From contig NZ_LAQT01000028.1 of assembly GCF_001294205.1 (NCBI RefSeq), forward strand, positions 1 to 64,000: a stretch of DNA of 64,000 bases, read 5' to 3'. The position numbers and the translations under genes are program-made. Each line of letters opens with the position of its first letter. The stretch's first letter is position 1. The notes beneath the pieces were generated by a model that saw only the letters and a program-made list of their open reading frames with translations, searched no databases and had not been told where the DNA came from. This document shows positions 1 to 64,000 of the stretch, piece after piece. The DNA is from Amantichitinum ursilacus (lineage in GTDB: Bacteria > Pseudomonadota > Gammaproteobacteria > Burkholderiales > Chitinibacteraceae).

Positions 1-1
1 A

Positions 2-3000
2 AACGTCAACCGCGTGACGCTGACCACGGGCACGGCGTTGATGAACAACGGCAATCTGGATGGCTTTAGAGTGCAACGCGGCGTGATCGACATCTCGGGC
101 GCGGGCATGGACAGCAGCCAGGCCGATTACACCGATCTGATCGCGCGCGCGGTGCAGGTCAACGCCGGGCTGTGGGCCAATACGCTGAAGGTGACGACGG
201 GTGCGAACGACGTCAGCCTGGATCAATCAACCGTCACCACCACCGTCGCCAGCGGCAGCGCACCCGTGTACGGCATCGACACCGCCGCGCTGGGCGGCAT
301 GTACGCCGGCAAGATCACGCTGGTGGGCACCGAGGCCGGGGTGGGCGTGCGCAACCTGGGCACGATCGGGGCCAGCGCGGGCGATGTCATCGTTACCGCC
401 GACGGCCGTCTGGAAAACGCGGGCCACATCAGCGCCAGCGGCAATATCCAGACCGACACCCACGCGGGCGTGGTCAACAACGGCAGTGTGTACGCGCAAG
501 CCGAAACTCGCCTGAGCACGGCCGGCACGCTGAATAACAGCGGCACGCTGGCCGCGCGCGGCAACACCACCTTGACCGCCGCCCAGGTCAACAGCCAAAG
601 CGGATCGGTGCTGGCGGCCGGTTTGAACAGCGATGGCACGCTGGCCGGTGATGGCGTCCTCACGGTATCCGCCAGCGGCGCGCTGACCGCACAAGGGCAG
701 AACCTGGCGGGCTCCGCCGTCGCCTTGAGCGGCAGCAAGCTGGACCTGAGCCACAGCCAGACCGGCGCGCAAACGCTGAATCTGCAAGCGCAAAACGGTG
801 ATCTGAACGCCACGGGGGCCACGCTGGCCGCCACCGCGCAACTGCAAGCCCGCAGCAGCGGTTTGCTGCGCACCGACGCCGCCACCGTCAACGCGCCGCA
901 ATTGACGCTGAGCGCGCATGACCTGTCCAACGTCAGCGGCCAGCTGCTGCAAACCGGCAGCAGCGACCTGACGCTGACCACCGCCGGCGATATCGACAAC
1001 ACGCAAGGCCGCATCGGCAGCAACAGCACCAATCTGACCGTGCAGGCCGCCACGCTGAGCAACCAGAATGGCCGCCTCGAACACAGCGGCAGCGGCACGC
1101 TGGATGTGAGCGCACAAACGCTGAATGGCCAGGGCGGCAGCATCCTGAGCGCCCATGCGCTGAATCTGCACGGCGGTCAGATCGACATATCCGGCGGCCA
1201 GACCGGCGCGGACCAGATCGCCATCAACGCCGCCAGCCTGAGCAACGCCAACGGCAAGATCGTGCAAAGTGGTCAGGGCACCATGGCTATTTCTGCGCTT
1301 GATGCATTGGGTAACCCGCACGGACTGATCAATACCGCCGGCCAGCTGGTGCTAACCAGCGGTAGCCTGCAAAACCAGAATGGCCAGATTACCGCCGCCG
1401 ATACCACCCAACTGCGGGTGCAAGGCTTGCTGGATAACAACGCTGGCGTGGTCGCGGCCAATGGCGCACTGGGCTTGACTGTGGGCAGCCTTGATAACGG
1501 GGCTGGCCGTATCGGTTCGGTGCGGGCAGGCATCCACCTCGACAGCGTCGCGGAGATCGACAACGGTGCGGGCCAGATCAATGCCGCGCAAAACATCGCG
1601 CTGCAGGCCACGACGCTTAACAACCAGAATGGCCAGATTATCGGCCGTGATCTGGCTGTGCGCAGCGCAGCCACGCATATGCTGGATAACCGTGGCGGCA
1701 CGCTGGGTGCGCGCGGCAGGCTTGATCTACACAGTGGTGCACTCGATAACACAACGGGCCTGATCCAGGCAGACCAGGCGTTAAACATCGACACGCAAGG
1801 CCAAGCGCTGATCAACCAGCAATCAGGCACTGAACGCGGCATCATCAGCCGCGCCGCGCTGACCTTAAACACGGGCTGGCTAGATAATCAAGCCGGTTTT
1901 GTCGGGGCCGAACAGATCGCCACCATCCATGCAACCGCCCTCGATAATCGCGCTGGCGGCACCGTGAGCGCCAACGGCGCCTTGCACCTCGGCGCGGACC
2001 AGATCGATAACCAGGGCGGCCAGCTGCAGGCAGCGGCCGACCTCGACCTTGCCGCCCGCGACGGCCACATCGATAACAGCGGCGGCGGCCTGATCAACGC
2101 AGGCGGCACTTTGCGCCTGACGGCCGCAGCGTTGCGCAACCACGAAACACGGGGCAAAGACCAGGGCATACAGGCACGCGCCATCCAGATCGTCGCCGAC
2201 CAGATCGACAATCAGTCGGGCGCAATCTATGCCGACACTGACCTTGATATCGCCAGCCACGGTGTGCTGGATAACCGCTCTGGCGTCTTGTCGGGCCAAC
2301 ATCTGTTCATCGCCGATCGCGATAGCGGCAGCGTGCAGCTGACCATCGCGAACGCGGGCGGCTCGATGGTGGCCGCGCAACGCATCGACATCCGCAGCGC
2401 CAGTCTGGCGGGTGCCGGCACGCTGGCCAGCAATGGTGATCTTGTGCTTGATTTAATGCAGGACTTTGTCAGCGACGGCACTGTAAGCGTGCAACATAAC
2501 GTTGATTTGCGCGTGACGGGGCGCCTGAGAAACAGCGGTAGCGTTAGCGCGGGCAAGGCGCTGCATATACGGGCCGCCAGCCTTGATAACCAGTACAGCG
2601 GCGAACTGGATGGTGCGCAAAATACCCTCGATGTGCAGGGTGCGCTGAGCAACCGTGGGCTGATCGATGGCGGGGCGGTGCGCGTTAACGCCGTACGCAT
2701 CGACAATATCGGCGCGGGTCGTATCTATGGCGACCATATCGCACTGGGCGCGGATGCGCTGGTCAACCAGGCCGAGGCTGAGGCCGCCGCCGTCATCGCC
2801 GCGCGCAGCAGCATGGATCTGGGCGTGGGTAGCCTGATCAACCGGGACCACGCGTTGATCTTCGCCGACGGCAATCTCGATATCGGCGGCGCGCTGAGTG
2901 CGGCCGGCCATGCCACCGGACAGGCCCGCGACATCTATAACGGCAGCGCGCAAATCCAGGCCATGGGCAACCTAAGGCTGGCTGCGGGCGGCATCATCAA

Positions 3001-6000
3001 CGACAACCTGCACCTGGACATCGCGCCGGTGGTCGTGGATGTGTCTGCGCACGAGGAATACCTGATCCGCGTCGATCCCCGGCGCTACGACGTCAGTGAG
3101 GTTTATAAAAAACACGATCAGGTAGACATCATTCACCCGATCAACTGTGGTGAGCCCTGCATCAAAAAAAGCACGGGTAATTATGACGACTTCATTCAGT
3201 ATCTGTTTATCCGGAGTGTTTCTGAAGACCGCATTCTGGGGAGTGACCCCGGCGTAATCAGCGCTGGCGGTAATATCAAGCTGAATACCGCCTCGTTGCA
3301 GAACAACCAAAGCCGTTTGCTGGCCGGTAACACGCTGGAAGGCACCGTCGGCAGCGTGCACAACAACGCCACGCTCGGCCATAAAATTATCGTGGATGAC
3401 GGGACTGAGCAGCATTTTTATCGCTTTGTGCTGCCCAAAGACGACGACCAGGTGCGCGACCCCGCGCTGCATTACGCGCCGCCCGCCATTATCAGCGACG
3501 TCCCGTTGGTGGCATGGCAACAGCAAGAACACGCGGTAATTTCCGCCGCGGGCCAACCGGCCGTGCAAACCACCGCCCCGGCCGCCGCCGCAGTGGCCGG
3601 TGTCGGCACGGTAACTGTGCAAGATCGCGCCAGTGCCGCAGCAACGCGCACGTCCGCCACTGAAATCCCCAGTGCCGCGCCCGGTACACCAACGGTGATA
3701 CGCACCATCGGCCCCGACACCAAGGTGCCGGACAACGCCTTGTTCAGACTCAATCCGCAAGGCCAACGCGGCTACCTGATCGAAACTGACCCGCGTTTCG
3801 CCAGTTACAAAACCTGGCTGTCATCCGATTATTTGCTGCAGCAACTGCAGTACGACCCGGCACTCACTCAAAAACGGCTGGGTGATGGCTTTTATGAACA
3901 GAAACTGGTGCGCGAGCAGATCGCCCAGCTAACAGGTCGCCGCTTCCTGGACGGCTATAACGACGACCAGGCGCAATACCAGGCGCTGCTGAACAATGGC
4001 GTCGCCATGGCCAAAAGCTGGAACCTGGCGCCCGGTATTGCGCTATCGCCGGCGCAAATTGCGCAACTAACCGCAGACGTGGTGTGGCTGGTGACGCAAG
4101 ACGTGACGTTGCCCGATGGCAGCATTACGAGGGCGCTGGTGCCGCAGGTGTATGTGCGCGTCAAACAAGGTGACATTGATGGCAACGGCGCGCTGATTGG
4201 CGGCAATAACGTCAATCTGACTGCCAGCGCCGACGTGATGAATTCCGGCACCATCGCAGGCCGCGATGTGCTGACGCTGACTGCTCAGAATGTGCAGAAC
4301 CTGAACGGCCGCATTTCAGCCGACCGTGTGGGCGTGCGCGCAGCCAATGACCTTAACAACCTGGGTGGCATGATCGATGCGGCCAACCAGCTGGGCGTGA
4401 TGGCGGGGCGCGATATCAATATCACCACCACCATGCGTAGCGGCAGCAATGTCCAAGGCAGCGCGACGCAGGTCGCCAGCGCGGGCCGCGACGTTGCCCT
4501 GCTGGCGGGCCAGATCGCGAACCGGGGAGCAGGTGGCCAGACCTTGATCAGCGCCGGTCACGATTTGAATCTGAACGCGCAGACCACTGGCAGCAGTCAC
4601 AGCGCACGCTATAGCCCCGACGCCTGGCGCAACCAGAGTGATACCCAAGCCTTGGGTAGCACGGTTAGCGGGCACGGCGATCTGCAGCTGCGCGCGGGCC
4701 ACGATATCAACGCCCGCGCTGCGGAAGTCAGCAGCAGCAAGGGCCAGCTGCAAGCGACCGCCGGGCACGATATCAATCTGGGTGCGGCCGAAAACACCAC
4801 GCAGTTTGATACCGGCTCCAAAATCAAAGAGCGCATGCGCTTTTCCAAGGGTTCAACCACCCATTACGACGCCCTTGACCGCACCACCCAGAGCGGCACC
4901 ACCTTCAATGGCGACACGCTGGATCTGCGGGCGGGCAATGACCTGAACATCACGGGCAGCAATGCGGTGTCGGATAACGGCACAACCATACGCGCGGGCC
5001 ATGACGTCAATATCGTCAGCAGTATCGACAGCTCTTCCGAGCAGCACACCAGCAAAACCAGGCGCTCCGGCTTTTTCAGCAACGGCGGTCTGAGCCTGAC
5101 TTATGGCAAGCAAACACAAAACGTGGACGGGACGAGCGCCGAGCAAGCCGCCAATGCTTCGATGGTCGGCGCCAGCCACGGCGACGTGATCATCAGCGGG
5201 GGCAACGCATATCGGCAAGAAGGGGGCAATGTACTCGCGCCCCAAGGCGACATAGGTATTTATGCCCGAAAAGTCGATATCGGCGCAGCGCGCGAAGCCA
5301 GCAAAGCCAGCCAGCAAACGGAATTCAAACAATCAGGTCTGACCGTCGCGATCAATAACCCGGTGCTCGCCGCTGCGCAGACCGCACAGCAAATGGCAGG
5401 CGCGGCCAAACAAAGCGGCAACGCACGCGTGCAAACCCTGGCCGGTGCGGCCACCGCACTGGCTGCCATTAACAGTTACGACGCGGTAAAAGCCGACCCG
5501 GGCAATGCGGGCGGCATTAATGTCTCTATTGCTTATGGCCAATCGAAAAGCGAGAGCAAAACCACGCAAAGCGGCAGCACTGCCGCAGGCTCAAAAGTGG
5601 CCGCAGGCGGTGACGTCATCATCAAGGCCACCGGCGCAGGCGCGGACAGCAAGCTGACCGTGCAGGACAGTGACATTAAGGGCGGCGGCAATGTGCTGCT
5701 CAAAGCTGATGGCAGCGTCAATCTGCTGGCGGCCAGTAACACCAACGAACAGCACAGCGACAGCCGCAACCAGAGCGCCGGCGTCGGCGTGACCCTTAGC
5801 TACGGCAAAAATGGCGCCGCCTTTGGCGTTACTGCCAACGCCGCCGTCGGCCGCGGCGGCAGCGACGGCACCGACCAGAGCTGGACCAACAGCCACATCA
5901 GCGCCGGCAAGACGGTCGGCATTGATTCCGGCGGCGACGCCAACATCAAGGGCGCCGTGGTCAGCGGCAACCAGGTCGTCGCCGATGTCGGCGGCAACCT

Positions 6001-8086
6001 GAATATTGAAAGCCTGCAGGACACGCACAAGTACGACAGCAAGGACCAGCAGGTCAGCGGTAGCGTGACCGTCGGCTATGGCTTCAGCGCCAGTGCCAAC
6101 GCCAGCCAGCAGAAGATGAACAGCGACTACGCCAGCGTGACCGAACAATCGGGCATCAAGGCGGGCGATGGCGGCTTCCAGGTGAATGTGAAGGGCAATA
6201 CCGACCTGAAAGGCGGCGTTATCGAAAGCAGCCAGGCGGCCATCGACAGCAAGGCGAATTCATTTACGACCGGCACCCTCACCTACTCCGATATCGAGAA
6301 CCACGCGCATTACAGCGCAACCAGCGTCGGGATTGGCGGCGGCTACAGCCAGGGCGGCGGCGGGATGAAGTCGCTGTCGCAGGGAGATGGCGGTAGCGGC
6401 TCTTCTAGTTCGAACAATGGCGGTGTCGGTAAAGACCAGAACGGCGATGTGGCATCCGCCGGTACCAAGGTGCCGGGCAGCGGCAACAAGAGCGGCTTCT
6501 CGACGGGTACGCCGATCGTGATGGCGGCCAGTGGGGACAGCGGCAGCATTACCCGCAGCGGGATCAGCGCGGGCAGCCTGACCATCACCGACGAAGCGGG
6601 GCAACTGGCCAAAACCGGCATGACGGCCGCCGAAACGCTGGCGTCACTCGACACCACCGCCTCGACCGACAAAGACACCACCGGCGCACTGAAACCCATC
6701 TTCGACAAGACCCAGATCGAAGCCGGGTTTACGGTGGCGAAGTCGCTGATCAACGAGACGAACACCTACGTCGGCAATCGTATTGCGGAGGCTGAGCAGA
6801 AAAAAAACCAAGGCCTCGACCCCGACGCGAAGAGCACAGATGGCAAACCGCTTACGCTGGAAGAACGCGCCAGCTTGCTGGCTGATTCCGCAGCGCTACA
6901 AAAAGCGTGGGGACCTGACGGCACAGAACGCCAGATCGTGGGCGCATTGACCGCCGCGTTGGCGGGCAACGTGACCGGCAGTTCCGCTGCGCTGGTCCAG
7001 AACGGCGCCATCAACTATCTGCAGAGCCTTGCCACCAATCAGGTCAAAGGTATCGCCGACCAGTTGCATGACGATACGGCACGCGCCGCATTGCAAGGCA
7101 TCGTCGGTTGCGCAGGCGCGGCGGCAACCAGCCAGAGTTGTTCAGCAGGTGCGCTGGGCGCTTCGTCCAGCGTGCTGTTGAACAAGCTGCTCGACATCGC
7201 CAACAACGTCGATGCAACCACACTCTCGCCCGCCGAAAAAGAAGATCGCATCAACACGGTCCAGACCCTGATCACGGGCATTGCGGCAGCGTCGGGCATG
7301 GGCTCGGGCACCGTCGCCGCCAGCACGGCAGCGCGCACGGAATCCGAGAATAACGCGGTCGCGATCCCCGGTCCGACCGGCGCAGGTATTGTCTCGGGCG
7401 CGATCCAGGCGCAACAGACCTGGCTTGATCTTGTGAAAGGCTCTGACGGCCTGGACGGCACCGGGGCGCCGAGGCTGACTCTGCCTGCCACACCGGGCCT
7501 GAGCCAGCAAATCAACGCCATGCAGTCCGGCATCATCGCGCTGCTGTCCAAGAGCTTCTCGACCGATGTGACCGTCCAGTCGATCATGTCGCAATTCAAC
7601 CTGCCCGCAATGGCGCGAGCTTACCTTGAGGCGTATACAAACGCCTTGGTGCAACCTGCTCATGACCCGGGGAATACCAGCCCACCGGGGCAGAATGTTC
7701 CGGTGACGGACAAGAACAAGGGCGTACTGGTTAATAATGCGACGGGGCAGAATGGGGCTACGATTCTTGCGAATCCGGGGCAGACTTCAGTAGGAAACGG
7801 GATTATTGCGACCCCGAACAACGGGCCGGTGTTGACTGATCCCGCGATTCTGAATGTCAAGTTCCCCTCTAAAGAGGAACTTGCGCGCCAGCTAGGAACG
7901 ACGGCCGACGATTTTCATAAGAATGTGAAGCAGGACATTAAAGAGGATCTCGACCCAGAAATGAGGAAAATAGGCGCTGACAATCCAGACATAGGAATCA
8001 CAAAGGACGGAAATATCGTCTTGAAAAACCCTAAGACAGGAAAGACAATAATCACTGACATACCACTCGATAACTACAGGAAATAA
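2..8086 (+). CDS. CdiA/FhaB-like two-partner-secretion haemagglutinin with variable C-terminal domain (5' end outside window)
   Basis: The frame is open from base 2, so the start codon, signal peptide and TPS secretion domain lie upstream. Nearly 2,700 residues are visible. The first ~1,000 are degenerate ~20-residue repeats of the 'LDNxxGxI/LxAxxxLxL' type, typical of a filamentous-haemagglutinin beta-helix. A non-repetitive central part (bases ~3000-4150) has two Cys around 3145-3162 and the conserved block KRLGDGFYEQKLVREQI, which in CdiA-type proteins precedes the second repeat region. The repeats then resume (~4190-6330). A Ser/Gly-rich stretch leads into an Ala-rich pretoxin region with an ENN motif at ~7345-7353, resembling the VENN boundary of CDI toxins. 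The last ~75 residues (from ~7855) are charged, lower in GC and end DIPLDNYRK; I do not recognise their activity. A contact-dependent inhibition role is inferred from architecture and the adjacent immunity candidate. Confidence 0.85.
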   Translation, partial: NVNRVTLTTGTALMNNGNLDGFRVQRGVIDISGAGMDSSQADYTDLIARAVQVNAGLWANTLKVTTGANDVSLDQSTVTTTVASGSAPVYGIDTAALGGMYAGKITLVGTEAGVGVRNLGTIGASAGDVIVTADGRLENAGHISASGNIQTDTHAGVVNNGSVYAQAETRLSTAGTLNNSGTLAARGNTTLTAAQVNSQSGSVLAAGLNSDGTLAGDGVLTVSASGALTAQGQNLAGSAVALSGSKLDLSHSQTGAQTLNLQAQNGDLNATGATLAATAQLQARSSGLLRTDAATVNAPQLTLSAHDLSNVSGQLLQTGSSDLTLTTAGDIDNTQGRIGSNSTNLTVQAATLSNQNGRLEHSGSGTLDVSAQTLNGQGGSILSAHALNLHGGQIDISGGQTGADQIAINAASLSNANGKIVQSGQGTMAISALDALGNPHGLINTAGQLVLTSGSLQNQNGQITAADTTQLRVQGLLDNNAGVVAANGALGLTVGSLDNGAGRIGSVRAGIHLDSVAEIDNGAGQINAAQNIALQATTLNNQNGQIIGRDLAVRSAATHMLDNRGGTLGARGRLDLHSGALDNTTGLIQADQALNIDTQGQALINQQSGTERGIISRAALTLNTGWLDNQAGFVGAEQIATIHATALDNRAGGTVSANGALHLGADQIDNQGGQLQAAADLDLAARDGHIDNSGGGLINAGGTLRLTAAALRNHETRGKDQGIQARAIQIVADQIDNQSGAIYADTDLDIASHGVLDNRSGVLSGQHLFIADRDSGSVQLTIANAGGSMVAAQRIDIRSASLAGAGTLASNGDLVLDLMQDFVSDGTVSVQHNVDLRVTGRLRNSGSVSAGKALHIRAASLDNQYSGELDGAQNTLDVQGALSNRGLIDGGAVRVNAVRIDNIGAGRIYGDHIALGADALVNQAEAEAAAVIAARSSMDLGVGSLINRDHALIFADGNLDIGGALSAAGHATGQARDIYNGSAQIQAMGNLRLAAGGIINDNLHLDIAPVVVDVSAHEEYLIRVDPRRYDVSEVYKKHDQVDIIHPINCGEPCIKKSTGNYDDFIQYLFIRSVSEDRILGSDPGVISAGGNIKLNTASLQNNQSRLLAGNTLEGTVGSVHNNATLGHKIIVDDGTEQHFYRFVLPKDDDQVRDPALHYAPPAIISDVPLVAWQQQEHAVISAAGQPAVQTTAPAAAAVAGVGTVTVQDRASAAATRTSATEIPSAAPGTPTVIRTIGPDTKVPDNALFRLNPQGQRGYLIETDPRFASYKTWLSSDYLLQQLQYDPALTQKRLGDGFYEQKLVREQIAQLTGRRFLDGYNDDQAQYQALLNNGVAMAKSWNLAPGIALSPAQIAQLTADVVWLVTQDVTLPDGSITRALVPQVYVRVKQGDIDGNGALIGGNNVNLTASADVMNSGTIAGRDVLTLTAQNVQNLNGRISADRVGVRAANDLNNLGGMIDAANQLGVMAGRDINITTTMRSGSNVQGSATQVASAGRDVALLAGQIANRGAGGQTLISAGHDLNLNAQTTGSSHSARYSPDAWRNQSDTQALGSTVSGHGDLQLRAGHDINARAAEVSSSKGQLQATAGHDINLGAAENTTQFDTGSKIKERMRFSKGSTTHYDALDRTTQSGTTFNGDTLDLRAGNDLNITGSNAVSDNGTTIRAGHDVNIVSSIDSSSEQHTSKTRRSGFFSNGGLSLTYGKQTQNVDGTSAEQAANASMVGASHGDVIISGGNAYRQEGGNVLAPQGDIGIYARKVDIGAAREASKASQQTEFKQSGLTVAINNPVLAAAQTAQQMAGAAKQSGNARVQTLAGAATALAAINSYDAVKADPGNAGGINVSIAYGQSKSESKTTQSGSTAAGSKVAAGGDVIIKATGAGADSKLTVQDSDIKGGGNVLLKADGSVNLLAASNTNEQHSDSRNQSAGVGVTLSYGKNGAAFGVTANAAVGRGGSDGTDQSWTNSHISAGKTVGIDSGGDANIKGAVVSGNQVVADVGGNLNIESLQDTHKYDSKDQQVSGSVTVGYGFSASANASQQKMNSDYASVTEQSGIKAGDGGFQVNVKGNTDLKGGVIESSQAAIDSKANSFTTGTLTYSDIENHAHYSATSVGIGGGYSQGGGGMKSLSQGDGGSGSSSSNNGGVGKDQNGDVASAGTKVPGSGNKSGFSTGTPIVMAASGDSGSITRSGISAGSLTITDEAGQLAKTGMTAAETLASLDTTASTDKDTTGALKPIFDKTQIEAGFTVAKSLINETNTYVGNRIAEAEQKKNQGLDPDAKSTDGKPLTLEERASLLADSAALQKAWGPDGTERQIVGALTAALAGNVTGSSAALVQNGAINYLQSLATNQVKGIADQLHDDTARAALQGIVGCAGAAATSQSCSAGALGASSSVLLNKLLDIANNVDATTLSPAEKEDRINTVQTLITGIAAASGMGSGTVAASTAARTESENNAVAIPGPTGAGIVSGAIQAQQTWLDLVKGSDGLDGTGAPRLTLPATPGLSQQINAMQSGIIALLSKSFSTDVTVQSIMSQFNLPAMARAYLEAYTNALVQPAHDPGNTSPPGQNVPVTDKNKGVLVNNATGQNGATILANPGQTSVGNGIIATPNNGPVLTDPAILNVKFPSKEELARQLGTTADDFHKNVKQDIKEDLDPEMRKIGADNPDIGITKDGNIVLKNPKTGKTIITDIPLDNYRK

Positions 8087-8087
8087 T

Positions 8088-8471
8088 ATGATTAATATGT
8101 ACGCAACCCTAATGCTTTCGGGTGAGAAGTTCGTTCCCGAAGATATATTGCACTTAGTTCAGTCTGGGGATGATGTAAATATCCGGAAAAAAGGTGCGCT
8201 GGGCAGTAGAGGGCGTTACAAATTCAAACCCTTTCCAAAATCAAGCTTTCACCTAACAGGAGATCTGCTAAGAGTGCTTGATTTTATAGAAAAAATAAAC
8301 GAGATTGACGTCGAATTAGACAAAAAAATCATATACATCACCGTCGCATACAAAAATCAATGCAATTTTGAATTATCCCCGGAAATACTACTTAGACTAT
8401 CCAGACTTGAATTGCCGTTCGGCATTACTTGTTACGAAGATCAGAATCTAATTGATGAGGATGTGCCGTAA
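8088..8471 (+). CDS. DUF4279-like candidate immunity protein
   Basis: A 127-residue protein starts one base after the stop codon of the large adhesin, the spacing expected of a toxin/immunity pair. The sequence (N-terminal MINMYATLMLSGEKFVPEDI, central region SRGRYKFKPFPKSSF, C-terminal LSPEILLRLSRLELPFGITC) follows the DUF4279 pattern of an N-terminal beta strand, a basic central turn and a closing SPE-LL-L-x-L segment. DUF4279 proteins are often found beside polymorphic toxins, so immunity to the preceding C-terminal domain is the likely role, though inferred. Base composition is clearly AT-richer than the adhesin body, as for exchanged toxin/immunity modules. The first ~37 codons recur in damaged form at 9749-9861. 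Confidence 0.6.
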   Translation: MINMYATLMLSGEKFVPEDILHLVQSGDDVNIRKKGALGSRGRYKFKPFPKSSFHLTGDLLRVLDFIEKINEIDVELDKKIIYITVAYKNQCNFELSPEILLRLSRLELPFGITCYEDQNLIDEDVP

Positions 8472-8631
8472 TGCCTATCATTTAACATGGCAAGCGCTTT
8501 CGTTTGCTGATAGAGGCCTACAGTGCGTCTTAGGTGGTGCAGCGTGGTCAGTATTGAAAATTGGAGGCGACAGGATATTTAATGGCAAAAATGCTCAACT
8601 CGCCTTTAGTAAAAAGATGCCTGGCGTTTGA
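8461..8631 (+). CDS. Small ORF, possible fragment of a displaced toxin tail
   Basis: A 56-residue reading frame opens at an ATG inside the last codons of the immunity candidate and ends with the segment RIFNGKNAQLAFSKKMPGV. It has a hydrophobic stretch (LQCVLGGAAWSVLKIGG) followed by a polar tail, as in a polymorphic-toxin C-terminus, but I cannot name a family. No ribosome binding site of its own is evident. It overlaps the start of the next decayed frame, as a toxin tail would overlap its immunity gene. It may be a fossil or chance. Confidence 0.25.
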   Translation: MCRNAYHLTWQALSFADRGLQCVLGGAAWSVLKIGGDRIFNGKNAQLAFSKKMPGV

Positions 8632-9103
8632 AGGATGCCCCCCTTTCAGTAAAGCCATTCCTGATCCAAGCCCCGAAGCTGTTTTGGATGATCACCGGTA
8701 TTAACTGGAAGATGGTTTATTTCTTCAGAAAATCCCATATAGAAACAAGGATTTTAATTTCTCCCCTGAAGCTCCTTATATCCACGTTTTATTAGTCTAG
8801 GCTAGTGATTCTGCAGCTATGCACATCATCAAACTAGATATCAAAGGAAACGATGGTGTTGAGGCGGAATTTCCACCAGAGATTCTTCCTCATCAAGCGT
8901 GCGACTACCGGGCTATATTTGAGGCTATGCCGGCTCCGACTTCAGAGGAGGGTCGGCATGCTTGGGGGTACGGCCTTCCATTGAAACTCGCTATGAAATC
9001 TGGGGACAAGTCCAAAGCCTTTACCCTCATTTGCCGTAAGGAAAAACCCCATTTGAAGGTTCGCAATGACTCGAACGTCGACCGCAGGTATCAGTGGACT
9101 TGA
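8582..9103 (+). pseudogene. Decayed ORF split by two in-frame stops; the last part could still be a 94-aa protein
   Basis: One frame stays in register for 522 bases from an ATG at 8582 (GGAGG about 13 bases upstream) to a stop at 9103, broken only by TAA at 8702 and TAG at 8798. The three blocks are 40 aa (MAKMLNSPLVKRCLAFEGCP...), 31 aa (LEDGLFLQKIPYRNKDFNFS...) and, from an ATG at 8819, 94 aa (MHIIKLDIKGNDG...). So few stops in an AT-rich region suggest one ancestral gene of about 173 codons hit by point mutations. Alternatively the last block is an intact small gene. I recognise no family. Its location after a CdiA-type toxin suggests an orphan immunity or toxin-associated gene. Confidence 0.45.
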
Positions 9104-9329
9104 GGCCCTACGACTAACACAGGAAGGGAGCGAATTAGAATGCTCGATTTGCATACAGAAGATAGAAACGATACCGGCAGGGTGGAAGCCTGGAATTCCC
9201 TTGCACGGTCTAGTCTGCCCTACGAGTCAAAAGCACTTTTTAGTCATCGCCGATGACGGAGAGATACTTGGAAAAATACGGGAGCATATGCGCCACTTAC
9301 GGGAGCAGAAAAAACCCGGACGGCAATAA
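9066..9329 (+). CDS. Small CxxC protein of unknown function, toxin-cassette associated
   Basis: An 87-residue protein whose start overlaps the end of the preceding frame by 38 bases; GAAGG lies 5 bases before the ATG. It carries SGLEALRLTQEGSELECSIC, then a second Cys-containing block (LHGLVCPTSQKHFLV). The CxxC plus later Cys-Pro suggests a small metal-binding or zinc-ribbon fold. The C-terminus is basic (LREQKKPGRQ). A second, broken copy of its N-terminal third lies at 9441-9569, so this locus has undergone duplication. The function is unknown; an orphan immunity protein is the best contextual guess. Confidence 0.5.
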   Translation: MTRTSTAGISGLEALRLTQEGSELECSICIQKIETIPAGWKPGIPLHGLVCPTSQKHFLVIADDGEILGKIREHMRHLREQKKPGRQ

Positions 9330-9440
9330 AGATAAGACGCCGATCGGTGATGCCAGCATGCATATTGTCCGTTGCGCCGATTTCAAGAAATAAAAATATC
9401 CAGTACCTCTGTCCACATACGACACAGGGTAAATACCCAT

Positions 9441-9569
9441 TTGGAGGTTAACCATCACCCGAATATCAGCAATAAGCGCATCCGGCCTCGAAGCACTGCG
9501 ACTCTTTCAAGAAGGCGCAGAGCTGGAGTGCCCGGTTTGCCGTCTAACGATTGAACCGATCCCCAAATG
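9441..9569 (+). pseudogene. Broken second copy of the CxxC gene N-terminus
   Basis: Translation gives SGLEALRLFQEGAELECPVC followed by RLTIEPIPK and TGA, closely matching the N-terminal ~38 residues of the 9066 gene. The upstream stretch is also shared: 'cccatttgaaggtt' there against 'cccatttggaggtt' here, so the ribosome binding site was copied too. The codon aligned with the ATG start is ATC, and the frame ends at TGA after the CxxC. It is therefore a fossil fragment, not an expressed gene. Confidence 0.65.
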
Positions 9570-9682
9570 AACGCGAGCAATTTGAAATCATGAAAGCTCC
9601 GACCGGAGCCAGTTCGCGAACATGCTCGAAGCTGCAAAGCATGATCGGAGTACTTGAATTTACTCCTTGGCGCCGTTAGGGT

Positions 9683-9861
9683 TTGCTGAACAATTCCAAG
9701 ACAGGAAAAACAATAATCACCGACTCACCACTCAATAACTTCGGGAATAATATGATTAATATGTACGCAACGCGAATGCTTTCAGTTGAGAAATTCGTCC
9801 CGGAAGATATATTGCACTTGGTTTGGTCGGCGGATGATGTAGATATCCAGAAAAAAGGTTA
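9683..9861 (+). pseudogene. Degraded second copy of the toxin-tail/immunity-start junction
   Basis: Bases 9696-9859 align without large gaps to 8032-8195, at roughly 85% identity by eye. They cover the last ~18 codons of the adhesin toxin domain and the first ~37 codons of the DUF4279-like gene. A one-base loss near 9745 removes the toxin stop codon and fuses the two frames; the immunity part ends at TAG 9859. This is a displaced or orphan toxin/immunity remnant, as found downstream of cdi and fha loci that exchange their C-terminal modules. Confidence 0.75.
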
Positions 9862-10148
9862 GATATTTCGCATCTTAGCTTGAATCAATGAAAGATGTCG
9901 CGATCATTATCGATGAGCTTTCGGTTTCTCCTGTTTTTTGACTAATGAATTTGTCGATGATCTGTTGTGTTGGAATGATCACGAATTTTTAATTGGATAG
10001 AGAAGGGCTCAAGCCTGGATCAATACTATGAAAACAATCGTTAACAGGCCCGGCGTGACGGATCATGAACGCCGCGAGCAAGAGCACAGGAATCACAGAA
10101 TCCTGGCGCCACTCTTCTCCCTCCCCAGCCAATTTGCACCTCCGGCAT
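9862..10148. other. AT-rich gap after the cassette remnants
   Basis: No intact gene is seen. A 17-codon frame from ATG 9888 (MKDVAIIIDELSVSPVF) ends at TGA, and a shifted frame from 9941 (EFVDDLLCWNDHEFLIG, stop at 10000) looks protein-like. These may be the remains of another small frameshifted immunity gene, but the evidence is weak. The composition returns to GC-rich near 10050, next to the nitrate cluster. Confidence 0.3.
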
Positions 10149-10964
10149 TCAAGCCAGGCGCAACATACCGTTGAGCAAGCCATCCGCATCAACGCGTGCA
10201 GCGTCGACGGTCATGCTTTCGTTTTCGGCACTGGCCGAGGTGGCGCCATCTGCATCCGCTTCGCCCACTGCATCCCCCACCAGAATAATCCCCGGGCTGC
10301 CAAACCCTGCCGCAGTTGCCTTCTGTGCCAATCCATTCAGCCGGCATACCAGGCGCCGTTCTTGCGGGGTACTCGCCCACTGCACAATGGCGCTGGGGGT
10401 TGATGCGGGGAGGTGCTGCAGCAATGCCTGGGTTAGCGTGTCAATTCTGCTCATGCCCATATAAATCACCAAGGTGGTGCCGCTTGCGGCCAGGGTTTGC
10501 CAGTCCGGTTCGCTATGGTCTTGCGCATGCGCGGTCACGAACGTTACGCCGCGACAATGCTCACGATGCGTCAGAGACATGCCCAAGCTCGCCGCGGCGG
10601 CCAGGCCGGCGCTGATGCCATTGATGACTTCGACCGCAATGCCGTGGGTTTTCAGCCAGGCCATTTCTTCGCCAGCGCGACCAAACAGCAGCGCCTCGCC
10701 GCCTTTCACGCGCAGCACATTCAGGCCTTGCCATGCGTAACGTCGCATCAGGCGCTGGATAAAGTCCTGTGGCGTGGATTTACAGCCGCCGCGCTTGCCC
10801 ACGCGGATCACGCGCGCTTGTGGCGCCAGGCTGACGATGTCGGGATTGGCCAGATCGTCCAGCAGCAGAATGTCGGCCCCCGCCAGTGCCTTCACCGCTT
10901 TGAGCGTTAACAAATCCAGATCGCCGGGTCCAGCGCCCATCAAGATGACTTTGCCGTGTTTCAT
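10149..10964 (-). CDS. cobA: Uroporphyrinogen-III C-methyltransferase (SUMT)
   Basis: A 271-residue SAM-dependent methyltransferase that converts uroporphyrinogen III to precorrin-2, the first step to sirohaem. The N-terminus VILMGAGPGDLDLLTLKAVK is the family signature and the central region has LFGRAGEEMAWL. The usual GGDPFVFGRGGEE motif reads GGEALLFGRAGEE, so the loop is atypical. There is no CysG-type dehydrogenase/chelatase domain, so precorrin-2 must be processed elsewhere. It is the last gene of the nitrate operon, 15 bases after the nitrate reductase, where it would supply sirohaem to NirB. The C-terminal ~40 residues are a variable acidic extension. Confidence 0.9.
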   Translation of the reverse strand: MKHGKVILMGAGPGDLDLLTLKAVKALAGADILLLDDLANPDIVSLAPQARVIRVGKRGGCKSTPQDFIQRLMRRYAWQGLNVLRVKGGEALLFGRAGEEMAWLKTHGIAVEVINGISAGLAAAASLGMSLTHREHCRGVTFVTAHAQDHSEPDWQTLAASGTTLVIYMGMSRIDTLTQALLQHLPASTPSAIVQWASTPQERRLVCRLNGLAQKATAAGFGSPGIILVGDAVGEADADGATSASAENESMTVDAARVDADGLLNGMLRLA

Positions 10965-10979
10965 GGTGTACTCCAGGGA

Positions 10980-13685
10980 TCAGGCCAGCGCCGGAGTGGC
11001 GCACATGCGTTTGATTTCGGGGACGCAGGAGCCGCAGACGGTGCCGCAGCCGAGGTCGTTTTTGAGCCGGGCCAGATCGGCACCTTGCGCGCTCAGCTGG
11101 CGGATGGCGGATTCTTTGACTTGCTTGCAATTGCACACCACGCGGTCGGCGACCGCGCCTGCCTGACTGTTGAATACTTTGATGCGCGGGCCTTGCCATG
11201 CTTGTGCTTGCACCAGTTGCTGCACCAGTCCGTCCGCCCCGGTGACATCGCCGGCCCAGATCAGGCCGGCCAGGGTGCCGTCGTGCCACGCGGCGCGTTT
11301 GAGCAAGCCGCGGCGTGCGTCACGGTATTCGAGGACGTCAGCGCCCGGATGTAGATCGAGTGCATCAAACAAGCGCTCCAGCCAGCCGGCGGGCGGTTGG
11401 GTGGCGGCGGCTGTGAGCTGGATGACGTCATCGCCCGCCATGCTGATGGCGGCATAGGCGCATTCCGCCAATAGCGGTTGCAGCGCGGCGTGCAGCGCCA
11501 GCACGTTGCCGCGGCGGGCGGCGGTGACACGCCAGGGCAGGTTGGCGGCTTCGATGCGCACGGCGGCGTGTTTTAGTTCGGGTTGAGCCGATTGGGGGTC
11601 GACTGAGCCCAGCGTGGTTTCGTTGATGCCGCCGCAGTGTAGAAACTGTGCGTTCCAGTGCATCGCCGCAAACACCGTGCCGGTGGTGACCTCGTCACTA
11701 AACGCCAGCGGCAAGATCAGCTGGCCGCGTTTGCTGCTGATTTTGACCAGTTGCCCGGCCTGCAGCCCACGGCGTTCGGCATCCATCGGATGCATGCTTA
11801 GCGTGGCTTGCGGCGTATGTGCCCATAACGCCGGCACGCGCCCGGTGCGGCTCATGCCGTGCCATTGGTCGCGCAGGCGGCCTGTCAACAAATGGAAGGG
11901 ATAGCGCGAATTGGTCGGCTCGGCCACCGGCCGGTAGGGCGTGGCATGAAAGCGCGCGCGGCCATCGGCGGTGGCAAATACGCCGTCGCTGTAGCGCCGC
12001 GCCTGACCGCCGCTTGCGCCACTGGGCCAAGGCCATTGTTGCGGGCCAAGTTGCTCCAGCAGCGGATAATCCAGCCCACTGATGTCCAGATCGCGGTCTG
12101 TTGTCAGGCTGCGGTGTTCATTGAATATGGTTTCCGCATCGGCAAAACCGAACAGACCTTGCGGGCGTGACGGCAGCAAATTTTGCAGGCGTTGCGCCAC
12201 GGCGTCAGCGATCTGCCAATCTGCCCGCGCTTCGCCCGGCGCGGCGATGGCGGGGCGCACGCGCGAGATGCGGCGTTCGGAATTGGTGACCGTGCCGGAT
12301 TTTTCGCCCCAGCTGGTGGCGGGTAGCAACACGTCGGCAAACGGCACGGTGTCGGTATTGCCGTAGGCCTCTTGCACCACCACAAACTCGGCTTGTTGCA
12401 AGGCGGCGCGCACTTTATCGATATCGGGCATGGAATGGACTGGATTGGTACAGACCACCCAGATGGCCTTGATCTGTCCAGCCCGCACCGCTTCGAACAA
12501 CGCCACGGCGGGAAGGCCGGGGTTGGGCGAGAGCTGCGCTGGGGCGATGCCCCACAGCGCGGCGACTTCGGCGCGATGCTCTGCATTGGTGATATCACGA
12601 TGCGCCGCCAGCATATTGGCCATGCCACCGACCTCACGGCCGCCCATGGCGTTCGGTTGGCCGGTCAGTGAAAACGGCCCCGCGCCCGGTTTGCCGATCT
12701 GGCCCGTGGCCAGATGCAGATTGATCAGCGCCAGGTTTTTATCGGTGCCGTGCGCCGATTGGTTCAGCCCCATGCAATACAGGGACAGCGCGGCACTGCT
12801 GCGGCCCATCCATTCGGCGGCCGTAATCAGGTCGGCTTCGAGTACTCCGCAAATTTCGGCGGCCATGCGCGGGGTGTAGTCGCGCACCAGTCGTTTGAGT
12901 TCGGCAAACCCGGCGGTATGCGCATCGATATAGGCCGGGTCGATCAGTCCTTCCCAGATCAGGTGATGCAGCATGCCATTGAACAAGGCCACATCCGTGC
13001 CGGGCTGGATTTGCAGATGCAGATCGGCTTGGGCAGCGGTATCGGTGCGACGCGGGTCGACCACGATCCATTTGATCTGGGCGTCGGCAGCTTTGGCCGC
13101 CTCCAGCCGCCGATACAGCACCGGGTGCGCCCAGGCCATGTTCGATCCGGCAAACAGCACGCAATCGGCCAGTTCCAGATCGTCATAGCAAGTGGGCGGG
13201 CCGTCCGCGCCCAGTGCCAGCTTGTATGCCGCCACCGCGCTCGACATGCACAGGCGCGAATTGGTATCGATGTTGTTGGTGCCGATCAGGCCTTTGGCCA
13301 GCTTGTTAAAAACGTAGTAATCCTCGGTCAGCAACTGGCCGGACACATACAAGGCCACCGCATCCGGCCCATGGCGCTGGATGATGTCGGCAAAGCGCTG
13401 CGCCACCGTATCGAGTGCAGTATCCCAATCCACCCGTTGCCGCGGCATGTGCCGGTTGAGCCGCAGTTCCGGGTAGAGCGCGCGGCCGGTCTGTTGTTGC
13501 GCGGTGAGCGGTAAGGTCAGGCCTTTGGTACACAAGCGACCACGGTTGGCGGGGTGGTCCGGGTCGCCCTGTATGCCGGTGATGCGCGTGCCATCACTGT
13601 CGATCAGCACGCCGCAGCCAACGCCGCAATAACAGCAGGTCGAACGCGTCTGCGTGATCGGGGGTGGGGTTAGGGGCTGGTTCAT
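10980..13685 (-). CDS. nasA: Assimilatory nitrate reductase, molybdopterin catalytic subunit
   Basis: A 901-residue cytoplasmic enzyme reducing nitrate to nitrite. The N-terminal [4Fe-4S] site is visible as Cys17, Cys20, Cys24 (in CCYCGVGC) and Cys52 (GRLCTKG), followed by the molybdopterin oxidoreductase and dinucleotide-binding domains. The C-terminal ~55 residues (VVCNCKQVKESAIRQ ... CGTVCGSC) form a BFD-like [2Fe-2S] domain, as in Klebsiella-type NasA. The open frame extends upstream to 13889, but the ATG at 13685 is preferred: it has GGGAG just upstream and places the cluster motif at the normal distance. It lies 23 bases after nirD in the same transcript. Confidence 0.93.
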   Translation of the reverse strand: MNQPLTPPPITQTRSTCCYCGVGCGVLIDSDGTRITGIQGDPDHPANRGRLCTKGLTLPLTAQQQTGRALYPELRLNRHMPRQRVDWDTALDTVAQRFADIIQRHGPDAVALYVSGQLLTEDYYVFNKLAKGLIGTNNIDTNSRLCMSSAVAAYKLALGADGPPTCYDDLELADCVLFAGSNMAWAHPVLYRRLEAAKAADAQIKWIVVDPRRTDTAAQADLHLQIQPGTDVALFNGMLHHLIWEGLIDPAYIDAHTAGFAELKRLVRDYTPRMAAEICGVLEADLITAAEWMGRSSAALSLYCMGLNQSAHGTDKNLALINLHLATGQIGKPGAGPFSLTGQPNAMGGREVGGMANMLAAHRDITNAEHRAEVAALWGIAPAQLSPNPGLPAVALFEAVRAGQIKAIWVVCTNPVHSMPDIDKVRAALQQAEFVVVQEAYGNTDTVPFADVLLPATSWGEKSGTVTNSERRISRVRPAIAAPGEARADWQIADAVAQRLQNLLPSRPQGLFGFADAETIFNEHRSLTTDRDLDISGLDYPLLEQLGPQQWPWPSGASGGQARRYSDGVFATADGRARFHATPYRPVAEPTNSRYPFHLLTGRLRDQWHGMSRTGRVPALWAHTPQATLSMHPMDAERRGLQAGQLVKISSKRGQLILPLAFSDEVTTGTVFAAMHWNAQFLHCGGINETTLGSVDPQSAQPELKHAAVRIEAANLPWRVTAARRGNVLALHAALQPLLAECAYAAISMAGDDVIQLTAAATQPPAGWLERLFDALDLHPGADVLEYRDARRGLLKRAAWHDGTLAGLIWAGDVTGADGLVQQLVQAQAWQGPRIKVFNSQAGAVADRVVCNCKQVKESAIRQLSAQGADLARLKNDLGCGTVCGSCVPEIKRMCATPALA

Positions 13686-13708
13686 CGCATGCGCTCCCGC
13701 GTGGTCAG

Positions 13709-14035
13709 TCAATGCAAAGCCACAAACACAAGGCCGGCTTCTACCTTGGCCGCAAACCGGCGCGCACAGCCGACGTCGGTTGCGCGCGCCTCGCCGCTGG
13801 CAAGGTCGATATTCCAGCTGTGTAAGGGGCAGGTCACCGCCGCGCCATGGACGATGCCCTGGCTCAGCGGCCCGCCCTTGTGCGGGCAACGGTCGAGCAG
13901 GGCAAACACGCTGTCGTCAGCGGTGCGGAATATCGCCACATTGCCGCTCTCGCGTTGCAACACGCGGCTACCCAGCGGCGGAATGTCGTCCAGCGCGCAG
14001 ATCTGTACCCAGTTGGGCGTGGTGATTGCATTCAT
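13709..14035 (-). CDS. nirD: Nitrite reductase small subunit (Rieske-type)
   Basis: A 108-residue partner of NirB in NADH-dependent reduction of nitrite to ammonium. It shows a Rieske-like fold with a complete pattern CPHKGGPL ... CPLHSWNID, that is C-x-H and C-x2-H, so a [2Fe-2S] cluster is possible; many NirD proteins have lost these ligands. The ATG overlaps the nirB stop codon (ATGA), showing translational coupling. A longer frame exists upstream but lies inside nirB. Confidence 0.92.
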   Translation of the reverse strand: MNAITTPNWVQICALDDIPPLGSRVLQRESGNVAIFRTADDSVFALLDRCPHKGGPLSQGIVHGAAVTCPLHSWNIDLASGEARATDVGCARRFAAKVEAGLVFVALH

Positions 14036-16464
14036 GCCAGCACCTTCAGAGGAATGAATTCGTGTTTTTGTTTGCCCGCGATGCGTTCCGCCCATGGATC
14101 GCGCAAGCCTTCCAGTGAGAACAACAAGCGTTCGTGCAGGGCTTTGCGGTTGGCGGAGTCATCGACCACCCGCGCTTTGATGTAATCCAGGCCCACGCGC
14201 GCGATGTAATGCACGGTGCGGTCGAGGTAATAGGCTTCCTCGCGATACAACTGCAAAAATGCGCCGCTGTATTCCTTGACCTCTTCCGCCGTTTTGACCT
14301 TGCACAGAAACTGCGCCACCTCGGTCTTGATGCCGCCGTTGCCGCCCACATACAGCTCCCAGCCGCTATCCACCGCGATAATCCCGACGTCCTTGATGCC
14401 GGATTCCGCGCAGTTGCGCGGGCAGCCCGACACCGCCAGCTTTACTTTGTGTGGGCTCCACATATTGGCGAGCATGGTTTCCAGGTCTATGCCCATCTGC
14501 GTGCTGTTTTGTGTGCCAAAACGGCAGAACTCACTACCGACGCAGGTTTTGACGGTGCGTATGGATTTGCCATAGGCATGACCGGACTGCATGCCGAGGT
14601 CGGCCCAGACGTTGACCAGGTCTTCTTTTTTAACGCCGAGTAAATCGATACGCTGGCCGCCGGTGACCTTGACCATAGGGATGGCATATTTGTCGGCCAC
14701 ATCGGCAATCCGGCGTAGTTCCGAGGCATTGGTGACGCCGCCTTTCATTTGCGGAATCACCGAAAAGGTGCCGTCTTTCTGAATATTGGCGTGTGCGCGT
14801 TCGTTGATAAAACGGCTTTGCGGATCATCAATGGCTTCTTTGGGCCAGGTCGACAGCAGGTAATAGTTGATCGCGGGGCGGCAGGTGGCGCAGCCATTGG
14901 GGGTGCGCCACTCCATAAACTGGTAGACCGCCTGATGCGTCAGCAAGTGGTGCTCGCGGATCACTCTGCGCACGTCGCCATGGTTGTGGTCGGTGCAACC
15001 GCACACCGCTTTGGTCTTGGGCGTTTCCTGGAAGCTGGAGCCGAGCGTATTCATCAAGATCTGCTCCACCAGGCCGGTACACGAACCGCAAGAGCTGGCG
15101 GCCTTGGTGTGTTTCTTGACGTCATCAACCGTGAACAAGCCTTTGTCCTTGATCGCCTTGACGATATTGCCTTTGCATACCCCATTGCAGCCGCAGACTT
15201 CGTCGCTGTCCTGCATGGCCATGGCGCGGTTCTGGCCTTGGGTGCCCGCGTCGCCGATGGATGACTCGCCAAACATCAGATGGTCACGCAAGTCGTTGAT
15301 CTTGCGGCCTTCCTTCAGCAATTTGAAATACCATGCGCCGTCGGTGGTGTCGCCATACAGACAGGCGCCGACCAGTTGGTCGTCCTTGATCACCAGCTTT
15401 TTGTAAACCCCGCCGGCCGGATCCGACAACACGATGTCTTCGCTGTCGGCGCAGCCCATAAAATCACCGGCGCTGAACAGATCGATGCCGGTGACCTTGA
15501 GCTTGGTGGATAACACCGAGCCTTTGTATTGGCCGATGCCGAGATGGGCCAGATGGTTGGCGCAGACTTTGGCCATCTCGAACAAAGGCGCCACCAGGCC
15601 ATACGCGGTGCCGCGATGGTTTACGCATTCGCCCACGGCATAAATGCGCGGGTCGAAGGTTTGCAAGGCGTCGCTGACCACAATGCCGCGATTGCAATAC
15701 AGGCCCGCGCTCTCGGCCAACGCTTGGTTGGGGCGGATGCCCACCGCCATAACCACCAGATCAGCCGGGATTTCGGTCCCGTTCTTGAAGCGCACGGCCA
15801 CCGCTTCACCCGCAGCATTGCCGGCGATCTCGGCGGTCTGGTGCGCCAGCAAAAACTGCAGGCCGCGTTGTTCCAGCGAGGCTTGCAACAGCTTGCCGGC
15901 GGGGATGTCGAGTTGCTTGTCCAGCAGCCAGTCGCCCAGATGCACCACCGTCACGCTCATGCCACGCAGCTTGAGGCCGTTGGCGGCTTCCAGCCCCAAC
16001 AATCCTCCGCCGATGACCACCGCGTGTTGTTTAAGCTGGGCCGTGGCTATCATGGTTTCGGTGTCGAAGATGTCGCGGTAGCTGATGACGCCACGCAAAT
16101 CCTTGCCCGGCACCGGCAGGATAAACGGGCTGGAACCGGTGGCCAGCAACAGGCGGTCATAAGCCGCCTCCGTGCCATCGGCGGCACGCACGACGCGGTT
16201 ACGGCGATCAATCTGCGTTACCGTTTTGCCCAGATGCAGCGTAATGCCGTGGTCGGCGTACCAGCTCAAGGGGTTCAGGATAATGTCGTCAAACGCTTGC
16301 TCACCAGCCAGCACCGGCGACAGCAGAATCCGGTTGTAGTTGGGGTGGGGCTCGGCGCCGAAGACGGTGATGTCGTACTGGTCAGGCGCGAGTTGCAACA
16401 ATTCTTCCAGCGTGCGGATCCCGGCCATGCCGTTACCGATCACGACTAATTTGGGTTTGCTCAT
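14032..16464 (-). CDS. nirB: Nitrite reductase [NAD(P)H] large subunit
   Basis: An 810-residue sirohaem enzyme reducing nitrite to ammonium in the cytoplasm. The N-terminal pyridine nucleotide-disulphide oxidoreductase domain begins LVVIGNGMAGIRTLEEL (FAD), with a second dinucleotide fold at VVIGGGLLGLEAANGL. Two BFD-like [2Fe-2S] stretches follow (CGCNGVCKG ... CGSC and CGCTDHNHGD ... CATC). The sulphite/nitrite-reductase part carries CVGSEFCRFG (Cys ~641/647) and SGCPRNCAESG (Cys ~681/685), which bind sirohaem and [4Fe-4S]. Length and order match Escherichia coli NirB. It follows the transporter by 27 bases and overlaps nirD by 4. Confidence 0.96.
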   Translation of the reverse strand: MSKPKLVVIGNGMAGIRTLEELLQLAPDQYDITVFGAEPHPNYNRILLSPVLAGEQAFDDIILNPLSWYADHGITLHLGKTVTQIDRRNRVVRAADGTEAAYDRLLLATGSSPFILPVPGKDLRGVISYRDIFDTETMIATAQLKQHAVVIGGGLLGLEAANGLKLRGMSVTVVHLGDWLLDKQLDIPAGKLLQASLEQRGLQFLLAHQTAEIAGNAAGEAVAVRFKNGTEIPADLVVMAVGIRPNQALAESAGLYCNRGIVVSDALQTFDPRIYAVGECVNHRGTAYGLVAPLFEMAKVCANHLAHLGIGQYKGSVLSTKLKVTGIDLFSAGDFMGCADSEDIVLSDPAGGVYKKLVIKDDQLVGACLYGDTTDGAWYFKLLKEGRKINDLRDHLMFGESSIGDAGTQGQNRAMAMQDSDEVCGCNGVCKGNIVKAIKDKGLFTVDDVKKHTKAASSCGSCTGLVEQILMNTLGSSFQETPKTKAVCGCTDHNHGDVRRVIREHHLLTHQAVYQFMEWRTPNGCATCRPAINYYLLSTWPKEAIDDPQSRFINERAHANIQKDGTFSVIPQMKGGVTNASELRRIADVADKYAIPMVKVTGGQRIDLLGVKKEDLVNVWADLGMQSGHAYGKSIRTVKTCVGSEFCRFGTQNSTQMGIDLETMLANMWSPHKVKLAVSGCPRNCAESGIKDVGIIAVDSGWELYVGGNGGIKTEVAQFLCKVKTAEEVKEYSGAFLQLYREEAYYLDRTVHYIARVGLDYIKARVVDDSANRKALHERLLFSLEGLRDPWAERIAGKQKHEFIPLKVLA

Positions 16465-16491
16465 ACGATGTTTACCTCGGGGATGGGCGTA

Positions 16492-17694
16492 TCAAACGCG
16501 GGCACTGGCCATGGTCCAGCCACTGCGCCAGCGTGCCTTGACGTTGCTCAGGCTGAGCCAGCCTAGTGCGGTCAGGCAGGCAAACAGCCACAGGCCCGTG
16601 GCATAACTGCCGGTGCCTTGTTTGATGGCGCCCAGGCTGGCGGTCAGGGCAAAGCCGCCGACGCCACCGGCCATGCCGATCAGACCCGTCATTACGCCGA
16701 TCTCCGCGCCAAAGCGTTGCGGCACCAACTGGAATACCGCGCCATTGCCGGCGCCCAGGCACAGCATCGCGCCGATAAACAGCGCCACCACGCCATACTG
16801 TCCGCCCATGTTGAAACCGGCAGCCGCGATCAACAGCGTGACCGCGGCATAGACAGTCAGCAGTGAGCGCGTGCCGCCAACGCGATCCGCCACCAACCCG
16901 CCTACCGGGCGCATGGCCGAACCGGCAAACACGCAGGCGGCGGTGCAATATCCGGCCAGTTTGGGATCAAAGCCGAACTGATCATGAAAAAAGCCGGGCA
17001 GCGCGCTGGCAAAGCCGGAGAAGCCGCCAAAGGTGAGCGAGTAAAAGAACATGAACCACCACGCATCCTTGTGGCCCAGCATGGCCGCGTAGTCTTTGAA
17101 GGCTTTGGGTTTGCTGTGCGTCGGTGCTTCTTTGGCAAAGCCCCAGAAATAGCCCAGCACCAGCAGCAAGGGGATGCAGGCAAAGCCAAACACGCTCTGC
17201 CAGCCAAACGCCGCGGCCAAAACCGGGGCAAACAGCGCCGCCAGCACCGTGCCGGAGTTACCCGCGCCGGCAATGCCCATGGCCGTGCCCTGATGCTGGC
17301 TGGGATACCAGCGCGACGCCAGCGGCAAGGCCACGGCAAACGACGCCCCGGCTACGCCGAGAAACAAGCCCAGCAACAGCGCCGCGCCCATGCTGTTAAT
17401 GCCCAGTTGCCACGCCGCCAGCAAAGCGCCGATGACGATCAGCTGGCCCAGCAATCCGGTGCGCCGGGCGCCGATGCGATCACTCAATACGCCCATCACC
17501 ACGCGCAGAATCGCGCCCGCCAGGATGGGGGTGGCGACCATCAGGCCACGTTGTTGTGTGTTCAGGTGCAGGCTGCTGGCAATCTGCACCTGCAGCGGTC
17601 CAAGCAGATACCAGACCATAAAACTGAGATCGAAATACAAAAATGCCGCCAGCAAGGTGGGGGTGTGGCCGGAACGCCAGAAACTACGGTCCAT
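16492..17694 (-). CDS. Nitrate/nitrite transporter, MFS NarK/NasA family
   Basis: A 400-residue major facilitator of about 12 membrane helices, first gene of the nitrate operon. The N-terminus (FLYFDLSFMVWYLLGPLQVQI) is the nitrate/nitrite porter signature, and GIAGAGNSGTV corresponds to the nitrate signature in helix 5. The second signature region is GAGNGAVFQLVPQRFG. It probably imports nitrate in symport or exchange. The ATG is preceded by CGGAG. It lies immediately downstream of the sigma-54/ANTAR/terminator leader, so its expression should require both low fixed nitrogen and nitrate or nitrite. Confidence 0.93.
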   Translation of the reverse strand: MDRSFWRSGHTPTLLAAFLYFDLSFMVWYLLGPLQVQIASSLHLNTQQRGLMVATPILAGAILRVVMGVLSDRIGARRTGLLGQLIVIGALLAAWQLGINSMGAALLLGLFLGVAGASFAVALPLASRWYPSQHQGTAMGIAGAGNSGTVLAALFAPVLAAAFGWQSVFGFACIPLLLVLGYFWGFAKEAPTHSKPKAFKDYAAMLGHKDAWWFMFFYSLTFGGFSGFASALPGFFHDQFGFDPKLAGYCTAACVFAGSAMRPVGGLVADRVGGTRSLLTVYAAVTLLIAAAGFNMGGQYGVVALFIGAMLCLGAGNGAVFQLVPQRFGAEIGVMTGLIGMAGGVGGFALTASLGAIKQGTGSYATGLWLFACLTALGWLSLSNVKARWRSGWTMASARV

Positions 17695-17738
17695 AGTGAG
17701 TACTCCGTGGCAGTGAGTGCGATGTTTCTCGGGGGCGT

Positions 17739-17792
17739 AAAAACAAAAACGGCGTCCGTTCCGTCACCGCGAGGTGAGGAAGGGACGCCGTT
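17739..17792 (-). terminator. Intrinsic terminator in the nas leader (antitermination target)
   Basis: On the minus strand a 10-bp stem (AACGGCGTCC at 17792-17783 pairing with GGACGCCGTT at 17757-17748), with further pairing inside, is followed by TTTTTGTTTTT. It lies between the promoter and the transporter start, with ~45 bases to the ATG. This position makes it an attenuator rather than an end-of-operon terminator. Confidence 0.85.
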
Positions 17793-17809
17793 GTCCGGTA
17801 AATCGGGTG

Positions 17810-17857
17810 TTGCGCTAGTGCAAGGGTCTTGCCGATCTGGCACGCCGTTGCGCCAGA
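17810..17857 (-). promoter_or_regulatory. ANTAR-type hairpin RNA leader (NasT target)
   Basis: On the minus strand an 8-bp stem (TCTGGCGC/GTGCCAGA with one G-U pair, 17857-17836) closes the hexaloop AACGGC. The loop has A at position 1 and G at position 4, the residues required by ANTAR proteins. The hairpin begins at about +4 of the transcript predicted from the sigma-54 promoter. A second weaker hairpin (TTGC/GCAA, loop ACTAGC, 17823-17810) could be the second arm of the two-hairpin motif, but it lacks the G4. The adjacent nasT gene encodes the expected binding protein. Confidence 0.75.
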
Positions 17858-17870
17858 CTTGTTTGTCTGG

Positions 17871-17886
17871 AGCAAATGCTGTGCCA
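17871..17886 (-). promoter_or_regulatory. Sigma-54 (-24/-12) promoter of the nitrate operon
   Basis: The minus strand reads TGGCAC-AGCAT-TTGCT, a full match to the consensus TGGCAC-N5-TTGC(A/T) with GG at -25/-24 and GC at -13/-12. The predicted start is near base 17860, just before the ANTAR hairpin. NtrC activation is inferred from the promoter class; I could not identify a convincing NtrC enhancer pair by eye. Confidence 0.8.
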
Positions 17887-17918
17887 GCCCGCCTTGTTGA
17901 GGCTTTATGCGGGCTGGC
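17883..17918. repeat. 10-bp inverted repeat overlapping the -24 element
   Basis: GCCAGCCCGC and GCGGGCTGGC flank a 16-base spacer. One arm covers the GG of the -24 box. On the minus strand it has no following T-run, so it is not a normal terminator for nasS. An outer pair, GCTGTGCC/GGCACAGC, extends the possible stem. It may be an operator, a transcript-end stem of nasTS, or incidental. Confidence 0.5.
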
Positions 17919-18019
17919 GGGCAGGGGCGCGGCACAGCGTGCACAACCATGGCCCGTTATGCCGCTGCATTAACCTTTTTGGGGCGCGACAGCAGACCGT
18001 GGGCCCGGCCCCGGTGCCA

Positions 18020-19108
18020 TCAAGGCCAGTGCGTGCCGTCCATTAATACGCTTTGGCGCACGTCGCCGTCCGGGCAGGCGATGCCGAGTTCAGCGGCGGC
18101 CTGGCGATACAAGGCAGTCTGGTTGATGCCTGCGGCTATGGTCATCGGCTCGATGTCGCGTTTGATATAGCCCCAGCGCTGGTATTGGCTGACAAACCAT
18201 GCGCCATCGGATAACCACGGATAGGTGACCGTGCCGTTGCCAAAGAAGCGCACCGGCTCCGGTGTATCCGTGCGCGGCGGAAACTGGCCGAGCAGACGCG
18301 GCAAGATCAGTGCTTCCGGCTGGTTCAGATATTGCGGCTGGGCCAGCATACGTGCGGCTTCGGCCCGATGCATGCTGTCGGCATCAAGCCAGCGGCAAGC
18401 CTGCAGCACGCAGCGGATCAGTGCACGCGCACTGTTGGGGTAAAGCGCGGCAAAGTCGCGGCGGCAGGCAAGGATTTTTTCTGGATGCTCGGGCCAGATT
18501 TCGCTGCTGACGATCCAGGTGACGCCAGCGCCGGCTTGTGCTGCCACAGCGTGCCATGGCTCGCCGGCGCAGAACCCGTCAAGGCGCCCGCTGGCCAGTG
18601 TGGCGCTCATTTCGGACGGTGCGATCACCACCGACTGCACATCGTTCAAGGGATGCACGCCCTGCGCCGCCAGCCAGTAATACAGCCACATCGCATGGGT
18701 GCCAGTCGGAAAGGTCTGCGCAAACACCAACTCGCGCGGGCTGGTGGCGACAATCTGGCGCAGGCTCTGGCCACTGCGCAATTGCTGGGCGAGCGCCGGC
18801 GACAGGGTGATGGCCTGGCCATTCTGGTTCAGCGTCATCAATGCCGCCATATCCGCTTGCGGCCCACCTATCCCCAGTTGCACACCGTAGGCCAGGCCGT
18901 ATAGCGCATGCGCGGCATCGAGTTCGCCACTGAGCAGTTTATCGCGCAACGCCGCCCAGGACGGCTGACGCAGCAATTGCAGTTCCAGCCCGGCGCTGGC
19001 GGCAAAACGTTGGGCCACGAGCAGCGGCGCGCAGTCGGTCAGCGCGACAAAGCCCAGCCGTAGCGTGGCTTTTTCCGGGGCGCCAGATGCGGGCAGGGAG
19101 GCGTGCAT
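18020..19108 (-). CDS. nasS: NasS-type nitrate/nitrite sensor (NrtA-like, no signal peptide)
   Basis: A 362-residue protein of the NrtA/CmpA nitrate-binding family. It begins LRLGFVALTDCAPLLVA and contains FCAGEPWHAVAAQ and FPTGTHAMWLYYWL, all typical. It lacks a signal peptide or lipobox, so it should be cytoplasmic. This and the nasT gene just upstream (12-base gap) identify it as NasS. In the known mechanism NasS holds NasT inactive until nitrate or nitrite binds. There are no NrtB/NrtC-type transporter genes nearby, which argues against a transport role. Confidence 0.9.
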   Translation of the reverse strand: MHASLPASGAPEKATLRLGFVALTDCAPLLVAQRFAASAGLELQLLRQPSWAALRDKLLSGELDAAHALYGLAYGVQLGIGGPQADMAALMTLNQNGQAITLSPALAQQLRSGQSLRQIVATSPRELVFAQTFPTGTHAMWLYYWLAAQGVHPLNDVQSVVIAPSEMSATLASGRLDGFCAGEPWHAVAAQAGAGVTWIVSSEIWPEHPEKILACRRDFAALYPNSARALIRCVLQACRWLDADSMHRAEAARMLAQPQYLNQPEALILPRLLGQFPPRTDTPEPVRFFGNGTVTYPWLSDGAWFVSQYQRWGYIKRDIEPMTIAAGINQTALYRQAAAELGIACPDGDVRQSVLMDGTHWP

Positions 19109-19120
19109 TGCTGGATTTCC

Positions 19121-19696
19121 TTAGCCGAGCAGATCGGACATATTAATCAGTTGGCGCGCCACATCGGCCAGCTTCTGGCCTTGCTTCATGGCTTGCGTGC
19201 GCAAGAGTTCATAGGCAGCGGCTTCAGTCAGGCCGCGCTTGTCCATCAGCACGCCTTTGGCGCGATCGATCAATTTACGATCTGACAGCTGTTGTTCCAC
19301 CTTGGCCAGGCGTTGTCGCAGCCGGTCGTCCTCGGCAAAACGCACCAGCGCAACCTCGATAATGGGGGAGAGTTTCTCTGCGGCCAGACCGTCAACGACA
19401 TAGGTGGTGACGCCTGCACCGACGGCGGCACGGATCAGTTGCTGGTTGGCGTCGGGGGTAAACATCACCACGGGTCGGGGTGCGGTTGCGTTCATCACGG
19501 CCAGTTGTTCCAGCGTGTCGCGCGACGGGCTTTCGGTATCGATGATCACCACATCAGGGCGCTGCTGCTCTACGGCCCATAACAGCGCAGTGGAACTGAC
19601 CGCATCGGGCAGTACGTCATAATCTTGCTGTAACAGCGTGGCGCGCAATTCGCCGATGGCTTTGGCAGTGTCGGTGACCAGCAACACGCGCAGCAT
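19121..19696 (-). CDS. nasT: NasT-type ANTAR-domain RNA-binding antiterminator
   Basis: A 191-residue protein with an N-terminal pseudo-receiver domain (LRVLLVTDTAKAI ... VVIIDTESPSRDTL) and a C-terminal ANTAR domain from ~130 (LIDRAKGVLMDKRGLTEAAA, then LADVARQLINMSDLLG). ANTAR proteins bind paired hexaloop hairpins and prevent terminator formation. The matching leader lies ~1.3 kb downstream on the same strand, before the transporter gene. nasT and nasS appear to form their own small operon upstream of the leader. Confidence 0.93.
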   Translation of the reverse strand: MLRVLLVTDTAKAIGELRATLLQQDYDVLPDAVSSTALLWAVEQQRPDVVIIDTESPSRDTLEQLAVMNATAPRPVVMFTPDANQQLIRAAVGAGVTTYVVDGLAAEKLSPIIEVALVRFAEDDRLRQRLAKVEQQLSDRKLIDRAKGVLMDKRGLTEAAAYELLRTQAMKQGQKLADVARQLINMSDLLG

Positions 19697-19796
19697 GGCA
19701 GTCAGGCCCGGTTAAAAATGAATTGGGTTAAAACAGGCACGGCAAGGTGCTCCAGACGGTGGCGTGCGAGGAATATACCTTTGTTATATGCAAGTT

Positions 19797-20528
19797 TCAT
19801 GCCGCAGGCGGGTTCGCAGTGGTGCGGCTGGCGCGAAACAGGGCACGCATTTCTGCGGCGTAGATGATTTCTTCAAGGTCTTCTTCGCTGATATCGACCA
19901 GCTCGCCGCGCGCAGACAACACTGCGCGTAAATCATCCCGCGTGACGCCGCCGCCCGCAGGCAGGGGTGGGCTGACTTGATGGTTGACGTTGGCGCGGTC
20001 GCTGATGCGATGCGGATAGCGCCGTTGCAGCGCGTTGTTGAACAGTAAGGCGTAGGCGAGCAATAACAGCGAATCGAGCAGCACTGGCCACAGCACAAAG
20101 CCGAATCCGAGCCGGTACACGGCGGGCCCGCCGAGCACGGCCGTCAAGGCGACTGCGCCGCTGGGTGGGTGGATGCAGCGCGCTTCAAACATCAAGGCGA
20201 TCGCGATGGCGGCCGCCACCGCCGCGGCGAAGCCGGTGTGGCCGAGCAGCAAGCCAGCCGCCACGCCCACGCAGGCGGCGATCAAATTACCGCCGACGAT
20301 GGACCACGGTTGCGCAAGTGGGCTGGCGGGCACGGCAAACAGCAGGACCGCCGAAGCGCCCATCGGGGCGATAAACCATGGATTGAGTTCGCCCAAGGCA
20401 TGGCGCGCCACCACTTCGGTCGCCCATAGACCCAGCGCTGCGCCGACACAGCCCAGAATCCGTTCGCGTCGGCTGGCGGTGGTGGGCGCGGGCCTAAAGC
20501 CATGCAGCCAGTGGAGAAATGCATGCAT
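19797..20528 (-). CDS. HPP-family membrane protein, possible nitrite transporter
   Basis: A 243-residue protein with about four membrane segments and the family signature in CIHPPSGAVALTAVLGG. The N-terminal (P)WxxPMGASAVLLFAVP block is typical. The C-terminus (TRDDLRAVLSARGELVDISEEDLEEII) is the linker that in many bacterial homologues leads to CBS domains; here the protein ends before any CBS pair. HPP proteins of cyanobacteria and chloroplasts have been shown to move nitrite. Placement 100 bases upstream of nasT makes a nitrite role plausible but unproven. The ATG at 20528 is chosen because the longer frame upstream is non-membrane and low in conservation features. Confidence 0.8.
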   Translation of the reverse strand: MHAFLHWLHGFRPAPTTASRRERILGCVGAALGLWATEVVARHALGELNPWFIAPMGASAVLLFAVPASPLAQPWSIVGGNLIAACVGVAAGLLLGHTGFAAAVAAAIAIALMFEARCIHPPSGAVALTAVLGGPAVYRLGFGFVLWPVLLDSLLLLAYALLFNNALQRRYPHRISDRANVNHQVSPPLPAGGGVTRDDLRAVLSARGELVDISEEDLEEIIYAAEMRALFRASRTTANPPAA

Positions 20529-20728
20529 GCGCAACGTGCCTGTTGTTTGATCTGGAAAGGGGGCGAAATATATCACGATGTGATATGTGGCGCGGCGCAT
20601 CGACTGGGTGTGCAGCCCAGTGGCAGGGCGGCCTACAACAATCTGCGTGCGCTGCGGACGGGAATCGAAACGCGATCGGCGCAAGATAGCAGGGTCGCGG
20701 CATTTGCCGCATCGGCCAGGAGCTAGCC

Positions 20729-20959
20729 ATGGAACCGATCCTTACCACTGCATCGACCGCGCCTATGACCTTGGCGGTCTACAACGCGCTAAAGACGCTG
20801 GATGAATCGCCGTTATTGCAATTAACTGTGGGCGAGCAGGAAAAACGCCAGTTAATGCAACTGGGTTATGTCACCGAAAACGAGCTGGGTTTGTTTCGCC
20901 TCTCGCCCGAAGGCAAAGAGGCTTTGGAAAATTTCCGCAGCCACCACGAAGTTGAGTAA
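20729..20959 (+). CDS. Small hypothetical protein, winged-helix-like
   Basis: A 76-residue protein with AGGAG eight bases before the ATG. The C-terminal half, LMQLGYVTENELGLFRLSPEGKEAL, resembles the second half of a winged helix ('LxxxGLI....GxxxLTxxG'), so a small DNA-binding or adaptor role is possible. It stands alone on the plus strand between minus-strand genes. No family is recognised. Confidence 0.6.
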   Translation: MEPILTTASTAPMTLAVYNALKTLDESPLLQLTVGEQEKRQLMQLGYVTENELGLFRLSPEGKEALENFRSHHEVE

Positions 20960-20985
20960 ACCGGTGTGGGCGGCCGCGGCCAGTT

Positions 20986-21552
20986 CTAGTCGGCCGTGCT
21001 GCTGCCCGAACCTTTGGTGGTCACCAGCGCGCGCACTGCGGCCAAGGTGTTTTCGACGTGTTTATCCGGATTAAGCGCGGTGTATTCGTAGGCGATTTTG
21101 CCGTCCTGGCTAATCACATACGAAGTGCGATTGGCGTATTTAAAGCCAAGTACCGCGTCATATGCACCCATGATTTTCTTGTCGGCATCGGATGCGACTG
21201 CAAATTTGCTGCGGCATTCCGATACTGAAAATTTGTTCAACGTTTCAATATCATCGGCCGATACGCCAATGACGGTGGCGCCCAGTACCTGATATTTATC
21301 AATTGCGGCGGCAAAGTCGTGTGCTTCAATCGTGCAGCCTTTGGTAAACGCGGCCGGATAAAAATACAGCACCACCGGGCCTTTTTTCAGCGCATCGCCG
21401 AGCGAGAAGTTGTAAACCTTGCCGCCCAGCGAAGCCTGCGTGGTAAACGCGGGCGCGGTGCTGCCCACCGGCAGGGCAGCGTAAGTGGTGGTCGCCAGCG
21501 TTGCGGCCAGCGCAGCGGGAAGGGCAAGGCGCATTAAGCGGGTGATGTGCAT
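20986..21552 (-). CDS. Secreted peroxiredoxin, AhpC/TSA (PrxQ/Bcp-like)
   Basis: A 188-residue thiol peroxidase. An N-terminal signal peptide (residues 1-25, ending TTYA) indicates the periplasm. The peroxidatic site is the family motif P-x3-T-x2-C in YPAAFTKGC; a second Cys in VSECRSKF may act as the resolving residue. The rest (GVSADDIETLNKF, SYVISQDGKIAYEY) is standard for the family. It probably removes hydrogen or organic peroxides at the envelope. It is monocistronic. Confidence 0.88.
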   Translation of the reverse strand: MHITRLMRLALPAALAATLATTTYAALPVGSTAPAFTTQASLGGKVYNFSLGDALKKGPVVLYFYPAAFTKGCTIEAHDFAAAIDKYQVLGATVIGVSADDIETLNKFSVSECRSKFAVASDADKKIMGAYDAVLGFKYANRTSYVISQDGKIAYEYTALNPDKHVENTLAAVRALVTTKGSGSSTAD

Positions 21553-21764
21553 GATGTTCTCCGTGGTAGGGCAAATTGTTTTGTGCTGCTGATGTTAGTA
21601 GAAACGCGCGGAACCCGTGCGGCGTTGTCACGGTTCGCTGCCACTGGGCGTGGCAGGCCGTATTCGCATTGCCGCTAATGTCCGCTATTCTTGGCAACTT
21701 CTTTATTTTTTCTGGTCTGGATGTGACTGCTAAAAAAGCCCCGCTGCAAGAACCCCCGTGTGTA

Positions 21765-22766
21765 ATGCCCGGCAATTTCAAGCTGGATACCGCCGCGTGG
21801 ATCATCGCTTTTGTAATCTTGCTCGGCGTGCTGCTGTTGCATCTGGTGCCCGCGCTATTTACCGGTCTGATTGCTTTTACGCTGATTCATTCCCTCGCAC
21901 CGGTGGTTTCTCGCCTGGCCAAAGGCATGCGCGGGCGCCTGCTGGTGGCTATTCTGCTCGTGGCGGTGGTGATCGGGTTGTTTGTGGCGCTGGGCATTGC
22001 CACGGCCGCGTTTGTACGCAGTGAGGCAGGCTTGTCCGCTTTGTTCGGCCGCATGGCCGTGATTATCGATGACGCCAGCAATACCTTGCCGCCCTGGATT
22101 GCCGACAATCTGCCCAATAGCAGCGATGAAATCCGTAACATGAGCGTGGATTGGCTGCGCGCCCATTCCACTGAAATGCGCATCTTTGGCACCGAAGCCG
22201 GCATGGCTTTTGTGCATGGATTAATCGGGTTGGTAATTGGCGTGATGGTTGCGGTGCATGATGTTCTGCTGGATTCGCATATCAAGCCGTTATCGGCCGC
22301 TCTAATGCGTCGCGTGCGCTTGTTTACTTATTCGTTCAGGCAAGTGGTGTTTGCGCAGGTCCGTATTTCTGCCATCAATACTGTGTTTACCGCGATTTAT
22401 CTGGCAGTTATTTTGCCTGCTTGCGGCGTGCACTTGCCGCTGGTTAAAACCATGATTCTGGTGTCATTCATTGTCGGCTTATTGCCGGTGATCGGTAACC
22501 TGATTTCAAATACGGTGATCATTGTGGTGAGCCTGTCGCATTCATTGCAGATTGCCGGTGGCTCCCTGGTGTTTCTGGTGCTGATTCATAAGCTGGAATA
22601 TTTTTTGAACGCCAAGATTGTTGGCACGCGGATTCGGGCCAGTGCCTGGGAGATTTTGCTGGCGATGCTCTTGATGGAGTCGCTATTTGGCATTGCCGGA
22701 TTGGCCGCAGCCCCGGTGTTTTATGCTTATCTAAAGAGCGAATTGTCGGCGCGTGGGCTCGTGTAG
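21765..22766 (+). CDS. AI-2E family transporter (YdiK/PerM-like permease)
   Basis: A membrane protein of about 333 residues and seven to eight predicted helices. The two N-terminal helices, the long central amphipathic segment and the C-terminal region (SFIVGLLPVIGNLISNTVIIVV ... IVGTRIRASAWEILLAMLL) match the AI-2E/UPF0118 family. Substrate is uncertain: members export autoinducer-2, act as Na+/H+ antiporters, or are uncharacterised. The start is uncertain: ATG 21765 lacks a strong Shine-Dalgarno sequence, and in-frame ATGs at 21678 and 21576 would add hydrophobic residues. Confidence 0.8.
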   Translation: MPGNFKLDTAAWIIAFVILLGVLLLHLVPALFTGLIAFTLIHSLAPVVSRLAKGMRGRLLVAILLVAVVIGLFVALGIATAAFVRSEAGLSALFGRMAVIIDDASNTLPPWIADNLPNSSDEIRNMSVDWLRAHSTEMRIFGTEAGMAFVHGLIGLVIGVMVAVHDVLLDSHIKPLSAALMRRVRLFTYSFRQVVFAQVRISAINTVFTAIYLAVILPACGVHLPLVKTMILVSFIVGLLPVIGNLISNTVIIVVSLSHSLQIAGGSLVFLVLIHKLEYFLNAKIVGTRIRASAWEILLAMLLMESLFGIAGLAAAPVFYAYLKSELSARGLV

Positions 22767-22790
22767 CAGTTGCCGGATCAAGTTTAATTA

Positions 22791-22820
22791 AAAGGGGCGT
22801 CCACATGGATGCCCCTTTTT
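22791..22820. terminator. Bidirectional intrinsic terminator
   Basis: AAAAGGGGC and GCCCCTTTTT flank a 12-base loop between two convergent genes. There is a T-run on the plus strand and, through the A-run, on the minus strand, so it can end both the permease and the DUF2863 transcripts. Confidence 0.85.
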
Positions 22821-22841
22821 GATTGCGCGCTGGATTAACTG

Positions 22842-24020
22842 TTAATGCAAATGGCGCGGCGTATCAACTGTTTCCACTTCTTCGGGCATTTCGGTATGCA
22901 GCAATTCGCCTTCGGGCGTCGGGTATAGCGGCGAGCCACAATCATCGCAATAATCGAGCGGAAAATCATGCTCGTGCACCATGATATCGACGATGCCAAT
23001 TTCTTTTAGCACGGCTTCGATTTCGGCCACGCAATCGGTGTGTTCGTCTTCGCCATCCAGTAGCGGCCAGACCACGCCATGCAGCACTTTGTCTTCGCCG
23101 CGGCGCAAGAAACCGACACGATATTCTTCCAGTCGTTTGCCCTGGAAGGGGCCGATGACCGCTTGCAATTCGCGTGCGCCCAGATTGAGCGTCAGCATCA
23201 AAAAGGCCACAGTGGCACGCAAGGAATACGCGCGCGAGGCGCGGTCGGCTTCGCGCCAGGTGGTGTGATAGGCGCCGGGCAATAACGCTTCGAAGGCCGC
23301 GCCGGGCAGCAGCGGCGTCAAGGCTGCGCCACCCTGGCGTTGCCACTGATCAATGGATTCATCGCTATCACCGTCTTCTTCTTGCCAGCGAAATAGCGCG
23401 CCGCCTTGCGGCACGACCACCACACCGATCACATAACGTGTATCCGACAAAAATGGCCGGGTTTCAGGCAGGCCCGCAGGCACGGCAAATACGCCGCTGC
23501 TGAATGCAGCTTGCGTCAGCGATTGCAGCAATTCCAGCGTCGGCACAAAACCGCGCGGCAACTGATCGGGGCTATATAAAAAGTCGCCAATGCCAATTCG
23601 CGCATTGCGCGCAAAAACATGTGCGCCCAATTGGGTACGCAGATTACGCAGCGTTTCGGCCGGGATATTGCCCGAGGCGATTTGCCAGCGCGACCACGTC
23701 AGTAACGGGGCGCTAAACATCAGGACATCGTAGGTGTCGCCGTCGAGGGTGATCGTGGTCGATTCGCACACGCTTTCGATGGTGTCGGCCAGGGCGTTGT
23801 AGGCTTCGACGTCGTTTTCGCTCAACTGGTCGAGCGCGCCGTTTAGCGTGTCTTCTTCTTTATCTTTAAGCAGGCGTTCGACGAGCGTCGACAGGCGGGT
23901 TTGCCAGAACTGGTCTTCAAGGCGGCTGGTGGAGCTGGCCATGCCTTCAGAAAGCCGGATCAGATCCACTTCATCCGCCGGACTGCGACCACGGCGGGAA
24001 GGGCGATTGCGTTTGATCAT
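22842..24020 (-). CDS. DUF2863 family protein
   Basis: A 392-residue protein of a family largely confined to betaproteobacteria. The N-terminus is basic (MIKRNRPSRRGRSPADEVDLIRL) with a region like the family's 'S.SRLEDxFWE..L' start (GMASSTSRLEDQFW). The C-terminus has a CDDCGSPLYP motif (CxxC), which could bind a metal. No signal peptide or membrane helix is present. The function is unknown. Confidence 0.75.
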   Translation of the reverse strand: MIKRNRPSRRGRSPADEVDLIRLSEGMASSTSRLEDQFWQTRLSTLVERLLKDKEEDTLNGALDQLSENDVEAYNALADTIESVCESTTITLDGDTYDVLMFSAPLLTWSRWQIASGNIPAETLRNLRTQLGAHVFARNARIGIGDFLYSPDQLPRGFVPTLELLQSLTQAAFSSGVFAVPAGLPETRPFLSDTRYVIGVVVVPQGGALFRWQEEDGDSDESIDQWQRQGGAALTPLLPGAAFEALLPGAYHTTWREADRASRAYSLRATVAFLMLTLNLGARELQAVIGPFQGKRLEEYRVGFLRRGEDKVLHGVVWPLLDGEDEHTDCVAEIEAVLKEIGIVDIMVHEHDFPLDYCDDCGSPLYPTPEGELLHTEMPEEVETVDTPRHLH

Positions 24021-24091
24021 GAGTAGGCTCCGGTCGGTAATCTTGTCATTCTAGCGAATGTGGCTAGCCCCGGCGCGATTGCTGCGCGTTC

Positions 24092-24586
24092 TCAGGCCTC
24101 GACGTTTGCGGCCAGTCGCATCAAGACGGCCGCATCGCCATAGCCTTCGATATTGCGTTCGGCCTCGAAACCCCAGCGCTGCCAGAAGCCTTCGGCCTGC
24201 AGCACCGCTACCAGACGCGTGTGACGAAAGCCGTGGGCGCGGCCCCATGCCAAGGCGTGTTGGACCAGTGCGGGCGCGACACCGTTGCCGCGTGATTGCG
24301 GCAGTACGGCGAGATCGTGCCAGAAATGGGTATCGGCGGCTGCGGCGGGAGTGGGCAGGGGCTGGCCCAGTTTGGGCGGCTGCGCGCCACTCCATGGATG
24401 GGTAAAAAAGTAGCCGACTATGCGGCCGGCGTGCTCCGCCAGCCAGCTGGAATGCGGGGACGTCTGCAGTTTGCTGGCAAATGCGGCGATCGGTTCATGA
24501 AAACCAGCCGGATAACACGCTTGCTGAATGGCGTCGATGGCGGGTAAGTCGGCCAGTGTAACGAGGCGAATATGGACTGCGGTCAT
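24092..24586 (-). CDS. GNAT family N-acetyltransferase
   Basis: A 164-residue acetyl-CoA-dependent acyltransferase. HIRLVTLADLPAIDAIQQACYP is a typical GNAT beta1-alpha1, and the acetyl-CoA loop is LAVLPQSRGNGVAPALVQHAL (R/Q-x-x-G-x-G/A). The C-terminal segment (GFWQRWGFEAE) is the usual 'FYxxxGF' element. The substrate cannot be read from sequence. The ATG at 24586 is preferred over one 54 bases upstream because the GNAT fold starts immediately after it. Confidence 0.85.
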   Translation of the reverse strand: MTAVHIRLVTLADLPAIDAIQQACYPAGFHEPIAAFASKLQTSPHSSWLAEHAGRIVGYFFTHPWSGAQPPKLGQPLPTPAAAADTHFWHDLAVLPQSRGNGVAPALVQHALAWGRAHGFRHTRLVAVLQAEGFWQRWGFEAERNIEGYGDAAVLMRLAANVEA

Positions 24587-24612
24587 GGTTTGATGCGGTT
24601 TTGAAAGCTGAA

Positions 24613-24666
24613 AATACAAATGCCCCCAAAAAGGAGGCATTTGTATTTAGCCGGGCGAGCCCGGCT
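24613..24666 (-). terminator. Tandem hairpins ending the rhlE transcript
   Basis: Just after the helicase stop codon the minus strand holds AGCCGGGC/GCCCGGCT, then a long stem AAATACAAATGCC/GGCATTTGTATTT with a run of T in the loop and after the stem. It also lies upstream of the acetyltransferase gene, so it may insulate the two. Confidence 0.7.
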
Positions 24667-24676
24667 GTCTTGCTAA

Positions 24677-26458
24677 TTACTCGCCGCGGTTGTTGCGACG
24701 GGCAAATTCGCCACGGATAGCACGGTCGCTACGCGGAGCGCCATCACGAGCGCCTTCACGCTTGAAACCGCCTTCACGCGGAGCGGAGTTGAAACCGCCT
24801 TCACGTTTGAAGCCACCTTCACGCGGTGCAGCTGCATCGCGGCTGAAACCACCTTCGCGCTTGAAACCACCTTCACGCGGTGCGGAGTCACGGTTGAAGC
24901 CACCTTCGCGCTTGAAGCCGCCTTCACGCGGAGCGGAATCACGATTGAAGCCACCTTCGCGCTTGAAACCACCTTCACGCGGTGCGGAATCACGGTTGAA
25001 ACCACCTTCGCGGTTGTAACCGCCTTCACGCGGCGCACGGCTGAAAGTGCGTTCGCCGTTGTCATCAGCGCGGTTAAAACCACCTTCGCGCGGTGCCGAG
25101 TCACGGTTGTAGCCACCTTCACGCGGTGCGGAATCACGGTTGTAACCGCCTTCGCGCGGCTTGCCAGCGTAACCACCGCGGCCACCGTTACCACCTTGCG
25201 GACGACCACCGCCGCCAAAGCCACGACCACCGCGGTCATTGCCGCGATCGCCGCCACGCTCACCGCGGGCTGCCGGCTGGAAGCGCGCTTCCAGACCTTC
25301 CATGGCCATGGTGCCGAAGTCGATCTGATAGCGTTTACGGATACGCGTCAGCAGCATGAAGTCGTTTTTGGTGACCAGCGATACAGCGCGGCCCGAACGA
25401 CCGGCACGACCGGTACGACCGATACGGTGAATGTAATCTTCCGAGAAACGCGGCAGATCAAAGTTGATCACCTGGCCGATGCCGGCCACGTCAATACCAC
25501 GGGCGGCAACGTCGGTGGCGATCAGCATGTCGATCTCGCCACGGCGCAGCTTGTCCAGCACTTTACGGCGGGTGCGTTGCGGCAGATCGCCGTGCATGGC
25601 ATCAGCGCGCAGGCCTTCCAGCTTCAGCCAGTCGGAGATGCTGTCAGCGTCGACCTTGGTGGCGACAAACACGATCGACTGGGTGTCCGGCAGGGCTTGA
25701 GCCAGTGCAGCGGTCAGTTTCAGTTTGTGTTCGTAACCATCGGCGTAATGCACCGATTGTTCCACGTTAGCGGTCGGCAGACCTTGCGGAGCCAGTTCCA
25801 CTTTCTGCGGATTGCGCAGCATCGGTGCGGCAAACGTTTGCACGGTTTGCGACAGCGTGGCGGAGAACAGGGCGGTCTGGCGTTCCGGCGGCAGTTGGCC
25901 GACGATTTCTTCGATGTCGTCGATGAAACCCATGTCCAGCATGCGGTCGGCTTCGTCCAGCACCAGCATTTCGAGGCGACGGAAGTCGATACGACCGCTA
26001 CGCATCAGGTCCATCAGACGGCCCGGGGTAGCAACCAGCACTTCAACCGGTTGCGCCAGTTGTTTGTGTTGAACCGGGTAAGGCACGCCACCGACCACGC
26101 TCACCACTTTGCAACGCGGAATGCGACGGGCAAAAGCAACGGCAACCTTGGAAACCTGTTCTGCCAGTTCACGCGTCGGGGTCAGCACCAGAACACGCGG
26201 GCCTTTGCCGTGGTGAACCGGGGGACGTGCCAGACGGGTGATTGCAGGCAACAGGAAGGCGGCGGTCTTGCCGGTACCGGTTTGTGCAGAAGCCATCAGA
26301 TCTTCGCCGCGCAGCAGCACGGGGATCGCATGAGCTTGAATCGGGGTGGGGTTTACAAGGCCTTGCGAGGCCAGTTCTTTGGAGAGGTCTTCGTCGAGGC
26401 CGAGCGAAGAGAAAGTGATATCCTGATCTGAAGCCTGATCATGGGCAGCGAGCGTCAT
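24677..26458 (-). CDS. rhlE: DEAD-box RNA helicase, RhlE-like, with Arg/Gly repeat tail
   Basis: A 593-residue ATP-dependent RNA helicase. Motifs in order are: Q motif (FSSLGL ... PTPIQAHAIP), motif I AQTGTGKT, PTRELAEQV, DEAD (VLDEADRMLDMGF), SAT (FSATLS), ATDVAARGIDV and HRIGRTGRAGRSG. The core ends near residue 390. The last ~200 residues are low-complexity: Gly/Arg/Asn-rich, then about 17-residue repeats of REGGF-K/N-R and DSAP type. Such basic tails bind RNA and may support condensate formation. Likely roles are ribosome assembly, RNA decay and cold growth. The long 5' region (26459-26695) could hold cold regulation, but nothing is clear. Confidence 0.93.
   Translation of the reverse strand: MTLAAHDQASDQDITFSSLGLDEDLSKELASQGLVNPTPIQAHAIPVLLRGEDLMASAQTGTGKTAAFLLPAITRLARPPVHHGKGPRVLVLTPTRELAEQVSKVAVAFARRIPRCKVVSVVGGVPYPVQHKQLAQPVEVLVATPGRLMDLMRSGRIDFRRLEMLVLDEADRMLDMGFIDDIEEIVGQLPPERQTALFSATLSQTVQTFAAPMLRNPQKVELAPQGLPTANVEQSVHYADGYEHKLKLTAALAQALPDTQSIVFVATKVDADSISDWLKLEGLRADAMHGDLPQRTRRKVLDKLRRGEIDMLIATDVAARGIDVAGIGQVINFDLPRFSEDYIHRIGRTGRAGRSGRAVSLVTKNDFMLLTRIRKRYQIDFGTMAMEGLEARFQPAARGERGGDRGNDRGGRGFGGGGRPQGGNGGRGGYAGKPREGGYNRDSAPREGGYNRDSAPREGGFNRADDNGERTFSRAPREGGYNREGGFNRDSAPREGGFKREGGFNRDSAPREGGFKREGGFNRDSAPREGGFKREGGFSRDAAAPREGGFKREGGFNSAPREGGFKREGARDGAPRSDRAIRGEFARRNNRGE
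24740..25160. repeat. Tandem ~51-bp coding repeats in the helicase tail
   Basis: The 3' part of rhlE consists of near-identical blocks, mostly of about 51 bases, encoding REGGFKREGGFNRDSAP and shorter variants (REGGYNRDSAP). Codon choice is conserved between blocks, which suggests recent expansion and possible copy-number variation. Confidence 0.8.
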
Positions 26459-26650
26459 GCTGTAGTCCTGGTTAAGTGAGCCGGATCAATCAAAGTGTCC
26501 GGCGAAGCATCGACCTAACCAACATATGAACCGCAATCACGAACAAACGCAGGGGCGGTGAAGAGGTCAGGGGCGATGAATATCAGAGAGTTGGCGCTAT
26601 CAGTAGCGTTGCCAGCTCTGGGCGAAAGGACGGACTATACGGGGTATTGA

Positions 26651-26672
26651 GAAAAAGGGCAAGGCCCTTGCC
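26651..26672 (-). terminator. Intrinsic terminator after the MscS-like gene
   Basis: On the minus strand GGCAAGG and CCTTGCC pair around a single base, followed by CTTTTTC. It lies 24 bases after the stop codon of the channel gene. Confidence 0.75.
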
Positions 26673-26695
26673 GAATTGTTATATCAATATTCTGA

Positions 26696-27574
26696 TTATT
26701 CGTTAATCTGACCGGCGCGGTTACTGGCGGCGCGGAGGTCGTCAGCCGCAGCGACGCTCTTCAGGTATTCATGCAACACAATTTGCTCGATACGCGCGCG
26801 TCGGCCCAGCGGCACCGGCAGTTGTAACTGCAGCGTAATTGCCTCGCGATCATCCAGCGCAACGCGTACGCGCGGCTCGGTGGGTGTGGGTTCCAGCGCA
26901 TAAGTGCGCTCCAGCTCGCGCACATGCGCGGCCAGGTCCTCGGCATAATCAGCAATCACATTATTGGCGGCGGTCAGCAGGGCGGTTTCGGCGCGCTGCC
27001 AGTCCTCACTGCGGCTGATGGCCACGTGTACGGTCTGCAATACATATGCGCCCAGCATGGTCTCGTTGAATACCGGATTGGATAGCAGCAGCGAATTGGG
27101 AAAAACAATCACCCGTCCAACCGTGCCTTTGTGCGGCGACGCGGCGCTGGATTCGATCAGTGTGCTCGACAAGATGGTGATATCAATGACTCGCCCACGC
27201 AGATTGGCGATTTCGATGCGATCGCCAATATCAAACACGCGGCCGGTGGTGCGATAAACCGAGCCAAGGATGCACATCAGCATTTCTTTGGTGGCGAGCA
27301 CGATGGCGGCAGCGATGGCCACCAGCGATACTGCGAACGCCTCGATCTCATGGCCCCAGATGATGACCATGCCCAACACAAACAGCACCAGGCCGGCGTT
27401 GCGGGTATAGACCAGCATACGTCGGCGCGCCTCGGGCTTGGTGCCTTCGCGTCGCAGGATGGCGCGGGCAAACAGCGAGCGCACGGTGACCAGCGCGGCC
27501 ACATAAGCAATCGAAGCAAACAGATCGCGCAAGAAGGCGATGTCGGTGAACGAGGCGATCAGGTCTTTCAGCAT
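26696..27574 (-). CDS. MscS-family mechanosensitive ion channel
   Basis: A 292-residue protein with three predicted N-terminal membrane helices (near 15-35, 55-75 and 80-105). The third leads into the MscS beta domain: VFDIGDRIEIANLRGRVIDITILSSTLIE and a later VFPNSLLLSNPV. It should open under membrane tension and relieve osmotic downshock. It is shorter than large MscK/YnaI members and has a 90-residue C-terminal cytoplasmic part. It is monocistronic, with its own terminator. Confidence 0.88.
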   Translation of the reverse strand: MLKDLIASFTDIAFLRDLFASIAYVAALVTVRSLFARAILRREGTKPEARRRMLVYTRNAGLVLFVLGMVIIWGHEIEAFAVSLVAIAAAIVLATKEMLMCILGSVYRTTGRVFDIGDRIEIANLRGRVIDITILSSTLIESSAASPHKGTVGRVIVFPNSLLLSNPVFNETMLGAYVLQTVHVAISRSEDWQRAETALLTAANNVIADYAEDLAAHVRELERTYALEPTPTEPRVRVALDDREAITLQLQLPVPLGRRARIEQIVLHEYLKSVAAADDLRAASNRAGQINE

Positions 27575-27861
27575 CCGCGCATTCTATGTGGGCACGCTGC
27601 AATCTGAAAAGGTGACCATGTCAGTCCCGCCAGCGGCACCGTATGAATCGCCTACATGTTGTAAGAAAAAAGCTGATGGGAAAGTGCCTGATGGGTAGAT
27701 AACAGCAATTTCTTATATAGTTCTGTTGCCGTAAGGCTCCTGCTGTCGACCGCAGGGTGGGAACTGAATGGATCAGGCAGTGTACAAACAGGCACACTGC
27801 CATGCTGTCTGACGGAATGAATCATAATAATGCCCTTGCGATGCGGAGCGCCCCCGTGCTG

Positions 27862-28827
27862 ATGCGGAATCTATTACGTATGTTGTTGCTGGGCCTGAGT
27901 TTGCTGGCCCCGAGTGCTGCTTTTGCGGTGGCTGGCAAGGTGGCCGCAGTGAATGGCCAGATCACTGTTGCGCATGCCTCGGGTGTGGCGCAGGCCGTCA
28001 AAGTGGGCGATGCCGTCGACAAGGGCGACACCGTGAGTGCGGGCCCCAATAGCTGGGCCGTGTTGAGCATGCAGGATGGCGCCAGCCTTACGCTGCGCCC
28101 CAATGCCAAACTGCGCATCGATGACTATGTGTTTGATGTCGACAATCCGAAAAACGGCCGCAGTTGGCTGACGCTGACGCAAGGCGCGCTGCGTTCGATT
28201 ACCGGGGCCATCGGGCGCATGAACAAAGACAGCTACAAGCTGGTAACGCCCACGGCCACCATTGGTATCCGCGGCACCGATTACGATGTTGATGTGGTTA
28301 CCGACAACAGCCAGCCGGGATTAGAGCCCGGCACTTATCACACGGTTAACGCGGGCGGCACCACGCTGAAAACCCAGCAGGGTGATATTGACGTCGCGCC
28401 TAAACAGACCGCGTGGACCAGTACCAAGCCCGCCAAACCGCGCCGCATGACCAGGCAACAGACCAGCGTGTGGAGCGACATCGGCAAGTTTGATCTCAGC
28501 CAGAAAATCAGCAGCGTATGGGATGGGTTGCATGCGCGCAGCGGCGACGGCTATACGTTGGATCCGGACAAACTGGGCAATGATGGTCCCAAAGTGCGTC
28601 GCTATATGAAAGCGCATCCGGAAAATCCGACCCGGCGTCGTGCCCGTGCTGGCGGCAAAGAGGTGTCGGGCGGTCTGCGCCAGACGCCGGCGCCGGAAAT
28701 GAGCGCGTTGGACATGGCCGGGCGCAAGGCAGGGCAAGAGGCCGATATGTCGCAAAAATTGCAGCACGGCCAATGGGCGCCGGGCGGCCGTTATTTCAAA
28801 CCGGCCAATACCGACGCAAAGCATTAA
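27862..28827 (+). CDS. FecR-domain periplasmic protein
   Basis: A protein of about 321 residues with a signal peptide (MRNLLRMLLLGLSLLAPSAA, cleavage near AFA). A FecR domain follows (GKVAAVNGQITVAHASG, VKVGDAVDKGDTV, GASLTLRPNAKLRIDDYVF, LVTPTATIGIRGTDYDV). The C-terminal ~110 residues are basic and low in recognisable structure. No ECF sigma gene or TonB receptor is beside it, so it is not a classical Fec regulator. These stand-alone FecR proteins are found secreted or envelope-bound with unknown roles. Upstream in-frame ATGs (27817, 27841) cannot be excluded. Confidence 0.8.
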   Translation: MRNLLRMLLLGLSLLAPSAAFAVAGKVAAVNGQITVAHASGVAQAVKVGDAVDKGDTVSAGPNSWAVLSMQDGASLTLRPNAKLRIDDYVFDVDNPKNGRSWLTLTQGALRSITGAIGRMNKDSYKLVTPTATIGIRGTDYDVDVVTDNSQPGLEPGTYHTVNAGGTTLKTQQGDIDVAPKQTAWTSTKPAKPRRMTRQQTSVWSDIGKFDLSQKISSVWDGLHARSGDGYTLDPDKLGNDGPKVRRYMKAHPENPTRRRARAGGKEVSGGLRQTPAPEMSALDMAGRKAGQEADMSQKLQHGQWAPGGRYFKPANTDAKH

Positions 28828-28850
28828 TACATCGCTAAGCGGGTAGGCAT

Positions 28851-28878
28851 AAAAACGGGCATCATGTGCCCGTTTTTT
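28851..28878. terminator. Intrinsic terminator after the FecR gene
   Basis: AAAAACGGGCA and TGCCCGTTTTTTT pair around a short loop, with a strong T-run on the plus strand. The A-run on the other side would allow it to work in reverse as well. Confidence 0.88.
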
Positions 28879-28922
28879 TATTGATTGCCACATCATCCTT
28901 CGTCATCCAGGCTCAGGTGCCC

Positions 28923-29396
28923 ATGAAACAGATCAGCCAGTCCGATATCGATCAACTCGCCGCCAAGGCCGCGGCCTCGCCGCGTCAGCGCGCCAACCTG
29001 AATCTGCACCCAGAGCTGGACGACCCCATCCAGCGTCTGGCCATCGCCATGGAGCCCGCCACCTTCGTACGCCCGCATCGCCATCCGCATACGTGGGAAT
29101 TGCTGTACCCCTTGCGCGGTCGCTTTGTGGTGCTGCATTTTGATGATGCCGGTGTAGTGATTGATCGCGCGGTGCTGGGCGAAGGCGCGGCTACGCTGGA
29201 AACGCCAGCGGGCACATGGCACGCGGTGTTATCACTGGATGCAGGCGGGGTCATTTTTGAAGTGAAGCACGGGCCGTATATGGCAATCGATCCGGCCGAC
29301 TATTTGCCGGGCACCCCAGCCGAGGGTGAGGAAGGCGTTGCGGCGTTGATGGCCTGGTATGCTGATGCCCAACCGGGTATGCGGCTACCGCTTTAA
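28923..29396 (+). CDS. WbuC-family cupin-fold metalloprotein
   Basis: A 157-residue cupin. The metal-site motif is visible in RPHRHPHTWELLYPLRGRF (H-x-H ... E, G) and the second motif as TWHAVLSL. The start MKQISQSDIDQLAAKAAASP and the conserved R-x-N-x-N-x-H (RANLNLHP) are typical of WbuC, which is often linked to O-antigen loci. Here it is isolated from polysaccharide genes. A specific reaction is not established. Confidence 0.85.
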   Translation: MKQISQSDIDQLAAKAAASPRQRANLNLHPELDDPIQRLAIAMEPATFVRPHRHPHTWELLYPLRGRFVVLHFDDAGVVIDRAVLGEGAATLETPAGTWHAVLSLDAGGVIFEVKHGPYMAIDPADYLPGTPAEGEEGVAALMAWYADAQPGMRLPL

Positions 29397-29412
29397 GACT
29401 GTCGAGGGTGCC

Positions 29413-29760
29413 TTAGCCCGAGGTAGTAAACGTCGTTGGAGTGGGTTCAGGGATCGCGTAGACGCTGGCCGGGGTGGGGGCGACGTGGCTGCCGCTCACG
29501 GCGGGCGCTTCGGTACTGACGCGTTGTTGCGCACTGAGCGTGGCCAGCCAGTCTGCCGTACTTTGTTCCGGCAATTCGGCGGCCACCAGTAGATAGGGCG
29601 CTTCGGTAGCTGTATCGGTGCCGCTGGCGGCGCTGCCTTTATATAAAGGCAGGGGGCTGGATTGCGTGGCGCTGCGACTACGCGTGGTCAGTTTGCGTTT
29701 GATGGCGCCAGCGCCGGTGGTGTAGATAGCGCGGGCCGCCTGGATCAGATTTCGGTTCAT
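29413..29760 (-). CDS. Hypothetical protein, Ser/Thr/Ala-rich
   Basis: A 115-residue frame with GGAG 11 bases before the ATG. The N-terminus is basic and Arg-rich (MNRNLIQAARAIYTTGAGAI, then KRKLTTRSRS); the rest is Ser/Thr/Pro-rich without clear domains. There is no signal peptide or strong membrane helix. It sits downstream of the DUF1700 gene on the same strand, about 90 bases away. No homology is recognised, and it may not be a real gene. Confidence 0.4.
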   Translation of the reverse strand: MNRNLIQAARAIYTTGAGAIKRKLTTRSRSATQSSPLPLYKGSAASGTDTATEAPYLLVAAELPEQSTADWLATLSAQQRVSTEAPAVSGSHVAPTPASVYAIPEPTPTTFTTSG

Positions 29761-29853
29761 GGCGGTACTCCGGTTTGGAACACCTGCCATGATGCCGGTT
29801 TTGCCTTAAAGCGCGCAGCGACCTTTCACCGCGCTTTCCAGGTATTTTTGCCG

Positions 29854-30927
29854 TCAGGCGGTGCGCGCATCCTGAATCCGGCCAAACTGCCAGCGCACAA
29901 AACTCACCGTGCCGCGCCAGGTAATACGCACCAGCCAAAGCAGCAAGATAAAGCACACCACACCGCCCACCAGCAGGGCCAGGCCAAATCCAAGCACCTT
30001 TTTCGGCGTGCTGGCGCGCGTCATGACGTGGAAATCATCGTCGTCATCCATGACTAGTTGTACCGTGTCGTCCGCACGCTTGGGCACGACGATGGCGGAA
30101 GCGACCCCGGCGTGGTCCATGCTGAACCAGTCAATGTGGCCGGTTTTGGCGTCGCGCTCAATCTGCACCGTATCGCCATCGGCCGTTACCACGTTCAGCT
30201 TGCCGATTTCTCGGCGGCGCATGCTATAGCTGTCATCGTCTTCCAGCTTGCCGCCATCTGCGCGCTGCAGATGGCCGTGTTCACTTTTAAGCGCCACCAC
30301 TTCGCCTTTGCGGCTCGTTAGCTTGATCTGATCGCCATCGCGCAATTCCACCTCGATATCCGGCATGTGGTAATGCAGTGCGGAAGTGGCGCTGCCCATT
30401 TCCTTGCGCCGCGCATCGGCGGCTTCTTTGGCGGTTTTGCTGCTGTCGTCACTGTCGGGCTGGAACGCTGTGATATTCACGTAGCCGTCGTCGGGTCCCA
30501 GATTGGCCGTTTGCAGACTGGGCCAGCCAGTGGCGGTGTGCGATCCCCACATCAGCACCATGATTAGCCCGGTAATCGAGCAAATGACGCTCACCGCCAT
30601 AAAGCAGGTCAGCAGGCACAAATAAAACATGAACGGTACGGCCAGAATGAAATTGAGCACGCCCAGGCCCGCAATTGCACCGATGGTGCGCATCAGGCTG
30701 GATACATTGCGTTCGCGCTCCCACGTGCGATAGTGCATCTGCACTTTCAGCTCACGCGCCAGGCGGCGCGGGTCGCCCAGCGCGGCGGCGATTTCCTGTT
30801 CGGAGCGGCCATCGCTCAGGGCATCGTGAAAGTACTCGGTGTAATCCGAGAGGATTTCGCTGATGGCATCACGGGGCAGGTCTTGCAGACCGCGTTCAAG
30901 CTGGTCGAGAAAAGATTTCTGATTCAT
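29854..30927 (-). CDS. DUF1700/HAAS-domain membrane protein
   Basis: A 357-residue protein. Residues 1-65 (FLDQLERGLQDLPRDAISEILSDYTEYF ... LGDPRRLARELK) are the HAAS/DUF1700 domain found beside PadR regulators. Two membrane helices follow (~85-130). A soluble region with beta-strand pattern comes next, then a final helix (VLGFGLALLVGGVVCFILLLWLV). Its start overlaps the padR stop by four bases, so the two are translationally coupled. Homologues are thought to act with the regulator in envelope or sigma-factor-linked responses; the exact role is unknown. Confidence 0.82.
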   Translation of the reverse strand: MNQKSFLDQLERGLQDLPRDAISEILSDYTEYFHDALSDGRSEQEIAAALGDPRRLARELKVQMHYRTWERERNVSSLMRTIGAIAGLGVLNFILAVPFMFYLCLLTCFMAVSVICSITGLIMVLMWGSHTATGWPSLQTANLGPDDGYVNITAFQPDSDDSSKTAKEAADARRKEMGSATSALHYHMPDIEVELRDGDQIKLTSRKGEVVALKSEHGHLQRADGGKLEDDDSYSMRRREIGKLNVVTADGDTVQIERDAKTGHIDWFSMDHAGVASAIVVPKRADDTVQLVMDDDDDFHVMTRASTPKKVLGFGLALLVGGVVCFILLLWLVRITWRGTVSFVRWQFGRIQDARTA

Positions 30928-31277
30928 TTTTGTACTTCCTCATCGAGACCGGTGGCTGATCCGGTGGTCTGTGCGTTTAGAACGCTCTCAACTTCAGTGA
31001 CAAATTCGCGCCATTCCTGCCGCATGCTGGCCAGCTCGCGCTGCCCCTCCGGTGTTAACCGGTAGTACTTGCGTGCCGGGCCGCTGCTCGACTCGACCAG
31101 GTAGGTACTCACCCAGGATTCGTTTTGCAGCCGCCGCATCAGCGGATAGATCGTGCCTTCACTGACATCCATGCCTTGCGCCAGATTGCTGGCAATTTCG
31201 TACGAATAACTGTCTTTGCGGGCCAGCAGCGCCAGCACACACATATCCAGCGTTCCTTTCTTGAGCTGTATCTTCAT
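30924..31277 (-). CDS. PadR family transcriptional regulator
   Basis: A 117-residue winged-helix regulator beginning MKIQLKKGTLDMCVLALLAR. The recognition region SYEIASNLAQGMDVSEGTIYPLMRRLQNESWV and the wing (RKYYRLTPEGQRELASM) are typical of PadR subfamily-1. The RBS is AAAGGAAAC. Two operator-like direct repeats lie upstream, one over the predicted -35, suggesting autorepression of the padR-DUF1700 operon. The inducer is unknown. Confidence 0.92.
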   Translation of the reverse strand: MKIQLKKGTLDMCVLALLARKDSYSYEIASNLAQGMDVSEGTIYPLMRRLQNESWVSTYLVESSSGPARKYYRLTPEGQRELASMRQEWREFVTEVESVLNAQTTGSATGLDEEVQK

Positions 31278-31290
31278 GGTGTTTCCTTTT

Positions 31291-31357
31291 CAGTACCATG
31301 CAATGCACAGTACGATGAATGGATAGTAGCGATTCAGTACCTTGTGATGCAAGGTAT
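31291..31357 (-). promoter_or_regulatory. padR promoter with two operator-like repeats
   Basis: A 23-bp element occurs at 31291 and 31335, sharing CAGTACC-x-TG-x2-ATGCA. The upstream copy contains a perfect 7-bp inverted repeat, TACCTTG-TGATG-CAAGGTA (31338-31356). On the minus strand TTGCAT, 18 bases, then TACTAT form a sigma-70-like promoter whose -35 lies inside the palindrome. Repression by PadR itself is inferred. Confidence 0.6.
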
Positions 31358-31537
31358 AGTTTTATGACGAGGGCATTGCGGCGACGAACGGCGGTTTATG
31401 CCAAGACGGGAAGGCGGGTAAGTCGATGCCGGCGAAGCCGAGCCAGGCCGCACAAACATTGCCGCCGCGCGGGCTTTTAGCGACAATCGCGCCATCGCAG
31501 GCACACCCTCAGTGCCCTAACGGCAAGGACATCCGCT

Positions 31538-32533
31538 ATGACTATCGTTGTGACCGGCGCGGCCGGCATGATCGGCTCCAACCTGATACGCGCGCTGAAC
31601 GAGCGTGGCGACACTGACATCATTGCGGTGGATAACCTCACGCGCGGTGACAAATTCCGCAATCTGGTGGATCTGCAGATTTCGCATTACATCGACAAGA
31701 CTGATTTTCTGGCCGAGCTGGCCAGCGGGCGCTGGGACGGCCAGATTTCCGCCGTGCTGCATCAAGGCGCGTGCTCCGACACCATGGAGCACAACGGCAA
31801 GTACATGATGGAAAACAACTATCAGTACACCTTGGGTTTGTTTGAATGGTGCCAGTCGGAAGAAGTACAGTTTATCTATGCCTCCAGCGCGGCCACCTAC
31901 GGCGCGGGCAGCAATGGCTTTCATGAAGACCCGGAATGCGAAGCCCCGCTCAACGTCTATGGCTATTCCAAGCTGTTGTTCGATCAGGTGCTGCGCCAAC
32001 GCTGGGATGATCTCAGCGCGCAGGCAGTCGGCTTTCGCTATTTCAATGTGTACGGTCCGCGCGAGCAACATAAAGAACGCATGGCGTCCGTCGCGTTTCA
32101 CAACTTCAACCAGTACCGCGCCACGGGCAAGGTCAAACTGTTTGGCGAATACGGCGGTTACCCGGCCGGTGGCCACACGCGCGATTTCATCTCGGTGGAC
32201 GACGTGGTCAAGGTCAACCTGTGGTTTCTTGATAACGCGGAAATCTGCGGTGTCTATAACGTCGGCACCGGCAAGGCGCAGCCGTTTAACGACGTGGCGC
32301 TGACCGTCATCAACACGTGTCGCGCTGCCGAGGGCAAAAGCACGTTAACGCTGGCCGAGGCGCTGGCTGAAGGCGTACTGGAATACACCGAATTCCCTGA
32401 TGCGCTCAAAGGCAAGTATCAGAGTTTTACCGAGGCCGACCTGACGCTGTTGCGTGAAGCCGGCTACGACGAGCCGTTCCTGACGGTGGAGCAGGGCGTG
32501 CAATCGTACGTGCAGGAATTGCTGCGTAAATAA
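31538..32533 (+). CDS. hldD: ADP-L-glycero-D-manno-heptose-6-epimerase
   Basis: A 331-residue NADP-dependent epimerase that converts ADP-D-glycero-D-manno-heptose to the L,D form for the LPS inner core. The Rossmann motif is [19 protein letters not shown]. The catalytic Tyr-x3-Lys is in [12 protein letters not shown], and GACSDT and [14 protein letters not shown] are family signatures. Length matches the known enzyme. It shows that the organism makes heptose-containing LPS. It stands alone, not in an LPS cluster. Confidence 0.96.
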
Positions 32534-32555
32534 GAACGGCGCGGCGCGCTGACGA

Positions 32556-33482
32556 TTACGAGGCCGAGGGCTCGCCGATGCGATAGCGAAAGCGCAGCCC
32601 CGGTGTATCGAGATTGTCGCGCGCCGCATTCTGGCGGTGGCTTAAGTGGTAGCGTCGGCGAAAATCGCCCGGCGACAGCCCTTTAGCCGCCGCAAATTGT
32701 TTGTAGAAATGGCTGGGGCTAGGAAAGCCACTTTGTTCGCCCACCAGTTGCACTTGCAGTTGCGTCGTAATCAGCAGATTGCAGGCGTGGCCGATGCGCA
32801 ATTGGCCCAGCAAGCCCGACATATTGTCGCGTAATTGCTCACGCAAAAGCCGCTTGAGTGTCGCCTCGCTGGTGCGCGCCACGGCGGCCAGATCTGCCAG
32901 TGTGACCGGCTCGCGATAATGCTGATGCAGCCAGGCCAACGCGAGCTCGATGCGCTGATCCAGCACATCCGGATTGCGCGCTCCGGCCAGAAAACGCGCG
33001 CCATGATCGCGTGGCAAACCATCAAGGATTTCCAGCAAACAGCCCAGTTTGGTCAATCCGCGCGCGTTTTTAAGCCGGTCAAACAAGGCAGTCATGCGTT
33101 CGGCGCAAGGCAGGCTGAATTCCACGCCGTTTTGCGCGCCACGCAGCCACTGCGCCAGCCCGGTCATTTCGGGTAGCGCGCCAGCGGCCAGTTCTTCTAT
33201 CCATTCGCGCGTAAAAAAGATCACCTCCACCTGATGCAGCGCGCCATCCACGCGCCGCGGCGCCTGCCACGTATGCGCCTGGTTGGGCCCCACCAGCATC
33301 AGATCCAGCTCGCCAAAGGGCGCGACATCGCCGCCCACATAGCGCATCCCGCGCGCGCGACGCGTTAGCGTTAACTCGAATTCGGGGTGGTAATGCCAGA
33401 TAAAGGGAACCTGTTCCACATCGAGCCGCTGATAGTGCCAGCGCTGGCCGTGGCTATAAGCCACCATTTCTCGTGTCAACAT
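32556..33482 (-). CDS. AraC family transcriptional regulator
   Basis: A 308-residue regulator. The N-terminal half is a cupin-like sensing domain (IWHYHPEFELTL ... GPNQAHTWQAP). The C-terminal half (from ~185) has two helix-turn-helix units: VTLADLAAVARTSEATLKRL and VQLVGEQSGFPSPSHFYKQF followed by GLSPGDFRRRY. It probably responds to a small metabolite such as a sugar. It is convergent with hldD, and its target is unknown. Confidence 0.9.
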   Translation of the reverse strand: MLTREMVAYSHGQRWHYQRLDVEQVPFIWHYHPEFELTLTRRARGMRYVGGDVAPFGELDLMLVGPNQAHTWQAPRRVDGALHQVEVIFFTREWIEELAAGALPEMTGLAQWLRGAQNGVEFSLPCAERMTALFDRLKNARGLTKLGCLLEILDGLPRDHGARFLAGARNPDVLDQRIELALAWLHQHYREPVTLADLAAVARTSEATLKRLLREQLRDNMSGLLGQLRIGHACNLLITTQLQVQLVGEQSGFPSPSHFYKQFAAAKGLSPGDFRRRYHLSHRQNAARDNLDTPGLRFRYRIGEPSAS

Positions 33483-33605
33483 ACGGGTTACACCTTAGGG
33501 GTCCGGGTGAGCTGATTGTAGAGAAAAATGCACCATAAGCGAACCCGACAAGACTGGCGGTGCGCGATATTCCGGTGTATTCAAAGCTCAATTGCAGGAA
33601 GCATC

Positions 33606-34274
33606 ATGCCCCGTCACCAAGCCCAGGCCTTTTTGTTTGATATGGATGGCACGCTGATCGACTCGCACGTGCTGGTGGATCGTACGTGGTCGGCCTGGTG
33701 CGCACGCCGTGGTTTCGATCTGGAAGAAATCCGGCCGTACACGCACGGCGTACGCACCGAAGACACATTGCGCATGATTGCGCCGCATCTCGATGTCGCT
33801 TCAGAAGTCGCGTGGATGGAAGAGATCGAAACCGATACCACCGGTGGCATCAAGCTGGTGCCGAACGCGGACCATTTTCTGGCGCGCGTGCCGCAGGAAT
33901 ATTGGGCTGTGGTTACCTCGGCATCGCGCCCGGTGCTGGAAGCGCGCTTCGAAGCATGCGGTTTGGCGTTGCCGCGCGCCATCGTTACCTCCGAGACCGT
34001 CAGCCGTGGCAAACCGTCGCCCGAGCCGTACCTGCAAGCCGCTGAAAAACTCGGCATTCATCCACGCGATTGCATCGTGTTCGAAGACGCCCCGGCCGGC
34101 ATGGAATCGGCGCTTGCCGCCGGCTGCCGCGTGGTACTGGTCGGCGGGCTGCAATCTACCGAGCGCGGCGTCATTGGCGCCATCAATGACTACGCCGAAC
34201 TTGAACTCGATGTTCATGACGGCCTTACGCTGACCGTCCCCGAATCCATCGCCGCGCGCTACGCCGTGCTGTGA
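33606..34274 (+). CDS. HAD-superfamily sugar-phosphatase-like hydrolase
   Basis: A 222-residue HAD phosphatase. Motif I is FLFDMDGTLIDSH with the nucleophile Asp, motif II is VVTSASRP, the motif III lysine is in SRGKPSPEPY, and motif IV is IVFEDAPAGMESA. The cap and motif spacing are those of YfbT/beta-phosphoglucomutase-like enzymes, which remove phosphate from sugar phosphates. The start at 33606 has AGGAAG seven bases upstream; an upstream extension looks non-coding. Confidence 0.9.
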   Translation: MPRHQAQAFLFDMDGTLIDSHVLVDRTWSAWCARRGFDLEEIRPYTHGVRTEDTLRMIAPHLDVASEVAWMEEIETDTTGGIKLVPNADHFLARVPQEYWAVVTSASRPVLEARFEACGLALPRAIVTSETVSRGKPSPEPYLQAAEKLGIHPRDCIVFEDAPAGMESALAAGCRVVLVGGLQSTERGVIGAINDYAELELDVHDGLTLTVPESIAARYAVL

Positions 34275-34330
34275 CTGCCGTCTACATGGATCGCAAGAGC
34301 AAGCCAGCGTCCGCTAGCGTGATCGCATAG

Positions 34331-34413
34331 GGTGGGTCTGGACCCACCATTCAAAGCCATTGCCACGATTGCAGCGCTCGCACACCACTTTGAGTGGTGG
34401 GTCCAGACCCACC
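34331..34413. repeat. Intergenic inverted-repeat element, copy 1
   Basis: GGTGGGTCTGGACCCACC (34331-34348) and GGTGGGTCCAGACCCACC (34396-34413) are inverted copies, each itself a near-perfect palindrome, around a 47-base core. A related element lies at 50294-50407. This looks like a small REP/MITE-type family rather than an operon-specific signal. Confidence 0.7.
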
Positions 34414-34611
34414 GTATGCCCCAGCAAAGCCAACCTCATACTGCACGTCCTTGCACACAGACGGTTTACCCCGCAATGCCTCGGAGCCGTTGCAGTGTAG
34501 TCAGCGTGCGGACCGCCAGCACGCAGAAACCGGAGTGGGCTCTATTGCCCATGAGGATTTCGAGTACTGCCGGGTCGCGCGATGGCTGCGCTGCAACGGC
34601 TCAACAGCCTA

Positions 34612-34617
34612 TATAAT
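34612..34617 (+). promoter_or_regulatory. Probable -10 box upstream of cysM
   Basis: A consensus TATAAT lies 21 bases before the cysM ATG, so the leader would be short. No good -35 hexamer is seen at the usual distance. The rest of the 34414-34600 gap shows no gene. Confidence 0.45.
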
Positions 34618-34638
34618 CGGGGCTCCATTGGAGTGCCC

Positions 34639-35517
34639 ATGTACAAATTCATCGAAGATTTCGTCGGCAACACGCCGCTGGTGCGGCTGAAGCGCTTGCC
34701 TGGCGACACCAGCAATGTCGTGCTGGTTAAACTCGAAGGCAATAATCCTGCTGGCTCGGTCAAAGACCGGCCCGCACTGTCGATGATCCGCCAAGCCCAG
34801 GCGCGTGGCGACATCAAACCCGGCGACACGCTGGTCGAAGCCACCTCGGGCAATACCGGCATCGCGCTGGCCATGGCCGCGGCCATGATGGGCTATCGCA
34901 TGGTGCTGATCATGCCCAAAAATTCCAGCATCGAACGTGTACAGACCATGAAGGCGTTTGGCGCCGAAGTCATCCTTACCGACGGCATGGAAGCGGCGCG
35001 CGATCTGGCTGTCAGCATGAGTGGACAAGGCAAAGGTCTGATGCTCGACCAGTTTGCCAATCCCGATAATCCGCTCGCGCACTACCAGACCACCGGCCCG
35101 GAAATCTGGCGCGATACTGAAGGCGGCGTCACCCATTTTGTCTCCAGCATGGGCACCACCGGCACCATCATGGGCACGCAACGCTTTCTTAAAGAAAAGA
35201 ACAGCGCCATCCAGATTGTCGGCGTGCAGCCCTGTGACGGCGCGTCGATTCCGGGTATTCGCAAATGGCCGCAAGAATACGTGCCCGATATTTGCGACTG
35301 GAACAAGATTGATCGCGTGATGGAAGTGACCCAACAAGAAGCCGAAGACACCACCCGCCGCCTGGCGCGTGAAGAAGGCATCTTTGCCGGCATCTCGTCA
35401 GGTGGCGCTTTGGCGGCGGCACTCAAATTGTCGGCTGAGGTCGAAAATGCCGTCATCGTCTCGATCATCGCGGATCGGGGTGACCGTTATCTTTCTACAG
35501 GCGTATTCCCTGCATGA
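34639..35517 (+). CDS. cysM: Cysteine synthase B (O-acetylserine sulphhydrylase)
   Basis: A 292-residue PLP enzyme making cysteine from O-acetylserine and sulphide or thiosulphate. The N-terminus YKFIEDFVGNTPLVRLKRLP and the PLP-lysine motif NPAGSVKDRPALSMI are typical, as are EATSGNTGIALAMAAAM and the C-terminal ISSGGALAAAL. PAGSVKDR and the length favour CysM over CysK. The stop overlaps the next start (ATGA). It is the first gene of a compact run to scpB. Confidence 0.95.
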   Translation: MYKFIEDFVGNTPLVRLKRLPGDTSNVVLVKLEGNNPAGSVKDRPALSMIRQAQARGDIKPGDTLVEATSGNTGIALAMAAAMMGYRMVLIMPKNSSIERVQTMKAFGAEVILTDGMEAARDLAVSMSGQGKGLMLDQFANPDNPLAHYQTTGPEIWRDTEGGVTHFVSSMGTTGTIMGTQRFLKEKNSAIQIVGVQPCDGASIPGIRKWPQEYVPDICDWNKIDRVMEVTQQEAEDTTRRLAREEGIFAGISSGGALAAALKLSAEVENAVIVSIIADRGDRYLSTGVFPA

Positions 35518-36353
35518 CACCGGTTGATCTGCATTGTCACTCCAATGTCTCCGACGGCTTGTTGCCGCCGGCGGAAGTGGTCCGCAAAGCCGCCGCGCGC
35601 GGTTGCAAACTGTTTGCGCTTACCGACCACGATGATTTGCGCGGCTTGCCCGAGGCGCAGATCGAGGCCGATCTGCACGGTCTTAAGCTGATTAATGGCG
35701 TCGAGATTTCGGTCAGCTGGGGCAAGCACACGCTGCACATGCTGGGCCTGAATGTCGATCGCGATAACGATGTGTTGCAGCAGGGTCTGGCCAGCGTGCG
35801 CGCGGGCCGTACCGAGCGGGCCGAGCGCATGAGCGCCTCGCTGGCCAAAGTGGGCCTCGACAACATGATGGAAGGCGCCCGCAAATTTGCCGATAACCCC
35901 GAGATGATCAGCCGCACCCACTTTGCCCGTTATCTGGTTGAAATCGGCGCGTGCAAAGATACCAAAACCGTGTTCAAGCGCTTTATGGTGCGCGGCAAGC
36001 CTGGCTATGTAGAACACGAATGGGCGCGGCTGCACGAAGCCATCGAATGGGTGCGCGCGGCGGGCGGCAAAGCGGTATTGGCGCATCCGGGCCGCTATGA
36101 GATGGGCAACGAAACCATGCGCGTGTTGCTGACCGAATTCCGCCGTCTGGGCGGCGAGGGCATCGAAGTGGTTTCGGGGTGCCACGGCGCCGCAGAGATC
36201 GGCCGTTTTGGCCGGCTGGCGCAAGAATTCGAACTGGAAGCGTCTTCCGGTACCGATTACCACGCCACCGGCGAAGGCGCGCGCGAGCCCGGGCTGAATC
36301 CGGATTTGCCGATCGGTTGCGTGCCGGTGTGGCAAGACTGGCTGGATGCCTGA
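35514..36353 (+). CDS. PHP-domain 3',5'-nucleoside bisphosphate phosphatase (RNase AM/YciV-like)
   Basis: A 279-residue PHP metallophosphoesterase. Metal ligands are visible in DLHCHSNVSDG, LTDHDDLRGL, GVEISVSW, VLAHPGRY and SGTDYHATGEGAREPG. Family members remove the 3' phosphate from 3',5'-bisphosphonucleotides and can trim 5' ends of RNA. Translational coupling to cysM fits a role in clearing pAp made during sulphate assimilation; that link is inference. Confidence 0.9.
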   Translation: MTPVDLHCHSNVSDGLLPPAEVVRKAAARGCKLFALTDHDDLRGLPEAQIEADLHGLKLINGVEISVSWGKHTLHMLGLNVDRDNDVLQQGLASVRAGRTERAERMSASLAKVGLDNMMEGARKFADNPEMISRTHFARYLVEIGACKDTKTVFKRFMVRGKPGYVEHEWARLHEAIEWVRAAGGKAVLAHPGRYEMGNETMRVLLTEFRRLGGEGIEVVSGCHGAAEIGRFGRLAQEFELEASSGTDYHATGEGAREPGLNPDLPIGCVPVWQDWLDA

Positions 36354-36432
36354 GCCGTTGGTGCGATTGATATTGCGAGCGGGCGCGCGGCATGGCTTGA
36401 CGCGCCCTGTTTTCGACCTTATTTAGGCGGGT

Positions 36433-37056
36433 ATGGCCCAATTCTTTTCAGTACACCCCGAAACCCCCCAGCCGCGCTTGATCAAGCAAGCGGTGGACGT
36501 CGTCCGCAAAGGCGGCGTGATCGTTTATCCCACCGATTCGTGTTATGCGATTGGCTGTAGCCTCGAATCGAAAGATTCGCTTGACCGCATCCGCCATATC
36601 CGCCGCCTGGACGACAAGCATCATTTCACGCTGGTGTGCCGCGATCTGTCGCAGATCGGCACCTATGCCAAAGTCGACAACAGCACGTATCGCGCGCTGA
36701 AAGTGGCCACACCGGGCAGCTACACCTTTATTTTGCAGGCCACTAAAGAAACGCCGCGCCGGGTCTGGCATCCCAAAAAGCAAACCATTGGTTTGCGCGT
36801 GCCGCATCATCCAGTGGCGCTGGCCCTGCTGGAAGAACTGGGCGAACCATTGCTGTCGTCCACGCTGCTGTTACCCGGCGATGAGGATCCGCTCACCGAT
36901 GCCTGGGAAATCCGCGACCGGCTTGAGCACGATGTGGATCTGGTCATCGAAGGCGGTTATTGCGGGCTGGAACCCACTACCGTGGTCGACCTGTCCAATG
37001 GCGCGCCCGAGATCATCCGCGTGGGCAAGGGCGATCCATCCTTGTTCGGAGGCTGA
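36433..37056 (+). CDS. L-threonylcarbamoyladenylate synthase-type protein (Sua5/YciO/YrdC family)
   Basis: A 207-residue protein. KGGVIVYPTDSCYAIGCSLES, the basic KKQTIGLRVPHHPVAL and PSTL-like LSSTLLLPG mark the YrdC fold. The sequence is closest to the YciO branch, whose role in tRNA t6A formation is doubtful; the essential TsaC would then be encoded elsewhere. It follows the PHP gene, an order common in proteobacteria. Confidence 0.88.
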   Translation: MAQFFSVHPETPQPRLIKQAVDVVRKGGVIVYPTDSCYAIGCSLESKDSLDRIRHIRRLDDKHHFTLVCRDLSQIGTYAKVDNSTYRALKVATPGSYTFILQATKETPRRVWHPKKQTIGLRVPHHPVALALLEELGEPLLSSTLLLPGDEDPLTDAWEIRDRLEHDVDLVIEGGYCGLEPTTVVDLSNGAPEIIRVGKGDPSLFGG

Positions 37057-37223
37057 TGCCTTAACGCTGCCCATGCGCGCTATCCTTTGCAGATTGCGAC
37101 GGCTGGCGCGCTTCCTGCTTGGTACAATGCCGCCGACGCCCGCCAGACGCGCCATTCCGATTTTCGCCGCTGCCCTGATCCATGCGATCATGCAGCGCAA
37201 TACGCCCCGGGAAATTCCGCTCG

Positions 37224-37868
37224 ATGGACCTGAACCTGATCCAGAAGATTTGCATCTGGTCGCTACCTATCCTGTTTGCCTTGACGTTGCACGAAGCTGC
37301 ACATGCATACGTCGCAAAACGCTTTGGCGACTCGACCGCCGCATTGGCGGGTCGGGTTTCGCTTAATCCGATCCGCCATATTGACCCACTTGGCACATTG
37401 CTGATCCCGTTGGTCTGCATGCTGAGCGGCGCCAGTTTTCTGTTCGGCTGGGCGCGGCCTACGCCCGTGGACGCACGCAATTTGCGCAATCCGCAGCGCG
37501 ATCTGTTCTGGGTGTTCGCCGCAGGCCCGGCATCGCATCTGGTGATGGCCATTGGATGGGCATTGGTCTGGAAGCTGGCGATCGTGTTACCCAACTTCAG
37601 TCTGCAAGTGCCGATGATGCTGATGGGACAGGCCGGTATCGGTTTCAACCTGATGTTGTTGGTCCTCAACCTCGTGCCCTTGCCGCCAATGGATGGCGGC
37701 CGGATGCTACTCCTTGTTTTGCCGCCCGCCAAAGCTGACCAACTGCAACGCGCCGAACCTTATCTGAATGGTTTGTTGATCTTGCTATTGATTACAGGCG
37801 TGCTGGCCAAGGTGTTGTTGCCCATTGTCGGCGTTCTCTATCAATTGCTGTACACACTGATTTTGTAA
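37224..37868 (+). CDS. Site-2 protease family (M50) membrane metalloprotease
   Basis: A 214-residue protein with about five membrane helices. The zinc site is HEAAHAYVAKRFGD (HExxH) with the second motif LVPLPPMDGGRML (NxxPxxxxDG-type). It lacks PDZ domains, so it is a minimal rhomboid-like-sized S2P. Its substrate is unknown. The ATG at 37224 starts just before the first helix; upstream in-frame codons lack a better RBS. Confidence 0.88.
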   Translation: MDLNLIQKICIWSLPILFALTLHEAAHAYVAKRFGDSTAALAGRVSLNPIRHIDPLGTLLIPLVCMLSGASFLFGWARPTPVDARNLRNPQRDLFWVFAAGPASHLVMAIGWALVWKLAIVLPNFSLQVPMMLMGQAGIGFNLMLLVLNLVPLPPMDGGRMLLLVLPPAKADQLQRAEPYLNGLLILLLITGVLAKVLLPIVGVLYQLLYTLIL

Positions 37869-37903
37869 TCGAATACACGACGCATAGTCGCAAGGAATAA
37901 AAC

Positions 37904-39106
37904 ATGTTTCCCGACCGCGTTCTCTCGGGCATGCGCCCCACTGGCAAGCTGCACCTGGGTCATTACCATGGTGTGCTCAAAAACTGGGTGCAATTGCAAA
38001 GCGAATACGAATGCCTGTTTATGGTGGCCGATCTGCACGCGCTGACCACCGCGTATGACGATGTTTCGGTCATCGAAAAAAGCGTGTGGGATATGGTGAT
38101 TGACTGGATTGCCGCGGGCGTCGATCCGTCGCAGGCCACTATCTTTATCCAGAGCCGCGTGCCCGAGCACGCCGAGCTGCATCTGCTGCTATCGATGATC
38201 ACGCCGCTCAGCTGGCTGGAGCGCGTGCCCACCTATAAAGACCAGATCGACAAGTTGTCGAACAAGGATCTGGGCACCTACGGTTTCCTTGGCTACCCGC
38301 TGTTGCAGGCCGCCGACATCCTGCTGTACCGCGGTACCCTGGTGCCGGTGGGGGAAGATCAGGTGCCGCACGTGGAAATCACGCGCGAAATCGCGCGTCG
38401 CTTTAACCACGTGTTTGGCAAAGAAGCCGGCTTTGAAGAAAAAGCCGAGAACGCCATCAAGAAAATGGGTGGCAAAAAAGGCAAGTTGTACGAAGAACTG
38501 CGCACGCGCTTTCAGCAAGAAGGCGATGTGGAAGCGCTCGACGCCGCGCGCGCTTTGCTGGCCGATACGCAAAACCTCAGTCACGGTGATCGCGAGCGGC
38601 TGTTCGGCTTTCTGGAAGGCGGCGGCAAAATGATATTGCCGGAATCGCGCCCACTGCTGACCGCCGCGTCGCGCATGCCCGGTCTGGACGGCGCCAAGAT
38701 GAGCAAGTCATACGGCAATACCATCAGCTTGCGTGAAGACGCTGATTCGGTGGCGCGCAAAATCAAGCAGATGCCCACCGACCCCGCGCGCGGCCGCCGC
38801 ACCGATCCGGGCGACCCGGAAAAATGTCCGGTATGGCAGCTGCATCAGGTGTACTCGACCGAGGACACGCGCAAATGGGTGGTGGAAGGCTGTACCACCG
38901 CAGGCATCGGCTGTATTCAGTGCAAACAGCCGGTGATTGACGGCGTGCTGGCCGAACAAAAGCCGATGTTCGAGCGCGCACAGCCGTTCCTCGAAGACCC
39001 CACGCTGGTGCGCAACCTGGTGGCCGATGGCTGTGAACGCGCGCGCGAACTGGCACGCGAAACCATGCGCGATGTGCGCGAAGCGATGGGGCTTGCGTAC
39101 GATTGA
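37904..39106 (+). CDS. trpS: Tryptophanyl-tRNA synthetase
   Basis: A 400-residue class I synthetase charging tRNA-Trp. The HIGH region is GMRPTGKLHLGHYHGVL and the KMSKS loop is GAKMSKSYGNTISL. At 400 residues it is longer than E. coli TrpS (334). Inserted segments around 170-235 are typical of the long betaproteobacterial form. A CIQCK motif near the C-terminus could bind metal. The RBS is AAGGAA. It overlaps the next gene's TTG start. Confidence 0.96.
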   Translation: MFPDRVLSGMRPTGKLHLGHYHGVLKNWVQLQSEYECLFMVADLHALTTAYDDVSVIEKSVWDMVIDWIAAGVDPSQATIFIQSRVPEHAELHLLLSMITPLSWLERVPTYKDQIDKLSNKDLGTYGFLGYPLLQAADILLYRGTLVPVGEDQVPHVEITREIARRFNHVFGKEAGFEEKAENAIKKMGGKKGKLYEELRTRFQQEGDVEALDAARALLADTQNLSHGDRERLFGFLEGGGKMILPESRPLLTAASRMPGLDGAKMSKSYGNTISLREDADSVARKIKQMPTDPARGRRTDPGDPEKCPVWQLHQVYSTEDTRKWVVEGCTTAGIGCIQCKQPVIDGVLAEQKPMFERAQPFLEDPTLVRNLVADGCERARELARETMRDVREAMGLAYD

Positions 39107-39657
39107 AAGCCGATCATCGTTCTTTGTCGACGCCGGCTCAGCCCGCGCCGGTTGATCCGTTTGTGCGACCCGCCATACATCGTGATCTCGACGCCATTCT
39201 GGCGGTACAACGCGCCGCGTTCGGGCGTGAGCAAGAAGCCGACTTGGTGGCTGCATTGCTCAGCTCTGGCCATGCGGTATGCAATCTGGTGGCCTTGCTC
39301 GATCAACAGGTCGTGGGGCACGTGTTGTTTACGTTGGTGCAAGCGCCAGAAGGCGCGCGCCTGGTGGGCCTCGCGCCATTGGCGGTCGCCCCCTCGGCGC
39401 AACAGAATGGCATCGGCGCGGCGCTGGTGTTTTACGCCTGGCCGATGTTGCGAGATGCCGGTTTTGATGGCGTGGTGGTCGTGGGCGACCCGGCTTACTA
39501 CGCGCGGTTTGGCTTTGTGCCCGCGTCGCAATGGGGCTTGAGTTGCGCCCAGGCGCTGAAGCCAGCGCATTTCCTGGCCTGCCCACTCGCGCCTGATGCA
39601 CTGGCGCGCATCCAGCCAGGCGCAGTCACTTATGCAGCGGAGTTTGATGGTGTCTGA
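39103..39657 (+). CDS. GNAT N-acetyltransferase (YhbS-like)
   Basis: A 184-residue protein starting with TTG that overlaps the trpS stop (TTGA). The core VRPAIHRDLDAILAVQRAAF, LAVAPSAQQNGIGAALVFYA (acetyl-CoA loop) and VVVGDPAYYARFGFVPA match YhbS-type acetyltransferases. The substrate is unknown. Its 3' end overlaps the scpA start, so it is part of the trpS-scpAB transcript. Confidence 0.85.
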   Translation: MKADHRSLSTPAQPAPVDPFVRPAIHRDLDAILAVQRAAFGREQEADLVAALLSSGHAVCNLVALLDQQVVGHVLFTLVQAPEGARLVGLAPLAVAPSAQQNGIGAALVFYAWPMLRDAGFDGVVVVGDPAYYARFGFVPASQWGLSCAQALKPAHFLACPLAPDALARIQPGAVTYAAEFDGV

Positions 39658-40522
39658 TCCAACCACCCTTGCCAGCGTAGAACCGGCGGCCGCGCTGCCG
39701 ACGCTGGCATTGGTGTTTGGTGAAGCCGTCACCGAACTGCCGCTCGATTTATATATTCCGCCCGACGCTTTGCGCGTACTGCTTGATTCGTTTGAAGGCC
39801 CGCTCGATCTGCTGCTGTATCTAATCCGCAAGCAGAACATCGACATTCTCGATATCCCGATGGCGCGTGTGACTGCGCAATATATGGAATACGTCAACGC
39901 GATGCAGGTGGATCGGTTGGAGTTGGCCGCCGAATATTTGCTGATGGCCGCCATGCTGATCGAAATCAAATCGCGCCTTTTGCTGCCCAAACCCAGCGCC
40001 AGCGAAGACGCGGAAGCCAATGATCCGCGCGCCGAACTGGTGCGCCGCTTGCTGGAATACGAGCAAATCAAACTGGCCGCGTACGAGCTGGACCAGTTGC
40101 CGCAAGCGGGTCGCGATTTCCAGCTAGTCACGGTGCTGTTTGAAAAAGACCTGGTGGTGCGTCTGCCCGAAGTCAGCGCGATCGATCTGAAAACCGCGTG
40201 GCTCAACATTCTGGCGCGCGCCAAACGCAATCAGCATCACAAAGTGCAGCCCGACGAATTATCGGTGCGTGAGCAGATGACGCATATCCTCAAGCTGTTG
40301 CAGGACGGCCGCTACGCGCGCTTCGAAGATCTGTTTGATACCACACGCGGCGTGCCCTTGTTGGTGGTGACGTTTATTGCCGTGCTGGAACTGGTCAAGG
40401 AAAAGTACATCCGCGTTAGCCAGGACGAAGGCTTTGCGCCTATCTATGTGTGCCTGGCCAGCGTGCCCGATCTGTTTCAGGGTGGCGCAGCCGCCGCGGC
40501 CGAGGACGTGAATGATGAATAA
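39647..40522 (+). CDS. scpA: Segregation and condensation protein A
   Basis: A 291-residue kleisin of the SMC-ScpAB condensin. [28 protein letters not shown] is the family hallmark that binds the SMC neck; [21 protein letters not shown] follows. The C-terminal winged helix contains [17 protein letters not shown]. The ATG at 39647 has GCGGAG at the right distance; ATGs at 39596 and 39632 are less likely. The 3' end overlaps scpB. An Smc or MksB-type ATPase is not in this window. Confidence 0.93.
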
Positions 40523-41081
40523 CCCGGATCAGACCTCGCTGTACGACCGCGCCCATATGCAGAAAGTGCTGGAAACGGCCTTGCTGGTGGCCAGCGAACC
40601 GCTCTCCTTGCATGCGTTAAAAAGCCTGTTTGCCGAAGAAACCAACGCGGTGTTGCTGAATGGTTTGTTAGAAGCGATCCAGCAGGATTGGGCAGGGCGG
40701 GGCATTGAGTTGGTCAAACTGGCGTCGGGCTGGCGCTTTCGGGCGCGGCTGGAAATGCAGCCGTATCTGGAGCGGCTTAATCCCGAAAAACCACCGCGGT
40801 ATTCGCGCGCGGTAATGGAAACGCTGGCCATCGTGGCGTATCGGCAACCCGTCACGCGCGGCGATATTGAAGAGATTCGCGGCGTCACGGTCTCCAGCCA
40901 GATTATCCAGACGCTGAAAGAACGTGGTTGGCTTGAAGTCGTCGGCCACAAAGAAGTGCCGGGTAGGCCAGAACTGCTGGCCACCACGCGCCAGTTTCTG
41001 GACGACCTGGGCCTGAACGCGCTCAGCGCATTGCCGCCGCTGCAGGAGCTGGGCAATCTGATCGTCCCGTCTGAAGAATAA
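40512..41081 (+). CDS. scpB: Segregation and condensation protein B
   Basis: A 189-residue dimeric winged-helix partner of Scp[42 protein letters not shown], the highly conserved [21 protein letters not shown] and [18 protein letters not shown] are family signatures. It starts inside the end of scpA (ATGATGAAT; either ATG could be used). It ends the plus-strand operon; a GC-rich stem at 41098-41125 follows. Confidence 0.95.
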
Positions 41082-41097
41082 TCCGCGCCGCCAATAG

Positions 41098-41125
41098 AAA
41101 TGCCCCCGCCGAAGCGGGGGCATGC
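41098..41125. terminator. GC-rich hairpin between convergent scpB and PEP-CTERM gene
   Basis: TGCCCCCGC and GCGGGGGCA pair around a CGAA tetraloop. The minus strand continues TTTCTATT, so it is a fair terminator for the PEP-CTERM gene. On the plus strand no T-run follows, so it can only be a weak end for scpB. Confidence 0.7.
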
Positions 41126-41146
41126 ACTTGCAACTACTTGACTGAC

Positions 41147-41692
41147 TTAAGCCAGTTGAGCTTGCTTGCGCGCAGTAACCTTGCGGCTACGTGCAGCAAC
41201 CAGCGCCACCAGGCCCAGACCCATCAGGGCATAGGTTTCCGGCTCAGGCACGCCCACAACCGGCTTGATGGCCACGTCAAACAGATAGCTGCCACCGTAA
41301 GCGCCATCAGCATCACCGGCCACGGTGAAGAAGTAGTCGCCGCCAGCCAGTTTCTTGAAGAAGGTTGCGTCGCCAGTCGTTGCGTCAAAGTCATAAGTCA
41401 GCAGCGAAGTGGTCGGAGCGGTCTTCGAGTACAGGCTAACCACGCCGGTGCCATCTTTGATATCAAAGATGTTTTTCAGGTTCAGCACGACAGCGGAGGT
41501 GGAGAGTTCGTATTCGCTGCCCAGGGTGAAATTGTAAATGTCAGTGAAGGTGCCGCTCAGGCCCGTGCCCGCGGCGACTTTCGGGTGATCAACGTCCAGT
41601 GTGCCCCAGAAGGACGTGACGTCAGCTTGAGCGAATTGGGCAACACCAGCGGATAGCAGGGCTGCGACAGCAAAAGAAGTAAAGGAACGCAT
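41147..41692 (-). CDS. FxDxF-type PEP-CTERM sorting-domain protein
   Basis: A 181-residue exported protein. It has a signal peptide (MRSFTSFAVAALLSAGVAQF, cleavage after AQA), a beta-rich body with FTDIYNFTLG, and the sorting tail VPEPETYALMGLGLVALVAA followed by basic residues. PEP-CTERM proteins are processed by exosortase and linked to exopolysaccharide and biofilm. No exosortase gene is in the window. The ATG 41692 is chosen because the signal peptide begins there; the longer open frame is spurious. Confidence 0.9.
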   Translation of the reverse strand: MRSFTSFAVAALLSAGVAQFAQADVTSFWGTLDVDHPKVAAGTGLSGTFTDIYNFTLGSEYELSTSAVVLNLKNIFDIKDGTGVVSLYSKTAPTTSLLTYDFDATTGDATFFKKLAGGDYFFTVAGDADGAYGGSYLFDVAIKPVVGVPEPETYALMGLGLVALVAARSRKVTARKQAQLA

Positions 41693-42126
41693 GTTGGCAA
41701 GTCTCCGAAATGGCAAGTCGGTGAAAACTGTTTTGCGGTTTTGCGTAAGGAATGTCCTGACGCAACGCAATATTAATTGGTACATTGACTGTAAGCAAAT
41801 GCCATTTAAGCCGAATTTAAGATTTCGCCCGTTTTGGCGAAGGTATCCGACGAACGTCAGTTTGTGAGGCAGCTCACAGACGGTATTCAGCGCCACAACC
41901 CGCATTCCGCCTCAATCGCTAACGCAATATCCTTTAATAATTATATAGTTATGTGCAGTGCACCATTTACGCCCAAATATTACGGTCTTGCACCAGAGTT
42001 ACGCGCGTTTAACTCGGGCTGGCAATGCCATCCTGACTGACCACTGCAATCCGCAAAACAAAAAACCCATCCAAATCAGGCTTCTGCGCCATTAATCTGA
42101 GGTAAAACCCACGCTCGATGTCAGCC
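41693..42126. other. Intergenic region upstream of the guanidine operon
   Basis: About 430 bases without a supportable gene. It holds the promoter region of the minus-strand PEP-CTERM gene and an AT-rich stretch around 41928-41955. The odd palindrome GTGCA-G-TGCAC near 41953 could bind a regulator. NtrC enhancer sites would be expected here for the sigma-54 promoter at 42127, but I see no clear consensus pair. Confidence 0.5.
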
Positions 42127-42142
42127 TGGCATCGCTTTTGCT
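42127..42142 (+). promoter_or_regulatory. Sigma-54 (-24/-12) promoter of the guanidine operon
   Basis: TGGCAT-CGCTT-TTGCT matches TGGCAC-N5-TTGC(A/T) with one difference. GG and GC are exactly 12 bases apart between -24 and -12. The predicted start, near 42153, is about 40 bases before the riboswitch. This would tie guanidine use to general nitrogen control. Confidence 0.72.
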
Positions 42143-42189
42143 CTAGATGGAAGTACGAGAGGTGCGGCTGAAGTCGCATCGTCTTTCAG

Positions 42190-42303
42190 GAAAGCTAGGG
42201 TTCCGGTTTCATTTGTAATTTTCATTACATGAAACGTCTGGTCCGAGAGCGTTCCGGCCGCCATCCATTTGGCAGCTCCACGGCGGGACAAAAGCCCGGG
42301 AGG
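42190..42303 (+). ncRNA. Guanidine-I (ykkC) riboswitch
   Basis: The three conserved blocks are present in order: CTAGGGTTCCG (42195-42205), CTGGTCCGAGAG (42238-42249), and ACGGCGGGACAAAAGCCCGG with GGAGG (42280-42303). A variable hairpin (GTTTCA/TGAAAC) joins the first two and a GC-rich hairpin the second and third. These match the ykkC class-I aptamer, which binds free guanidinium and turns genes on. It lies ~80 bases before the ABC transporter gene of a carboxylase operon known to carry this riboswitch in other bacteria. Confidence 0.95.
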
Positions 42304-42383
42304 TCGCGACAGTCAGTCATTGCAAGTGCAATGAAAGGTCTGCCCGCCTCTCGTGCCCGGATTCCCATCTCAGGAGCAATGCC

Positions 42384-43388
42384 ATGTCTGTCCTTTCTTC
42401 CGCTGCATCGCTGTGCTGTCGTCGTACGCTCGCCGTCGTCTCCGCCGTCGCCCTTACCGCATTGTCCGCGTGGTCGCCGCTGGCCCAGGCCGAAGTCAAA
42501 GTGGGCGTTTCGGACTGGCCCGGTTGGGTTGCCTGGTATGTGGCCGATCAGAACGGCTATTTCAAAAAATACGGCGCCGACGTCAAGCTGGTCTGGTTTG
42601 CCAACTACACCGATTCGATTGCGGCGCTGAGCAGCGGGCAGCTGGACGCCAATTCGCAAACCTGGTCCGACACCATGGCCCCGCTGGCCAAAGGCGTGCC
42701 GGTTAAAGCGGTGCTGGTTAATGACAACTCGGCCGGCAACGATGCGCTGATGGTCGGCCCCAAAATCAAGACCTTTGCCGATCTCAAAGGCAAAACCATC
42801 GCGCTGGAGCAATACAGCATTTCGCATTTCGTGCTGGTTAACGCGCTGGAAAAGCACGGCATGACGCTCAAGGACGTCAAGGTCACCAACCTGGCCGCAG
42901 GCGACGCCGCCGCCGCGTTTATGGCCGGCCGCGTGGATGCCGCCGTGGTGTGGAACCCGTGGGTCAACACCATCCAGACCTCGGGCAAGGGCCATGCGCT
43001 GTTTACCTCGCGCGATATGCCCGGGCTGATTCCCGATCTGCTGGTGGCGCAAGACAAAGCCATCCAGAGCAAGCGCAAAGACCTGGTGGGGATAATCAAG
43101 GCCTGGTATGACGCGCAAGCCTTTATCGCCGCGCATCCGGACGACGCCGCCAGAATCATGAGCAAGGTGGTCAGCCTTAAACCGGACGAATACAAGGCCT
43201 TTTTGCCGGGCACGCGTTTCTTTAACGCCAAAGACAACGCTGACGCCTTCAACCCCAAGAGCAACACCTCGCTTAGCGCCGTCGCGCCCACCATCAACCG
43301 CTTTCTGCTGGACAACAAACTGGTGGAAGGCAAGCCCGATGTCGCCAAGGGCCTTGATGGTTCGCTGGTACAAGAAGCCGCCAAATAA
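42384..43388 (+). CDS. ABC transporter substrate-binding protein (NitT/TauT type), guanidine/urea operon
   Basis: A 334-residue periplasmic protein. The signal peptide ends at LAQA (residues 1-36); the mature part starts EVKVGVSDWPGWVAWYVADQ. TAALSSGQ-like and AAVVWNPWVNTI regions are typical of NitT/TauT binding proteins. It is the first gene after the guanidine-I riboswitch and belongs to the transporter set known as urea-carboxylase-associated. Guanidine or a related cation is the likely substrate, by context. The RBS is AGGAG. Confidence 0.9.
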   Translation: MSVLSSAASLCCRRTLAVVSAVALTALSAWSPLAQAEVKVGVSDWPGWVAWYVADQNGYFKKYGADVKLVWFANYTDSIAALSSGQLDANSQTWSDTMAPLAKGVPVKAVLVNDNSAGNDALMVGPKIKTFADLKGKTIALEQYSISHFVLVNALEKHGMTLKDVKVTNLAAGDAAAAFMAGRVDAAVVWNPWVNTIQTSGKGHALFTSRDMPGLIPDLLVAQDKAIQSKRKDLVGIIKAWYDAQAFIAAHPDDAARIMSKVVSLKPDEYKAFLPGTRFFNAKDNADAFNPKSNTSLSAVAPTINRFLLDNKLVEGKPDVAKGLDGSLVQEAAK

Positions 43389-43429
43389 GCGCGCGCTACA
43401 TTCCACCGATCTGCACGCCGGAGAACCGC

Positions 43430-44263
43430 ATGTCCGCACCTGAAATGATTGCTCCCGCCCACGTTGCGCCACCCCGGCGCAGCGTGTGGGCCATCCGTGG
43501 CGAGCTGTCGACGCGCGCTTATCTGGCGATTGCGTTGGCGGGCCTGCTGTTGCCCTTGCTGCTGTGGTGGGCGCTCTCGGCCAGCCAGTGGGTGTCGCCA
43601 GTGTTTTTGCCAGGGCCATATACCGTGCTGCAACGGCTGGTGCAGTGGTGGAGCGAAGACAACCTGGGTGGCGATATGGCCATCAGTGGCTATCGCGTCA
43701 TCGCCGGCTGGGCACTGTCGGTGGTGGTTGCGTTGCCGCTGGGATTGCTGATCGGCACGTTCCGCCCGGTGCAAGCGTTGCTGGAACCGCTGACGGACTT
43801 TATCCGCTACATGCCCGCGGTGGCGTTTGTACCGCTGGTGATGTTGTGGGTGGGTATCGATGAGGGCGCCAAAGTGGCCGTCATCTTTATCGGCACGTTT
43901 TTCCAGATGGTGTTGATGGTGGCCGAAGACGTGCGCCGCGTGCCGGCCATGCAGATCGAAGCCGCGCAAACCATGGGCGCGACGCGCGGTGAAATCATCA
44001 AGCTGGTGATCGTGCCGTCGGCGCGGCCCGCCTTGCTGGATACGCTGCGCATCACCATGGGCTGGGCCTGGACTTATCTGGTGGTGGCCGAACTGGTGGC
44101 CGCCAATTCGGGCGTCGGCTTCGCCATCCTGAAAGCGCAGCGCTTTTTGCAAACCGACAAGATCTTTGCCGGCATTTTGCTGATCGGCGCGATGGGCCTG
44201 GTCATCGACCAGTTGTTCCGCCTGTTACACCGCAAAGCGTTTCCGTGGCTGGCGCGGCATTAA
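43430..44263 (+). CDS. ABC transporter permease (NitT/TauT type)
   Basis: A 277-residue inner-membrane protein with about six helices. The coupling (EAA) loop is QTMGATRGEIIKLVIVPSARP. The N-terminus has a cytoplasmic lead and a helix at ~25-50. It forms the channel of the importer with the ATPase encoded 15 bases downstream. Substrate specificity is inferred from the riboswitch and the downstream enzymes. Confidence 0.9.
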   Translation: MSAPEMIAPAHVAPPRRSVWAIRGELSTRAYLAIALAGLLLPLLLWWALSASQWVSPVFLPGPYTVLQRLVQWWSEDNLGGDMAISGYRVIAGWALSVVVALPLGLLIGTFRPVQALLEPLTDFIRYMPAVAFVPLVMLWVGIDEGAKVAVIFIGTFFQMVLMVAEDVRRVPAMQIEAAQTMGATRGEIIKLVIVPSARPALLDTLRITMGWAWTYLVVAELVAANSGVGFAILKAQRFLQTDKIFAGILLIGAMGLVIDQLFRLLHRKAFPWLARH

Positions 44264-44278
44264 TCGAGGAGCCTGACG

Positions 44279-45121
44279 ATGACCCCCAAAATTGCCATCC
44301 GCGACGTCAACAAGCAGTTTGGCCAGGGCGCGCAAGCGGTCCAGGCGCTGCAGCACGCCAGTCTGGATGTGGCCGACAACGAATTCATCACCTTTGTCGG
44401 CGCTTCGGGCTGCGGCAAATCCACGCTGCTGCGCATTATCGGCGGGCTGGAAACGCAAAGCAGCGGCCAGGTCTTGCTCGACGGCGCGCCAGTCACCGGG
44501 CCGGGCGCGGATCGGGCCATGGTGTTTCAGCATTACAGCCTGTACCCGTGGCTTACCGTGCTGGACAACATCAAGTTCAGCCGCCAGTTGGCGGTTAACC
44601 AGAAAGACCGCACTTCGGTCGATGTGGAACGCGCCAGCGGTCGCGCCGACGCCTTGCTCAGCCTGATGGGCCTGACCGCCGCAGCGCATAAATATCCGGC
44701 GCAATTGTCGGGCGGCATGCAGCAACGCGTCGCGATTGCGCGGGCCTTGATGAGCAAGCCGCGCGTATTGCTGATGGACGAGCCGTTCGGCGCGCTCGAT
44801 GCGCAAACCCGCGAAGTGATGCACGACCTGATCTGCCATGTGCGGCGGCTGGAGCAAGTCACCATCGTCTTCGTCACGCATGACGTCGAAGAGGCGATTT
44901 ACCTCGGCGACCGCGTGGTGCTGATGGCGCCGCGCCCCGGCCGCATCGACACCATTTACCCGGTGCCGTTGCCCGCCGCGCGCGATCAGGACATGAAACT
45001 GGCGCCGGCATTTACCGGCCTCAAACGCGAAATCCTTAACCGCATCCGTGACACCGCAGGCATGAAAACCGATCTGGAACAGCTGCAAAAGCTGTCCGGT
45101 CTGGCCGCGTTGCACGCTTAG
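44279..45121 (+). CDS. ABC transporter ATPase (NitT/TauT type)
   Basis: A 280-residue nucleotide-binding subunit. Walker A is GASGCGKSTLLRIIG, the Q-loop is MVFQHYSLYPWL, the signature is LSGGMQQRVAIARAL, Walker B is VLLMDEPFGALD and the H-loop is VTHDVEEAIYL. An insert around 105-120 (NQKDRTSVDVERAS) is slightly longer than usual. It powers the importer encoded by the two preceding genes. Confidence 0.93.
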   Translation: MTPKIAIRDVNKQFGQGAQAVQALQHASLDVADNEFITFVGASGCGKSTLLRIIGGLETQSSGQVLLDGAPVTGPGADRAMVFQHYSLYPWLTVLDNIKFSRQLAVNQKDRTSVDVERASGRADALLSLMGLTAAAHKYPAQLSGGMQQRVAIARALMSKPRVLLMDEPFGALDAQTREVMHDLICHVRRLEQVTIVFVTHDVEEAIYLGDRVVLMAPRPGRIDTIYPVPLPAARDQDMKLAPAFTGLKREILNRIRDTAGMKTDLEQLQKLSGLAALHA

Positions 45122-45136
45122 CAGGAGACCCAATCC

Positions 45137-45943
45137 ATGACCGACTTTGCCGCAACGCTGGATAACCCGCCCGCGCACGCGCCGGTGGATGTGCCCGAAT
45201 TCTGGAAGCGCTTTGCGCCCGACCTGGCTGCCGACCGCGTGCTCTGGTCCGACATCCTGCCCGGCGGCGCGCATTGGTCTGCGCTGATGCCGCGCGGCAG
45301 TACGCTGCGTTTTGTGGCGCTGGATGCAGGCGTCAATCTGTCGCTAATGCTGTTTTCAGCGCGCGAAAAGCTGGAGCGCTACAGCATGCCCGACAGCCTG
45401 AAAGCCCAGCACACCGCGCATTACACGCGCGGCCATGTGTTGATGAGCGATATGGGCCGCTCGCTGGCGTCATTCACCGCCGATACGCTGGGCTGGCACG
45501 ATCCCTTGGGCGCGCTGCTGGATGCGCCGACGCTGGCGCGCAAATACGGCGAGCGCAATTTTGAGACGGCGCGCAATGCCATGTACCGCAACGGCCGTGA
45601 TGGTTTGCTGATTGAAATTGGCAAATACGGCCTGGGCAAGCGCGATCTGACCGCGCCGGTCAATCTGTTCAGCAAGATCACCGTGGATGACGAAGGCCGC
45701 TTTGCCTTTGTGCCCAATCACGCCCAACCGGGGGATTACGTCGAGTTGCGCTTTGATATGGACACGCTCGTCGCCTATAGCAGCGCGCCGCATCCGCTCG
45801 ATCCGCGCCCCGACTACGCGCCGGGCAAGATCGGCCTGGCGGCATGGCGTTCGGGCGTGGCGGCAGCCGACGATTATTGCCGCCAGTTCCGCCCGGAAAA
45901 CGCCCGGGCCATCCATAACGCCGATCAACTGTATCTGATGTGA
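45137..45943 (+). CDS. Urea-carboxylase-associated protein 1 (DUF1989), carboxyguanidine deiminase subunit
   Basis: A 268-residue DUF1989 protein. FWKRFAPDLAADRVLWSDIL, LSDMGR-like MSDMGRSLASF and VNLFSKITVDDEG are typical of UAAP1. Together with the next gene it corresponds to CgdAB, reported to deiminate carboxyguanidine made by guanidine carboxylase, releasing ammonia. It acts in the cytoplasm. Spacing is 15 bases after the ATPase gene and 10 before its partner, so the subunits are probably made in equal amounts. Confidence 0.88.
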   Translation: MTDFAATLDNPPAHAPVDVPEFWKRFAPDLAADRVLWSDILPGGAHWSALMPRGSTLRFVALDAGVNLSLMLFSAREKLERYSMPDSLKAQHTAHYTRGHVLMSDMGRSLASFTADTLGWHDPLGALLDAPTLARKYGERNFETARNAMYRNGRDGLLIEIGKYGLGKRDLTAPVNLFSKITVDDEGRFAFVPNHAQPGDYVELRFDMDTLVAYSSAPHPLDPRPDYAPGKIGLAAWRSGVAAADDYCRQFRPENARAIHNADQLYLM

Positions 45944-45953
45944 GGAACCCGCC

Positions 45954-46607
45954 ATGACCGCAACGGCCATCCGCCTCAAAACCAGTGCGCTTAATCCCGC
46001 GCACGCCGTACTCGACCGCTATCAACCTGCGGGCGAACCGTGGCTGCATGCCGTCAAACAGGGCCAGACGCTGCGCATCGAAGACCTGCAAGGCAACCAG
46101 GCAGCCGATGTCATCTTCTATAACCAGCACGACATCAGCGAGCACTACAGCGCCACACAAACCATGCTGCAGCAAGGCGGCATTTATCTGACCACCGACA
46201 GTGTGCTGGTCAGCAATGATGGCAACGCCATGCTCACCATCGTGGCCGACACCTGCGGCCGCCACGACACCCTGGGCGGCGCTTGCGCGGCCGAGAGCAA
46301 CACCGTGCGCTACGCCTTGCAAAAGAAATACATGCATTCGTGCCGCGACAACTATCTGCTGGCCATCCAGCACGCCGATGTCGGCATCACCAAGCGCGAT
46401 CTGGTGCCCAATGTGAATTTCTTTATGAATGTGCCGGTAACGCACACGGGCGATCTGAAGTTTGACGATGGCGTGTCCGGTCCCGGCAAATACGTGGAAA
46501 TGCGCGCCGAGATGGATGTGTGGGTGTTGATCTCCAACTGCCCGCAACTTAACAACCCGTGCAATGGCTGGAACCCGACGCCGGTGCGGTTGTTGATCTG
46601 GGACTAG
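45954..46607 (+). CDS. Urea-carboxylase-associated protein 2 (DUF1989), carboxyguanidine deiminase subunit
   Basis: A 217-residue DUF1989 paralogue of the preceding protein. Cys/His-rich motifs DTCGRHDTLGGACAAESN and NCPQLNNPCNG suggest a metal site and are conserved in UAAP2. VNFFMNVPVT mirrors VNLFSKITV of the partner, showing common ancestry. It is expected to form a heteromer with it and hydrolyse carboxyguanidine toward allophanate. The gene ends 93 bases before the carboxylase. Confidence 0.88.
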   Translation: MTATAIRLKTSALNPAHAVLDRYQPAGEPWLHAVKQGQTLRIEDLQGNQAADVIFYNQHDISEHYSATQTMLQQGGIYLTTDSVLVSNDGNAMLTIVADTCGRHDTLGGACAAESNTVRYALQKKYMHSCRDNYLLAIQHADVGITKRDLVPNVNFFMNVPVTHTGDLKFDDGVSGPGKYVEMRAEMDVWVLISNCPQLNNPCNGWNPTPVRLLIWD

Positions 46608-46643
46608 CCGGCGCGCTGTATCCCCCTCAAGCATTCCAGCCCA

Positions 46644-46691
46644 TGCGGGACGGCCCGCTGGGTGTTGCAATCGTGCGGGACGACCCGCTGG
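46644..46691 (+). repeat. Two direct hairpin repeats before the carboxylase gene
   Basis: TGCGGGACGGCCCGCTGG (46644-46661) and TGCGGGACGACCCGCTGG (46674-46691) differ by one base and are 30 bases apart start to start. Each can fold as GCGGG/CCCGC with a four-base loop. The second ends only nine bases before the carboxylase ATG, where no normal Shine-Dalgarno sequence is seen. Confidence 0.65.
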
Positions 46692-46700
46692 TGCATAGCC

Positions 46701-49700
46701 ATGTTTAGCAAAGTCCTGATCGCCAATCGCGGCGAGATTGCCTGCCGCATTATCAAAACACTCCAACGCATGGGCATCGCCGCGGTGGCGGTGTATTCCG
46801 AAGCGGACCGCCATGCGGCGCATGTGGCGCTGGCCGATGAGGCCGTTTGCGTCGGCCCGGCCGCAGCCGCACTCAGCTATTTGCGTAGTGAAACCATCCT
46901 GCAGGCCGCGCTGGATACCGGCGCGCAAGCCATCCATCCGGGCTACGGTTTTCTGAGCGAAAACGCCGACTTTGCCGCAGCCTGCGCCGACGCGGGCATC
47001 GTGTTTATCGGCCCCAGACCGGAACATATGCGCGCCTTTGGCCTGAAGCACACCGCGCGCGAACTGGCGCAGCTGAACAACGTGCCGCTGTTGCCGGGCA
47101 GCGGTTTGCTGGCGGATGTGGCGGATGCGCGCATTCAGGCCGAACGCATCGGCTATCCGGTGATGCTGAAAAGCACGGCGGGCGGGGGCGGCATCGGCAT
47201 GCAGTTGTGTCGCGACGCCGACGGCCTGACACAGGCGTGGGCCGGCGTGCAGCGTTTGTCGCAAAACAACTTCAAGAACGGCGGCATCTATCTGGAGAAA
47301 TTTGTCGAAGACGCGCGCCATATCGAAGTGCAGATTTTTGGCGCGTCCGACGGGCAGATTGTGCATCTGGGCGAACGCGATTGCTCCACGCAGCGGCGCA
47401 ACCAGAAAGTGATTGAAGAAACGCCCGCGCCGCATTTAAGCGCCACGCAGCGCCAGCAATTGTGCGACACCGCGGTGCGGCTGGTGCGTGCAGTGGGCTA
47501 TCAGTCGGCCGGCACGGTGGAGTTTGTGTTCGATGTGCGCAGCCAGCAGTTTTATTTTCTGGAAGTAAACACGCGGCTGCAGGTGGAGCACGGCGTAACC
47601 GAGTTGGTGAACGAGGTCGATCTGGTGGAATGGATGCTGCTGGCCGCCGCAGGCGAGGGCCCGGATCTGAATGCCTGGCAGTGGCAGCCGCAGGGCGCGG
47701 CGATGCAGGTGCGCGTGTATGCCGAAGACCCCAACAAACAATTCCAGCCCGCCGCGGGCTTGCTGACGCATGTGCAACTGCCCGTCGAGGCGCGGGTGGA
47801 TAGCTGGGTGAGCAGCGGCACCGAAGTGCCCGCATTTTATGATCCGCTGGTGGCCAAAATCCTCACCCATGGCGTGGATCGGGACGAAGCGCTTCGCCGT
47901 ATGCAGCAGGCGCTGACCCAGACCGACCTGGCTGGCATCGAGACCAATCTGGATTATCTGCGCCAGATTCTGGCCGATGATGTGTTTGCCAGTGGCCGCC
48001 AGATTACGCGTTCGCTGGCTGGCTTTAACTATCGTCCGGCCACCGTGGATGTGCTGGAAGCGGGTGTGCAATCGAGTATCCAGGACTGGCCCGGTCGAGT
48101 GGGCTATTGGGGCGTGGGCGTGCCGCCGTCCGGCCCGATGGACAGCCAGGCGTTGCGGCTGGCCAATCGACTGGTGGGCAATGCCGAAGGCGCCGCGGCG
48201 CTGGAACTGACCGTCACCGGCCCGTCATTGCGCTTTAATCGCGTCAGCGTGATTGCGCTGACCGGCGCGGCAATGGCGGCAACGCTGGACGATGTGCCGA
48301 TGCCTTTGTGGCGCGCGGTGCCGGTGGCGGCGGGCAGCGTGTTACGTGTCGGCGCGATTGAAGGCGGCGGTTGTCGCAGTTATCTGGCCGTCAGCGGCGG
48401 CTTTGCCGTGCCCGATTATCTGGGTAGCAAAGCCACCTTTACGTTGGGCCAGTTTGGTGGGCACGGCGGCCGCACCTTGCGCGTGGGCGATGTACTGCAT
48501 CTGGGTGACGATAGCGCCTGTGTGGTCAACGAGCTGGCCAGCGCGGCCATCCCCGCTTACCCCACGCATTGGGATATTGGCGTGCTGTACGGCCCGCACG
48601 GTGCGCCCGATTTTTTTACCGATGCCGATATCGACGCGTTCTTTAACGCCGAATGGCAGGTGCATTACAACTCCAGCCGTACCGGCGTGCGGTTGATCGG
48701 CCCCAAGCCGGAGTGGGCGCGGCGCGATGGCGGCGAGGCCGGGCTGCATCCGTCCAATATCCACGACAACGCCTATGCTATCGGCGCGATCGACTTTACC
48801 GGCGATATGCCGGTGATACTGGGCCCGGACGGCCCCAGCCTTGGCGGCTTTGTTTGCCCGGCTGTGGTGGTGGATGCCGAATTGTGGAAGCTGGGCCAGC
48901 TGCGGCCTGGCAATACCGTGCGCTTTAAATGCGTGGATCGGACGCAGGCGGCCGCGATGCAAAGTGCGCTCGATCAACGCGTGGCTAGCCTGCAAGGCGA
49001 TGCGCGCTTGCCTTTGCCCAGCGCGGAACGCGCCTCGCCCATCGTGCACCGCATCGCGGCGCAGGCCGACCAGCCCGAGATTGTGTGCCGCCAGGCGGGC
49101 GATCGTTATCTGCTGGTGGAATACGGCCCGCTGGTGCTCGATCTGGAACTGCGTTTGCGCGTGCAGGCGCTGTATCAATGGTTTGTCGATACCGCGCTGG
49201 CGGGTGTTATTGATCTGACGCCGGGCATCCGCTCCCTGCAAATCCACTTTGATCCGCGCGTTTTGCCCTTGCCGCGTTTGCTGGCCGCCATCGAGCGCGC
49301 CCAAGCCGGGTTGGTGGATATCGCCAGCATGGAAATCCCGTCGCGCACGGTGTGGCTACCGCTGAGTTGGGACGATGCGGCCACGCGGCTGGCCATTGAT
49401 AAATACATGCAATCGGTGCGACCGGATGCGCCGTGGTGCCCCAGCAATATTGAATTTATCCGGCGCATTAACGGCCTGCCCGATCTCGACGCGGTGCAGC
49501 GCATCTTGTTTGAGGCCAGCTATCTGGTGATGGGGCTGGGTGATGTGTACCTGGGCGCGCCGGTGGCCACGCCGCTGGACCCGCGCCACCGGCTGGTAAC
49601 CACCAAATACAATCCGGCGCGTACCTGGACGCCCGAGAATGCGGTTGGCATCGGTGGCGCTTATCTGTGCGTGTATGGCATGGAAGGGCCGGGCGGGTAT

Positions 49701-50288
49701 CAGTTTGTTGGCCGTACTGTGCAGATGTGGAACCGGCATAAAACCACTGCCGATTTCACCGCAGGCAAGCCATGGTTGCTGCGCTTTTTTGATCAGATCC
49801 GCTTTTATCCGGTGAGCGCGGACGAACTGCTGCAAATGCGCGAGGACTTTATTGAGGGCCGCTTTAAATTGCGCATTGAAGAAGGCGTGTTCCGGCTGGG
49901 CGATTACCAGGCGTTTCTGGCGGAGCATGCGGCATCGATTGCTGCATTCCAGCGCACGCAACAAGCCGCATTTGCGGCGGAACGCGCGCATTGGGAAGCC
50001 ACTGGCGCCAATGTCTACAACAGCGAACCCGCCGTGGCCGATAACGCGGCTGAAGAAGTCGAACTGCCCGCAGGCCATAGCGCCGTGGCCACGCAGGTGG
50101 CCGGCAATGTGTGGAAGATCAACGTGGAGGCGGGCGCGGCCGTGACGGCCGGGCAGGTGGTGGCCATTGTTGAATCGATGAAGATGGAGATCAACATCGT
50201 TGCCCCGCGCGCCGGTACCGTGCAGCAGGTGCTGTGCCAGGCGGGAACTGGCGTGGTGGCTGGCCAACGCTTGTTGGTGATCAGCTGA
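46701..50288 (+). CDS. uca: Urea/guanidine carboxylase, biotin-dependent (guanidine carboxylase by context)
   Basis: A 1195-residue enzyme. The N-terminal biotin carboxylase domain starts MFSKVLIANRGEIACRIIKT and has GGGGIGMQLCRD (ATP-grasp glycine loop) and FLEVNTRLQVEHGVTELV. Then come the two allophanate-hydrolase-like carboxyltransferase domains (GVGVPPSGPMDSQALRLANR; GPHGAPDFF ... YNSSRTGVRL), and a C-terminal biotinyl domain with the target lysine in VESMKMEINI. Domain order and length match urea carboxylase. The guanidine-I riboswitch and the two DUF1989 genes point to guanidine as the true substrate, carboxylated with ATP and bicarbonate. Allophanate hydrolase does not follow. Confidence 0.92.
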   Translation: MFSKVLIANRGEIACRIIKTLQRMGIAAVAVYSEADRHAAHVALADEAVCVGPAAAALSYLRSETILQAALDTGAQAIHPGYGFLSENADFAAACADAGIVFIGPRPEHMRAFGLKHTARELAQLNNVPLLPGSGLLADVADARIQAERIGYPVMLKSTAGGGGIGMQLCRDADGLTQAWAGVQRLSQNNFKNGGIYLEKFVEDARHIEVQIFGASDGQIVHLGERDCSTQRRNQKVIEETPAPHLSATQRQQLCDTAVRLVRAVGYQSAGTVEFVFDVRSQQFYFLEVNTRLQVEHGVTELVNEVDLVEWMLLAAAGEGPDLNAWQWQPQGAAMQVRVYAEDPNKQFQPAAGLLTHVQLPVEARVDSWVSSGTEVPAFYDPLVAKILTHGVDRDEALRRMQQALTQTDLAGIETNLDYLRQILADDVFASGRQITRSLAGFNYRPATVDVLEAGVQSSIQDWPGRVGYWGVGVPPSGPMDSQALRLANRLVGNAEGAAALELTVTGPSLRFNRVSVIALTGAAMAATLDDVPMPLWRAVPVAAGSVLRVGAIEGGGCRSYLAVSGGFAVPDYLGSKATFTLGQFGGHGGRTLRVGDVLHLGDDSACVVNELASAAIPAYPTHWDIGVLYGPHGAPDFFTDADIDAFFNAEWQVHYNSSRTGVRLIGPKPEWARRDGGEAGLHPSNIHDNAYAIGAIDFTGDMPVILGPDGPSLGGFVCPAVVVDAELWKLGQLRPGNTVRFKCVDRTQAAAMQSALDQRVASLQGDARLPLPSAERASPIVHRIAAQADQPEIVCRQAGDRYLLVEYGPLVLDLELRLRVQALYQWFVDTALAGVIDLTPGIRSLQIHFDPRVLPLPRLLAAIERAQAGLVDIASMEIPSRTVWLPLSWDDAATRLAIDKYMQSVRPDAPWCPSNIEFIRRINGLPDLDAVQRILFEASYLVMGLGDVYLGAPVATPLDPRHRLVTTKYNPARTWTPENAVGIGGAYLCVYGMEGPGGYQFVGRTVQMWNRHKTTADFTAGKPWLLRFFDQIRFYPVSADELLQMREDFIEGRFKLRIEEGVFRLGDYQAFLAEHAASIAAFQRTQQAAFAAERAHWEATGANVYNSEPAVADNAAEEVELPAGHSAVATQVAGNVWKINVEAGAAVTAGQVVAIVESMKMEINIVAPRAGTVQQVLCQAGTGVVAGQRLLVIS

Positions 50289-50293
50289 GATAG

Positions 50294-50407
50294 GGTGGGT
50301 CTGGACGGCGACGCCCAGCCCCACCACTCAAAGTGGCACGCCAAAATCACAGCCCATTGCTATGGCATTGATCGGTGGGACTGGGCGTCCCCCGTCCAGC
50401 TCCACCC
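50294..50407. repeat. Intergenic inverted-repeat element, copy 2
   Basis: GGTGGGTCTGGAC at the left end and GTCCAGCTCCACCC at the right end are inverted. Inside, GACGCCCAG-x-CCCACC and GGTGGGACTGGGCGTC also pair. The stretch CCCACCACTCAAAGTGG is the reverse complement of part of the element at 34331-34413. It forms a long imperfect hairpin that could also end or stabilise the carboxylase transcript. Confidence 0.65.
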
Positions 50408-50505
50408 ATGCGCAGCAGTTTTTGCGCATTTGCGGTCGTGCCTGTATCTGTGGCCGCACGCCGGGGCGCGGTATCCTGGTCGCCTGTTAACGCGAGGGCG
50501 CACCG

Positions 50506-50835
50506 ATGCAGATCGAACATATTCCGTTTGGCACCACCGACTGGAGCAAGGTCGCCGCGACCGAGCACGCGGGCAAGTTTGGCAAGGCGCTGTGGCGCAC
50601 GCAGCAGATGGGTGCGATGCGCGTACGCATGGTGGAATACACGCCGGGCTATGTGGCCGACCACTGGTGCGAGAAAGGCCACGTGTTGCTGTGCCTGCAA
50701 GGCGAATTGCATACCGAACTGGCGGACGGGCGCGAGTTTGTGTTGCGGCCGGGGATGAGCTACCAGGTGGCCGATGGCGCGGAGCCGCATCGCTCGATGA
50801 CGCTGACCGGGGCCAAGCTGTTTATCGTGGATTGA
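50506..50835 (+). CDS. DHCW-motif cupin-fold protein
   Basis: A 109-residue single-domain cupin. The name-giving motif reads VADHWCEKGHVLLCLQGELH, with metal-type His and Glu residues. The second motif, PHRSMTLTGAKLFIVD, closes the barrel. Members are found alone and have no assigned reaction. It lies ~220 bases after the carboxylase, beyond the repeat element, so it may or may not be in the same transcript. Confidence 0.85.
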   Translation: MQIEHIPFGTTDWSKVAATEHAGKFGKALWRTQQMGAMRVRMVEYTPGYVADHWCEKGHVLLCLQGELHTELADGREFVLRPGMSYQVADGAEPHRSMTLTGAKLFIVD

Positions 50836-50950
50836 GGCGTTGCCGCCGGGCTGTCAGCAGGTGTCCAGTATGTGTGCGCACGCGTCGGTTTGATCGAGAT
50901 CGCGGCGCGCAAAGAAAGCCTGCGCTGTCTAATCGGATTTCGTGGCGGGC

Positions 50951-50978
50951 AAAGAAAAGCCCGCCAAAGAGGGCGGGC
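50951..50978 (-). terminator. Hairpin with T-run, minus strand
   Basis: GCCCGCC and GGGCGGGC pair around AAAGA; the minus strand continues TTTTCTTT. It is a second, more distal terminator for the GH87 gene, about 160 bases after its stop. Confidence 0.65.
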
Positions 50979-51093
50979 CAAATCCAACCACGGAGTCAAC
51001 GCGCCTGCCTGCGCGTTGAAAAGAATATTGCGCTTTTCTGATAAAGCTAACAGCCAGGGCGACTCCTGGGTGGCGTGCTTACGCTTAAGTGCT

Positions 51094-51129
51094 TGAAAAC
51101 AAACAAGGCGTGCCGCGAGAGCGCGCCTT
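51094..51129 (-). terminator. Intrinsic terminator after the GH87 gene
   Basis: On the minus strand AAGGCG and CGCCTT, with partial inner pairing, are followed by GTTTGTTTTC. It lies 13 bases after the stop codon of the glucanase gene. The rest of 50836-51141 contains no gene. Confidence 0.7.
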
Positions 51130-51141
51130 ATTGCATCCGCC

Positions 51142-53643
51142 TTACCAGCCGCTATTACCTTGCACCTTGTTAAAGAAGCTGGCCGGTGCGCCGCCACTAT
51201 CCAGCGGTGCAATGGCCGAGCCCGATACCGTGACGCCATCAAAATTAACCTGGCCCCGCCCACCGTTATCCAGCACCTGAATGCCGTAGGTGCCCGCATT
51301 GGTCACGTGCACATTGCGCAGCGTGACATTGCTGAAGCTGGCGCTGTCCGCCGCTTGCAGCAATTGCGGCGAAAACTTCTCGCCTGGCGGCACATACGCC
51401 GTGCCAAAACCGCGGAATTCGATACCGGCGTAAGTCGGATCGATAATGTCGACGGTATCCACCAGCACATTGGCCACGCTGCCTTCGCGCATATAAAACT
51501 TGAGCGCGCCGTGCTTCCACGGATTGGCCGTGTTTTCGAGGAACATCTGCCCGCCCGCCCGGATCAGCGAAATATTGCGGAAGGTGGTCATGCCCTGGAA
51601 TGGATACGACGAGAACTCGTTATCCACCAGGATGCCCGGATAGGTCAGCACGTCTTCGCAGACGCTGTCCTCAAACGTATTGTCCTGTCCGCCATAGGCG
51701 GCAAAACAATTGGCGCGCCACGGCATTTGCACCGTGATTTTGCGGAACGTGTTGTTATGCCCGATGCCCTGGTCTGGCGCATTAACCGCAGCGGGGTCAA
51801 TAAAGCCGGAACCCAGCTGGTAGGTTTTATCACGCACCCAATTGGTCCATTTAATCGACCACACCACGGCCGCATCATCACCGGTATTACGCATATGGCA
51901 ATTCTCGACCAGCGTATTGGAGGTGCCGTTATCGAGATTGATGCCGTCCGCGTAGGTATTGCGGATACGGCAATTGCGAATGGTCAGACCGCTGGTAGGT
52001 TGGGTTTGATACGGCGGGTCATTGCCCACCCAGATTGCGCCCACTTCATGCTCGATCCAGACGTTTTCGATGAGCGAGTTAAGCCCCATGGGTCCGGCGA
52101 AGGCTTTTTGTACGCCTTGGGTTTCTTCGGCGCGTGCGGTGGCTTCGCCATAAATCGAGAAATCACCAAATACGCATTTCGCCGTGGCGCCATAGCAAAA
52201 GAACATCGCTTTAGGGCCTTTCAGCACGGTATACCACATGCCGGCCCCGCGAATTTCAATGCCGGGATTATCGAGGCCCACGTTGCCGCCGGTAATTTTG
52301 TTGGCCAGATAAGTGCCGGGCGGAAACCACAATTTTTGCGTGGAGCGCATGGCCCGCAAAATATCGTCGGCATGGTCAATCCCGTCATTGGGCTGAATGC
52401 CGAATGCGGTCACCGAAGTAAAGCCCGCGGGCATGGTTAATGGCGCAGGCACGTTTTCGAAATCAACCAGATCGATCGCGTAAAAACCGGCGTTGTCTTG
52501 CGCGTCGCGTTGCAATTTGACTTCAGCGCCCACCGGAATCGGGGTGTCGAGCAATAAACGCACTTCATCAAAAAACGTATGCGGTTGGGCGGCGGGGGTA
52601 TCGACCACGGGATCGCCAATTAATCCGCCTTGATAAGACCAGGCGTAATGCGACGTCAGCGCCAGCGATTTGACGCGTTGCCCATTGATATACAAACCGA
52701 GCGATGCGTTGATGCCGCCGCCACTGGGCGCATCGGGAATCGAATAACGCACCACAATTGAATTGGCAGCGGCATTGGTGTGAAACGCCACGTAATCGCC
52801 GGTGCGGTTTAATTGCACCGCGCTGCGGCCGATGGCTTCGGCCTGGATATAAGCGGCATCCCACTTGGTGCGGTTGGGCGGCAGGATTTGCGCATTGGTG
52901 GCGGCGGCTTCGGCCTGGAATTCAACCCACGGCGCATCCATGCCGCGGCCGCTGGTGGGCGTCGGCGTTGGGGTCGGCGTTGGGGCTGGTGTGGGAGCCG
53001 GTGTGGGCGCGGGGGTAGGGACGGGTGTCGGTACAGGCGTCGGCGCCGGTGTGGGGACGGGCGTAGGCGCCGGAGTCGGTGCGGGCGTGGGGACCGGTGT
53101 CGGCGCGGGGGTTGGGGCCGGCGTTGGTGTTGGCGTGGGTGCCGGTCCGCTGACCGTCTGCAACTGCCACTGCGCGCTGGCCCACACTGGATAAATCCCG
53201 CCAATCTGCGCCGAGCCCACCAGATCCTGAATATGAATGTATTGACCTTGGTGCCAGCGGCTTTGCAGGCGCACATAACCGTCGCCGGTGTCTTCGACGA
53301 TCCACATCGCGCTTTCCCAGCTGGGTTGGCGCGGCGAGGCCTGTACCAGACCGTTATTGCTTTCAATATTCAGATATTCGCCAGTCTGGGTATTTCTGAA
53401 TTCGTAATAGCCGTCGCTGGTCTTTTCGACGACCCAGCTATACAGCCCGCTGGTACCGGTGCCATAGCCGGCGTTGGTGCCGGCGTCATACAGATAGTTG
53501 CTTTGCCAGCGGTTAACGATGCGCACTGTAGAACCAACCACGGGCGCGGCGTCCGCCTCGATCGGTAACACCAGGCAAAAGGCGCTGGCGAGCGCCAGAT
53601 TGGCCAGCGTCTGGCCAAATCTACGGATGGTGGATTGCTTCAC
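51142..53643 (-). CDS. Secreted GH87-like alpha-1,3-glucanase/mycodextranase
   Basis: An 833-residue exported enzyme. A GTG start at 53643 has GGAGG five bases upstream, and a signal peptide follows (cleavage near EADA-AP). Residues ~35-165 form a beta-trefoil-like carbohydrate-binding module ([38 protein letters not shown]). A ~65-residue PT/PA/PV linker comes next, then a CBM6-like module ([11 protein letters not shown] ... YAIDLVDFE). The C-terminal ~370 residues are a right-handed beta-helix containing [20 protein letters not shown] and [12 protein letters not shown]; the paired Asp positions are those expected of GH87. It probably cuts alpha-1,3-glucan of fungal walls or biofilms outside the cell. 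Confidence 0.82.
52955..53152. repeat. Pro-Thr linker coding repeat
   Basis: Short 6-12 base units encoding PTPA, PTPV and PTPT in tandem make up the linker between two binding modules of the glucanase. Unit order is irregular, as expected from slippage. Confidence 0.85.
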
Positions 53644-54173
53644 GTTGTCCTCCAACACAGTCGGGAACAGGCGGGCCGGCATGGCCTGCCTGGCTCTGTG
53701 GCAGGCGGTGGCGTAACGTTGCGCGCCTTGCAGGCCAATTGCCGCGTGGGTGATGACTGCGGCGCCAGCGGTGATGCCGGTCGGGGTTTTGGTCGGTGTG
53801 CGGTTGAGCAAGTTATGCAGAACGCCAGCTTGAAAGCGATTTCAACCTATGTACCGTTTTGTATCGCGTCAACGTGGCGCCAAGCGGCGACGCTTGCTGC
53901 AGCGCGCCATTGCCGCTGCTGCGCTTGGCGGTCTTCGGGGCGCGCGATCATGCTGCGGTGCTCTGCACACGTGTGCAGCTGACCGCGCACGCTGACCAGT
54001 GGTGGTGTTTGGCGTGTGATAAACGGCAATCAACGCTTGGAGGGCGATCGGTGCACACTGCAAGCGGTTTCAGCGGCGAGTGCGCCAGCTCACAGGGGTG
54101 AGGCAGGCACGTTGAGAATATTCTGATGCCTACCTATTCTTGCGCTCAATAACACGCTTAGGGAATCACCATC
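53644..54173. other. Intergenic region between divergent genes
   Basis: About 530 bases with no supportable gene. It contains the upstream region of the glucanase (minus) and a sigma-70-like promoter near the right end for the small plus-strand gene. No large repeat was seen. Confidence 0.5.
54112..54140 (+). promoter_or_regulatory. Sigma-70-like promoter of the 54174 gene
   Basis: TTGAGA (54112-54117) and TATTCT (54135-54140) are separated by 17 bases, with a start expected near 54147 and an AGGGA ribosome binding site downstream. Confidence 0.55.
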
Positions 54174-54383
54174 ATGTCGCGCCGCCTGCCAGAAACTGCG
54201 CTGCCCAATCCATCCGTCAAAGAATCTGCCGCCTTGTTGCGCACGATGCAGGCGGCCATGGCGCTGGCGCAAATGCAGGGCCGACCCGTGGACGAGATGC
54301 TGAAAGCGCGTGCGCAAGCGCTGGAATCTTCGTTGACGCGTATTGTGCGTGCCAGCACGGGTGTGGTAGCACTGGCGGCCTAA
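54174..54383 (+). CDS. Small hypothetical protein, helical
   Basis: A 69-residue protein, MSRRLPETALPNPSVKESAA onward, predicted mostly helical (LLRTMQAAMALAQMQG, DEMLKARAQALES). It has an AGGGA ribosome binding site, a sigma-70-like promoter and a strong terminator, which together support a real gene. There is no signal peptide or membrane helix. Function is unknown. It is convergent with the H-NS-like gene. Confidence 0.6.
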   Translation: MSRRLPETALPNPSVKESAALLRTMQAAMALAQMQGRPVDEMLKARAQALESSLTRIVRASTGVVALAA

Positions 54384-54411
54384 CCCTGCACTTGTCGCAG
54401 TAAAACGCAGC

Positions 54412-54447
54412 GCAAAAAAAATCCGACTGAAGCGTCGGATTTTTTTA
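54412..54447. terminator. Bidirectional intrinsic terminator
   Basis: AAAAAATCCGAC and GTCGGATTTTTT pair around TGAAGC, with A and T runs on the two sides. It separates the convergent 54174 gene and the H-NS-like gene. Confidence 0.88.
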
Positions 54448-54482
54448 TTGCTGTTTTAATGCGTTCTTGATCAGGCCAGGCC

Positions 54483-54818
54483 TTAGATCAGGAAGTCTTC
54501 CAGTTTGCCGCCCTTGGCCACTGCATCCAGAATCCATTGCGGTTTACGACCACGGCCCGACCAGGTAGCGCTATGGTCAGCCGGATTGCGATATTTGGGT
54601 TCGCTGGGTTTTTTGTCGGCTTTAACGGCTTTTACTTTGCCGCCGGTCGCGCCTACCAGTTCATCAAGATTGAAACCGCGCGCTTGCGCCAGTTCGCGCA
54701 ATTGCGCCAGCGTATCGGTACGCTCGCTGACTTTGCGATGGTTGATCTGCGCTTCGACATCTTTTTGCAGTTGAAACAGTTGGGGCAAGGTATAGCCGCT
54801 AAAATCAAAATCTGCCAT
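54483..54818 (-). CDS. H-NS family nucleoid protein (BpH3/Bv3F-like)
   Basis: A 111-residue protein. The N-terminal helical oligomerisation part (LPQLFQLQKDVEAQINHRKV) is followed by a basic linker and the H-NS DNA-binding motif in PKYRNPADHSATWSGRGRKP-QWI. It silences AT-rich and horizontally acquired DNA. The AT-rich cassette region at 8-10 kb is the kind of sequence it would bind. The start has AGGAG upstream; a longer frame to 54908 looks non-coding. Confidence 0.93.
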   Translation of the reverse strand: MADFDFSGYTLPQLFQLQKDVEAQINHRKVSERTDTLAQLRELAQARGFNLDELVGATGGKVKAVKADKKPSEPKYRNPADHSATWSGRGRKPQWILDAVAKGGKLEDFLI

Positions 54819-55262
54819 TGCTTGATTCTCCTGATGTGTTGGGTCTGTTGTGTGTGCTGCGCTGTCCTGCTGTATTTGCAATAAGCAAGACGGGTGCGAG
54901 GTAGTCAATATGCATGATAAAGCGCTAATTAGAAAGCCCGATTTGCATTTTTCCGGATTGAATGGGGTCGCTTAATCAGCATTTGCTGCAAATGACGGCC
55001 CGCTAATCCATTGCCAATACACGCTTTAAGCCGGGCAATCCTGCAGCGAACCGCACTGGCGGTAATAGTTGCGCCGTAACAGACTTGATTGCGCCTTTAG
55101 TCGCGGGCGGCCTGCAAAGCGTAAGGCTTCCAATTAATCGCAAATTAATTGCCGTAACAAATGAGTTACATGTGGCGGGCCAATTGCCGCATCGGTATAT
55201 ACGGCGGCAATGTTGCCGCGCGGCTATCTATACTGGTGACGCCACCCTCAGGAGTAAACAGC
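54819..55262. other. Intergenic region between divergent H-NS-like and DUF427 genes
   Basis: About 440 bases with no supportable gene. Local AT-rich patches (around 54930-54975 and 55130-55165) could be promoters or H-NS autoregulatory sites. No RNA gene is recognised. Confidence 0.5.
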
Positions 55263-55643
55263 ATGACTGATCGCGCAATCAAAACACCGGGGCCTGACCA
55301 CCCCATTCACATTACGCAAAGCGCTGACCACATCGTGGTCGAAGTGGCGGGGAAAATCATTGCCGATACCCGGCGCGCGCTGGTATTGCAAGAAGCCAGC
55401 TATCCCCCGGTGTATTACATACCGCGTGCCGATGTGGATGTCGGCGCATTGCAGCGTACGGATCACCATACCTATTGCCCTTATAAAGGCGACTGCAGTT
55501 ATTACAGTATTCCAGCGGGCGGCGGTCGCGCGGTAAATGCCATCTGGACTTACGAGACACCGTATCCGGCCGTGGCCGCAATCCAGAGTCATATGGCGTT
55601 TTACCCCGACCGGGTTGATCGGTTTAATGTGCAGCCCGCGTAA
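55263..55643 (+). CDS. DUF427 domain protein
   Basis: A 126-residue protein of the DUF427 family. Signatures include GKIIADTRRALVLQEASYPPVYYIP and DHHTYCPYKGDCSYY, ending VAAIQSHMAFYPDRVDRF. The fold is beta-rich. No function is established, though family members often sit near redox or nucleotide genes. AGGAG lies eight bases before the ATG. Confidence 0.9.
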   Translation: MTDRAIKTPGPDHPIHITQSADHIVVEVAGKIIADTRRALVLQEASYPPVYYIPRADVDVGALQRTDHHTYCPYKGDCSYYSIPAGGGRAVNAIWTYETPYPAVAAIQSHMAFYPDRVDRFNVQPA

Positions 55644-55782
55644 TAAACGTCTGCAGCCATTGCGCACAATGCGGGCAGCGGCTTTATAACGGCGCGCTGC
55701 GCGCATCGTTGCGTGTTGTTCAGGCGAATGCATAAGCTCGCGTTACAATACCGCCCAATATTGGTCAGGACGGAATGCGACG

Positions 55783-58347
55783 TTGAGTAAAGTATCCAGT
55801 GAAAACAAAGCCTTAACCCATACGCCGATGATGGCGCAATACTTGCGGATCAAAGCTGAGCATCCCGACAAGTTTGTGTTCTACCGCATGGGGGATTTTT
55901 ACGAGCTGTTTTATGACGATGCCGCCAAGGCCGCGCGTTTGCTCGATATCACCTTGACCACGCGGGGCCAGTCGGCCGGCGAGCCTATCCGCATGTGTGG
56001 CGTGCCGTATCACGCGGTGGAGCAATATCTGGCGCGGCTGGTCAAGCTGGGCGAATCCGTGGCGTTGTGCGAACAGTTTGGCGACCCCGCCACCAGCAAA
56101 GGCCCGGTCGAGCGCCGGGTGGTGCGCGTGGTGACGCCGGGTACGCTCAGCGATGCCGCTTTGCTGGACGACAAGCAGGAAAACCGCATCCTGGCGCTGA
56201 CGCTGGAAAAAGGCGTGCTGGGCATGGCGTGGCTGTCGTTGGCGTCGGGCGATTTTGCCTTGATGGACAGCACCGCGGAAAAACTGCACTCCGAACTGGA
56301 ACGCCTGCGCCCCGCCGAAGTGCTGGTGCCCGATGGCGTGCAACTGGCGTTGATTGACGCCATCAGTATTCCGGTGCGCCGCCTGGCCGCATGGCAATTT
56401 GATCGCGCCAGTGCTGAACGCAATCTGGGCCGGCATTTTAATGTGCACGATCTGGCAGGCTATGGCGTGACCGCACAGACGCTGGCGCTGGGCCCGGCTG
56501 GCGCCTTGTTTGAATACGTGCGCGCCACGCAAGGCGGCACTGTGCCGCAACTGGCGGGCCTGCGCGTTGAAAGCCATACCCAATATATCGAGCTGGATGC
56601 CGCCACCCGCCGCAATCTGGAGCTGACCGAGACCATACGCGGCGAAGCGTCGCCCACTTTGTTCTCGTTGTTAGACCGCTGCGCCACCGGGATGGGCTCG
56701 CGATTGCTGCGGCACTGGCTGCATCACCCCTTGCGCCAGCATGGCGCGATTCTGGAACGCCAAAGCGCCATTGGCGCATTGATTGAAGGCGGCGCTTATG
56801 TCGATATCCATCGGGTATTGAATGATGTCGCCGATATCGAGCGGATTTCGGCGCGTATTGCATTACGCAGCGCACGTCCGCGTGATCTGGCCAGTTTGCG
56901 CGATAGTCTGGGCGCGTTAACCGCATTACCGCCTGCGTTGCCTCAGACCGAATTCTTTGCCGGGCTGGCGCACGCGTTGCAACCCGATCCCGCGTTGCAT
57001 CAATTGCTGACGGCCGCGGTATTGCCGGAACCCTCGGTGGTATTGCGCGAAGGGGGCGTCATTGCCGATGGGTACCATGCGGAACTCGACGAATTACGCC
57101 AGATACAAAAGGGCGGCGGCGAGTTTTTAACGCAACTGGAGATTGCTGAGCGCGCGCGCACCGGTATTCCCAATTTGCGCGTGGAATATAACCGCGTTGC
57201 AGGTTTCTTTATCGAGATCAGTAATTCTTATGTGGGACAGGTGCCGCCGGAATATCGCCGCCGCCAGACCATGAAGAATTGCGAGCGCTATATCACGCCC
57301 GAACTGAAGATATTCGAAGACAAAGCGTTGTCGGCGCAAGATCGCGCATTGGCGTTGGAAAAACAACTGTACGAAGCTTTGCTGGAATCGCTGCAGCAAT
57401 ATCTGGGCGCATTGCGTCTGGCGGCGCATGCGGTAGCGACGGCCGATACCCTGGCGTGTCTGGCAAGCCGTGCGGTGGAACAGAATTATGTAGCGCCACG
57501 ATTTGTGGACGAGATGTGCGTGCGTATCGAAGCGGGTCGTCATCCCGTGGTGGAAGCGCAGATTGACGACTTTATTCCCAATGGCGTGGACTTTAGCGCC
57601 ACGCGCAAATTGCTATTGATTACCGGCCCCAATATGGGCGGTAAATCGACGTATATGCGCCAGGTGGCGCTGATTGTATTAATGGCGCATGTCGGCGCGT
57701 GGGTGCCCGCCACCGAGGCCATCATCGGCCGCGTGGACCGCATCTTTACCCGCATCGGCGCATCGGACGATCTGGCGGGCGGCCGCTCCACCTTTATGGT
57801 GGAAATGACCGAGACCGCCAACATCCTGAATAACGCCAGCGAGCACTCTTTGGTGCTGATGGATGAGGTGGGTCGCGGCACGTCCACCTTCGATGGCCTG
57901 GCGTTGGCGTGGGCGATTGCACGGGCGCTTATTGAGAAAAATCGGGCCTATACATTGTTCGCAACCCATTACTTTGAACTGACGAGGCTGGCTCAGGATT
58001 ATCCGCAAGTGGCCAACGTGCATCTGGACGCGGTCGAGCATAAAGACAAGATTGTGTTCCTGCATGCCGTGCAGGAAGGGCCTGCTTCGCAGAGTTACGG
58101 CGTGGCTGTGGCCAGTCTGGCGGGCGTGCCGCGTGATGTGGTGCGCCAGGCACGCCGCAAACTTGTTGAACTGGAACAAGGCAGTATAAGCAATGGCTTG
58201 CAGGCGGATCTGTTTGCCGCGCCTATTGTGGCGGAGCCGGAAACGGTTGCGCACGCAGCCGTGGACGCTTTGGCTGAGGTGGACCCGGACCAGTTGACGC
58301 CGCGCCAGGCACTTGAGGTCTTGTATACATTGAAGGGGCTCTTGTAA
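55783..58347 (+). CDS. mutS: DNA mismatch repair protein MutS
   Basis: An 854-residue mismatch sensor. The mismatch-binding motif is [15 protein letters not shown] (Phe-x-Glu). The ATPase has Walker A in [13 protein letters not shown], Walker B in [16 protein letters not shown] and FATHYFELT. The C-terminus ends with the short MutL/tetramer region ([17 protein letters not shown]). A TTG start at 55783 is the only in-frame start near the usual N-terminus; the nearby ATG at 55775 is out of frame. A -10-like TACAAT lies near 55744. Confidence 0.97.
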
Positions 58348-58360
58348 GCTAACTGCATTG

Positions 58361-58381
58361 TGAGGCGTCTCACTGACGCCT
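58361..58381 (+). terminator. Hairpin after mutS without T-run
   Basis: AGGCGTC and GACGCCT pair around five bases just after the mutS stop. There is no T-run, so it may protect the 3' end or act with Rho rather than terminate alone. Confidence 0.4.
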
Positions 58382-58511
58382 CGTCAGCCCGTCGCTGTAA
58401 TCGACCGCCCGTCTTTTTGACCTATCGCGGCAAAAACCTGTTTGCCAGGATGGTTTCAAAATCTGGTTTGAAACATTCATTAACTTTGGGTTGAAAGGAA
58501 AGATTGTGAAC

Positions 58512-58955
58512 ATGGCAAGTGAAGCAGTGGGCGTGCAAGAGGCGGCGTCCAGTGAAGCGCTCGACGAGGGCGTGGCACGGTTTCTCGGGCTGGGCGACAC
58601 CGATGCCGGCGTGCGTATCGCCGATATCCGCGCCAAGGCCGCCAGTGAACTTAAACGCTATGGCGACGATGTGATTGCAACGCTGGCGCAAGCCGACATT
58701 ACAATCCCGCCCGCAGTACAGATACGCAGTGGCACCCACAATGGGATTGAAGTGGTGGGCGAACATGCCGCGCGGGAGCAGATCGAGGCTTTGATCAATG
58801 GCGATACGCGTTTGCTGAAGTGGTTCAAGGAGATCGAGGTGCTGCACGAAATCCTGCGCCGCGCCGAACTACGCGACTCCGAAGAGCTGTCGAACAGTCA
58901 GCATTTCAATCTGGGGCTGACCAGTCTGGGGAGCATCGCTTTTTTCTCGGTCTGA
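58512..58955 (+). CDS. Hypothetical protein between mutS and rluB
   Basis: A 147-residue acidic protein, mostly helical (IADIRAKAASELKRYGDDVIATLAQAD; REQIEALINGDTRLLKWFKE). There is no signal peptide, membrane helix or Cys motif. AAAGGAAAG lies upstream; a GTG at 58506 could also start it. A strong terminator follows, so it is a single-gene unit. I recognise no family. Confidence 0.6.
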   Translation: MASEAVGVQEAASSEALDEGVARFLGLGDTDAGVRIADIRAKAASELKRYGDDVIATLAQADITIPPAVQIRSGTHNGIEVVGEHAAREQIEALINGDTRLLKWFKEIEVLHEILRRAELRDSEELSNSQHFNLGLTSLGSIAFFSV

Positions 58956-58982
58956 CGCGATTTGCGTTGGCCGACCATCCAG

Positions 58983-59001
58983 CCGCCTTCGGGCGGTTTT
59001 T
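58983..59001 (+). terminator. Intrinsic terminator after the 58512 gene
   Basis: CCGCC-TTCG-GGCGG followed by TTTTT, about 27 bases after the stop codon. Confidence 0.85.
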
Positions 59002-59102
59002 GCATTTACGGCTTACCCTTTACAGTGGGGCGCCAGCGCGTTGCAGAGGGAGCCCGTCTGCCGCGCCGCACAGCACGTTACCGAGGCGAGGCCAGCTCAC
59101 GC

Positions 59103-59108
59103 TATAAT
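59103..59108 (+). promoter_or_regulatory. Probable -10 box upstream of rluB
   Basis: A consensus TATAAT lies 26 bases before the rluB ATG. A clear -35 is not seen. Confidence 0.4.
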
Positions 59109-59134
59109 CGCCGATTACTGAATGGAAACACCCG

Positions 59135-60436
59135 ATGAAAACCACCCGCGCGCGTCGCCCGCAACCCGCAATCCGTGAACAAAAGGCCGGCTCCAATCTA
59201 AAAGCCGCCACCCCCGGTGCACGTACGCGCACGCGCGATGCGGGCAACGAATGGCAAACGGGCACGGGCGGCAAGCCCGCAGCGGGCGGCCGTGGTCGCG
59301 GTACGCCGGCAGTGGGCGCGGCCAAGGGCGGCGCCACCGGCGATCGTCCTCGCGCTGCCACGGCGGGTACGCGCGCTGGCACCGGCGTGACCGGTGACAA
59401 GACCGGCGTAGCGGGCAAACCTGCGGCAGCACGCAAACCGCGCGCGGTGGCTTCGGGCGCAGGGCTCACCCGCCAGGGGGGGCAGGGCGTCAAATCGCTG
59501 CAACAGAAACCGGGCGCCCCGGGTGCTGGCGCGGCAGAAACCGCAGCACGCCCGGCCGGTTCGCGCCCCAATGCGCCAGTGACCAAGGCCAAGAAGTTGT
59601 CGGTGCGCCATGGTTCGCAAAAAGAAGTGGCGGTGCAAAAGCAGTTGCGCGCCAAGCGTCTTACCTCCGATCAGGTGGGCGAAGAGCGTCTGCAAAAAGT
59701 GCTGGCCTTCAGCGGCTGGGGTTCGCGCCGCGAGGCCGAAACCTGGATTGAAGAAGGGCGCGTGACCGTCAACGGCAAAAAAGCCGAGCTCGGTGCGCGC
59801 ATCAAGCAGGGCGACGATGTGCGTGTGGATGACAAACGCGTCAACCTGCGTTGGGCCGATCGTCTGCCGCGCATCGTGATGTATCACAAGCAGGAAGGCG
59901 AGCTGGTGACGCGCGATGATCCGCAAGGGCGTACCACCGTGTTTGATCGTCTGCCTAAACTGGCATCGAGCAAATGGGTGGCGATTGGCCGTCTCGACTT
60001 TAATACCAGCGGCTTGCTGTTGCTGACCACGTCGGGCGATCTGGCCAACTACATGACCCACCCCAGCTTTGAAATCGAACGCGAATATGCCGTGCGCGTG
60101 ATGGGCCAGATCACGCCCGAGCAGATGAAAGAAATGACCAAGGGCATCGAGCTGGAAGATGGCCAGGCGCATTTCGACTTTATTGAAGACCAGGGCGGCG
60201 AGGGCGTGAACCACTGGTATCGCGTCATCCTGCGTGAAGGCCGTAACCGCGAAGTGCGCCGCATGTTCGAGCATTTTGAGCTGACCGTCAGCCGTCTGAT
60301 TCGCGTGCGCTTTGGCATGTTCGGTTTGCCGGCGCGTCTAAAGCGCGGCCAGTTTTATGAGCTGAACGAAACCGAAGTGCTGGGCGTGCTGAAGTGGGCC
60401 GATCTGCGCCTGAACGGTGTGGCCAAAGACTTCTAA
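59135..60436 (+). CDS. rluB: 23S rRNA pseudouridine(2605) synthase
   Basis: A 433-residue RNA-modifying enzyme. Residues ~1-185 are an unusually long basic Gly/Ala/Arg/Thr-rich extension (ARRPQPAIREQKAGS ... RPAGSRPNAPVTKAKK). An S4 RNA-binding domain follows (ERLQKVLAFSGWGSRREAET). The catalytic core has the Asp in IGRLDFNTSGLLLLT and VRRMFEHFELTVSRLIRVRFG. RluB is preferred over RluE/F by the S4 domain and motif. The extension resembles the disordered tails of many betaproteobacterial RluB proteins. Confidence 0.92.
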   Translation: MKTTRARRPQPAIREQKAGSNLKAATPGARTRTRDAGNEWQTGTGGKPAAGGRGRGTPAVGAAKGGATGDRPRAATAGTRAGTGVTGDKTGVAGKPAAARKPRAVASGAGLTRQGGQGVKSLQQKPGAPGAGAAETAARPAGSRPNAPVTKAKKLSVRHGSQKEVAVQKQLRAKRLTSDQVGEERLQKVLAFSGWGSRREAETWIEEGRVTVNGKKAELGARIKQGDDVRVDDKRVNLRWADRLPRIVMYHKQEGELVTRDDPQGRTTVFDRLPKLASSKWVAIGRLDFNTSGLLLLTTSGDLANYMTHPSFEIEREYAVRVMGQITPEQMKEMTKGIELEDGQAHFDFIEDQGGEGVNHWYRVILREGRNREVRRMFEHFELTVSRLIRVRFGMFGLPARLKRGQFYELNETEVLGVLKWADLRLNGVAKDF

Positions 60437-60465
60437 GGCGTAATCAGCATAACGGGCGCAGCGGC

Positions 60466-61047
60466 ATGAACAAGGCATTTACCAAAGAGCAGGACTGCGA
60501 TGATGACGAACTGCCACCCGAACTGAAGGTTCCGGTTGGCAGCAAGAACTACATGACGCCCGGTGGCTGGAACCGCATGCGCCTGGAATTGCACAATCTG
60601 GTCAATAAAGAACGCCCCGAGCTGACGCAAGTGATCAACTGGGCCGCCAGTAATGGCGACCGTTCTGAGAACGCGGATTACCAATACGGCAAACGCCGCC
60701 TGCGCGAGATCGACCGCCGCATCCGTTTCATCAGCAAGCGGCTGGAAAACGCTGAAGTGGTCGACCCGGAAACCCGCGAAGCCACCGACCAGATTTTCTT
60801 TGCCGCCACCGTTACCTACGCGCGCGAAGATGGTCGTGAAGAAACTGTTAGCATCGTGGGCGTCGATGAAACCAACTTCAAACTGAACCACATCAGCTGG
60901 ACCAGTCCGGTGGCGCGCGCCTTGCTGAAAGCGCGTGAAGGCGATGTGGTGCAATTGCGCACACCGTCCGGCATCGAAGAGCTCGAGATTATCGAGGTCG
61001 TCTATAAGGCAATCGATGCAGGCGGTGACGAGGGTGTTGCATCCTGA
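60466..61047 (+). CDS. greB: Transcript cleavage factor GreB
   Basis: A 193-residue elongation factor that rescues backtracked RNA polymerase. The N-terminal coiled coil carries the catalytic acidic tip in ASNGDRSENADYQYGKRRLREID. The C-terminal FKBP-like domain has VSIVGVDETNFKLNHISWTS and VVQLRTPSGIEELEIIEV. KRRLREIDRRI marks GreB rather than GreA. It begins 30 bases after rluB and is likely co-transcribed. Confidence 0.95.
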   Translation: MNKAFTKEQDCDDDELPPELKVPVGSKNYMTPGGWNRMRLELHNLVNKERPELTQVINWAASNGDRSENADYQYGKRRLREIDRRIRFISKRLENAEVVDPETREATDQIFFAATVTYAREDGREETVSIVGVDETNFKLNHISWTSPVARALLKAREGDVVQLRTPSGIEELEIIEVVYKAIDAGGDEGVAS

Positions 61048-61092
61048 CAAGTGCGGTTTGGCCGCCTTACCGTCGCCCTGTATGCTGACGGC

Positions 61093-63165
61093 ATGTCAAA
61101 AACCCCCGATCCGACGCCACGTACCTCCAGCCTGTTCCGCCGCGTATTGCGCAATATGGCGGTGCGCATTGCGCTGGCCTCGCTGATCCTGTCGGCGCTG
61201 AGCTACTACTACAGCTACACGCGCTATCAAGAAGAGGCGCTGGCCAACCTCGGCAAGTATCTGGAGGCACGCAGCCAGCTGGAAAGCGACCTGTTTCTGC
61301 AGGCCGAAACCAATACCCGTTTGTTGCGTAATGAATTTGTGCGGCGTTATGCGCTCCTGCAAAGCGTGGACCCCGCGCCCGAATTCCATCGGCTGATCGG
61401 ACAGGATCGTGATGGCATGTATCGCGTGCGGCCGCAACTGGATGATTTTGAATATAAAGCCACCGTCGCCATCCTGCCGCGCGTAAAGCTGACCCCCGAC
61501 TTTATGCGCCAGGTGTTGCTGGGCTACGAGTTGTGCGGCCAGTTTGGGCAGGCCAATCGCAACCGCTATTACGATACGTTTGTGGATTTGAATGTGTCGG
61601 ATGGCAGCCTGATGTTTCTGCCCGATCTTAACTACGCGCGTAATGGTTCGGTGGCTGATTTTGCGGCGGATCTCGAAACCGAACTGGGCGCCACGCCAGC
61701 GCGCAATCCCGAACGCAAAACCTTCTGGTCCGGCATCTATTACGACAAACAGGCCATGGAGTGGATGGTGTCGGTGGTGACGCCGATTGATTTCCAGGGC
61801 CGCTATATCGGGGGTTCGGGCCAGGATGTGCTGTTATCACAGCTGATCCAGCGCACCAACAACGTCACCATTCCGGGCACGTACAACTTTATGGTGGCGC
61901 GCTCCGGCATGTTGATTGCGCATGCTGACCGGATGAAGCAGATCCACCAGGCACAAGGCCAATACGATCTGAAGACCGTGAACGACCCGCAATTACGCGC
62001 CTTGTATTACGCGGCATTGCGCGCCACGCCCACGCAGCCGTTTGTGCAGTCGCCCGATGGCAAAGCGTGGCTGGGTGTGTCGGGCATTGCCGGCGCGGAC
62101 TGGATGTTTATCGTGGTCTACCCCAAGGCCTTGCTTGAGGCCAAAGCGGCGGTGGCGGCCAGCATGGTGTTGGCGCTGGGCATGATCGCGTTGTTTATCG
62201 AACTGGGCCTGCTGGCATGGGTGCTGAAAGTCGATGTCGCACGGCCGTTGGCGCGGCTGAAGCTGGCGATCCATGCGCTAACTGAACACCGCCAGACCGA
62301 TTTGCTCGACACCCATCGCGGCGACGAAATCGGCGATCTGGCGCGCAGTTTTGCCGTGATGTCGAGCACGGTGGGTCAGCATCAGCAAGCCTTGGCCGCC
62401 GAAGTGGCCGAGCGCACCGCCGAGCTGGCGCAGCGTAATGCCGAGTTGCAAGACGCCAATCAACAGCTGACGCATCTGAACGACGAAAAAAACGAGATGT
62501 TGGCCATTGCCGCGCATGATCTGAAAAACCCGGTGGCCAGCATCAGCGGCATGGCGGGGCTGGTAGCGGAAAAACTGGAAGTGTGGCCGCAAGAGCGCGT
62601 CCGCACGCGCTTGTTGGGCATCCAGCAACTGGCCGACCGGTTGCAACGCATTGTCGGCAATCTGCTGGATAGCAACGCGCTGGAATCGGGCCAGTTTGCT
62701 TTGCAAACCGAAGCGGTGGCGCTGGATGGCGTGCTGGCCGAGCTGGTGCAAAGCTGGGATGCGCGACTGCACGACAAAGAACAAGCGGTGGCGTGGTTTC
62801 CCAGTGGTTTGAGCGTGCTGGCGGACCGACAAGCGCTGTGGCAGGTGCTGGATAATCTGCTGTCGAATGCATCCAAATATTCGCCACAACGTAGCGCGAT
62901 CGGCATTGCGGTGGCCCCGCGCGGCGCGCTGGTCGAAATCCGGATTACCGATCGCGGGCCGGGCATTGCCGCGCATGAGATGGATAAATTGTTCCGCAAA
63001 TTCAGTCGCTTGTCGGCCGTGCCCACCGGCGGCGAACACGCCACGGGTCTGGGTTTGTCCATCGTGAAGCGCCTGGTCGAAGCCATGGGTGGCGAGGTCA
63101 GTTGCCAAAGCCAGTTGGGCCACGGTGCCAGCTTTATGGTGACGCTGCCGCGCGCCCAAGCCTGA
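61093..63165 (+). CDS. Membrane sensor histidine kinase with extracytoplasmic Cache-like domain
   Basis: A 690-residue kinase. The first helix is at ~20-40 and the second at ~355-380; the ~310-residue segment between them resembles a double Cache sensor ([34 protein letters not shown]). A HAMP linker and a coiled coil follow ([20 protein letters not shown]). The H box is [15 protein letters not shown]. The N box is [14 protein letters not shown], the G1 box [12 protein letters not shown], and the G2 box [18 protein letters not shown]. No response regulator gene is adjacent, so the partner is unknown. The signal may be a small organic ligand. Confidence 0.9.
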
Positions 63166-63268
63166 CCGCCGCGCACGCCGTCGCGGGCCCGCTCGCGGTA
63201 TACTGCGCCTCTTTGAAATAAACATGCCTTGCTGGCGGCGCGCCGCGTCTGGCCATCAGGGGAGGACC

Positions 63269-64000
63269 ATGCAGCAATATCTCGACCTCGTGCGCCAGAT
63301 CATGGATCAAGGCGCCTGGCAGGAAAACCGCACTGGCATCCGCACGCTGAGCATGCCCGGCGCGATGATGAAATTTGATCTGCAACAGGGCTTTCCAGCC
63401 GTCACCACCAAAAAGCTGGCGTTCAAGTCGGCGGTGGGCGAGCTGTGCGGCTTTATGCGCGGTTATCGGAATGCGGCGCAGTTCCGCGAACTCGGTTGCA
63501 AAGTGTGGGACCAGAACGCCAACGAAAACGCGCAATGGCTGGCTAATCCGTACCGTCTGGAAACCGACGACCTGGGCCCGGTGTATGGCGTGCAGTGGCG
63601 TCATTGGCCCGCGTACAAACTGATCGACCCGACCGAGCCGCAAGGCGCGGCGCAGATTGCCGACGCCCTGGCGCGCGGCTACGCGCAGATTGGCGTGACG
63701 CAAGCTGAGGGCGATACCGGCGAGCGCGTGGTGCTGTACAAGGCGGTGGATCAGCTGCGGCAATGTCTGGACACCATCATGCGCGACCCCGGCAACCGTC
63801 GCATTCTGTTCCACGGCTGGAACTGGGCGCAGATTGAAGAAATGGCGCTGCCGCCGTGCCATCTGCTGTATCAGTTTCTGGTGGACAAAGCGCGTGGCGA
63901 GATCTCGCTGTGCCTGTATATCCGCTCCAACGATGTCGGTCTTGGTACGCCGTTTAACCTGACCGAAGGTGCGGCGCTGCTGCATCTGGTCGGCCGCCTG
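63269..64000 (+). CDS. thyA: Thymidylate synthase (3' end outside window)
   Basis: The first 244 codons of thymidylate synthase, which makes dTMP from dUMP and methylene-tetrahydrofolate. [20 protein letters not shown] is the family N-terminus. [12 protein letters not shown], the catalytic Cys in [11 protein letters not shown] and [16 protein letters not shown] follow. A ~50-residue insert between YGVQWRHW and [10 protein letters not shown] marks the longer form. GGGGAGG lies five bases upstream of the ATG. The frame is open at the window end. Confidence 0.95.

Follow-up and report, generated by a model that had tools for sequence, protein, structure and literature searches.

The 166-nt untranslated region ahead of the assimilatory nitrate/nitrite operon is very probably a two-step control leader, in which transcription starts at a sigma-54 promoter and is then passed into the operon by NasT antitermination. 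It occupies the minus strand between the predicted start (17860) and the ATG that opens a transporter gene (17694), in a window of 64,000 nt (the whole stretch of DNA that was analysed), and is a well-supported example of the known Ntr-plus-nitrate nasF/NasT leader type. The features of the region are, in the direction of transcription:

19121..19696, minus strand: nasT, receiver-like plus ANTAR RNA-binding antiterminator (PF03861, 73 bits; EutV 6wsh, NasR 4akk, AmiR 1qo0)
18020..19108, minus strand: nasS, nitrate/nitrite sensor related to NrtA (PF13379, 276 bits; NrtA 2g29, E 1.8e-56)
18409..18425, minus strand: weak candidate NtrC site TGCACTGATCCGCTGCG inside nasS (3 mismatches, 539 nt upstream)
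17883..17918, no strand assigned: 10-bp inverted repeat GCCAGCCCGC-N16-GCGGGCTGGC, overlapping the -24 box
17871..17886, minus strand: sigma-54 (-24/-12) promoter TGGCACAGCATTTGCT (exact consensus; position kept in relatives)
17860, minus strand: predicted +1 of transcription, 12 nt beyond the C of the -12 element (17872)
17836..17857, minus strand: P1, ANTAR hexaloop hairpin TCTGGCGC-AACGGC-GTGCCAGA (folding, covariation)
17783..17796, minus strand: P2, ANTAR hexaloop hairpin GGAC-AACGGC-GTCC, predicted antiterminator (conserved, covarying)
17739..17792, minus strand: intrinsic terminator (folding, -31.6 kcal/mol; covariation)
16492..17694, minus strand: NarK-family MFS nitrate/nitrite transporter, first gene after the leader (TIGR00886, 267 bits, below the cut-off of 311.7)
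14032..16464, minus strand: nirB, nitrite reductase large subunit (TIGR02374, 933 bits)
13709..14095, minus strand: nirD, nitrite reductase small subunit (TIGR02378, 94.5 bits)
10980..13889, minus strand: assimilatory nitrate reductase-like molybdoprotein (formate dehydrogenase and NasA/NasC nitrate reductase models)

Architecture of the leader and its regulators

The leader folds better than 200 of 200 dinucleotide shuffles (z = -4.57). P1 begins at +4 and has a stem of 8 bp closed off by a G-U pair at its end, with A1 and G4 in the AACGGC loop; the initial annotation had described an 8-bp hairpin with an A1/G4 hexaloop from about +4. P2, which that annotation overlooked, is a second A1/G4 hexaloop on a stem of 4 bp, and its motif (GGACAAMGGCGTCC) occurs once in the genome. 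The leader thus has two hairpins of at least 3 bp with A1 and G4, the two-hairpin hexaloop arrangement by which an ANTAR attenuator is defined (PMC3369931, excerpts). The strong terminator that had been proposed ahead of the transporter ATG was also borne out. Its arms (5' AACGGCGTCC, 17792-17783; 3' GGACGCCGTT, 17757-17748) form a 10-bp outer stem, followed by a T-rich tract that reaches 17739, and GGAG at 17706-17703 precedes the ATG.

The loop and 3' arm of P2 (17792-17783) double as the 5' arm of the terminator, so that P2 and the full terminator are mutually exclusive. When P2 was forced in constrained folding, the energy of the segment went from -32.4 to -17.8 kcal/mol, and what remained of the terminator was a shorter hairpin that no longer adjoined the U tract. 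P2 alone has an energy of -4.0 kcal/mol, a weakness that is expected if a protein must hold the hairpin. The sequence strongly supports reading the leader as a NasS-NasT attenuator, and this reading is more complete than the one proposed earlier, since P2 provides a mutually exclusive antiterminator, which P1 alone does not.

Two other hairpins were considered and set aside. The AAACAA hairpin at 17870-17853 has the wrong base at loop position 4 for a P1 and lies mostly upstream of +1, and the TTGC-ACTAGC-GCAA hairpin between P1 and P2 has A, not G, at position 4 and does not qualify as a middle hexaloop. The leader had no Rfam match at the gathering score. The two matches in the window are a guanidine-I and a guanidine-II riboswitch (42184-42304 and 46642-46688, plus strand, about 4.3 kb apart).

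As previously proposed, nasT and nasS lie directly upstream on the same strand, the end of nasS being 133 nt from the -24 box. They adjoin as a receiver-ANTAR protein and an NrtA-like sensor, and NasT is the sole ANTAR match in the genome. Of the 11 residues of EutV that contact the RNA loop (PMC8934654, excerpts), seven are identical in NasT (R142, K143, K149, E160, Y164, R168 and M172), K147 and R177 are conservatively replaced, and N173 and R175 differ. In the receiver domain, NasT has D in place of the lysine of the YLVKP motif of EutV. This lysine matters for receiver phosphorylation, and phosphorylation is therefore unlikely as the signal to NasT, which would fit sequestration by NasS.

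Upstream of nasT, on the same (minus) strand, is a gene for an HPP-family membrane protein (PF04982, 19797-20684); this family includes nitrite transporters. At the other end of the operon, the 25 best model matches listed for the molybdoprotein all fall below cut-off, and its ORF opens at a TTG as listed, so that the true start may be later.

Conservation and covariation in relatives

Of 61 related genomes, 30 gave a NasS-like match. Leaders were collected by an automatic search for P2, a terminator and an upstream hexaloop with a loop starting AA and carrying G4 (loci L001-L029 and L048-L127), the named NasS loci being the best 80 of a larger number. With these best 80 included, 61 of 109 NasS-derived loci yielded 63 distinct leaders, pattern-derived loci brought the total to 84, and a looser finder shows candidates in some of the remaining 48 loci. 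Leaders with the elements in this same order are present in both Beta- and Gammaproteobacteria and show compensatory changes.

In 54 of the 63 leaders (best 80 loci included), a sigma-54 score of at least 13 out of 14 was reached within 120 nt before the first hexaloop, compared to 19 of 9000 shuffled stretches. Within the same sample, again with the best 80 loci, A1 of the loop fell at +7 to +18 in 46 of the 54, with a mode of +12, which is also its position in the window, and at +21 to +50 in the other eight; after clustering at 75% identity, the score was reached in 38 of 45 and the A1 spacing kept in 31 of 38. P1 is thus at a nearly constant distance from the predicted sigma-54 start across relatives. 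We found no description of this constant distance, or of leaders with three hexaloops, among the open-licence papers listed by the literature searches.

An independent pattern, a sigma-54 site with AAYGGCG 15-30 nt later, was found at 63 places in 57 of 300 genomes of the order, compared to 13 for the reversed control. P1, P2 and the terminator were all present at 28 of these places. Where the P1 stem had 4 bp or more, P2 and the terminator were found at 28 of 36 places, compared to 2 of 27 where it did not (Fisher p = 1.9e-8). P1 starts between -1 and +12 in the 28 full leaders, where the pattern itself restricts the loop to +5 to +20.

Covariation was assessed in 26 aligned leaders (alignment A2). 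The paired percentages, 93.7% of cells for P1 plus the terminator and 95.3% for P1 plus P2, are inflated, partly by construction, because the rows were chosen for having these hairpins, and it is the changes on both sides of a pair that constitute the evidence for covariation. There were 69 such changes for P1 plus the terminator (shuffled mean 19.7) and 60 for P1 plus P2 (shuffled mean 16.1), numbers reached by none of 500 shuffles in either case. Pairing of P1 and the terminator dropped to 37-53% when the helices were slid by one to three columns. In 71 distinct blocks, changes in the 3' arm of P2 were usually matched by both the 5' arm of P2 and the 3' arm of the terminator; exceptions occur where G stands second in the 3' arm of P2, with three of five cases left unpaired in the terminator, and at the outermost terminator pair, which is formed in 57 of the 71 blocks. 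The loops are closed by C:G in 69 blocks for P1 and 70 for P2. NasR-selected loops are likewise closed by C:G (PMC7496416, excerpts).

A covariance model (R1) built from the 26 leaders and used with a threshold of E ≤ 0.01 matched 24 of the 61 related genomes, of which 32 encode an ANTAR domain. The matches fell in 24 of the 32 genomes with an ANTAR protein and in none of the 29 without (p = 1.8e-10), where 4 of the 26 seeds come from the tested genomes by locus origin and one genome (G046) matches only at E 0.002. Eight ANTAR-encoding genomes had no R1 match. Against the list of NasS matches, R1 was found in 22 of 30 positive and 2 of 31 negative genomes. These two (G025 and G031, with no NasS match at E ≤ 0.001) have dual-hexaloop leaders (L232, L236, L253 and L254) about 0.3 and 0.75 kb from the ANTAR domain, and their ANTAR protein may answer to another sensor. 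The genome under study has one strong R1 match, the nas leader (61.8 bits, itself one of the 26 seeds), and eight weaker ones; two weak matches (28.4 and 26.5 bits, in the E range of G046) resemble plain terminators. Other NasT targets in the genome were sought among the eight, none of which has two hexaloops; one is the opposite strand of the leader.

The sigma-54 promoter and its probable activator

The consensus -24/-12 promoter of the initial annotation stands as a zero-mismatch site at 17886-17871, with GG and GC elements 10 nt apart in TGGCAC-N5-TTGC, in a genome that encodes RpoN (439.9 bits). It is the sole zero-mismatch match to TGGCACN5TTGCW in the window, where matches with one mismatch are at chance level (seven, with 4.9 expected). 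In the 4.93-Mb draft genome the exact pattern occurs 16 times, this site included, and the reversed pattern not at all; it is the only one of the 16 to have, near +1, a hairpin of 5 bp or more with an A1/G4 hexaloop. The +1 at 17860, counted from the -12 C by the usual sigma-54 geometry, coincides with the start proposed before and agrees with the position of P1 in relatives. Initiation by sigma-54 is well supported by this conservation.

The activator would most likely be NtrC, which the genome encodes (697.5 bits). Among the 74 leaders that combine a good sigma-54 site with 220 nt of upstream sequence, NtrC-type sites with two mismatches or fewer were present in 22 (1.0% of shuffles) and with three or fewer in 50 (11% of shuffles), while the best site had four mismatches or worse in 24. 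The window leader has no clear NtrC site within 220 nt of the promoter; the best has four mismatches, and we therefore do not claim membership of the NtrC regulon. The site inside nasS (18425-18409) scores 15.0, close to the lowest accepted relative (15.2), with 95% of shuffled maxima below 11.3, and could be either a distant enhancer or a chance match in coding sequence. NtrC sites can be recognised at the glnA sigma-54 promoter of this genome, one with two and two with three mismatches. A genome-wide search for the NtrC palindrome was uninformative (18 places, 17 in the reversed control).

In a Burkholderia cenocepacia H111 ntrC mutant under nitrogen limitation, an NtrC/RpoN-dependent nas operon with the same gene set (transporter, nirB, nirD, nitrate reductase and nasT) drops in expression by log2 -6.5 to -8.1 (PMC5491218, excerpts, in which the leader RNA is not discussed), and loss of ntrC lowers nas gene expression in Pseudomonas stutzeri as well (PMC8443478, excerpts). 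By this kinship, NtrC control of the nas leader is likely, with no clear local site. The AND gate of the initial annotation accordingly divides into two halves. The NasS-NasT half is upheld by the overlap of P2 and terminator, the covariation and the co-occurrence with ANTAR genes; the NtrC half is a reading from relatives.

The main competing explanation, which we consider unlikely but worth weighing, keeps the NasT attenuator and assigns the promoter to a sigma-54 activator other than NtrC, so that the first input would not be shortage of fixed nitrogen. It would account for the lack of any NtrC-type site with three mismatches or fewer within 400 nt upstream, and further proteins in the genome match the central domain of the NtrC model, below cut-off (L193-L198). 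Against this stand the enrichment of NtrC sites in the relatives' leaders and the NtrC dependence of the same genes in B. cenocepacia and P. stutzeri, and weak sites or the distal nasS site could suffice. The unique inverted repeat over the -24 box also counts in favour of another regulator. The genome contains the 9-bp core pattern of this repeat a single time, and the repeat is absent from ten relatives inspected, which led us to reject it as a known operator or repeat family; when the 150-nt stretch was shuffled 5000 times, 26 of the shuffles contained a repeat as long. Two leaders (L006 and L008) carry another 10-bp inverted repeat, distinct from this one and lying more upstream. The repeat at 17883-17918 is possibly a repressor site or a 3' hairpin of the nasTS mRNA.

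It is less probable still that the operon is transcribed mainly by read-through from a nasT-nasS promoter, sigma-54 being minor and NasT still controlling the terminator. The short distance from nasS to the -24 box on the same strand and one sigma-70-like site upstream of nasT (19800-19772) are compatible with such read-through, but the sigma-54 site matches the consensus perfectly and relatives keep its spacing from P1. Moreover, P1 is predicted not to form in the read-through RNA, with a pair probability of 0.00 compared to 0.83 from +1, a difference that is not conserved.

A complementarity in the window would account for this predicted loss of P1. At 17875-17848, the -12 region TTGCTCCAGAC and the bases before +1 are complementary to the 5' arm and first loop bases of P1. 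Promoter and P1 might then be a single unit, in which only RNA started by sigma-54 carries a usable P1, with loop A1 at about +12. If so, read-through RNA from nasTS would pair TTGCTCCAGAC with the P1 5' arm and loop and escape NasT; the AND gate would be enforced by RNA structure, beyond two serial steps, and NasT would serve nitrogen-checked transcripts alone. We regard this as doubtful. P1 forms from +1 with a pair probability above 0.5 in the full leader in 27 of 28 full-architecture leaders (L150 is borderline at 0.53 and L175 fails). In read-through RNA this probability is no higher than 0.5 in four of the 27 (L140, which is the window copy, L143, L164 and L137, the last only in the full-length fold), on which ground an anti-P1 hairpin was rejected as a general device. 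For the window, shuffled upstream sequence disrupted P1 as badly in 5 of 100 cases.

Finally, an ordinary nasTS terminator with chance hairpins and no NasT control is exceedingly improbable: terminator-like sites at 17600-20100 are no more numerous than in shuffles (3, with 2.8 expected) and the window has three other P2-plus-terminator look-alikes with one mismatch each, but relatives keep the order, spacing, loops and pairing of the elements, with covariation, the leader co-occurs with ANTAR genes, and P1 and P2 predict each other.

Proposed mechanism and related systems

In the two-step reading that we prefer, an enhancer-binding protein would drive sigma-54 RNA polymerase to initiate at 17860; the most likely candidate is NtrC, phosphorylated when nitrogen is short. 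As long as nitrate and nitrite are absent, NasS would hold NasT, the leader would fold into the terminator, and transcription would stop near 17742. With nitrate or nitrite, NasT would be released, bind the A1/G4 hexaloops of P1 and P2 and stabilise P2. P2 would then consume the 5' arm of the terminator, which would be shortened and separated from the U tract, and the polymerase would pass this point and transcribe the genes for the transporter, the nitrite reductase (nirBD) and the nitrate reductase. Release of NasT by nitrate, RNA binding and antitermination are inferred from studied relatives. The weakest step, NtrC rather than another activator at the sigma-54 promoter, is plausible. The scheme extends a known two-input logic, nitrogen shortage plus the presence of nitrate, to a case read from sequence only, in a betaproteobacterium that is probably one of the Chitinibacteraceae, with exact positions that can be mutated.

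The eut, ami and nasF leaders have the same dual-hexaloop ANTAR antiterminator as P1 and P2, and the model in which P2 competes with the terminator was described for them (PMC3369936; PMC3369931 and PMC8934654, excerpts). In Klebsiella oxytoca, nasF is likewise under the Ntr system and nitrate/nitrite antitermination (PMC5424462, excerpts), with a P1 and a terminator-overlapping P2 that carry A1/G4 hexaloops (PMC3369936; PMC7496416, excerpts), but NasR is a single NIT-ANTAR protein, whereas here NasS and NasT are two. The same NasS-NasT pair and proposed antitermination are reported for Azotobacter vinelandii nasAB (in the excerpts of citing papers), Paracoccus denitrificans nasA, where NasT binds the leader and nitrate or nitrite splits NasS-NasT (PMC3795266, excerpts), and Bradyrhizobium, where NasT acts on the nosR leader (PMC6759348, excerpts). 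For Paracoccus, the excerpted text places an NtrC site upstream of nasT and calls the nasA site unidentified. In the eut leaders of Enterococcus faecalis, too, there are two hexaloops, and P2 lies within the terminator (PMC3369931 and PMC8934654, excerpts, which mention no sigma-54 promoter for eut leaders). EutV, whose RNA-contacting residues are mostly conserved in NasT, is activated by phosphorylation and dimerises, whereas NasT is released from a ligand-binding partner. A 2025 survey predicts 66 sigma-54 promoters at ANTAR-protein genes, NasT included (PMC12316311, excerpts).

The window leader has no third hexaloop, but a third A1/G4 hexaloop between P1 and P2 was seen in eleven others (L003, L004, L007, L015, L018, L105, L118, L136, L137, L159 and L176). 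Four more leaders (L048, L058, L062 and L103), in which the first hexaloop is away from a good sigma-54 site, also have an extra one. Together, among the 48 leaders whose linker measures 16 nt or more, 15 had an extra hexaloop, compared to 0.08 expected from shuffled linkers. This subclass bears on the question in the ANTAR field of whether the dimer holds two hexaloops together or visits them in turn (PMC8934654, excerpts).
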